A stretch of 34,274 bases of DNA from an uncultured Brachyspira sp. (GTDB lineage: Bacteria; Spirochaetota; Brachyspiria; Brachyspirales; Brachyspiraceae): assembly GCF_944390845.1 (NCBI RefSeq), contig NZ_CALXRM010000032.1, forward strand, positions 1 through 34,274, in the 5' to 3' direction. How positions within the stretch are numbered: position 1 is the stretch's first letter; every line of letters begins with the position of its first letter. The notes beneath the pieces were generated by a model. It was not told the origin of the DNA. It saw only the letters and a list, made by a program, of their open reading frames with translations, and did not search any database. This document shows positions 1 to 34,274 of this stretch, piece by piece. Made by a program: the position numbers and the translations under genes.

Positions 1-71
1 TTATGATACACCTATGTTATACTTTAAAAAACTAAGGAATACTTAATGCAATATGTCTGGCTCCTGTGCAT
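1..71. repeat. 71-bp terminal inverted repeat, left copy
   Basis: These 71 bases are identical to the reverse complement of 34199-34269, checked base by base. Similarity stops at position 72, so the inner boundary is sharp (inner end reads GGCTCCTGTGCAT). Reading outward from the contig, both ends enter the same sequence beginning TGCACAGGAGCCAGACAT. The simplest reading is that both ends stop inside copies of one dispersed repeat, possibly an IS end. No transposase lies inside the window, so the element cannot be named. Confidence 0.9.
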
Positions 72-93
72 AAAAAAATAATTAATTATTTGA

Positions 94-672
94 TTATAAA
101 TTTGATAGATATTCGTATATTTTTTCATAACCTTCATATTGTGCTATATCTATAGGTGTAAGAGAGTAATTATCTTTTATATAATCTTTAGCACCGAGTT
201 TTATTAGCGTTACAACAGCATCATATTGATTGTAATATACTGCCCAATGCAAAGCTGTTCTTCCATTATTATCAACTTCATCTAATTGATTACCATATTT
301 AGCTATATCCTTTATTATTTCAGTATCTCCATTAAATACTGCATACATTAATAATGTTTTGCTTTCACTGTCTCTTATTCTATAATCTATATTTTTTCTA
401 TTATCTCTTATAAGCCTTTTTATATCATTAAGTTTTAATTGTTTATTTTCATTGAGTAATGCTTTCATTACTATTGTAAGTCCTGATTCATCTACTTCAT
501 TTATATTTTTTATATTACTGCTGTTTTTTTTATTATACCATACATATAGAGTAGTTATTGATATTATAAATATTAAGAATACTATTATAAAAGAATTATT
601 GATTTTATTTTCTTTTGTAGAAATTTTAGTGGTGTTTTTTTTATTACTTGATTTTTTCTTTGTCTTTTTCAT
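94..672 (-). CDS. Membrane-anchored ankyrin-repeat protein
   Basis: 192-residue protein. The N-terminus is Lys/Asn-rich (about 1-25), followed by one hydrophobic segment (about 27-46) ending in VWY, which fits a signal anchor with the rest outside the cytoplasm. Residues about 100-190 hold two to three ankyrin repeats, visible from TLLMYAVFNGDTEII, GRTALHWAVYYNQYDAVVTLI and LTPIDIAQYEGYEKI. Ankyrin repeats bind other proteins, and spirochaetes of this type carry many such genes; the partner cannot be told. It stands alone, divergent from the trpR-like gene, and its 3' end lies 22 bp from the terminal repeat. Confidence 0.8.
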   Translation of the reverse strand: MKKTKKKSSNKKNTTKISTKENKINNSFIIVFLIFIISITTLYVWYNKKNSSNIKNINEVDESGLTIVMKALLNENKQLKLNDIKRLIRDNRKNIDYRIRDSESKTLLMYAVFNGDTEIIKDIAKYGNQLDEVDNNGRTALHWAVYYNQYDAVVTLIKLGAKDYIKDNYSLTPIDIAQYEGYEKIYEYLSNL

Positions 673-854
673 AAATTAAACCTTATATTTATAAACAGTA
701 ATACGTATATACTTGTAATATATATAATAATAATAAAATATTATCCATTATTGAGAATATATATAAAATTTACTTGAAAAAATTAATATTTATCCTATAC
801 TTAATACAGTAGTATTCTAAATAGTAATAAAAAAGTTTTTAAAAGGAGATAAAT

Positions 855-1154
855 ATGGAACTATTAGCTCATATTTTAGCAACAGAAACAAATGAAGAGT
901 TTATTAATAAGCTTTTAGGCGAGCTCTTCACAAAGGACGAACAAGACATGATACAGCAAAGGCTTAGGATAGTCACCTTACTCAGGAAGAAAATGCCTCA
1001 GTATGAAATAGCAAAACATCTTAATGCAAGCCTTTGTTCGATAACAAGAGGAGCAAAAGAATTAAAAAAACAAGACAGTGCTTTAGCAGTAATAGTAGAC
1101 AAATATCTTATAAATGACAAAAACTTTCAAGAATCTTTAGGTAAATCACAGTAA
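855..1154 (+). CDS. TrpR/YerC/YecD-family DNA-binding regulator
   Basis: 99-residue all-helical protein of the Trp repressor family. The segment from LFTKDEQDMIQQRLRIV through ITRGAKELKK matches the TrpR helix-turn-helix region; SxxTRG followed by LK is the family hallmark (SITRGAKELK here). Length is typical (E. coli TrpR is 108). A clear Shine-Dalgarno AGGAG lies about 7 nt before the ATG. No tryptophan or other amino-acid gene is near, so it may be the YerC-like subgroup whose ligand is unknown, or a true TrpR acting elsewhere. Its 3' end overlaps hemW by 9 bp in convergent orientation. Confidence 0.85.
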   Translation: MELLAHILATETNEEFINKLLGELFTKDEQDMIQQRLRIVTLLRKKMPQYEIAKHLNASLCSITRGAKELKKQDSALAVIVDKYLINDKNFQESLGKSQ

Positions 1155-2276
1155 TAATAAACTAATCTCATCTACATAATTAAAATAGTAATTTTTTATA
1201 GATAAATATTCAATGGAGATATTAAAATATTCTTTATTATTCATTATAATTTTATTATAATGATGATAAAAATCTTCATTAAAAATGTAATTATATTTTT
1301 TTATATCTATTCCTTTTATTGTTCTAAGTGAAAGGAATATGAATTCTTTCTTTTTTATTTCCATATCTAAATATTCAATCTGTTGTTGGGGAAGTTGATG
1401 TTTAGATATGGAATAAAAATAATCCTTTAACATTTTTACATTATTATATCTTTCATTATTGTAGCATCCTACAGCAGATACTCCAATTCCAATATAATCT
1501 TTTAAAAGCCAATAATTAGTATTATGAATTGAATTATAATTAGGCAATGAGTAATTTGATACTTCATACCTTTTAAATCCAAGTCCTTCCAATGTATCAG
1601 AAGCTTTTTTATAAAATATCACTGATTCTTCATCATTTGGAAGTAAATTATCCCATTTTTTTTGAAGCGACTGAGTTAATTCTAAATAGTATAATGATAT
1701 ATGTTTTATTTTTGGAAGCAAATCTAATGAAAATAATATATCATCTTTTATTTGATTTTCTGTATTTAAAGGAAGTCCGCATATAAAATCTACTGATATA
1801 TTTTCTAAAGTTGAATTATTTATTAATTTAAGTGCATTTATAATATCATATTTATCAGTATGCCTATTTATGATTGATAAACTTTTTTCATTGAATGTTT
1901 GAAGTCCTAAAGAGATTCTTATATTTTCTATGCTTTCTAAATAACTAATATATTCATTATCTATATTGTTTATATTTGATTCTATCGTTATTTCTTTTAT
2001 TAATTTTTTATTCTTATTATGATTATTAACTATTTCAAATATATTATCAAGCAAATACTTTAATAAATCAGCACCCAATATAGAAGGAGTACCTCCTCCT
2101 AAATAAATTGTTTCTATTTCTGATTTATAATTTTTTATTCTTAATTTTAATTCTGTTATTAAACTTTCTATATATTTTTTATATGTATCATTATCATTCA
2201 TATTTACAATAGAATAAAAATTGCAGTAGCTGCATTTATATGAGCAAAAAGGGATATGTATATAAAGTCCTGACAT
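1146..2276 (-). CDS. hemW: HemW-like radical SAM protein (coproporphyrinogen III oxidase family)
   Basis: 376 residues, the usual HemW length. Near the N-terminus is YIHIPFC followed by CxxC, giving the radical-SAM CxxxCxxC cluster motif. GGGTPSIL is the SAM-binding glycine motif, and RISLGLQTFNEKSL plus the R.E.SNY-type motif near residue 240 are typical of HemN/HemW. HemW proteins are heme chaperones in studied bacteria, and many were mis-annotated as oxygen-independent HemN. No other heme gene is nearby. The start has no good Shine-Dalgarno. A promoter-like TTGACA-N17-TATATT lies upstream (minus strand, 2349-2321). Confidence 0.88.
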   Translation of the reverse strand: MSGLYIHIPFCSYKCSYCNFYSIVNMNDNDTYKKYIESLITELKLRIKNYKSEIETIYLGGGTPSILGADLLKYLLDNIFEIVNNHNKNKKLIKEITIESNINNIDNEYISYLESIENIRISLGLQTFNEKSLSIINRHTDKYDIINALKLINNSTLENISVDFICGLPLNTENQIKDDILFSLDLLPKIKHISLYYLELTQSLQKKWDNLLPNDEESVIFYKKASDTLEGLGFKRYEVSNYSLPNYNSIHNTNYWLLKDYIGIGVSAVGCYNNERYNNVKMLKDYFYSISKHQLPQQQIEYLDMEIKKKEFIFLSLRTIKGIDIKKYNYIFNEDFYHHYNKIIMNNKEYFNISIEYLSIKNYYFNYVDEISLLLL

Positions 2277-2320
2277 AATTTTTTATAATTGTTAATCGTT
2301 TATTTTTTTAGATTGAAATA

Positions 2321-2349
2321 AATATATATAAAGTTTTTGATTTTGTCAA
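2321..2349 (-). promoter_or_regulatory. Probable sigma-70 promoter of hemW
   Basis: On the minus strand TTGACA (2349-2344) is followed after 17 nt by TATATT (2326-2321). This places the transcription start roughly 35-40 nt before the hemW ATG. It is independent of the promoter-like end of the repeat element further upstream. Confidence 0.5.
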
Positions 2350-2434
2350 AGATAGATTTATATTTTATTTTTTTAATTGGAATGCAGTATTGTTATGTAT
2401 AATAAATTTTAATTTATATTTGTAGAAAAGTTAG

Positions 2435-2463
2435 TATATACCTAAACAACTATATTTTGTCAA
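2435..2463 (-). promoter_or_regulatory. Outward promoter-like end of copy A, facing hemW
   Basis: On the minus strand TTGACA (2463-2458), a 17-nt spacer and TATATA (2440-2435) form a near-consensus sigma-70 promoter. Transcription would start near 2428 and run into hemW, whose ATG is about 150 nt downstream. Confidence 0.45.
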
Positions 2464-2747
2464 AAATAAGACTATAGTTTATTTTTAATATATGGGGCTT
2501 TGCCCCATACCCCACTTCTTTTGGTGCCCCAAAGAAGCTTATATCCTCGACAAGCTCGGATACGCTTCGCGAAGGACTATATTTTAGCTTAAATTAATAA
2601 CCTATCTTACATGTAAAACAATTTTAGTATGATTTAGTACTAATTTTTTAATTGCACTTTTTGGTTCTTTGACGCTGTCCGCCTGTGGCGTGCGGCGGGA
2701 AAAAGAACAATAAAAAAATTGACAAACTTAAAAATTCTTAGTATATA
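2435..2747 (+). mobile_element. MITE-like GC-rich repeat, copy A
   Basis: Non-coding element of about 313 bp sharing blocks in the same order with 9593-9986 and 11190-11548. The left end is TATATA-N17-TGTCAA and the right end TTGACA-N17-TATATA, an imperfect 29-bp terminal inverted repeat. Inside are a GC-rich block around 2494-2575 and an exactly conserved 30-nt block at 2618-2647 (central TTTAGTATGATTTAGTACTA). The base composition is very unlike the A+T-rich surroundings. No transposase is present, so a non-autonomous element is the best reading. Confidence 0.8.
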
Positions 2748-2770
2748 CTTAGACAACTATATTTTGTCAA
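2719..2770. promoter_or_regulatory. Back-to-back promoter-like palindrome at the A/A' junction
   Basis: TTGACA (2719-2724), N17, TATATA (2742-2747), N17, TGTCAA (2765-2770). The self-complementary TATATA could act as the -10 box for both strands. It is the shared end of copy A and the inverted copy A'. Confidence 0.45.
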
Positions 2771-3078
2771 TTTTTACTTTTTTGTCAATGTAATTTTTGT
2801 TTATTAATAGTATGAAATATTATTAAGTTTTGTTTGAAATATTAAGTAAAACCAAGATTTGTGTAAAAAATGCAGTCTTTCGCGAAGCGTATCCGAGCCT
2901 GCCGAGGATATAGCTTCTTTGGGTCACGCCACAGGCACTCCCTTCGGTCGCAAAAGAAGTGGGGGCTTGCGTAAGCACGCAGAGCTGCACGCTGTGTGCT
3001 TCGCAGTGGGTAAAGCTACATATATAAAAACAAAAATATAAATTGAGTTTTGACAAAATATAGTTGTTTAGATATAAA
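2742..3078 (-). mobile_element. MITE-like repeat, inverted copy A'
   Basis: Reading the minus strand from 3078 gives the left-end motif, then the GC-rich blocks (CCCACTTCTTTTGCGACCGA, GAGTGCCTG, the CCTCGGCAGGCTCGGATACG type block) in the same order as in copies B and C. It therefore lies head-to-head with copy A. It lacks the conserved TTTAGTATGATTTAGTACTA block, so it is a shorter variant or partly deleted. The short open frames inside it are repeat sequence, not genes. Confidence 0.7.
3050..3078 (+). promoter_or_regulatory. Outward promoter-like end of copy A'
   Basis: TTGACA (3050-3055), 17-nt spacer, TATAAA (3073-3078). It faces right, into the glyS terminator, so any transcript would be antisense to the end of glyS. 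Confidence 0.4.
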
Positions 3079-3098
3079 TTATAATTATTTATTTACAT

Positions 3099-3135
3099 AA
3101 AAAGGGGCTTTATTTTATCAATAAAACCCCTTTAT
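3099..3135 (-). terminator. Rho-independent terminator of glyS
   Basis: On the minus strand AAAGGGGTTTTATT, a short loop, then AATAAAGCCCCTTT followed by T residues. It lies about 20 nt after the glyS stop codon. Confidence 0.8.
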
Positions 3136-3155
3136 TTATAAAAATTATTTTTTTA

Positions 3156-5249
3156 TTATTTTACTAAACTAGAGAAATCAAGCATATTCTTGAAAATCTT
3201 ATCTACTGAAGAAAGTAAAGCTATACGGTTATTTTTAATTTTTTCATCATCTACCATAACCATAATATCTTTAAAGAACTTATCTAATGGTTCATAAAGA
3301 CTTGCAAGTTCAGAGAAAGTTTTTTCATATTCTCTATTTTGCATTAATTTACTTACTTCATTTTCTTTTTCTTTGTAAGTATTGTATAAAGATTTTTCTG
3401 CATCTTCTTTTAATAAATATTCGTCTAATTTAACATCTTTTGCTGATTTAATGATGTTTTTAACTCTTTTAAATACTGTTAAAAGGTTAGAGAATAATTC
3501 TTCATTTTTCTTTCTAAATGCATCAATAGCTTCTATTTTTAAGTAAGCATCATACATATCATCTATACCAGTAGAAAGAACACCAGCAACGGAATCTTTA
3601 GCAAAATCAATATCATTTTCAAAACGAGATTTAAAGAATTCAAATATATCGTTAACTAAATCTTCGCTCTTATTATTTCTAGCATCTTTAGGCATAGAGT
3701 TGATAGCATCTTCTATTAATTTTTTAAGATTAACATGCTTTTTAGATTTTGTAAGTATATTAATAATACCTAAAGCCTGTCTTCTTAAAGCATTAGGGTC
3801 TTGAGAACCTGTTGGTATATCTCCTACATAGAAACCAGCTACTATATTATCCATTTTATCAAGTATAGCTATAGCCTTACCTGTATCATTAGAAGGTATT
3901 TCGTCAGCAGCAAATAAAGGTCTGTACTGTTCATTGATAGCTAAAGCAACATCATCATTAAGATTCATAGCTTTTGCAAAATATCCGCCCATAATACCTT
4001 GAAGCTCTGGGAAGTTGTAAACCATATTACTTACTAAATCTGATTTCATATATTTAATAGCTTTAAGTATGTTTTCTTTATCTTTTTCATAACCTAAAAG
4101 ACTTATTAAAAGTTCAGCATTTTTTTCAAGTCTTTTTACTTTATCAGTAACACTGCCAAGTTCTTTTCTAAACATAAGCATGTCGAGTCTTTCATTCATC
4201 TCGTCCATACCTTTTCTTATGTCTTCCTGATATAAGAATCTACCATCAGAAAGTCTTGCAGTTAATACTCTTATATTACCAGCTATTATCTGAGGAGTTT
4301 TAGGCTGATTTGCAGTTATTACAAATAAATTAGTTAAAGTACCGTCTTTTTTACATAATGGGAAGTACTTTTGATGTTCTATCATTTCACTTGTTAAAAC
4401 TTCTTTAGGAACTTCTAAGAATTTAGAATCGAATTCAGCAGTAAGTAAATAAGGTTCTTCTACTAAATCAACTACGATTTCAGATACTTTTTTCTTTGAT
4501 ACAGCTTCGTATCCATGTTCTTTTTCAATGCTTTCTAATTGATTTACTATATTTTCTAATCTTTTTTCTCTTGAAGCTACAACATGTTTTTCAGCTAAAG
4601 TTTTTTCATAATCTTTAGGATTATTAATTTGTACGAATTCAGGAGATAATAATCTATGACCAGTTACTTTATTATTAGTTTCTATTCCAGCAACAGTAGT
4701 TTTAATAACTTCATTTCCAAATAATGCTAGTACATTTCTAATAGGTCTAACGAAAGCAAAATCCTTATCTGCCCATCTCATTTTCTTTTTAAAATCTATA
4801 TTTGCAACTATATCTTCTAGTACATCTTCAAATAATTTTTTAGTTTCAACACCTTTTTTTTCTTCTTTAACAAATAGATATTTTTTTCCGTTTACTTCTT
4901 TTATGTATGGTTTATCAAAAGTTTCATTTTCATCTATATTTTTAATAGAATTAACATCGATATTATGAGCTTTTAAAAAACCTTCTCCAGCTTTTGTTGG
5001 AACCCCATCTTTTACAGCACTTTCAAATAAAGGGCCTCTAAATTCTATAATTTCATCTTTTGACTTTTCTTCTACATCTTCAACAAGAACAGATAATCTT
5101 CTTGGAGTTGTATAAGATATAATAGATTTGAAATTCACACCATTACTATTTAATGTGTTTTCCATAATCTTCTTAAAACTGATACTTGCAGGATAGGCAA
5201 AATCTGCAGGTATTTCCTCAACCAATATTTCAATAAGTAAATCTTTCAC
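3156..5249 (-). CDS. glyS: Glycyl-tRNA synthetase beta subunit
   Basis: 697 residues, the normal length for the beta subunit of the alpha2beta2 bacterial enzyme. The N-terminus (DLLIEILVEEIPADF), TTPRRLSVLV, EFRGP, MRWADKDFAFVRPIRN and EVLTSEMIEHQKYFPL are all family landmarks, and a C-terminal anticodon-binding region follows. The beta subunit binds tRNA(Gly) and works with GlyQ, which is not in this window. The start is GTG (5249), supported by AAGGA eight nt upstream. It is transcribed alone and ends at a strong terminator. Confidence 0.95.
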   Translation of the reverse strand: MKDLLIEILVEEIPADFAYPASISFKKIMENTLNSNGVNFKSIISYTTPRRLSVLVEDVEEKSKDEIIEFRGPLFESAVKDGVPTKAGEGFLKAHNIDVNSIKNIDENETFDKPYIKEVNGKKYLFVKEEKKGVETKKLFEDVLEDIVANIDFKKKMRWADKDFAFVRPIRNVLALFGNEVIKTTVAGIETNNKVTGHRLLSPEFVQINNPKDYEKTLAEKHVVASREKRLENIVNQLESIEKEHGYEAVSKKKVSEIVVDLVEEPYLLTAEFDSKFLEVPKEVLTSEMIEHQKYFPLCKKDGTLTNLFVITANQPKTPQIIAGNIRVLTARLSDGRFLYQEDIRKGMDEMNERLDMLMFRKELGSVTDKVKRLEKNAELLISLLGYEKDKENILKAIKYMKSDLVSNMVYNFPELQGIMGGYFAKAMNLNDDVALAINEQYRPLFAADEIPSNDTGKAIAILDKMDNIVAGFYVGDIPTGSQDPNALRRQALGIINILTKSKKHVNLKKLIEDAINSMPKDARNNKSEDLVNDIFEFFKSRFENDIDFAKDSVAGVLSTGIDDMYDAYLKIEAIDAFRKKNEELFSNLLTVFKRVKNIIKSAKDVKLDEYLLKEDAEKSLYNTYKEKENEVSKLMQNREYEKTFSELASLYEPLDKFFKDIMVMVDDEKIKNNRIALLSSVDKIFKNMLDFSSLVK

Positions 5250-5484
5250 CTTACTATTCCTTATAATAATATATTAATGCCTTATATTGTACATTTATAG
5301 TATAAAAAAAACAATATTTTTTGGCTATTAATTTATAATTTTATTAACTATTTGTAAAATATAAGGTTATATATTAGGTATAATAATATTTAGACAATTT
5401 TTTATTTATTTGACGATAATATTTAATTAGCTATTGATTTTATAATATTATTATACTATATTTATGCAATGGAAGATTTTTAAA

Positions 5485-6777
5485 ATGCAGAATGTAAAAA
5501 TGAAACAAAATATATTAATTATAGATGATGAAGAAGACATACTCACAACTTGTCAAAGTATATTAGAAGATGAAGAATATGAAGTAGATATAGCTAAAAA
5601 TAATGATGAAGCTCAAAAAATTTTAGAAAGTAAAAATGTTAATTTAGTATTTTTAGATGTATGGCTTCCAAATGTAGACGGACTTGATATATTAGCTCAT
5701 ATTAAAGAAAAATATCCATCTACTTATGTTATTATGATGAGCGGACATGCTGGCGTTGAAACAGCTGTAAGAGCTACTAAAATGGGTGCTTATGATTTTT
5801 TAGAAAAACCTATAAGCATATCTAAATTATTATCAAGCTGTGATGAAGTTTTTGAGGAGCATGCTAATAATAATATTGATGCTGAATCTCCTCATAATGA
5901 AAATATAAATAAAAAATCTGAATGCAAATATAAAGTACCTCAAAGAACAATAGCAAAAAGTGTTGTTGTTGGAGGCTTTGCATTAATGGAAGGCAGAAAA
6001 ACTGCTTTAACTCTAGTACCGGCAGAGGTAAACACCGGTATAGTATTTATTGATATTAATACAAATACTCATATAAAGTTATCACCTGAAAATATTTTAT
6101 CAAAAGATAAATCAGGTGCTGTTAATTCTACTGCTTTGGTATCTGGAAATAGATATATAAAAACAACAGAGCATTTTTTAGCAGCGCTTCATATGATGGG
6201 AATAACTAACTTGATAGTAAAATGCGATGGTGAAGTTCCTAATGTTGATGGTTCTGCTTTAGTATTTTGCGATGCTTTAAAAGAAGCTGGTTTTGTAGAA
6301 CAAGATGATTATATAGAGCCTATAGTTATAGATGAAACTTTAACTTATGGAAATGTTAACGATAATGAAACTTATATAATACTTTCGCCTTATGACGGAC
6401 TTGAGGTAACTTTACGTATAGATTTTGCTGGCAGTATAGGCGTACAGCAGTATACATACAGATTTGAAAATTTTGACCAATTTACTCAAGAGGTTGGAAG
6501 AGCTAGATCTTTTAATACTATAGATAATATTGATTATGCACAAAAAATGGGTATGGCTGGAAGCGGTATGATAGGAAGTCATATACTATTATGTGATGGT
6601 AAAGTAATAAATACTAAATTGCATTTTGACGATGAATTTGTAAGGCATAAAATTTTAGATATAATTGGCGATTTATATATATTATCAAGACCAATAAAAG
6701 CTAAAATAATAGCTAATAAATCATCACATTCTTTTAATCACTCTGTTGTGCATGATTTAGCAAACAGGTATTTATAA
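5485..6777 (+). CDS. lpxC: Receiver domain-LpxC fusion (UDP-3-O-acyl-GlcNAc deacetylase)
   Basis: Two domains. Residues about 8-120 are a CheY/NtrC-like receiver with the acidic pair D14 D15, phospho-acceptor D58 in VFLDVWLPNVDG, S86 in MMSGHAG and K108 in LEKP, so it looks fully competent. After a hydrophilic linker (about 125-150), residues 152-430 are LpxC, with zinc and catalytic residues kept: E229 H230 (TTEHFLAALH), H388 and D392 (FVRHKILDIIGD) and H415 (KSSHSFNH). LpxC catalyses the committed step of lipid A synthesis. I chose ATG 5485 because GGAAG lies 8 nt before it; ATG 5464 and ATG 5500 are alternatives. The sigma factor gene follows 46 bp downstream. No DNA-binding domain is present. 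Confidence 0.9.
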   Translation: MQNVKMKQNILIIDDEEDILTTCQSILEDEEYEVDIAKNNDEAQKILESKNVNLVFLDVWLPNVDGLDILAHIKEKYPSTYVIMMSGHAGVETAVRATKMGAYDFLEKPISISKLLSSCDEVFEEHANNNIDAESPHNENINKKSECKYKVPQRTIAKSVVVGGFALMEGRKTALTLVPAEVNTGIVFIDINTNTHIKLSPENILSKDKSGAVNSTALVSGNRYIKTTEHFLAALHMMGITNLIVKCDGEVPNVDGSALVFCDALKEAGFVEQDDYIEPIVIDETLTYGNVNDNETYIILSPYDGLEVTLRIDFAGSIGVQQYTYRFENFDQFTQEVGRARSFNTIDNIDYAQKMGMAGSGMIGSHILLCDGKVINTKLHFDDEFVRHKILDIIGDLYILSRPIKAKIIANKSSHSFNHSVVHDLANRYL

Positions 6778-6823
6778 AAAGATGAAATATGAAATTAAAT
6801 TTTTGGTTTAAGAGTTATAATAT

Positions 6824-7681
6824 ATGGCAGATAGCAGACTAAAACAGAATACTACAGAAGAACAAAATAATATATCCTTATATTTTGCTGATGCTAAGAA
6901 AGAAAAGCTATTAACCCGTGAAGAGGAAATAGAATTAACTAAAAGGCTTAAAGAAGGAGATGCAGAGGCAAGGTCTAAACTTATTAGAAGTAATTTAAGA
7001 TTTGTTATAACTATTGCAAAACAATATAAAAATAGCGGTTTATTATTAGAAGATTTAATAAGTGAGGGAAATTTAGGTCTTATAATAGCTGCTGACAGAT
7101 TTGATCCTGATAAAGGTTATCATTTTATATCTTATGCAGTATATTGGATTAGGCAGAGTATATTAAGAGCTATTAATGAAAAATCAAGGCTTATAAGACT
7201 TCCTCTTAATAAAGCTATGGATTTAGTAGATTTAGAGCGTACTGTACATCAATACTATTATAAAAGCGGATATACTCCTGATGTTAATGAACTTGCTGCC
7301 ATCTTAAATAAAGATCCTAATGATATACTTCATATTATGTCTATGAGTACTGAACATGTTTCTCTGGAAGGAGAATATAATTATGATGGTATGAAAGACA
7401 GACTTATTGATACTATAGAGGATAAAACATCTAAAAATGTTGAAGAAACAGCTATAAATAAAGAACTTATGGAAGAATTAAAAACTGCAATAGAAGGTTT
7501 ATCGGATATAGAAAAACAAATTATCAATGCCAGATATGGTATAGATCAGGAAAGAAAAACTCTTAAAGAAGTTGGAGAGATGTTCTCTTTCACTAAAGAA
7601 CGCATTAGACAAATAGAGAAAAAAGCACTGAGAAAAATGCATTCTCAAAAATACAGTTCTTTAAAAGATTTCTTAAAATAA
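6824..7681 (+). CDS. RNA polymerase sigma-70 factor (group 1/2, no region 1.1)
   Basis: 285 residues. Region 1.2 (ISLYFADAKKEKLLTREEEIELT), region 2 (NLRFVITIAKQYKNSGLLLEDLISEGNLGL, then FISYAVYWIRQSI), region 3, and region 4 with the helix-turn-helix TLKEVGEMFSFTKERIRQIE are all present. It lacks region 1.1 and the long non-conserved insert of large RpoD proteins, resembling the short primary-like sigma factors of Bacteroidetes or RpoS-like group 2 factors. Whether it is the main or an alternative sigma factor cannot be told here. It is probably co-transcribed with the receiver-LpxC gene 46 bp upstream. Its Shine-Dalgarno is weak. Confidence 0.9.
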   Translation: MADSRLKQNTTEEQNNISLYFADAKKEKLLTREEEIELTKRLKEGDAEARSKLIRSNLRFVITIAKQYKNSGLLLEDLISEGNLGLIIAADRFDPDKGYHFISYAVYWIRQSILRAINEKSRLIRLPLNKAMDLVDLERTVHQYYYKSGYTPDVNELAAILNKDPNDILHIMSMSTEHVSLEGEYNYDGMKDRLIDTIEDKTSKNVEETAINKELMEELKTAIEGLSDIEKQIINARYGIDQERKTLKEVGEMFSFTKERIRQIEKKALRKMHSQKYSSLKDFLK

Positions 7682-7741
7682 TTTTTCGTATTATTAAATT
7701 ATTATACTTGCCTTTAGTATAGAAAATATTAAAAAAATTCA

Positions 7742-8105
7742 ATTTTAAAAATAATTTTTTTATATATCCCGCCCCTTTATTCTTTAATAAATATCTTTTG
7801 ATCTTTAATATTGATTATCTTTATAACTTATTTATAAATTTCAGCACCCACCCAAGTGTTAATTAGATTTGAAATTTATCTAACGCACGGTTAATGAAAT
7901 TTATAATTAATAAAAATTTGAATTGCAATAAAATATATATTGTGAGCTTTGTTCTGCGTGCGGTTAATAGACAATAAATTTAAAAAACTCCTGGGTGGGC
8001 AGCTAAAATAACAGTAAAAATAAAAAAGAAAAATAGTATAAAAATATAATAAAAAATTGAAAGTCTAAAGGGTGGGGTAAATAAAAATTATTTTTATTTG
8101 AGCAT
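7742..8105. repeat. Long imperfect inverted repeat, possible MITE
   Basis: This 509-bp gap has no gene. It holds matching arms around a centre near 7923: CAGCACCCACCCAAGTG (7842-7858) pairs imperfectly with 7988-8004; the CCCGCCCC block near 7767-7778 with AAAGGGTGGGG near 8067-8080; and the AAAAATAATTTTT runs near 7747 and 8085 lie symmetrically outside these. Between the arms, a GCACGGTTAAT / GTGCGGTTAAT pair is repeated in direct orientation. It could be a non-autonomous element or a large RNA hairpin. It shares no obvious sequence with the GC-rich copies A-C. Confidence 0.6.
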
Positions 8106-8190
8106 GTAAAAAATATAAAAAAATCATTGATGTAATTGTAAAAAAATTAAAATATTTGTATTATATGGGAAAATAAAAAAGGATAAGAAG

Positions 8191-8920
8191 ATGAAAAAAA
8201 TTATATTTATTGTTTTAATCATTTCTGTTTTTGTATTTTCATGCGGTAAAACAGAAACAAGTAATCAGGAAGCAGCAGGAACTATGGATATAGACTTTAA
8301 AGCTGTGTTTGGAGAAAAAGCTAATGATGATAATATATTAACACAGAATTCATATTTAAAAGTTTCAGGTACTTATGGAAATATTGATGCTAAAGTAGAC
8401 GCTACAACAGGAGCTTCAACACCTGCAGGAGCTACTAAATCTTGGGATTCTTATAGATATTAGAATAAACAATTTGCTAATAATAAAATAGAAAGAGGAT
8501 TAGGATTTTTTGTATTATATGGAGTAGCACCAGCAAAAACTTATAATTTTGATGGTATGGTAAATGGTATATCACAAAAAACTTTAGATGGTACTAATGG
8601 TCCTAAAGTTACAGGAACAGGTGTTACTAAAGATGAAACAGGTGTTATTACTATAAGATATGCTCATGCTGGCGGTCCTACAGTTTATCCTTGGGTTTAT
8701 GAATTAAAAATCTGATACTAATGGTGTGTTTAAAATAGGTTATGGTTTAGATAATAATAAAATGAGTACTTCTCAAATTTCTAATGATACTGATTTTGCA
8801 AATATAGAAATGGTTACTGATAAAGCTAAAGACGGCATACCTTATTGGCAGGGTGATTTACAAGGTACTTTTGAAAATGATACTTTGACTTTGAAAGGTA
8901 CTTTGAAAGAAGTGAAATAA
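8191..8920 (+). pseudogene. Broken lipoprotein gene (nonsense codon plus frameshift)
   Basis: The gene starts well: AAGGA Shine-Dalgarno, then a lipoprotein signal peptide ending in a lipobox (VFSC, about residues 15-18). The frame stops at TAG 8461-8463, yet coding sense continues past it in the same frame (NKQFANNKIERGLGFFVLYG) to TGA 8713. There a one-base excess in the A-run 8706-8710 shifts the frame; removing one A restores ELKSDTNGVFKIGYGLDN and reading to TAA 8920. The intact product would be about 243 residues. I do not recognise the family. Two lesions argue for decay, though sequencing error in the A-run or phase variation is possible for the second. Confidence 0.8.
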
Positions 8921-8940
8921 TAATAAAAATATTATATATG

Positions 8941-8977
8941 GAAGGGGGTTTTTTATTATAAAGCTCCTTCTTTTTTA
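8941..8977 (+). terminator. Rho-independent terminator after the lipoprotein pseudogene
   Basis: GAAGGGGGTT pairs with AAGCTCCTTC (one G-U and one mismatch), followed by TTTTTT. Confidence 0.75.
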
Positions 8978-9046
8978 TAAACAATATTTAATTTTTATAA
9001 AAATAATATATAATACATAATATTATATATGTTTAGAGGACTGTTT

Positions 9047-9592
9047 ATGAAAAAAATATTTATAATGTTTGTATTAATATTCGCATGCGTTCTTAATGCT
9101 CAAGATACGACAGATAACAGCAATTCTGAAGAAGAAATTGTTTATGAAGTAATAGAAATGGAAGATAATACGCTTCCTAATTTAAATATATCAACTTCTT
9201 TTAGATATAGTTTGAATGGAAAAGAGTTTAAAGAAATGGCAGGTAAATTTAAAATAGATAGTTCTTTATATTATATGGTATCAATAACAGCAATTATTCC
9301 AGAAGAATATGATAATGATTATATAAATGCTAATATTGTAATACCAGAAGATTCTTCCAATTATAAAGTAAAATTTTATCAAGGTACTTTATTAAATAAC
9401 AGCAATACTAATTTTAATGTTTCTGTAAGAACATCTCATCAAAGTGCAGCATATCAAAATAATTTTATATTTAAAATAGATGCTTCAAAACCTTGCTCAA
9501 TATCAGTAAAAGTGCAATTTGATGAACCGTATTCTCAAAATAATTCTTTATCAACAATAGAATTCAGAGAGAGGAAATTTGGAATATTTTAA
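9047..9592 (+). CDS. Small exported protein of unknown function
   Basis: 181 residues from ATG 9047, which has AGAGGA about 7 nt upstream; ATG 9029 is in frame but gives an odd extension before the signal peptide. Residues 1-19 form a signal peptide, probably cut after LNA before QD. An acidic stretch follows (EEEIVYEVIEMED), then a region alternating hydrophobic and polar residues that looks like a beta sandwich. No domain was recognised. The stop codon directly abuts repeat copy B at 9593. The neighbouring nuclease toxin is convergent; a role as its inhibitor is conceivable but has no direct support. Confidence 0.7.
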   Translation: MKKIFIMFVLIFACVLNAQDTTDNSNSEEEIVYEVIEMEDNTLPNLNISTSFRYSLNGKEFKEMAGKFKIDSSLYYMVSITAIIPEEYDNDYINANIVIPEDSSNYKVKFYQGTLLNNSNTNFNVSVRTSHQSAAYQNNFIFKIDASKPCSISVKVQFDEPYSQNNSLSTIEFRERKFGIF

Positions 9593-9621
9593 TATATACC
9601 TAAACAATTATATTTTGTCAA
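9593..9621 (-). promoter_or_regulatory. Outward promoter-like left end of copy B
   Basis: On the minus strand TTGACA (9621-9616), N17, TATATA (9598-9593). Its transcript would run antisense through the exported-protein gene. Confidence 0.4.
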
Positions 9622-9957
9622 AAATTATTTTATTATTTTTATTATTCGTGTGGACTAGCCCTGCGAAGCACACAGTCGTGCCACTCTGAGTACTTCGTAA
9701 CACCCCACTTCTTTTGCAACTGAAAGGAGTGCCTGCGACCATAGGAAGTCCTTTAGGGTGGTGTGCCACAAAGAAGCAGGCACAGCCCGCCTTTGGCGAA
9801 AGGCTATATTTTAGCTTAAATTGATAATTTATACTACATGTAAAACAATTTTAGTATGATTTAGTACTAATTTTTAAACTTGCACTTTCGCGAAGCGTAT
9901 CCGAGTTTATCGAGGATATAAGGTTCTTTTTGCGGGGGAAAAAGAACAACATAAAAA

Positions 9958-9986
9958 TTGACAAACTTAAAAATTTTTAGTATATA
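9958..9986 (+). promoter_or_regulatory. Outward promoter-like right end of copy B
   Basis: TTGACA (9958-9963), N17, TATATA (9981-9986). It faces the 3' end of the toxin gene from 20 nt away, so its transcript would be antisense to the nuclease domain. Confidence 0.4.
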
Positions 9987-10006
9987 CCTAAACAAATATA
10001 TTTTCA

Positions 10007-11107
10007 TTATGAAGGATTAAGTATTTTATAAATATATTTTTTGTATCCAACTTTATAGCTTACTTCAAAATTGCTTGGCCTTCCAGATTTTCCAATATAA
10101 TTTATAGTTACATTATAGTCTTTTACTTTTTGTCCGGATTCTATGAATTTTTTTATATCTTGTTCCATTTTACGCCATTGTCCGCTTCTATTAAGCTGAC
10201 GGTTCATAGGTACTAAATTATCTATATCAGGAGAACCTCCAAATTCTCTTGCTATTAAATGTCCGCCGTCATCAGTAGTTTTTCCTAAATTTTTGACAAC
10301 TTCTCTTTGTTTATATCCAAGTCTTAAATTATCTTTTGTGTATTTTAATTCTTTTGCGGATACTTGTTTTAAACGTCCTAAATCATCTGTTACTACGGTA
10401 TGACCTTTGCTATTAACTCTTGTAGCATTTTTGATTAAAGCATTTTTTCCATTGACATTTTCTATAAAAGTTTTTTTAAGATTATGTCCTTTTATAGCTC
10501 CAGCTGTAGCACCAGTTATTGCTCCCCACATATATCCTTCAGCAGAACCTTCTATTGCATATTTAACAGCATCTTTATTTATAGGTTTTCCGCTTTTTAT
10601 TGTTTCTATTGCAGTATTTAAAATTCCTCCTATAGCAGCACCTATAAATGCTTCTTTTAAAGCCTCTTTTGATGAAGCGGCAAATACAAATGATATATAT
10701 GCATTTCCTGTTCCAGCAGCAGTAAAAGAAATTACTCCTGTTACTGCTATTATACCAGTACCTATTGCAAATTGAGTTCCAACTTTTTTCCAATTTACTT
10801 CTTTTAGAATATCAGCATAATCAGAATTATTTATTTCATTTTCTAAATTTCCGTCTTCTATTACTATAAAGTCTAATTCTTCTATGTTGCCGTTTTTAAT
10901 TGTACTATCTATTATTTCAATGTCTTCAGTAAAGATATTTTTTATCTCATAGTCTTTTATTTCAAAATCTTTTAATTTTATATCTTCTGTTTTATAATTT
11001 TGTATATCATAATTTTCTAATTTATAATCTTCTATTTCATAAGAATATATTAGATTATTTAATAGTAGTATTGATAATATAGTTAATATAATTTTTTTGA
11101 ATAACAT
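10007..11107 (-). CDS. Secreted polymorphic toxin with C-terminal DNA/RNA non-specific endonuclease domain
   Basis: 366 residues. Residues 1-22 are a signal peptide. Residues 23-80 are an acidic low-complexity repeat of short units such as YEIEDYKLENYDIQNYK. Residues 108-210 are Gly/Ala-rich and hydrophobic, like the pre-toxin segments of polymorphic toxins. The C-terminus matches the Endonuclea_NS_2-type nuclease seen in LXG toxins: GGHLIAREFGGSPDIDNLVP (catalytic H283, with N297 and N302), then LNRSGQWRKME and a final beta region (VTINYIGKSGRPSNFEVSYKV). The natural target is probably nucleic acid in rival cells. No immunity gene is recognisable on either side. Repeat copies B and C flank it, and copy C could supply the promoter. 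AAAGG lies 6 nt before the ATG. Confidence 0.8.
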   Translation of the reverse strand: MLFKKIILTILSILLLNNLIYSYEIEDYKLENYDIQNYKTEDIKLKDFEIKDYEIKNIFTEDIEIIDSTIKNGNIEELDFIVIEDGNLENEINNSDYADILKEVNWKKVGTQFAIGTGIIAVTGVISFTAAGTGNAYISFVFAASSKEALKEAFIGAAIGGILNTAIETIKSGKPINKDAVKYAIEGSAEGYMWGAITGATAGAIKGHNLKKTFIENVNGKNALIKNATRVNSKGHTVVTDDLGRLKQVSAKELKYTKDNLRLGYKQREVVKNLGKTTDDGGHLIAREFGGSPDIDNLVPMNRQLNRSGQWRKMEQDIKKFIESGQKVKDYNVTINYIGKSGRPSNFEVSYKVGYKKYIYKILNPS

Positions 11108-11189
11108 AATAAACCTTTTATTATTATATAAAAAATAATAAATGAATTGTGTATTTAGTCAAGATACATGAATGTTTTGAAATATTTTA

Positions 11190-11218
11190 TATATACCTAA
11201 ACAACTATATTTTGTCAA
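11190..11218 (-). promoter_or_regulatory. Outward promoter-like left end of copy C, facing the toxin gene
   Basis: On the minus strand TTGACA (11218-11213), N17, TATATA (11195-11190). Transcription would start near 11183 and run into the toxin gene, whose ATG is about 75 nt further on. Confidence 0.5.
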
Positions 11219-11519
11219 AAATAAATTTATATTTTTGCTTTTATATCTGGGGCTTTGCCCACCCTCTGCGTGCTTACGCAACACCCAACTTCTTTTGCGA
11301 CCGAATGGAGTGCCTGCGCCCATAGGAAGTCCTTTAGGGTGGCGTGCCCCAAAGAACCTATATCCTCGACAAGCTCAGATACGCTTTCGTGAAAGGCTAC
11401 ATAGGCTTTAATTTTATAGGTTATCTTACATATAAGACAATTTTAGTATGATTTAGTACTAATTTTATACCTTGCACTTTCGCGAAGCGTACCTGCGGCG
11501 GGAAAAGTTGAATAAAAAA

Positions 11520-11548
11520 TTGACAAAGTTAAAAATTTTCAGTATATA
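11520..11548 (+). promoter_or_regulatory. Outward promoter-like right end of copy C
   Basis: TTGACA (11520-11525), N17, TATATA (11543-11548). It faces the 3' end of the acetyltransferase gene and would give an antisense transcript. Confidence 0.4.
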
Positions 11549-11586
11549 TTTTATATAAAAGTGTTTTTATAAATTTTAACAAATAA

Positions 11587-12024
11587 TTATAATTTCATGT
11601 GTATTATAGGGAAATTGTTTCCAAGCTCATCAAATTCATCTCTTTTATATGCTTTAAATCCTATATGTTTATAGAAGTTGTAGGCATTTGTATTTTGTTC
11701 ATTTACAGATACTTCTTTGATAGCATAATTTGTTATAGCATATTCTATTAATTTTTTTCCTATTCCTTTACCTATAATTGTAGGATCTAAAAAAAGCATT
11801 TCTATTTTTTTATCATCTATACCAATAAAGCCTTTTGCTTCATTATCTATTTCTACAACAATCAAATCTTTTACAACTATGAATGCTTGTTTTACATGTT
11901 TTGATATATTTATAATATCATCTTCTTTTAAGAATAGATGTGTAGCCCTTACAGATCTTTCCCATACAATATAGAGTTTATCTATAATTGCATCATCTCG
12001 ATTTTTTAATTCATATATATTCAT
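11587..12024 (-). CDS. GNAT-family N-acetyltransferase, YjaB-like
   Basis: 145 residues. The order of motifs matches E. coli YjaB: WERSVRATHLFL near the N-terminus, IEMLFLDPTIIGKGIGKKLI (beta4 and the acetyl-CoA pyrophosphate loop, G-x-G-I-G-K), VNEQNTNAYNFYKHIGFK (motif B) and FDELGNNFPIIHM at the end. YjaB binds acetyl-CoA, but its natural acceptor is not settled as far as I know. It lies alone between copy C and the terminator of the binding-lipoprotein gene. Its Shine-Dalgarno is weak. Confidence 0.85.
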   Translation of the reverse strand: MNIYELKNRDDAIIDKLYIVWERSVRATHLFLKEDDIINISKHVKQAFIVVKDLIVVEIDNEAKGFIGIDDKKIEMLFLDPTIIGKGIGKKLIEYAITNYAIKEVSVNEQNTNAYNFYKHIGFKAYKRDEFDELGNNFPIIHMKL

Positions 12025-12037
12025 AATCTTATTATTA

Positions 12038-12081
12038 AAAAATAATTGGTATTGAGTTTTATTAATTTACCCAATACCAAT
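12038..12081 (-). terminator. Rho-independent terminator of the amino-acid-binding lipoprotein gene
   Basis: TTGGTATTG (12046-12054) pairs with CAATACCAA (12072-12080). On the minus strand the stem is followed by TTATTTTTTAA, so it terminates the gene to its right. Confidence 0.75.
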
Positions 12082-12105
12082 AATTAAATTTTTTATTTTA
12101 TTTGT

Positions 12106-12858
12106 TTATTTGAAATTTTTCTCTATTAATTTTTCATAAGTGCCGTTAGTCATTATTTGAGATAAGCCTGCATTAATTTTTTCTAAAAGAGCAGTTTCAT
12201 CTTTTCTCATCGCTATAGCATAATTTTCTTGAACAGCATCGCTTTCTACTAATTTGATATCATCATTATATTTTTCAAAACTTTTACAAGGTTCTTTGTC
12301 AAATACAACAGCAGCAATTTTTTTTGATTTTAATGCTAATACAGCACTTGCTCCAGTATCAAATTTCTCAACATTTACGCCTTCTTTTTCAGTCATTATA
12401 GTATCGCCTGTAGTTCCTATAACAACACCTATATTTTTTCCATTCAAATCATCAAATGTTTTTATAGAGTCATCGTCTTTATGTACAAGCATTACCTGAC
12501 TTGATACATAATATGGTTCTGAGAAATTGACAAATTGTTTTCTGTCTTCTGTTACTGTCATGCTTGCTATTATAACATCTATTTTTTTAGATTGTAATGC
12601 TGGTAAAAGTCCATTAAATTGCATGTGTGTGAATTCAACATTCAAACCAGATAATTTAGCAACCTCATTCATTATATCATAATCGAAGCCTGCTATTTTT
12701 CCATTATCTAAATAACCAAAAGGCGGAAAATCAACATCTATTCCAACATATATTGGTTTGTCTGTATTTGCTGATGATGCATCAGAAGTTTTTGAACTAT
12801 TACAAGAAACGATTATCATTGATGAAATAATCATTATAAATATTATTATTTTTTTCAT
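12106..12858 (-). CDS. Amino-acid ABC transporter substrate-binding lipoprotein (SBP family 3)
   Basis: 250 residues. The signal peptide ends in a lipobox (IIVSC), so the mature protein is lipid-anchored at about Cys19. The body is bacterial solute-binding family 3: YVGIDVDFPPFGYLDNG, IAGFDYDIMNEVAK, ALQSKKIDVIIASMTVTEDR, FVNFSEPYYVSSQVM and GTTGD. This family delivers polar amino acids such as Arg, His, Gln or cystine; the ligand cannot be read here. No permease or ATPase gene adjoins it, so it is an orphan binding protein sharing a transporter encoded elsewhere. GAAGG precedes the ATG and a terminator follows. Confidence 0.9.
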   Translation of the reverse strand: MKKIIIFIMIISSMIIVSCNSSKTSDASSANTDKPIYVGIDVDFPPFGYLDNGKIAGFDYDIMNEVAKLSGLNVEFTHMQFNGLLPALQSKKIDVIIASMTVTEDRKQFVNFSEPYYVSSQVMLVHKDDDSIKTFDDLNGKNIGVVIGTTGDTIMTEKEGVNVEKFDTGASAVLALKSKKIAAVVFDKEPCKSFEKYNDDIKLVESDAVQENYAIAMRKDETALLEKINAGLSQIMTNGTYEKLIEKNFK

Positions 12859-12911
12859 TTTGTACCTTCTTTTAATTAATAAAATAACTGTTTAGAGTAT
12901 TATTGCGAAAG

Positions 12912-12940
12912 ATATTACTTCAAGTTTATATAAAAGTCAA
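12912..12940 (-). promoter_or_regulatory. Probable promoter of the binding-lipoprotein gene
   Basis: On the minus strand TTGACT (12940-12935), N17, TAATAT (12917-12912), leaving a leader of about 50 nt. Confidence 0.5.
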
Positions 12941-12984
12941 GTAATAAAAACTTAAATAAATAAAAAAATATAGTTATCATAATA

Positions 12985-13012
12985 TTGATATAATGATTAT
13001 TTAATATATAAT
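12985..13012 (+). promoter_or_regulatory. Probable birA promoter, leaderless layout
   Basis: TTGATA (12985-12990), N16, TATAAT (13007-13012). Only six nt separate the -10 box from the birA ATG at 13019, and no Shine-Dalgarno exists, so the transcript probably begins at or next to the start codon. Confidence 0.55.
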
Positions 13013-13018
13013 AAAAAA

Positions 13019-13786
13019 ATGATAGTTAACATATTTACAGAAAATTTAAATACAAAAATATACGGCAAAAACACTTTATTATTTGAATCATTAGACAGTA
13101 CAAATAAAAGAATGATGGAAGATTTAAATAATAAAATGAATCTTGAAGAAGGAACTGTATATATAGCATTGAAGCAGACATCTGGAAAGGGAAGCTACGG
13201 CAATAAATGGCAATCTGATAATAATTTAGGATTATGGTTCAGTGTATTAGTGTATACTCCATTTAAGAAAGAGGCTTTAAGTTTTTTACCGGGTATTGCA
13301 TTAAGCAAATGTCTAAGAGAAAAATATAATGTTGATGCTCATGTTAAATGGCCTAATGATGTTTTAGTTGAAAATAAAAAAATATCAGGCACTCTTATAC
13401 AAGTTACACCTATAGATAATAGAAATGCATGCATAATAGGTACTGGAGTTAATTTATATCAAAATAAAGAGGATTTCCCTATTGATATACAGCATAAAGC
13501 AACTTCATTATACATGGAAACTGGGAGCATGGCAGAATTATCTTCATTTTACAAAGAACTTATTTCTTATTTTGAAGAGGTTTATACAAGTGACAGAAGT
13601 TTATCAGATTATTTTAGAGAATACAGCAAAATGATAGGTAAGCATATAAAAGCTAAAAAAGATGATGAAGATATTAATGCTATAGTAAAAGATATTACAG
13701 AAGAAGGCTATCTTATAGTGGAAGTAAATGGAAAAACAGAAACTTGGATATCAAGAGCTTCTTTAGATATAGATACAAATTATTAA
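13019..13786 (+). CDS. birA: Biotin-protein ligase, catalytic-only (group I BirA)
   Basis: 255 residues. LFESLDSTNKRM begins the ligase core. QTSGKGSYGNKWQSDNNLGLWFS is the biotinyl-AMP binding loop (GRGRxGRxW type, here variant GKGSYGNKW). HVKWPNDVLVENKKISGTLIQ carries the KWPNDV motif and catalytic Lys region, and a C-terminal SH3-like domain ends the protein. It joins biotin to carrier proteins such as the acetyl-CoA carboxylase subunit. There is no N-terminal helix-turn-helix, so unlike E. coli BirA it should not repress biotin genes. No biotin gene is nearby. The start is judged by the domain boundary and the promoter spacing. Confidence 0.92.
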   Translation: MIVNIFTENLNTKIYGKNTLLFESLDSTNKRMMEDLNNKMNLEEGTVYIALKQTSGKGSYGNKWQSDNNLGLWFSVLVYTPFKKEALSFLPGIALSKCLREKYNVDAHVKWPNDVLVENKKISGTLIQVTPIDNRNACIIGTGVNLYQNKEDFPIDIQHKATSLYMETGSMAELSSFYKELISYFEEVYTSDRSLSDYFREYSKMIGKHIKAKKDDEDINAIVKDITEEGYLIVEVNGKTETWISRASLDIDTNY

Positions 13787-13810
13787 AAAATTACTGAAAA
13801 GGAAAGAATT

Positions 13811-14044
13811 ATGAGAAAACCGATACCATATAAAAAACCAGAAGAAAAAAAGCAAGTTAATAAAAAAAGAATCGTATGGTTAGTAATATTTGAATTAATA
13901 ATTATTATATTAGCCATTGTTACAACAGCTATTATATCATTATTATTTGGTGTTAGTCCGTATATAAGTGCTGCTATTAGTGCTGCTATACTTATAGTAT
14001 TTAGTATATTTCTTGCTAAGGAGTTTTTATTTAATAATAAATAA
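13811..14044 (+). CDS. Small two-helix membrane protein of unknown function
   Basis: 77 residues. A basic N-terminus (MRKPIPYKKPEEKKQVNKKR) is followed by two hydrophobic segments (about 22-46 and 50-70), then a short charged tail. GGAAAG about 6 nt before the ATG and a terminator just after the stop support it over the longer open frame on the other strand. It lies 24 bp after birA and is probably co-transcribed. No family was recognised. Confidence 0.7.
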   Translation: MRKPIPYKKPEEKKQVNKKRIVWLVIFELIIIILAIVTTAIISLLFGVSPYISAAISAAILIVFSIFLAKEFLFNNK

Positions 14045-14050
14045 AAAAAT

Positions 14051-14092
14051 AACCTATCAAATAAATGGGGTTTTATTTGATAGGCATTTTTA
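14051..14092 (+). terminator. Rho-independent terminator of birA and the small membrane protein gene
   Basis: CCTATCAAATAAA (14053-14065) pairs perfectly with TTTATTTGATAGG (14072-14084), followed by CATTTTTAA. Confidence 0.85.
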
Positions 14093-14259
14093 AGAAAACA
14101 TATGATAAAAAATAAAAACAATCTAAGATGCATAGTATACTATATAATGTTTTTGTCAATATAAAAATTATAAATCTTTTAAAAATAAATGGTGTAAAAT
14201 ACATAAAGCATATATTTTTATCTTACATTTTGTACAAAAATAGATAGCTTGTTATGTAA

Positions 14260-15942
14260 TCATAAACATATTTCTTTTTTATTACTGACCTTAAAAAATA
14301 TAATAAGCGATATAATAGTTGTTAATGTTAGTATGGTAGAAAGTGCGGCAGCAGTTCCATAACTTGCCCTAATAACTTCCTGATAAATAGCTACAGACAT
14401 AGTACGGGATCTGGTGGTATATAATATTATAGATGAGCTTAATTCATTAATAGTGGTTATCCAGCTTAATATAGCCCCTGACAGTACACCTGAAAGCATT
14501 AATTTGGCTGTTATATTGAAGAAAGTCTTTATTTGCGATGCTCCAAGACTTATAGAAGCTTCTTCAACATTCTTGTTTATTTGATAAAGTATAGCTGAAC
14601 TTGATCTTAATGTATATGGAAGCCTTCTAATTATTAATGATATTATTATGATTATAGAAGTTCCTGTTAATGCTATTGGAGGCTTATTAAAGGATATTAA
14701 GAATGTTATCCCTAATATAGAACCGGGTATTATATACGGAAACATTGATACTATATCTATTATATTAGTAAAAATATTTTTTCTTCTTGTTGTTATGTAG
14801 GCTGTAAGCATTCCTATTATTATTATTAAAATTATAGTTATTATGCCGTATACATAAGTATTTTTTATAGATGAAGCCAATGAGTTAAATATTGTTATAT
14901 AGCTGTCAAATGAAAATTCATTGGTAAATACTGATCTATTGGTTTTAAGAAATGAAGTATATATAACAGTTATTTGAGGAAGTATAGAAATGAATACTAA
15001 ACTGTATAAACAAAAATGAATAAGTATTGATTTTATGCCTTTTATATTTTTAGGCTTTATACTATTCATTGAACTCATAGCATAAGATTTTTTGTTTACA
15101 ATATATTTTTGAACTATAAACATTATAGTTGTTATTATAACCATTATAACAGACATAGATGCCGAGAAATTAGCATTGCTTCCAACTTCGCTTATAAACT
15201 CAGAATATATCATAGTAGGCATCGTTCTGTATCCTTCTCCTATTAACATTGGAGTACCGAAATCAGCTAATGCATTCATAAATACAATAAGTCCTGCTGA
15301 AAGTATTGTAGGTTTTATTAATGGTATAGTTACAGTAATATTTCTTATGAAGCTTGAAGCTCCTAAACTTTCAGAAGCTTCTAAAAGAGAATTGTCTATT
15401 TTTGATAAAGCTCCATAAACATACATAAATATAAACGGATATAATTTTAATGAAAATACTAAAAGTATGCCTCCGAATCCATATATTGTGGGTATATTAA
15501 TTCCAATAGATTCAAAAAATTTTGTTATAACTCCGTTTCTTCCAAGAAGAAGTATCCAAGAATAAGCTCCTATAAAAGCAGGCGACATCATAGAAATAAT
15601 TATTAAAATTTCAATGGCTCTTTTGCCTTTTAGATTATACATTTTCATGCAGTATGCTAAAGGCGTCCCTATTAATACTGCAAGTGTAGTTACAGATATA
15701 GTTACAATAAAACTGTTTATTAAAGTGCTGTAATAATATTTTTTTGTAAATAATCTTATAAAATTATTTAATGTCCATTCGCCGGTTTTTACATCTTTGA
15801 AGCTGCTTAAAAATAATGAAAATAAAGGATATACTAAAAATATAGCAAATACCAATGCCATTATTAAAGTTATATATGTCCAAAAGTCCATTTTTTTAAA
15901 ATAGTTATTTATATTGTTAAAAGAATTATTCTTTATAATCAT
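14260..15942 (-). CDS. Fused ABC permease of the iron(III)/sugar-phosphate type (FbpB/AfuB-like)
   Basis: 560 residues with about twelve membrane segments in two homologous halves. Each half carries an EAA loop for docking the ATPase: LLEASESLGASSFIRNITVTIPLI in the first and EEASISLGASQIKTFFNI in the second. This is the two-in-one permease layout of SfuB, FbpB and AfuB. The ATG overlaps the stop of the ATPase gene (ATGA, 4 bp), so translation is coupled. It is the last gene of the operon. In the B. hyodysenteriae bit locus, as I recall it, two permease genes (bitE, bitF) are described; here they are one frame. Confidence 0.9.
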   Translation of the reverse strand: MIIKNNSFNNINNYFKKMDFWTYITLIMALVFAIFLVYPLFSLFLSSFKDVKTGEWTLNNFIRLFTKKYYYSTLINSFIVTISVTTLAVLIGTPLAYCMKMYNLKGKRAIEILIIISMMSPAFIGAYSWILLLGRNGVITKFFESIGINIPTIYGFGGILLVFSLKLYPFIFMYVYGALSKIDNSLLEASESLGASSFIRNITVTIPLIKPTILSAGLIVFMNALADFGTPMLIGEGYRTMPTMIYSEFISEVGSNANFSASMSVIMVIITTIMFIVQKYIVNKKSYAMSSMNSIKPKNIKGIKSILIHFCLYSLVFISILPQITVIYTSFLKTNRSVFTNEFSFDSYITIFNSLASSIKNTYVYGIITIILIIIIGMLTAYITTRRKNIFTNIIDIVSMFPYIIPGSILGITFLISFNKPPIALTGTSIIIIISLIIRRLPYTLRSSSAILYQINKNVEEASISLGASQIKTFFNITAKLMLSGVLSGAILSWITTINELSSSIILYTTRSRTMSVAIYQEVIRASYGTAAALSTILTLTTIISLIIFFKVSNKKEICL

Positions 15943-17057
15943 TCTTCCTTTTTTACCCCAATGATTAAACTTCTTTCCATATCTTTAGTAAATACATTTA
16001 TTCTATTTTTATTTGGTACAATTTTTATATTATTATTTATATTTAAAGAATCATTAAATGTAAATGAATCTTTTGAATATTCTATTAACTCATCATTTAT
16101 ACTGTCATCACATTTAAGGAAATAAGTTGTATATTTACCTAAAAAAGTTTTTGATACTATTTGAGCATTTATACCTTCTTTATCATCTAAAATAAATTCT
16201 TCAGGTCTTATTGCCGTAATTACTTCATCATTATTTTTTATGCTATTAATATCAATTAAATCAGTCATATCTATTTTAAAACCGGATTTAAATATCAATG
16301 AAACTTTATTATTATTAATTTGTATTACAGATTTAAATAAATTAGAATGTCCTATAAAAGTAGATACAAATACATTATATGGTTTTGAATATATATTTAT
16401 TGGTGAAGCTATTTGCTGTATATTTCCGTCTTTAATAATAGCTATTCTGTCTGATATTGCTAATGCTTCTTCTTGATCATGAGTTACATATACTGTTGTT
16501 ATTCCTATTTGTTTTTGAATATCTTTTATAACATTACGCATTTCTATTCTTAATTTTGCATCCAAATTAGAAAGAGGTTCGTCCATTATAAGTACGCTTG
16601 GAGATATTACTATTGCCCTTGCTAAGGCTACTCTTTGCTGCTGACCTCCTGAAAGTATTTCCGGAAGTTTATTTTGATATTCTTCAATTTTTACTATATT
16701 AAGAATTTTATCAACTTTATTTTTTATATCTTGTTTTGATTCTTTTCTTAATTTTAATCCGTATTCTATATTTTCTCTTACTGTCATATGAGGAAATATT
16801 GCATAGTTCTGAAATACCATTCCTATATTTCTTTTATATGCCGGTATATCATTGATTATTTTATCATCGAATTTTATTATGCCTGCTTCTATACTATTAA
16901 ATCCGGATATCATTCTTAGTATAGTTGTTTTACCGCAGCCTGAAGGGCCAAGCAGAGTAAAGAATTCACCATTTTTTATATTTAATGATAAATTTGGTAT
17001 AACACTATGATTACCATAACGTTTGGTAACATTTTCTATATTAATAGATACACTCAT
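15939..17057 (-). CDS. ABC transporter ATPase, FbpC/BitD-like
   Basis: 372 residues. Walker A GPSGCGKT (37-44), Q-loop QNYAIFP, signature LSGGQQQ (135-141), Walker B VLIMDEP (D159, E160) and the switch His in VTHDQEEA are all intact. The C-terminal 120 residues form a TOBE-type regulatory domain, as in FbpC and other MalK-like ATPases (TAIRPEEF). It powers uptake by the fused permease encoded just downstream. It lies 29 bp after the second binding-lipoprotein gene and lacks a clear Shine-Dalgarno. Confidence 0.93.
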   Translation of the reverse strand: MSVSINIENVTKRYGNHSVIPNLSLNIKNGEFFTLLGPSGCGKTTILRMISGFNSIEAGIIKFDDKIINDIPAYKRNIGMVFQNYAIFPHMTVRENIEYGLKLRKESKQDIKNKVDKILNIVKIEEYQNKLPEILSGGQQQRVALARAIVISPSVLIMDEPLSNLDAKLRIEMRNVIKDIQKQIGITTVYVTHDQEEALAISDRIAIIKDGNIQQIASPINIYSKPYNVFVSTFIGHSNLFKSVIQINNNKVSLIFKSGFKIDMTDLIDINSIKNNDEVITAIRPEEFILDDKEGINAQIVSKTFLGKYTTYFLKCDDSINDELIEYSKDSFTFNDSLNINNNIKIVPNKNRINVFTKDMERSLIIGVKKEE

Positions 17058-17086
17058 AATATTTTTTATATTTAATTACAAGTTAT

Positions 17087-18097
17087 TTATGCACCAGTAA
17101 CTATATTTTTAAATTTTTCAAGCCAAGCATCTTTATTAGCATCAACTTTTTCTTCATCTTCTTTAATATCATTTATTTGTTCAAGAGGTATAAGTATTTG
17201 AGAACCTTCTAAATTCTTTATTATAGCTCTTGTAAATAATTCATCATTAATAATTTTTTGAGCATCATAACTTGTTACATAGTCTACAAATCTTTTAGCA
17301 TTTTCTAGATGTTTAGCATTTTTTATTATGGCCATAGAATGTGCTTTAGTTAAAACACCTTCTTTCATATATACAACTTCTATAGGCGAACCTGTATGTA
17401 TATAGTTAGCAGCTGCACTTTCAAATGTAAGTCCTACTGCATACTCACTATCAGCAACACCTTTATACACTGCTGAAGAACTGCTTAAAAGTTTTCCGTC
17501 TAAATTGGCATATAATTTTTGTACATATTCCCAGCCATTATCAGGATTTCCGTTTCCCATAGAATAAAGCATATTTACTAATTGTTCAAAAGATGATGAT
17601 GAAGTAGTAGGATCATTAAAAGCTATTTTTCCTTTCAAAGCAGGATTAAGCAAATCAGCATATCCTTCAATTTTTATATCTTTTATTAAATTAGTATTCA
17701 CTATTAATACGCTTGGACTAAGCATAAAACCTGTGATGTATTTTTCTTTACTTCTATAATCATCATATATATTGTCAGCATTTGTTGAAACATATTCTTC
17801 AAAAAGATTAGAATTATATTTTAATATGTTTTCATTAGCAGCAAAAAATATATCACCTAAAGGATCATTCTTTTCAGCATCTATTCTTTTTATTATTTCG
17901 GCTGTGCCTGCTATTATTATTTCTACATTTATATCAGGATTTTTTTGTTTGAAATCTTCAACTAATCTGTCTATAAAGAATCTAGTTGCAGGGGTATATA
18001 TAACTAAACTATTAGTATTTTCTTCTTTTTTTGAACATGAAAAAATTGATACCATTGTTGTTAATGATAATAAAAATAATATTATAATCTTTTTCAT
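17087..18097 (-). CDS. ABC substrate-binding lipoprotein, iron(III)-type, second paralogue
   Basis: 336 residues. The signal peptide ends in a lipobox (SIFSC, Cys about 21). The mature part begins SLVIYTPATRFFIDRLVEDF, the usual first strand and helix of the Fbp/Afu/Bit family of cluster D binding proteins. ISPSVLIVNTNL-type and GKIAFNDPTTSSSSF motifs line the cleft. It is closely similar throughout to the product of 18115-19164, so the two arose by duplication. Ligand candidates are ferric iron (as reported for Bit) or a sugar phosphate (as shown for AfuA). AAGGAA lies about 8 nt before the ATG. Confidence 0.9.
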   Translation of the reverse strand: MKKIIILFLLSLTTMVSIFSCSKKEENTNSLVIYTPATRFFIDRLVEDFKQKNPDINVEIIIAGTAEIIKRIDAEKNDPLGDIFFAANENILKYNSNLFEEYVSTNADNIYDDYRSKEKYITGFMLSPSVLIVNTNLIKDIKIEGYADLLNPALKGKIAFNDPTTSSSSFEQLVNMLYSMGNGNPDNGWEYVQKLYANLDGKLLSSSSAVYKGVADSEYAVGLTFESAAANYIHTGSPIEVVYMKEGVLTKAHSMAIIKNAKHLENAKRFVDYVTSYDAQKIINDELFTRAIIKNLEGSQILIPLEQINDIKEDEEKVDANKDAWLEKFKNIVTGA

Positions 18098-18114
18098 TAT
18101 TTTATTCCTTATAT

Positions 18115-19164
18115 TTATAGTGTTGAAGTGATTATATCTTTAAATTTTTCCAACCAAGCTTCTTGATTTTCTTCAACTAATTTATCTATATTTTCTAATT
18201 CTTCATTTTTGGTAATTGCATTAATGTCGTTTATATTTACCAATACAGGAGAAGGTCCTAAATCTTTTCTTACAGCTCTTGCATTGAGTTCATCATTCAT
18301 TTTTTTCTGAGTATCAAAGCTTGTTATATAATCTACAAATTTTTTAGCATTCTCTAAATTTTTAGCATTTTTAATAATATATATTCCAGCAGGCTCCATT
18401 ATAACACCTTCTTTCATATATACTAATTTTACAGGAGAACCAGCAGAAACATAATTAGCAGCAGCATTTTCAAAAGTAAGTCCTACAGTGTATTCTCCGT
18501 CAGCAACACCTTTATATACTGCTGAAGAACCTGTTAATAACTTACCGTATAAATTTGTACATAATTGACTTATATAATCCCAACCTTTATTAGTATCATA
18601 AGTTCCCATTGTATAAAGTATAGTAACTAAATGTTTGAAAGATGAGGAAGAAGTAGCAGGATCATTGAATGCTATTTTTCCTTTTAGTTCAGGGTTAATT
18701 AAATCTTTATATCCTTCTATTTTTATATCGCCTACAAGATTAGTATTAACTATTAAAACACTAGGACTTATCATAAATCTAGTCATAGAGCCTTCAATAT
18801 TTTTATAACTATCATGTATATATTCTTCATTGGTGCTTGTGTAATTTTCAAATAAATCTTTATTGTTCTTTACTAAATTAATATTAGCTGCCATTAAAAT
18901 ATCACATAATGGGTCATTTTTTTCTGTTTCTATTCTTTTTATTAATTCACCTGTACCAGCTATTATTATTTCTACATCTATATCAGGATTTCTTTTTTTG
19001 AAGTCCTCTATTAATGGATCTATAAAATCCCTTGAAGCTGGTGAGTATATAACTAATGAAGATTTTTGTTCTTTGTTTTCTGATTTATTATTATTGCATG
19101 AGAATATTGAAGCAAAAATTGACAAAACAATGATTGCTTTTATTAGGTAGTTAAAATATTTCAT
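18115..19164 (-). CDS. ABC substrate-binding lipoprotein, iron(III)-type, first paralogue
   Basis: 349 residues. The signal peptide ends in a lipobox (SIFSC). The mature sequence shares blocks with its downstream neighbour: SLVIYSPASRDFIDPLIEDF, VEIIIAGTGELIKRI, KGKIAFNDPATSSSSF, AVYKGVADGEYTVGLTFENAAANY and YMKEGV. First gene of a four-gene minus-strand operon (two lipoproteins, ATPase, permease), 17 bp before the next. It differs near the cleft (EGVIMEPAGIYIIK against EGVLTKAHSMAIIK), which could change ligand preference. TAGGAAAA precedes the ATG. A weak promoter-like TTGACA-N16-TATTTT lies at 19233-19206 on the minus strand. Confidence 0.9.
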   Translation of the reverse strand: MKYFNYLIKAIIVLSIFASIFSCNNNKSENKEQKSSLVIYSPASRDFIDPLIEDFKKRNPDIDVEIIIAGTGELIKRIETEKNDPLCDILMAANINLVKNNKDLFENYTSTNEEYIHDSYKNIEGSMTRFMISPSVLIVNTNLVGDIKIEGYKDLINPELKGKIAFNDPATSSSSFKHLVTILYTMGTYDTNKGWDYISQLCTNLYGKLLTGSSAVYKGVADGEYTVGLTFENAAANYVSAGSPVKLVYMKEGVIMEPAGIYIIKNAKNLENAKKFVDYITSFDTQKKMNDELNARAVRKDLGPSPVLVNINDINAITKNEELENIDKLVEENQEAWLEKFKDIITSTL

Positions 19165-19302
19165 ATGTTTTTCCTACATATTATTTTAAGAATTTGTTTT
19201 ACAATAAAATATATTATATTGTGTTTTTGTCAATAAAAAAATAGTTGCTTTTTTCATAATTATAGTGAATATAAGTTTACATAATAAAAAAATGCTAATA
19301 TA

Positions 19303-19321
19303 AGTTATCATAATATCGATA
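19303..19321. promoter_or_regulatory. Possible operator shared with the birA upstream region
   Basis: Nineteen bases here match 12972-12990 at 18 positions (AGTTATCATAATATYGATA). Both lie between divergent genes, with a binding-lipoprotein gene on the left. The TTATC...GATAA symmetry is loosely Fur-like. In DNA this rich in A+T, a chance match is quite possible. Confidence 0.25.
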
Positions 19322-19361
19322 ATTATGTTAACATATTAAAAATAGGACTATAATCTATATT

Positions 19362-20474
19362 ATGAAAAGTAAAATAGCAGACATAGCATATACTTTAATT
19401 AAAAAAAAGAAATATAAAAAGGCAAAGGAATTTCTTCTTAATAATAAATCAAAATTAGCTAATGATGCAGAGGCTCTTGCTATGCTTGCATTTGCTGATA
19501 TATTTTTAAAAGATTTTTACGGAGCAGATGAACTTTCAAGAAAATCACTTAGGGAAGATAGTTTTTGTATTAATGGAATGCTTGCAAAAGCTTATGTAAG
19601 TTTGCATAATGGACATAGGGAAAATGCTTTAAGAGAATATTTCAGAATATTAGATTTAGAGCCTGAAAATAAAATAGCAAAAGACAATCTTGAGAGAATA
19701 AGATTTTTAACCAATAATGCAAGAGGAGATGAAATTAATCCTAGAGCATATTTACTTGGTAAGAAAAAAGTATCAATATCAAGATTTTTAGTTCTTATAC
19801 CAATAGCATTTGTACTTACATTTGCATCATATATTGCTATAGACAGACTTTACCCTAAAATAAGATATGTACTTCTTGATAAAGATCAAAAAGAATTAAG
19901 AGAGAAATTAGAGAATGTATATTTATTTGAGGGATTAGAAGAAGGAAAAATTCCAGACAGTGCAAAAAGTCCTACATATTCGCCTCGTGAAGTAGCAGAG
20001 ATGTTTGATAAAGCAAAAAAGAATATGAGAAGTGCCTCAGTAAATGAAGCAGTTATGATAATAAACGGAGCATTAAAAAGCGATATAAACGAATATTTAA
20101 AAGAGAGATTCAGAGTTCTTAAAGAATTTGTAATAGCACCGGACTATAACATTTTCAAAGAGAGTCCAGACTATTTAACAGTTGTTGAAAATTATGAATT
20201 ATACAATGGCGGATATGTAAAGTGGAAAGCTGATGTAAACAGAGTAACTCAAACTAATGTAGACGGTATTCCAAAAAAGAAAGCTAGAATATTAATCTAT
20301 GATGTAAATGAAAAAGACATTGCAGGCGTTGCTGATTTAATAGTGAATGTAACTGTAACATTAGAAGCTAAAAACTATATAGAAGTTTACGGCAAGATTT
20401 TGGGCTATGATGCGAAGCAGAAATCAATACAGCTTGAAGGTCAGATTATAAAGCATTTGCCTAAGAAGAAGTAA
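19362..20474 (+). CDS. TPR-containing single-span membrane protein
   Basis: 370 residues. Residues 1-115 form two to three tetratricopeptide-like helix pairs (AYTLIKKKKYKKAKEFLLNN, ALREYFRILDLEPENKIAKDNL). A transmembrane helix lies at about 142-162 (FLVLIPIAFVLTFASYIAI). The C-terminal half has a helical part, then a beta-rich region from about 285 (YVKWKADVNRV ... KARILIYDV ... EVYGKILGYD) that resembles a small beta barrel. I do not know the function; TPR on the cytoplasmic side suggests a scaffold. TATAAT ends 7 nt before the ATG and no Shine-Dalgarno is close, so the message may be leaderless. Confidence 0.75.
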   Translation: MKSKIADIAYTLIKKKKYKKAKEFLLNNKSKLANDAEALAMLAFADIFLKDFYGADELSRKSLREDSFCINGMLAKAYVSLHNGHRENALREYFRILDLEPENKIAKDNLERIRFLTNNARGDEINPRAYLLGKKKVSISRFLVLIPIAFVLTFASYIAIDRLYPKIRYVLLDKDQKELREKLENVYLFEGLEEGKIPDSAKSPTYSPREVAEMFDKAKKNMRSASVNEAVMIINGALKSDINEYLKERFRVLKEFVIAPDYNIFKESPDYLTVVENYELYNGGYVKWKADVNRVTQTNVDGIPKKKARILIYDVNEKDIAGVADLIVNVTVTLEAKNYIEVYGKILGYDAKQKSIQLEGQIIKHLPKKK

Positions 20475-20549
20475 AAAACTTAAGATATTATGTAAACTTC
20501 CGATATATTGTTAATGTAATAGTATACAATAATTTAGAGAAGTTAAATA

Positions 20550-23474
20550 ATGCAGTTACAATTTACAGAACAAAAATATCAAGAAGAATGCATACGCAAT
20601 ATAATATCAATATTCAATGATTTGAAAGAAGGATTTGGCTTTGAGTATGCATTAAATCAATGTATTAAGCAAGAGAAAATATCTAATAATAAAAACATAG
20701 ATATATTGATGGAAACAGGTACTGGAAAAACCTTTACATATATTAAAACTATGTTTGAACTTAATCATAATTTCGGATATAACAAATTTATTATATTAGT
20801 ACCATCTTTAGCAATAAGAGAAGGTACTAAAAAAAATTTTGAGATAACAAAAGACTATTTTAAATCTATATATTCAAATTTCAGAGAAAGAGAGATAGAT
20901 GTTAATATATACGATGGTTCTATATCTGTTATAGAAAGATTTTTAAATGATGATAATTTTTCAGCATTAGTATTAACTCCTCATTCTTTTAATAGTCAAG
21001 ACAAAAAATTAAATAGATTAATAGAAAAAGACTTATTTAATAAAGAAGGAAAAACTTATCTTGATGCCTTAAAGAATATTAATCCTATTATCATTATTGA
21101 TGAACCGCATAAATTTGCTGGTGAAGCATTCTATAAAAATTTTAGAGGATTTAATAATTATTTTTTGAGATTTGGGGCCACTTTCCCAAAAAGTAAAGAT
21201 AAAAAAGATCATATAGTAGAACTTTCAAATATAGCATATAAACTCGATGGGGTATCATCATTCAAAAAAAACTTGGTAAAAAAAATTACAGTATATTATA
21301 ATGAAACTTCCAACAATAAAGATATAATTTTATCTATAGAAAAAGATATAGTAAAAATTAAAAGCAATATTAATAGTGAAATTATTTATAAAGATTTAAA
21401 AGTAGGAGATAAATTTAACGGTGAAGAAATAATAAAAATAAATTATGAAAAAAAAGATAGTAAAGAGTCTAATATAATATTATCTGATGGAGAACAATAT
21501 TTTGCTGAATATTTATTAGAAGAAGATAATATACGATTTATGATAAAAGAAAGTATAGAACTTCATTTTGAAAAAGAAAAAAAATTATTTCTTAAGGGGA
21601 TTAAGGCTTTATCATTATTTTTTATAAGGTATATTGCAGAATATAGAAGAGATTTAGAAGATGCAGAAAAATATACAGATATAAAAAAGATATTTGAAGA
21701 AGAATATAAAATAATTAGAGAAAAAATTATAAATGAAATAAAAGATAAGGAAGAATATAAAGAGTATTTAAAATATTTAGAAAATGACTATCAAGACGGA
21801 CAATTAAAAGTTCATGAAGGATATTTTTCAGGCGATAAAGGAAATGATGATGAAAAAATAAGAAAGGGAGTAGATTTAATATTAAAATCAAAAGAAAAAT
21901 TATTATCATTTGAAACACAGACTAGATTTATATTTTCTGTTTGGGCATTGCAGGAAGGCTGGGATAATCCTAATGTATTTACTATTTGCAAATTAAGCAA
22001 TAGAGGAAGCCATACTTCAAAAATACAGCAGGTTGGAAGAGGATTAAGAATATGCGTTAATCAGAAAGGTGAAAGATTAACTATAGATACATTCAAAGAT
22101 AAAAATAGTTTTTGGAATATTAATAATTTAGATGTAGTTGTTTCAGGAGATGAGGCAGATTTTATTGAAAGCTTACAAAAAGAAATTGTTGATAATTCAT
22201 CGGTTTTGTATGATGAGTTTACAAGAACAGATTTAAACAGCAGGTTACAGGCTAACAATATAGAAACTAATATACGTAAGTTTGAAAAGTTTTTATTAAA
22301 TTATAATTTAATAATAGATTTAGAAAAGGTTGATGATAAAGGACTTGATATTTATAAAAAAGCAGATGACTATTTTAATAAACTTTCCGAATTAAAAAAT
22401 CAAATTACAGATAAAGAAGAAAAATTAATGCTTGAATATGCTTATAAAATTTTTGATGAGGATATGGAGCATTATATTACAAACGGAAATAAATTAAGAG
22501 AAAGAAAAAATATAAAAATAAAAAATGAAAAAATAGAAGATTTTAAAAAGTTATGGGATTTTATATCTAAAGAAGCATATTATTATATAAATGAGTTAAA
22601 TGAAAAGAATGAAGAAATATTATTAAATTCTATAATAGAAAAAATCAACAAATTGGATGTAGAAATAAAATCTCTTAAAACAATAAAATTAATTTGGGAT
22701 ATAGACAATTTAGAAAAGGATAATTCTATAAATAAAGAAATATTATCTTCTCATGAGTATAGAGAAAATATTGATTATGTATTTTTAGCTAGAGAATTAG
22801 CAGAAAAATCCAAAATGCCAATATCGTTTATAGTAAAAATATTAAACGGTATAAATAAAGAATTAAAAGAAAAAATAGAAAGCAATATTAATTATGCTAA
22901 GGCTGAAATATTATCTATAATAAAAAATGCTTTAATAGGAGATATGAAAACACTTATTGAATATAATTTTGTAGATGGTAAAATAAAGCCTAATATAATG
23001 TATGATAAAAAAGGAAATTTCAAAAATGAATTAGAAGCTGGAAGTCTTGGAAAGAATCAGGAAAAAGCAGATAATTTTAGTTTAAAGGAAGAATGGATAT
23101 TTGAAGACATTATAGAATATGACAGCATGTTTGAAAGAAGTATAATACTTGATGATCCAAAAATAAAGAATATAAAAATATTTGCTAAAATGCCAAAACT
23201 TTCAATACCTACACCTTTAGGCAATTATAGTCCTGATTTCTGTTATGCAGTAGAAAGAGAAGACAGCAAAAAAATATTTTTAATAGTTGAAAGCAAAGGC
23301 TATAATACAGAAGAAGACATACCAGCAGATGAAAAGTCAAAAATAGATTTTGCCTATAGGTTTTTTGAGAAACTAAATAAAAATAATTCAAGTGATGTAA
23401 AAGTGTACTATAAAAAAAGAATAAATAAATCACAGCTTTATGATATGATAGAGGAGGTAATAAAAAATGACTAA
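20550..23474 (+). CDS. res: Type III restriction enzyme Res subunit
   Basis: 974 residues, the usual size for Res. The superfamily 2 helicase core has Walker A ETGTGKT (55-61), motif II DEPH (184-187), and motif VI QQVGRGLRI (about 493-501). The C-terminal nuclease is PD-(D/E)xK: SPD (D896) and VESKG (E914, K916). Catalytic residues look intact. Res uses ATP to communicate between two head-to-head unmethylated sites and cuts about 25-27 bp away, but only as a complex with Mod. The next gene encodes Mod and overlaps by 8 bp. The order res-mod is the reverse of EcoP1/EcoP15. Confidence 0.93.
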   Translation: MQLQFTEQKYQEECIRNIISIFNDLKEGFGFEYALNQCIKQEKISNNKNIDILMETGTGKTFTYIKTMFELNHNFGYNKFIILVPSLAIREGTKKNFEITKDYFKSIYSNFREREIDVNIYDGSISVIERFLNDDNFSALVLTPHSFNSQDKKLNRLIEKDLFNKEGKTYLDALKNINPIIIIDEPHKFAGEAFYKNFRGFNNYFLRFGATFPKSKDKKDHIVELSNIAYKLDGVSSFKKNLVKKITVYYNETSNNKDIILSIEKDIVKIKSNINSEIIYKDLKVGDKFNGEEIIKINYEKKDSKESNIILSDGEQYFAEYLLEEDNIRFMIKESIELHFEKEKKLFLKGIKALSLFFIRYIAEYRRDLEDAEKYTDIKKIFEEEYKIIREKIINEIKDKEEYKEYLKYLENDYQDGQLKVHEGYFSGDKGNDDEKIRKGVDLILKSKEKLLSFETQTRFIFSVWALQEGWDNPNVFTICKLSNRGSHTSKIQQVGRGLRICVNQKGERLTIDTFKDKNSFWNINNLDVVVSGDEADFIESLQKEIVDNSSVLYDEFTRTDLNSRLQANNIETNIRKFEKFLLNYNLIIDLEKVDDKGLDIYKKADDYFNKLSELKNQITDKEEKLMLEYAYKIFDEDMEHYITNGNKLRERKNIKIKNEKIEDFKKLWDFISKEAYYYINELNEKNEEILLNSIIEKINKLDVEIKSLKTIKLIWDIDNLEKDNSINKEILSSHEYRENIDYVFLARELAEKSKMPISFIVKILNGINKELKEKIESNINYAKAEILSIIKNALIGDMKTLIEYNFVDGKIKPNIMYDKKGNFKNELEAGSLGKNQEKADNFSLKEEWIFEDIIEYDSMFERSIILDDPKIKNIKIFAKMPKLSIPTPLGNYSPDFCYAVEREDSKKIFLIVESKGYNTEEDIPADEKSKIDFAYRFFEKLNKNNSSDVKVYYKKRINKSQLYDMIEEVIKND

Positions 23475-25341
23475 AAAGGAAGAATTTGAAAAGCAAGGAT
23501 TTGAGGTAATAGAGGGCAGAGAAATAATAGACGAAGAACAAAATAATCTTTTAGAGTTTTTAAAAAATAATTATCCTTCTATCTATAAAAACAGTGAAAT
23601 AAATATTGAAGAATTGAAAAGAGTTTTAAATAGCAAGTCAGCAATAGCCTATAAAGAAAATGGATACGGTTTAAACTTCATAGGCAGAAATTTGGCAAAA
23701 GCTAAATATAGACAAAAAACAGAAAAAGAATTGAGTATAAATGAAAAATTAAGTAAGAATTTTGATGAAACAGAAAACATCATAATAAAAGGCGATAATT
23801 TAGACTCATTAAAGATATTAAAAAAATACTACAGCAGTAAAATAAAATGCATATATATAGATCCTCCTTATAATACAAATTCAGATAATTTTTTATACCC
23901 AGATAGATTTGATAAAGAAGAACTTGAAGCATTAGGACTTCAGGATATAGGCAAAGAAGAATATGACAGAATGGAGTTTATATTCAAAAAAAGTAAAAAA
24001 TCCCATAACGGCTGGCTTACATTTATGTATCCTAGATTAAAATTAGCAAGAGATTTATTAACAGATGATGGAGCCATTTTTATAAGCATAGATGATAATG
24101 AACAAGCTAATCTTAAACTTTTATGCGACGAGATTTTCGGTGAAGATAATTTTATAGTTTGTGCTATAAATGAAACAGTAAAAATTAGAAAAAATTCTGC
24201 TAAATTTTTTTCTATGTCTCATGATTATGTTTTGATATATTCAAAAAATAAAGAATTATGGGATAGAGCATTAATAAAAAGAAAAGATTTATCAGGTTAT
24301 AAAAATCCAGATAATGACCCAAGAGGACTTTGGATTTCAATTCCAATATATGCCAATCACCATTATGATGCTGATTATAAAATAACAAAACCTAATGGCA
24401 TTATTTTAGAAAAACCTAAGAATCAAAGTTGGAGATTAAGTGAAGAAAATTTCAAAAAGCATGTAGAAGAAAATAGAATTTATTGGGGAAATGGAGATAG
24501 TTATCCAACTATAAAGAGATTTTTAACAGATGTACAAGATGGTTTAGTACCACGATCAATTTTTTATTATGATGAAACAGGAGGTAATCCATTAGGAGAT
24601 AAAAAATTAAAGGAATTATTTGATGATCTTAAAGTATTTGAAAATCCAAAATCTAATGATTTAATAAAAATCTTATTGAATATTAATAATTGTCAAGATG
24701 ATGATATAGTCCTTGACTTTTTCGCTGGGTCTGGCACTACTGCACATGCTGTGATGGAGCTTAATGCTGAAGATGGAGGAAACAGAAAATTTATTCTTTG
24801 TCAGATTGATGAGGAAATTAAAAAAGAAAAATCGGCTGCTTATGATTTTTGTATTGATAATAACTTTGTGCCTGTTATTTCTTCAATTACTGTTGAACGT
24901 GTTAATAGGGCTGGCGATAAAATACTTAAAACTTTAAAAGAAAGCAATGATATGTTTGATGATAAAAAAATAGATATAGGATATAAAGTTTTTGATTTGC
25001 ATGATGTCAATATTGAAAAAGAAGATGAAAACAAGCAGATTATACTTTTATTAAATGGAGTAACTGATTTAAGCAGAATATACAATATGATTATTAATAT
25101 CGGTTTAAACTCTCCAGTTTCTAAACTTACACCTATTATAGAAAATTGTGCTTATATGATAGAAGAGGATAATATAAAAAGGTATTATATTACCAATTCT
25201 GAAATTCTTATAAAAAATGATGAGAACAAACAGAAATTTAAAGATATGATAGAAAGCGGTATGGTATATATTGATGGCTGGACTGTTACCATTAATGTTT
25301 CTTTACAGCAGTATAAAGATAATGTAAAAATTGTTTTATAA
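23467..25341 (+). CDS. mod: Type III DNA methyltransferase Mod subunit
   Basis: 624 residues. Motif IV DPPY (132-135) precedes motif I FAGSGTT (419-425), the beta-class order of type III N6-adenine methyltransferases. The region between (about 200-400) should hold the target recognition domain and so sets site specificity for both methylation and cutting. A strong Shine-Dalgarno GAGGAGG lies inside the end of res, 9 nt before the ATG, so the two genes are tightly coupled. No long simple repeat of the phase-variable mod type is seen, only A runs of 7-8 in keeping with base composition. It ends 1 bp from the convergent thiD. Confidence 0.93.
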   Translation: MTKKEEFEKQGFEVIEGREIIDEEQNNLLEFLKNNYPSIYKNSEINIEELKRVLNSKSAIAYKENGYGLNFIGRNLAKAKYRQKTEKELSINEKLSKNFDETENIIIKGDNLDSLKILKKYYSSKIKCIYIDPPYNTNSDNFLYPDRFDKEELEALGLQDIGKEEYDRMEFIFKKSKKSHNGWLTFMYPRLKLARDLLTDDGAIFISIDDNEQANLKLLCDEIFGEDNFIVCAINETVKIRKNSAKFFSMSHDYVLIYSKNKELWDRALIKRKDLSGYKNPDNDPRGLWISIPIYANHHYDADYKITKPNGIILEKPKNQSWRLSEENFKKHVEENRIYWGNGDSYPTIKRFLTDVQDGLVPRSIFYYDETGGNPLGDKKLKELFDDLKVFENPKSNDLIKILLNINNCQDDDIVLDFFAGSGTTAHAVMELNAEDGGNRKFILCQIDEEIKKEKSAAYDFCIDNNFVPVISSITVERVNRAGDKILKTLKESNDMFDDKKIDIGYKVFDLHDVNIEKEDENKQIILLLNGVTDLSRIYNMIINIGLNSPVSKLTPIIENCAYMIEEDNIKRYYITNSEILIKNDENKQKFKDMIESGMVYIDGWTVTINVSLQQYKDNVKIVL

Positions 25342-25342
25342 A

Positions 25343-26152
25343 CTATATATTTAAATGTTTCCAAGCGGCATAGAAATGATGTACTGGGCCATGACCTTTT
25401 CCAACACTGTCAACTTTTGCTGCTTGTATAGCATTGAATAAATAGTCTTTGGCTAGTTTGCAGGCCTCAATAGGTGTTTTGCCATGTGCTATGTAACTGC
25501 AAATCGCTGCTGATAATGTACAGCCTGTGCCATGAGTGTTCTTTGTGTCTATTCTAATGGCATCTAAAAATTCATGACTTTCTTTGTTTATGAATAAATC
25601 CCTTGATAATTCGCCTTCTAAATGTCCGCCCTTAAGCATAACATTTTTCGCTCCCATATTTAATATATCATTGGCAGCATTAAGCATATCTTCATCGGTT
25701 TGTATTTTCTTTGATGTTAAATCTTCAGCTTCCGGTATGTTCGGAGTGATTACAGTAGCTATTGGAAGTATACGGCTTTTTAGACTGGCAACTGCTTCCT
25801 CTAATAATAGCCTGTCTCCGCTTTTCGCTACCATAACAGGATCAACTATTATAGGTATGTTTTGGGCATTCTTAGTTAGAAAATCGGCTACTAATTTTAT
25901 TATATCGCTATTGAATAACATTCCTATCTTGATGGCATCAGGTATAATATCATCAAATATACAGTAAAGCTGTTCTTCTATAGCCTTAAGCTCTATACCA
26001 TAACAATTCCTCACACCTTGAGTATTCTGAACGGGTAGGGCAGTAAGTACACACATTCCATAACAGCCTAAAGCCGAAAATGTTTTTAAATCCGCTTGTA
26101 TTCCAGCTCCGCCTGAACCGTCAAATCCTGCTATAGTTAAAGCTTTTATCAT
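25343..26152 (-). CDS. thiD: Hydroxymethylpyrimidine (phosphate) kinase
   Basis: 269 residues. The ribokinase-fold motifs of ThiD are present: ALTIAGFDGSGGAGIQADLKTF, then PVMVAKSGDRLL, VITPNIPEAEDL, VMLKGGHLEG and the ATP/anion-hole sequence DTKNTHGTGCTLSAAI. The enzyme phosphorylates HMP and HMP-P in thiamin synthesis or salvage. The ATG at 26152 is chosen because GGGAG lies 7 nt upstream; a TTG six nt earlier opens the frame but sits within that spacing. No other thiamin gene is nearby and no TPP riboswitch was seen. It follows the pilZ-like gene by about 24 bp and is probably in one transcript with it. Confidence 0.93.
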   Translation of the reverse strand: MIKALTIAGFDGSGGAGIQADLKTFSALGCYGMCVLTALPVQNTQGVRNCYGIELKAIEEQLYCIFDDIIPDAIKIGMLFNSDIIKLVADFLTKNAQNIPIIVDPVMVAKSGDRLLLEEAVASLKSRILPIATVITPNIPEAEDLTSKKIQTDEDMLNAANDILNMGAKNVMLKGGHLEGELSRDLFINKESHEFLDAIRIDTKNTHGTGCTLSAAICSYIAHGKTPIEACKLAKDYLFNAIQAAKVDSVGKGHGPVHHFYAAWKHLNI

Positions 26153-26176
26153 AAACAAACTCCCAATATTTAATTT

Positions 26177-26884
26177 TTATTTTAATTTTTCAGAATATTT
26201 ATCATATATAAATTTACATATTAATTTAGTATTAAATGCTGATAAGTCCTCAAATTTTCCAATATATTCATTGCCTATTTTTTCTGATATACTTATAGAA
26301 AAATTTATTTTATAAGCATTGATAGCCATAGAAGCATTTTTTATAATATGTCCAATTTCTAGGCTAGCTTCTTCAGGAGGCATAATAAATTTTAAACCTA
26401 CAGGGGACATTTCTATTATCATACCATGCAGTATCTGTCTTACACCATCATGTCTGAATACAAGTTTAAAATTATCCAAATTGTTTATAACTATATGTTT
26501 TAATTTTTTAGGTTTAATATTGGCTTTTTCTAATAATAAATTAAATCTATTTAGAAAATCTTTTTCATTAAAAGGTTTTAATAAGAAACCGGCAATTCCT
26601 ATTCTCATCATTTTGCTGAAAAATTCTTTGCTTGGCTCGCTTACATGAACTATTACATGCACACCGCTGTATCTGTCATCTAAATAAATTTTTTCAAGGA
26701 TATCAGCCATTTCAGAGTCCTTCTCATCAACTTCTATAATAGCCACTGTAAAAGGTAATTTACCAAACATAGGCAAAATACTATTTTTATCTTTCACAGC
26801 TACTACTTCATATCCTGCTGTTATAAGAATGCTTATAAGACTGTCTCTTGTTTGTAAAGATGAATCGTAAACTAATACTCGCAT
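26177..26884 (-). CDS. Pseudo-receiver with PilZ-like C-terminal domain
   Basis: 235 residues. Residues 1-118 fold like a CheY receiver (LVYDSSLQTRDSL start, LLKPF with K103), but the phospho-acceptor site reads AIIEVD, giving Glu51 instead of Asp, and only one N-terminal acid (D7) is kept. It probably cannot be phosphorylated and may sit in a fixed state. Residues about 135-230 look PilZ-like: R144 and R149, then EMSPVG (158-163) in place of D/NxSxxG. PilZ domains bind cyclic di-GMP; the variant motifs leave binding uncertain. AGGTGA precedes the ATG. It is divergent from the GH13 gene. Confidence 0.7.
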   Translation of the reverse strand: MRVLVYDSSLQTRDSLISILITAGYEVVAVKDKNSILPMFGKLPFTVAIIEVDEKDSEMADILEKIYLDDRYSGVHVIVHVSEPSKEFFSKMMRIGIAGFLLKPFNEKDFLNRFNLLLEKANIKPKKLKHIVINNLDNFKLVFRHDGVRQILHGMIIEMSPVGLKFIMPPEEASLEIGHIIKNASMAINAYKINFSISISEKIGNEYIGKFEDLSAFNTKLICKFIYDKYSEKLK

Positions 26885-27081
26885 AATATCACCTGAAAAT
26901 TATATTATTTATTATTATTATATATATAGAAACAATTAAAATCAATAATATATAAATAGCTAATCATATTGTATATATTAATAATTATCATAAAATTATT
27001 TTATATAATGTACTTGAAAGTATATTATATATCAAATTAAAAAATATTATTATATTTTATTTATAAAAAAATGATAAAAAG

Positions 27082-27109
27082 TTGTTTTTTTTTATTATTT
27101 GTATATAAT
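27082..27109 (+). promoter_or_regulatory. Probable promoter of the GH13 gene, leaderless layout
   Basis: TTGTTT (27082-27087), N16, TATAAT (27104-27109). The ATG at 27117 follows after seven nt. The upstream TTG at 27099 would lie inside this promoter, which argues for the ATG. Confidence 0.5.
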
Positions 27110-27116
27110 TATAAGA

Positions 27117-28577
27117 ATGAGAGTATCAGGATATAATTTGTTTCCGCCGCTTCTTGGGCATATAAAAAATTGGTATAGCCATATTGATAGGATAAAGGCT
27201 ATGGGATTCGAGTGGGTATATGTAAATCCTATCACATACCCTGGTTTTAGTGGTAGTTTGTATGCTACAAAGTACTATTATAAGTATAATTCTTCATTTT
27301 TCAGCAGTTCAGATCAAGACATAGCAGAAAAAGAATTGAAAGATTTCATTTCTTATTGCAATAAAAATAATATTAAAGTGATGATAGACTTAGTTATTAA
27401 TCATTCATCTAAAGACTGTAATTTAGTAGAAGAACATTTTGAATGGTATAAAACTAAAGACGGTGTACTGCAGTCCCCTGGAGCTTGGGATAACGGCAAA
27501 TGGGTAGAGTGGGGTGATTTAGCTGTATTTAATAATGAGATGGATCCTAACAAGAAAGAAGAAGAACATAAAGATAATAATGAAGAACATAAAGATAATA
27601 ATGAAGAAAATAAAGAAGATGATGAAGAAATTATCTTATGTGATGAAATATTAAATCCTATATGGAATTATTGGAATGATCTTGTAAAACATAATCTTGA
27701 TTTAGGATTCAGCGGTTTCAGATGTGATGCTGCCTATAAAGTGCCTAAAGAATTATGGAAATATCTGATAGATAATGCTAAAAAAATCAATAAAGATGTT
27801 ATATTTTTCGCTGAAAGTTTAGGCTGCCCAGTTAAAGATACTAAAAATTTAATAAAAGCTGGTTTTGATTATATTGCAAGCAGTGCTAAATGGTGGGATT
27901 ATGAGGGTGACTGGTTTATTGAGCAATATGATTTGGCTAGAGAAAAATCTAAACAAATAGCTTTTCCTAGTAATCATGATACTAAAAGACTTATTACAGA
28001 ATATGACGGCAATATTTGGAAAGTAAAGCAAACTATGCTATTTACAGCAATAGTATGTGATATGTGGATGATAACTACAGGTGATGAATATGGTTTTATA
28101 AATAGATGCAATGTAGTTGGCGGAAGTGAAAAAGATTATGAAAATATCAGCTATGATTTAGCTGAATATATAAAAAATATGACTGATTATGTAAAAGCAA
28201 ATGATATACTTGCCAATTGCGGTAAAATAGTTTCTATTGATATAGAAGAAAAAAAGAGATTAGAAGAATTAAAAAAAGAAAACGAAAATAATCAAAATAA
28301 TGATTGCAATGATAATCAGGAAAAAGAGGAGAAAAAGGATCCTTTTAGGAAATTTTATAAATATAGTTTAGATGGTAAAGACAGAGTTTTAGTGATTGTT
28401 AATATCACATCTAAAGAAGAAGAATTAGATACTTTAAAATATGGCATAAAGGAAGATATATCATTTGATAATATTATAGGTAGTATTACCGATACTATAA
28501 AAATTTTACCTTATGAATTAAAAATATTTAAAGTGACAGAAAAAAGTTTATTTGATACAGACAGCAGCAGTATATAA
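27117..28577 (+). CDS. Glycoside hydrolase family 13 enzyme (alpha-amylase superfamily)
   Basis: 486 residues, with no signal peptide, so cytoplasmic. The four GH13 signature regions are present: DLVINH; GFRCDAAY with nucleophile D204; FFAESLG with acid/base E233; and PSNHDTKR with D288. It probably acts on alpha-glucans such as glycogen or maltodextrins; hydrolase and transferase activities cannot be told apart by eye. Two acidic low-complexity inserts interrupt the fold: a 7-residue tandem repeat (EEHKDNN) at about 149-169 and a Glu/Asn/Lys stretch near 378-407. It heads a cluster with the histidine kinase 21 bp downstream. Confidence 0.85.
   Translation: MRVSGYNLFPPLLGHIKNWYSHIDRIKAMGFEWVYVNPITYPGFSGSLYATKYYYKYNSSFFSSSDQDIAEKELKDFISYCNKNNIKVMIDLVINHSSKDCNLVEEHFEWYKTKDGVLQSPGAWDNGKWVEWGDLAVFNNEMDPNKKEEEHKDNNEEHKDNNEENKEDDEEIILCDEILNPIWNYWNDLVKHNLDLGFSGFRCDAAYKVPKELWKYLIDNAKKINKDVIFFAESLGCPVKDTKNLIKAGFDYIASSAKWWDYEGDWFIEQYDLAREKSKQIAFPSNHDTKRLITEYDGNIWKVKQTMLFTAIVCDMWMITTGDEYGFINRCNVVGGSEKDYENISYDLAEYIKNMTDYVKANDILANCGKIVSIDIEEKKRLEELKKENENNQNNDCNDNQEKEEKKDPFRKFYKYSLDGKDRVLVIVNITSKEEELDTLKYGIKEDISFDNIIGSITDTIKILPYELKIFKVTEKSLFDTDSSSI
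27561..27623 (+). repeat. In-frame 21-bp tandem repeat in the GH13 gene
   Basis: Units 27561-27581 and 27582-27602 are identical (GAAGAACATAAAGATAATAA plus T); a third, 27603-27623, is diverged. They encode EEHKDNN, EEHKDNN, EENKEDD. As the unit is a multiple of three, copy number could change without breaking the frame. Confidence 0.9.
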
Positions 28578-28598
28578 TTATTATGGAAGGCGTTTTTT

Positions 28599-30998
28599 AT
28601 GGAAGAGAGAAAATCAATAGACAGCTTTTTTTTAGATCTATCTATGGGGCTTCTTTTTGCTGAAAATACAAATGAGATAGATAGAGTTGTTGATTTGTTT
28701 TTAGAGAAAACTTGTCAATATTATGGTTTTGATTGCGGTGAGGTATATTTTCCTAAAGGAGATTATCTTATATTAAGAGGCGTATATGGTATAGATAGGT
28801 ACTATGTATGTAAAGTGGATTTTCATATAGAAGCCTCTCACTGTAAAGATGTATTATATGATCAAAAAATCTTTATAGGTGAAAATATTAATCATACAGA
28901 TATTGATGTGTTTTCAAATTATAGCTCTATGGCTGTTCTTCCTATATTCTTTTATGCAAATCCTATAGGTGTTATTGTTTTCAGAAATAAAGAAAATAAA
29001 ATAAATTTTTATGAAAGTATAGTTTCAGAGATAAAAAATGTTATAGGTCATTTTGCAGTATATGCTAATAATGTTCTTCAAAGTGTAACATATAAAGAAA
29101 GAGATAAGCAATTAAAGCTGCTTAGAGAATTATATTTAAAATTAAGCGATGTAGATGAATTTGAGAATAATTTAAATCATTTAGCTACAGATGTCGCTAA
29201 TATTTTCACTGCCAGTAAGGCTTTTATCAGACTTAGATATGAAAATAATAATTTATATACTAGATCAAGTTATGGTTTTCCGGAAGATTTTGATTACTCA
29301 ATATTTGAAGACGAGATTTATGTTGAGGAATATTGGGAAAATAATATATTTTTTGTAAATAATGTATCAAAAGATAAACATTATAAAAAATTTGAAGGGG
29401 TTATAAATAGATCTGTATTATTTAATAGAATACCAGTAAAAAAAGGCTGTATAGGGTATATTGTTGTTATAGATAAAATTCCTGATGCAGTTAATCCTTT
29501 AGGCGATTTTGATTTAGAGGATCTTAATTTATTTAATCCTTTGCTTGCCAATATATCAAGCAGAATTTCAGAGCATTATAATATAATAGAGTTAAGCAAG
29601 GCTAATGAGAAGAATTTAAAACATATGTCTCGTTTAAATACATTGTATGATATAAGTAATATTTTATTAGCCCGTTCTAAAACAGAAGATATATTATTTT
29701 TGCTTTTAACTATTACTACAATAGGAGATGTATTTGCTTTTAATAGAGCGTTTGCATTTCTTTATGATAAAGAGTTTAATGTATTTAGGGGACGTATGTG
29801 TGTTGCTCCGAAGAATGCACATGATGCAGGTATTATATGGAGTAATATGCAGAATTTAGAAAAATTTGCTTTAAGAGAGAAATTAATGCTTTCTTTTGAT
29901 AAAAGAAGTATGGAAGATGCTTGGGATTTGAATCAGAAATTCCTAAATACAGTTATACCAAATAATGAAAATTGTAAATTATTTTATGATGTATTTAATA
30001 ACAAAAACAGCATAAGTGTTATAAATTTGGATAATAATGAACTTGTAACTCAAATAAGAAAATATACAGATATATTTGGTGATTATCCTTTTGCTATTAT
30101 TCCTATAATGAATTCTGTTAATTGTATTGGTATGATAGTTGTAGATAATCCATATAATGGAAAGCCTATTCCTGAAGATGATCTTGATTATTTAAAGATG
30201 TTCGGCAGGCAGGCGGCTGTTGCTTTGGAATATTCTTCACTTTATAATGAAATGGAAAGAAATAACAATGCTCTTAAAGCAGCAGAAAAAACTTTACTTG
30301 ATTTAAAAAGTTTGGCTATAATAGGAGAGATGAGTTCTTCTATGGCTCATAACTTAAGAAATTTTATAGTTCCTATTGCAGGATTTGCTAATAGGCTTGT
30401 AAAAGTAAGTAAAGAGGAAAATATAAAGAATTATGCACAAATAATTGCTAATGAAGTAGAGAATTTGGAAAATTATTTGAGAAGGAATTTGTCTTTTGCC
30501 AAAAGTATTAATTTGGAAGTTGATAATATAAAAATAGATGACATGATAAAATATTTAACTATTCTTTCCAATGAATATATTAAAAAGAGCGGTAAGAATA
30601 TTAAATTTTATGCACTTAAGATGACAAAAGAGGAAGTTGTAAGATGGGATTATGACAGAATGAATGAAGTTGTGTTTAATCTTGTAATCAATGCTATAGA
30701 TGCTATAAATGACGGAGATAAAGATTCCTATATTAGTGTAATATTTGATGATAATGCTTATAGGGAATCTATGATAGATATAATAGTGGAAAATACAAAT
30801 TCGTATATAGAACCGGATTTAGCAGAGAAGATATTTACACCATTCTTTACTACAAAAAGTCATGGTGTTGGTATAGGACTTGCCATATCCAAGAGAATAG
30901 TTGAAGCTCATGGCGGAAGTATGGTTTTAAAAAGTGTTAATGATATTTTTAAAGTAACAACTTTTTTTGTTTCTATACCAGTTAGTTTAAATAATTAA
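28599..30998 (+). CDS. Cytoplasmic GAF-domain sensor histidine kinase
   Basis: 799 residues with no membrane helix. Residues about 1-165, 170-330 and 350-555 look like three GAF sensor domains. The kinase part has H584 in SSMAHNLRNF, N698 in the N box (FNLVINAIDAIND), the F box FTPFFTT and the G2 box GVGIGL (756-761). The G1 box, normally DxGxG, reads VENTNSYI, so that part of the ATP site is unusual. GGAAGG precedes the ATG. No receiver gene follows directly; the receiver-LpxC fusion and the pseudo-receiver are the only receiver proteins in this window. The GH13 gene ends 21 bp upstream. Confidence 0.88.
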   Translation: MEERKSIDSFFLDLSMGLLFAENTNEIDRVVDLFLEKTCQYYGFDCGEVYFPKGDYLILRGVYGIDRYYVCKVDFHIEASHCKDVLYDQKIFIGENINHTDIDVFSNYSSMAVLPIFFYANPIGVIVFRNKENKINFYESIVSEIKNVIGHFAVYANNVLQSVTYKERDKQLKLLRELYLKLSDVDEFENNLNHLATDVANIFTASKAFIRLRYENNNLYTRSSYGFPEDFDYSIFEDEIYVEEYWENNIFFVNNVSKDKHYKKFEGVINRSVLFNRIPVKKGCIGYIVVIDKIPDAVNPLGDFDLEDLNLFNPLLANISSRISEHYNIIELSKANEKNLKHMSRLNTLYDISNILLARSKTEDILFLLLTITTIGDVFAFNRAFAFLYDKEFNVFRGRMCVAPKNAHDAGIIWSNMQNLEKFALREKLMLSFDKRSMEDAWDLNQKFLNTVIPNNENCKLFYDVFNNKNSISVINLDNNELVTQIRKYTDIFGDYPFAIIPIMNSVNCIGMIVVDNPYNGKPIPEDDLDYLKMFGRQAAVALEYSSLYNEMERNNNALKAAEKTLLDLKSLAIIGEMSSSMAHNLRNFIVPIAGFANRLVKVSKEENIKNYAQIIANEVENLENYLRRNLSFAKSINLEVDNIKIDDMIKYLTILSNEYIKKSGKNIKFYALKMTKEEVVRWDYDRMNEVVFNLVINAIDAINDGDKDSYISVIFDDNAYRESMIDIIVENTNSYIEPDLAEKIFTPFFTTKSHGVGIGLAISKRIVEAHGGSMVLKSVNDIFKVTTFFVSIPVSLNN

Positions 30999-31038
30999 TA
31001 ATTATTTTCCGACAATTAATTATTGGGGAGATATAGTT

Positions 31039-31842
31039 ATGGCAAAAATAAGTGAAGCAGCAAAAGCTGATTGTATTAGAATGCAAAATAAATATAAGGA
31101 CTTGCTTGCAGGTACTGAATCGAAATTAGTAAAGGTTGAAAAGGATTTGCTCCTTTTAGAAGACCATTTTGCTATTTGCGAGAAGAAGATAGATGCGGCT
31201 GTATTATATATACAGGCTTCTTCTTATATTGCTACGACTTGTTATATTGCCATAGAGTATATAGATGTTCGTTCGGATAATCAGTTAAATGACGGAAGAC
31301 GTTATATAAATAAAGCTATTATGCTTTTAGAGGAGGTTTTTGGAAATCATACTGACGATTCCCTTTCTCTAAATGAAGAAATTCATGAGTATTTTAAAGG
31401 AAAATTAACTGACCAATGGAAATATGAATTTTTATGTTCATTTGGTTATATTATAGATTATTTCAAATATTGTTATGGTGAAAATTCTAAATGGCTTCAG
31501 AATTTTGTTGAAATAGAAGGCAGATTTGCTATTTTAGGCAAAAATATGATAGATTTTAAGACTTATATTAAAGAATTAAGTCCTGAATTAGAAGGCTATA
31601 AATATAGAGTAAAAATGATGGATTTAGTAAAAAGATTATTAGCCTCATCTGCCGAACAGTACAGAACAAAATATGAACTTCAAGATAAAAGATTAGATGA
31701 TATGAAATTAGCATTAAATATAACTGCATCTCTTAGAAGAATACATGTGTATTTGAATGAGGTTGAAGAAGCTGAAGAAAAGAAAAAAATGTATGATTTG
31801 TGGAAAAAGAAATTAGATGCTGATATCAAAAAGATGAAGTAA
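31039..31842 (+). CDS. Coiled-coil protein of unknown function
   Basis: 267 residues, soluble, no signal peptide. Residues about 10-50 (KYKDLLAGTESKLVKVEKDLLLLEDHFAICEKKI) and 190-267 are predicted by eye to be long helices with heptad patterns; the middle (about 55-170) is helical and richer in aromatic residues (WKYEFLCSFGYIIDYFKYCYG). GGGGAG lies about 8 nt before the ATG. It follows the histidine kinase by 40 bp, so the two are probably co-transcribed and may work together. No family was recognised. Confidence 0.7.
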   Translation: MAKISEAAKADCIRMQNKYKDLLAGTESKLVKVEKDLLLLEDHFAICEKKIDAAVLYIQASSYIATTCYIAIEYIDVRSDNQLNDGRRYINKAIMLLEEVFGNHTDDSLSLNEEIHEYFKGKLTDQWKYEFLCSFGYIIDYFKYCYGENSKWLQNFVEIEGRFAILGKNMIDFKTYIKELSPELEGYKYRVKMMDLVKRLLASSAEQYRTKYELQDKRLDDMKLALNITASLRRIHVYLNEVEEAEEKKKMYDLWKKKLDADIKKMK

Positions 31843-31844
31843 TT

Positions 31845-31872
31845 TTGACAAATTAGTCTTTTTTTATATAAT
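31845..31872 (+). promoter_or_regulatory. Strong promoter of the DUF3810 gene
   Basis: TTGACA (31845-31850), N16, TATAAT (31867-31872): both hexamers are perfect consensus. It begins 2 nt after the preceding stop codon, and the predicted leader is only about 4 nt before ATG 31883. Confidence 0.7.
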
Positions 31873-31882
31873 ATTTATTAAG

Positions 31883-32962
31883 ATGAAAGTAAAAATTACT
31901 GTTATATTATCACTTATTTTTATTGTTGTTTTATTAAGAATAACAACAATGTCTAAAAATTTTATAGAAAATTTCTATTCTAGAACTATATACAAAAATA
32001 TAGCTGGAAGTATAAATAAATTATCATCTAATTTTAGTTTTTCTTTAGGTGAAGTTTTACTTTTTTTATTTATAATAGCATTTATTGTTTTTATTGTAAT
32101 AGCTTTAAAAAAATCTTTTTTCAATCATAATATTCATTCTTTAAAAGAGAAATCAATAATTGCATTGAATGTTTTATATGTTTTATTATGTTCAGCTCTT
32201 GTTATATATATAATTTTTCTAGTATTTTGGGGATTGAATTATCATAGATTGCCAATCATAGAAAATTATGCTGATAATAAAAATATTACAGATAATGATA
32301 TTTATTATTTAGCTGAGAAACTAATAAAAAATGTTAATGATTTGAAAAGTGAAATGAAGTATACAAAAGTTAATACTAATTATCAGGTATTAAACAGACT
32401 TGTAGAAAGTGAATATAATAAAGTATTTGAAGAGTTTAAATTTCTTGAAATGAGTTATTCAAAAACGAAACCTATAATGATATCAAAGCTATTTTTACAT
32501 TTACAAATAACAGGCATATATTCTCCTTTTACATCTGAGGCAAATGTTAATATACTTATACCAAGCGTTTCTTTACCATTTACTATAGGTCATGAAATGG
32601 CTCATCAAATAGGAATAGCTTATGAGGACGAGGCGAATTTTATATCGTATATTGCTTGTTCTAAACATTCTGATGTTTTTGTAAGGTATTCTGCTAATTT
32701 TGAGGCATTGCTTTATGTTTTAGGAGAAGTAAAAAGAGATGAAAATTATGCTCATTTAATGGCTAATTTAAATAGTGAAATTAAAGAAGAAATGCAAAAA
32801 TATTATGAATTTTGGCAGCAATATTCAGGAAGTTTATCTAAAGTAAGTCAAACAGTTAATGATACTTATTTAAAAGCTAATAGTCAGCAATACGGAGTAA
32901 AAAGTTATTCTAGAGTTGTAAGATTATTAGTATTATATTTTAAAAGCAAGGGCTATCTTTAA
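31883..32962 (+). CDS. DUF3810-type membrane protein with HExxH zinc-peptidase motif
   Basis: 359 residues. Three hydrophobic segments (about 5-22, 55-77 and 92-117) precede a soluble domain. Residues 237-241 read HEMAH, followed by QIGIAYEDEANF with E250 as a likely third zinc ligand, a gluzincin-like layout. This arrangement matches the DUF3810 family as I recall it, whose substrates are unknown. The domain after the third helix could face either side of the membrane. It has its own consensus promoter, so it need not depend on the histidine kinase transcript. The zinc-ribbon gene follows by 83 bp. Confidence 0.8.
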   Translation: MKVKITVILSLIFIVVLLRITTMSKNFIENFYSRTIYKNIAGSINKLSSNFSFSLGEVLLFLFIIAFIVFIVIALKKSFFNHNIHSLKEKSIIALNVLYVLLCSALVIYIIFLVFWGLNYHRLPIIENYADNKNITDNDIYYLAEKLIKNVNDLKSEMKYTKVNTNYQVLNRLVESEYNKVFEEFKFLEMSYSKTKPIMISKLFLHLQITGIYSPFTSEANVNILIPSVSLPFTIGHEMAHQIGIAYEDEANFISYIACSKHSDVFVRYSANFEALLYVLGEVKRDENYAHLMANLNSEIKEEMQKYYEFWQQYSGSLSKVSQTVNDTYLKANSQQYGVKSYSRVVRLLVLYFKSKGYL

Positions 32963-33045
32963 TATTTAATTTTTTTTACGATAATATAATACAGTTTGTT
33001 AATTTTATATAGGCAAATTTATGAATTAAATTTTAAGGGTATTTT

Positions 33046-33222
33046 ATGAGATTGAATGAACCTCCTTATTTTTATCAATGCAAATCATGCAAAAGAAGAT
33101 TCACTGTAAAAAGAAAAAAGAATACCATAGATTTTTTAATTTTAAAAATTAATCCTCAAAAATGTCCATACTGCAAAAGTTCAAGAACTAAAGATATAGA
33201 TGAAATGATAAAAAAATTATGA
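33046..33222 (+). CDS. 58-residue zinc-ribbon protein
   Basis: A short gene of 59 codons including the stop. Product: MRLNEPPYFYQCKSCKRRF, a basic stretch, then KCPYCKSSRTKDI. Two CxxC pairs about 34 residues apart form a classic zinc-ribbon knuckle pair, similar in style to FmdB-like or rubredoxin-like ribbons. AGGG about 6 nt before the ATG supports expression. Its last 6 bp overlap the end of the convergent transporter gene. The function is unknown; such ribbons bind nucleic acid or protein. Confidence 0.75.
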   Translation: MRLNEPPYFYQCKSCKRRFTVKRKKNTIDFLILKINPQKCPYCKSSRTKDIDEMIKKL

Positions 33223-34113
33223 TATAAATTTCTTTTTACTTGGCATACTTAATAATGTTAATGCAGTCACTGTTAATGCTATACCTATAATTGAAGGTAT
33301 ATTAGGTATTTCATTAAAGAATATTATACCAAATATAGTTGATGCTATAGGTTCGCATGATGCAAGTATAGATGCCTTTCCAGCATCCATAAATGAAAAT
33401 GATATAGTATAAAATACATAAGGCATTATAAGCACCAATACAGAATGCATTATCATAAATACAGAAATATTTATAGGATCATTTTTCACTAAATTTATTA
33501 TTAATCCCCAGTTTGTAAATGGTGCTATAATAATTGAAATAAATATAAATGCATATAAAGTTATTGTAAGTGAATGATAACCTTTTTGTAATGCTTTTTT
33601 TGATATTATGCTGTAAAGGGCATAGAAAAATGCGGCAAGTAATCCGCTAATTATTCCTCTAAATGATAAATTTATTTTTGATGATAATACATTGCTTACA
33701 AGTACGCATCCTAAAAAAGCAAGAATCATAGATATAATTTTTATTGTTGTTATTTTTTCTTTATATAAAAAATATGACATTATAAGTACAAATATAGGCG
33801 ATAGGCTTAATAAAACGGCTGCTAAAGAAAGTGATAATAAATGCACGCTTTCATTAAAGAATACGTTCACTGCAAACATGCCAAGCAAAGCAGCCGATAT
33901 AAATATGTATATGTCTTTTAATTTTATTTTTAATAATGACTTATTATAAATAGTTATAAATATTATCATTATAATTGAAGCTATAGTTACTTTTGATGAT
34001 ATTACTGTTATACTGTTCATTCCTAAAGCCATTGATTTTCTTATGAATATTCCAGTAGCACCCCATAAAACTCCAGCTAATATTGGAAATATTGGCATAA
34101 TCTTTTTTATCAT
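33217..34113 (-). CDS. EamA/DMT-family transporter
   Basis: 298 residues with ten hydrophobic segments in two five-helix halves, the EamA layout. PILAGVLWGATGIFIRKS at the start, ALLGMFAVNVFFNESVHLLSLSLAAVLLSLSPIF at the end of the first half, and GIISGLLAAFFYALYSIISKKAL opening the second are typical, as is the final EPIASTIFGIIFFNEIP segment. These proteins export or import small metabolites; the substrate cannot be inferred. It lies alone near the right end of the window, and its upstream region runs into the terminal repeat about 85 bp away. Confidence 0.88.
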   Translation of the reverse strand: MIKKIMPIFPILAGVLWGATGIFIRKSMALGMNSITVISSKVTIASIIMIIFITIYNKSLLKIKLKDIYIFISAALLGMFAVNVFFNESVHLLSLSLAAVLLSLSPIFVLIMSYFLYKEKITTIKIISMILAFLGCVLVSNVLSSKINLSFRGIISGLLAAFFYALYSIISKKALQKGYHSLTITLYAFIFISIIIAPFTNWGLIINLVKNDPINISVFMIMHSVLVLIMPYVFYTISFSFMDAGKASILASCEPIASTIFGIIFFNEIPNIPSIIGIALTVTALTLLSMPSKKKFIS

Positions 34114-34198
34114 AATGTTTTATCCTAAAAAAATTCATATTTAGCTGAAAGATTTTAAATGAAAATATTTATTTGTCAATTAATATTTTTGATATTGA

Positions 34199-34269
34199 AT
34201 GCACAGGAGCCAGACATATTGCATTAAGTATTCCTTAGTTTTTTAAAGTATAACATAGGTGTATCATAA
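34199..34269. repeat. 71-bp terminal inverted repeat, right copy
   Basis: Exact reverse complement of positions 1-71. Five further bases (34270-34274) extend beyond what the left end shows. See the left copy for interpretation. Confidence 0.9.
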
Positions 34270-34274
34270 TTTAA

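What the first reader, a model, noticed from the sequence alone, without database searches (positions are those of the whole stretch)
5485..6777. LpxC fused to a complete response-regulator receiver
A receiver with every phosphorylation residue in place (D14, D15, D58, S86, K108) precedes an LpxC domain with all its zinc and catalytic residues (H230, H388, D392, H415). LpxC is the control point of lipid A synthesis; in E. coli it is regulated by proteolysis. Here a phosphorelay could act on the enzyme directly. I know of LpxC-FabZ fusions in Bacteroidetes but no characterised receiver-LpxC enzyme.
Basis: partly seen in the sequence, partly recalled or inferred. Interest (0 to 1): 0.85.

Follow-up and report, generated by a model that had tools for sequence, protein, structure and literature searches.

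The report
Phosphorelay receiver fused to endotoxin enzyme
In this spirochaete-type bacterium, and in parts of at least three other bacterial phyla, the enzyme that commits the cell to making endotoxin (LpxC) carries at its front the signal-receiving part of a known envelope regulator (NtrX), which suggests that a sensor kinase (NtrY) controls the enzyme directly instead of through a gene.

Summary
Confirmed and extended. Window 5464-6777 (+) encodes one continuous protein: an intact receiver (Pfam 1e-29), a disordered linker, and an LpxC domain (1.7e-68; equivalog cut-off passed) with its catalytic residues. It is the genome's only LpxC. The fusion is not a local oddity: it is in all relatives of the same order surveyed, nearly all Nitrospinota sampled, about a fifth of LpxC-bearing genomes of one deltaproteobacterial phylum, two more spirochaetal families and 8 of 297 Acidobacteriota. 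In 57 verified fusions the phospho-acceptor Asp and the Lys are always kept.

The receiver is of NtrX type. Some relatives still have receiver + Sigma54-AAA + LpxC, i.e. NtrX with LpxC in place of its DNA-binding domain. In 12 loci ntrY lies directly upstream of the fusion. In spirochaetes without the fusion ntrY is followed by ntrX (16 of 18); with it, ntrY is an orphan (0 of 15). That phosphorylation changes deacetylase activity, and in which direction, is untested. In Rhodobacter and Caulobacter NtrYX acts on lpxC by transcription. I found no paper describing the fusion.

The parts
5464..6777 (+). receiver-LpxC fusion gene (437 aa from 5464; likelier start ATG at 5485, 430 aa)
5512..5835 (+). 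receiver domain (Response_reg), NtrX type
5524..5529 (+). acidic pair D21-D22 (Mg2+ site)
5656..5658 (+). phospho-acceptor D65; W67 at D+2 (5662-5664) is shared by all fused receivers and most NtrX
5740..5742 (+). switch S93
5806..5808 (+). K115
5842..5934 (+). variable linker, residues 127-157; residues 133-153 predicted disordered; omega 0.4-0.8 in 6 of 8 comparisons
5941..6762 (+). LpxC domain (UDP-3-O-acyl-GlcNAc deacetylase), the only one in the genome
6169..6174 (+). E236-H237 (catalytic Glu and zinc His)
6646..6660 (+). H395-K396 and D399 (zinc ligands and substrate Lys)
6727..6729 (+). H422 (catalytic His); only 15 residues follow it, so no E. coli-type C-terminal tail
6824..7681 (+). 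sigma-70 family factor gene, 46 bases downstream, same strand; neighbour kept in Brachyspiraceae

Best explanation
The protein is LpxC with an NtrX-derived receiver as its regulatory domain, the output end of a rewired NtrYX system. The membrane kinase NtrY, an orphan elsewhere in this genome, phosphorylates D65. [quoted passage not shown] The gene probably arose by fusion of an ntrX to lpxC (receiver-AAA-LpxC, with LpxC in place of the DNA-binding domain), with later loss of the AAA domain. Shown here: domain make-up, conservation, NtrX kinship, gene order, NtrX loss. Inferred: phosphorylation by NtrY and its effect on the enzyme. My guess, only slightly better than even, is that phosphorylation restrains LpxC, because NtrYX lowers lpxC output in alphaproteobacteria.
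For: Intact domains and residues. Receiver omega about 0.06-0.12 and LpxC 0.02-0.07, against 0.4-0.8 for the linker in 6 of 8 comparisons. Fused receivers group with NtrX and apart from the genome's other receivers; W at D+2 in 46 of 46 fused, 29 of 38 NtrX, 0 of 14 other own receivers. Receiver-AAA-LpxC relatives. Fused LpxC domains are one side of a branch, SH-aLRT 99; one fused receiver clade is not rejected, p-AU 0.81. ntrY directly upstream of the fusion in 12 loci. NtrY orphan in 15 of 15 spirochaetal fusion genomes, ntrX next to it in 16 of 18 others. No NtrX-grade protein elsewhere in the spirochaetal fusion genomes: best NtrX-model scores 348-400 bits against 431-483 for the ntrY-linked NtrX of other spirochaetes. 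Sole LpxC, with LpxB present. Fused enzymes lack the C-terminal tail that in E. coli holds the FtsH degron (degron: Fuhrer 2006 as cited in PMC3333781, and own knowledge). NtrYX lowers lpxC transcript in Rhodobacter (PMC7240162; review PMC12444477).
Against: No biochemistry. In this genome ntrY (contig C81) is not next to the fusion (contig C32). The link between fusion and NtrX loss rests on only about 3 independent events: nearly all pairings go the predicted way, but the sign test is p 0.25. Some solo-LpxC spirochaetes also have an NtrY. The NtrY-like kinases of two of the three other spirochaetal fusion genomes are divergent, and the third match is short. AlphaFold pTM 0.74 gives no trusted domain interface.
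Confidence: 0.72

Rival explanations
1. The receiver controls the amount or place of LpxC rather than its turnover number: the phosphorylation state changes dimerisation, membrane attachment, or capture by a protease, in place of the missing C-terminal degron.
For: Fused LpxCs end 1-13 residues after the domain, against a median near 27 in solo spirochaetal LpxC. The linker is long and disordered, which suits tethering as well as allostery. LpxC is controlled by proteolysis in E. coli (PMC12444477).
Against: No protease or adaptor link was tested; nothing in the gene order points to one.
Confidence: 0.35
2. The receiver is phosphorylated by another kinase (the NtrB-like kinase on C115, the GAF kinase at window 28599-30998, the Nudix kinase on C90) or by acetyl phosphate, not by NtrY.
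For: The genome has about five non-chemotaxis kinases, and ntrY is unlinked here.
Against: The C115 and C118 kinases have their own nearby regulators. In other phyla the fusion's neighbour is ntrY. The receiver is NtrX-like and NtrY has lost NtrX.
Confidence: 0.15
3. The receiver works mainly as an output of its own (phosphate sink or partner-binding domain for NtrY), with LpxC a passive passenger.
For: Single-domain receivers act this way elsewhere (own knowledge).
Against: LpxC is always retained and always the last domain; the AAA domain was lost in several lineages while receiver and LpxC stayed together.
Confidence: 0.08
4. The receiver is a decayed remnant, or the fusion is an assembly artefact.
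For: None found.
Against: 57 distinct fusions with residues kept, omega far below 1, the same fusion in 20 verified Brachyspiraceae loci.
Confidence: 0.01

Closest known systems
NtrYX two-component system (alphaproteobacteria)
   Same: NtrX-type receiver and NtrY-type kinase, tied to lpxC and the cell envelope: lpxC transcript about 9-fold up and LPS about 2-fold up without ntrYX in R. sphaeroides (PMC7240162)
   Different: There NtrX is a DNA-binding regulator and the effect on lpxC is transcriptional (judged indirect in R. sphaeroides); here the receiver is covalently part of LpxC and there is no DNA-binding domain
LpxC (PF03331, TIGR00325)
   Same: Same fold and catalytic residues; passes the equivalog cut-off
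   Different: N-terminal receiver, no C-terminal tail, Ser for the catalytic-loop Thr in Brachyspirales
LpxC-FabZ fusions (Bacteroidetes, Chlorobi, Verrucomicrobia; PMC3087551)
   Same: LpxC fused to a second domain
   Different: Partner there is a metabolic enzyme at the C-terminus, not a signalling domain at the N-terminus
Desulfovibrio vulgaris DVU2934 (PMC3333781)
   Same: A two-component regulator whose single mapped target is lpxC; lpxC lies next to the orthologous operon in S. fumaroxidans
   Different: Acts on the promoter, as a separate protein
Response regulators with enzymatic output (CheB, PleD; own knowledge)
   Same: Receiver at the N-terminus of an enzyme
   Different: Their outputs are signalling enzymes; here the output is a biosynthetic enzyme, essential in most Gram-negatives

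Membership tests
LpxC | Family model hit over the curated cut-off | tested here: met
   PF03331 231 bits (cut-off 27); TIGR00325 192 bits (187.25)
LpxC | Zinc ligands and catalytic residues (E78, H79, H238, K239, D242, H265 of E. coli) | tested here: met
   E236, H237, H395, K396, D399, H422, invariant in 31 fusions; the T191 equivalent is Ser349
LpxC | Deacetylase activity | not testable with these tools
   Sole LpxC in a genome that also has LpxB
Response regulator receiver | DD, phospho-Asp, Ser/Thr, Lys | tested here: met
   D21/D22, D65, S93, K115; Asp65 and Lys115 in 58 of 58 rows, 57 distinct
Response regulator receiver | Phosphorylated by a kinase | not testable with these tools
   Gene order only
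NtrX | Receiver of NtrX type | tested here: met
   Best response-regulator model is NF051870 NtrX over 15-152; tree and W at D+2
NtrX | Full-length NtrX with AAA and DNA-binding domains (NF051870, 600 bits) | tested here: not met
   113.5 bits, receiver only; no AAA or HTH. It is not an NtrX, but works like the receiver end of one
NtrY (own-genome kinase on C81) | NtrY-like kinase over the length of the model | tested here: met
   308 and 304 bits for the two halves of the NtrY alignment, best in the genome, though it is itself a row of that alignment; independent NtrY model 209 and 88 bits; HAMP, HisKA, HATPase
NtrY (own-genome kinase on C81) | NtrY_N (PF19312) and PAS | tested here: not met
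   Not reported for this shorter spirochaetal form; so 'NtrY-like'
LpxC-FabZ bifunctional enzyme | C-terminal FabZ domain | tested here: not met
   Protein ends after LpxC

The most novel reading that the evidence does not exclude
A two-component kinase switches the committed enzyme of lipid A synthesis on and off by phosphorylating it directly. This arrangement arose once, by replacing NtrX's DNA-binding domain with LpxC, and spread over four phyla, replacing transcriptional NtrYX control of lpxC.
Probability: 0.5. Interest if true: 0.9.

Novelty: new variant of a known kind. Interest (0 to 1): 0.8.

Why it matters
LpxC is the control point of endotoxin synthesis and a drug target. All control described in the papers read here is by proteolysis, by binding partners or by transcription. 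A covalent receiver would make signal control of the enzyme itself testable in vitro with two purified proteins. It also gives an independent, cross-phylum hint that NtrYX, a system whose signal and core function are unsettled, is at heart a lipopolysaccharide/envelope controller. For Brachyspira-type spirochaetes it suggests where lipooligosaccharide output is set.

Tried and rejected
Artefact or frameshift between domains: rejected. A second, solo LpxC in the genome: none. An NtrX elsewhere in the genome: only an NtrC-type regulator paired with an NtrB-like kinase. Very long frames (934-1354 aa) in three delta loci looked like kinase-receiver-LpxC proteins, but in L166 and L167 ntrY lies in another frame, so the extra N-terminus is taken as a spurious open frame. 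The first tree script failed on group labels and the first omega script read the wrong record; both were rerun. The pattern scan of named genomes used receiver peptides and mostly returned NtrX genes; this showed lpxC beside ntrYX. Plasmid searches to name the organism found nothing near. Galperin's 2010 census of output domains and the Caulobacter NtrYX paper are not held, so a passing listing of this architecture in a census or domain database cannot be excluded.

Full report
What is in the window. The ORF 5464-6777 (+) is open through both domains and the other strand is full of stops. Pfam gives Response_reg at 17-124 and LpxC at 160-433. The LpxC part passes NCBI's equivalog cut-off and matches solved LpxC structures by sequence and by fold (about 30% identity, TM about 0.80-0.93 over the target). 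AlphaFold gives two confident domains joined by a linker with pLDDT under 50 at 133-153. One change from E. coli and Pseudomonas is Ser349 for the catalytic-loop Thr. The gene is the only lpxC of its genome, which also has lpxB.

What the organism is. GC is 26.4%, and the best NCBI model of the NtrY-like kinase is a Leptospira-named family. I take the genome to be Brachyspira or very near it, and call the wider group spirochaetes; both are inference. B. hyodysenteriae is reported to have lpxA, lpxB, lpxC, lpxD and lipooligosaccharide, with no mention of a fusion (PMC2650404).

How widespread it is. In 296 genomes of the phylum, 110 have LpxC. All 31 of the same order have one LpxC only, with open frames of 427-458 aa except one cut by a contig end. 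Domain content was checked in 22 of them, and in three more genomes of two other families of the phylum. Most other members have solo LpxC of about 300 aa. In the Nitrospinota phylum 54 of 55 LpxC frames are 460 aa or more; the other is cut by a contig end. In the phylum of a named deltaproteobacterium (L052), 274 of 297 genomes have LpxC; of the 80 lower-scoring ones re-searched, 59 have frames of 418 aa or more, and 24 fusions including L052 were verified by domains. In Acidobacteriota 8 of 297 match the whole fusion at 515-552 bits, with the rest below 300. These surveys are samples, so proportions are rough.

Where the receiver comes from. Its best regulator model is NtrX. In a tree with 38 NtrX receivers and the genome's own other receivers, all fused receivers fall with NtrX (SH-aLRT 87, few columns). 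Tryptophan two residues after the phospho-Asp is in 46 of 46 fused, 29 of 38 NtrX and 0 of 14 other own receivers. Most telling, most Nitrospinota examined and some deltaproteobacteria have receiver + Sigma54-AAA + AAA lid + LpxC in one protein of about 700-780 aa with no helix-turn-helix: an NtrX in which LpxC takes the place of the DNA-binding domain. In solo-LpxC deltaproteobacteria and an acidobacterium lpxC lies just upstream of ntrY-ntrX (L055, L056, L064, L071). Fused LpxC domains form one side of a branch against solo ones (SH-aLRT 99). The receiver data do not reject a single fused clade (p-AU 0.81). One fusion with later AAA losses and transfer between phyla is the simplest reading; repeated fusion is not excluded.

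The probable kinase. ntrY sits directly upstream of the fusion in 12 delta and Nitrospinota loci, in both architectures. In this genome the NtrY-like kinase is on contig C81 (599 aa; HAMP, HisKA, HATPase; the NtrY-type motif WREAAIKVAHEIKNPLMPI), and it is the best match to an NtrY alignment. In spirochaetes without the fusion ntrY is followed at once by ntrX in 16 of 18; in spirochaetes with it, 0 of 15 (Fisher p 1.5e-7 without regard to kinship). On the kinase tree there are only 3 independent contrasts; nearly all pairings go the predicted way, but the sign test cannot reach significance (p 0.25). Genome-wide, the best NtrX-model hit in the fusion genomes of the phylum is 348-400 bits, and in this genome it is the NtrC-type partner of an NtrB-like kinase; ntrY-linked NtrX of other spirochaetes score 431-483.

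Is the receiver in use? Phospho-Asp and Lys are kept in 58 of 58 rows (57 distinct genes). Between close relatives receiver omega is 0.06-0.12, LpxC 0.02-0.07, linker 0.4-0.8 in 6 of 8 comparisons. The AAA domain was lost in several lineages while receiver and LpxC stayed joined. Fused LpxCs end 1-13 residues after the domain, while solo spirochaetal ones mostly carry 10-37, so a C-terminal degron of the E. coli kind is unlikely.

Mechanism and known work. NtrYX loss raises lpxC mRNA about 9-fold and LPS about 2-fold in Rhodobacter sphaeroides, without an NtrX site at lpxC (PMC7240162), and Caulobacter behaves alike (review PMC12444477). In Desulfovibrio vulgaris one regulator has lpxC as its single target (PMC3333781). 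So two-component control of lpxC transcription is known; direct fusion of the receiver to the enzyme was not found in the papers held. I commit to: NtrY phosphorylates D65 and this sets LpxC output at the protein level. Phosphorylation, the sign of the effect and the choice between activity, stability and location are inferred, not shown.

Verdict. It is a new variant of a known kind: a response regulator with an enzymatic output, and an LpxC with a new control domain.

Noticed in passing
L135:1480-3033 (own genome contig C90): A 517-aa protein joining a NUDIX domain to a HisKA-HATPase kinase core; an unusual sensor design.
   Followed up: no
window 6824-7681: A sigma-70 family factor gene follows the fusion on the same strand, 46 bases downstream; the neighbour is kept in 19 of 20 Brachyspiraceae loci but not in other fusion lineages, so the two may be co-transcribed.
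   Followed up: partly
L252:5439-5795 (own contig C81): A 118-aa weak receiver-like protein (23 bits) convergent with the orphan ntrY, seen in several relatives.
   Followed up: no
window 28599-30998 and 26177-26884: A GAF kinase without a recognised HisKA and, nearby on the other strand, a protein with a sub-threshold receiver.
   Followed up: no
L055, L056, L064, L071: Solo lpxC lies just upstream of ntrY-ntrX in deltaproteobacteria and an acidobacterium: the operon form of the same link.
   Followed up: partly
G917 (Acidobacteriota), C21:37736-38992 and C150:16112-16942: One genome holds both a fused and a solo LpxC: a natural test case, or contamination.
   Followed up: no
L164: A receiver-AAA-LpxC gene with an in-frame TAG inside the receiver: sequencing error, pseudogene or recoding.
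   Followed up: partly
window 10007-11107: A DNA/RNA non-specific endonuclease-type protein with a signal-like N-terminus.
   Followed up: no
window 20550-25341: A type III restriction-modification pair (helicase-nuclease and N6/N4 methylase), in the order res then mod.
   Followed up: no
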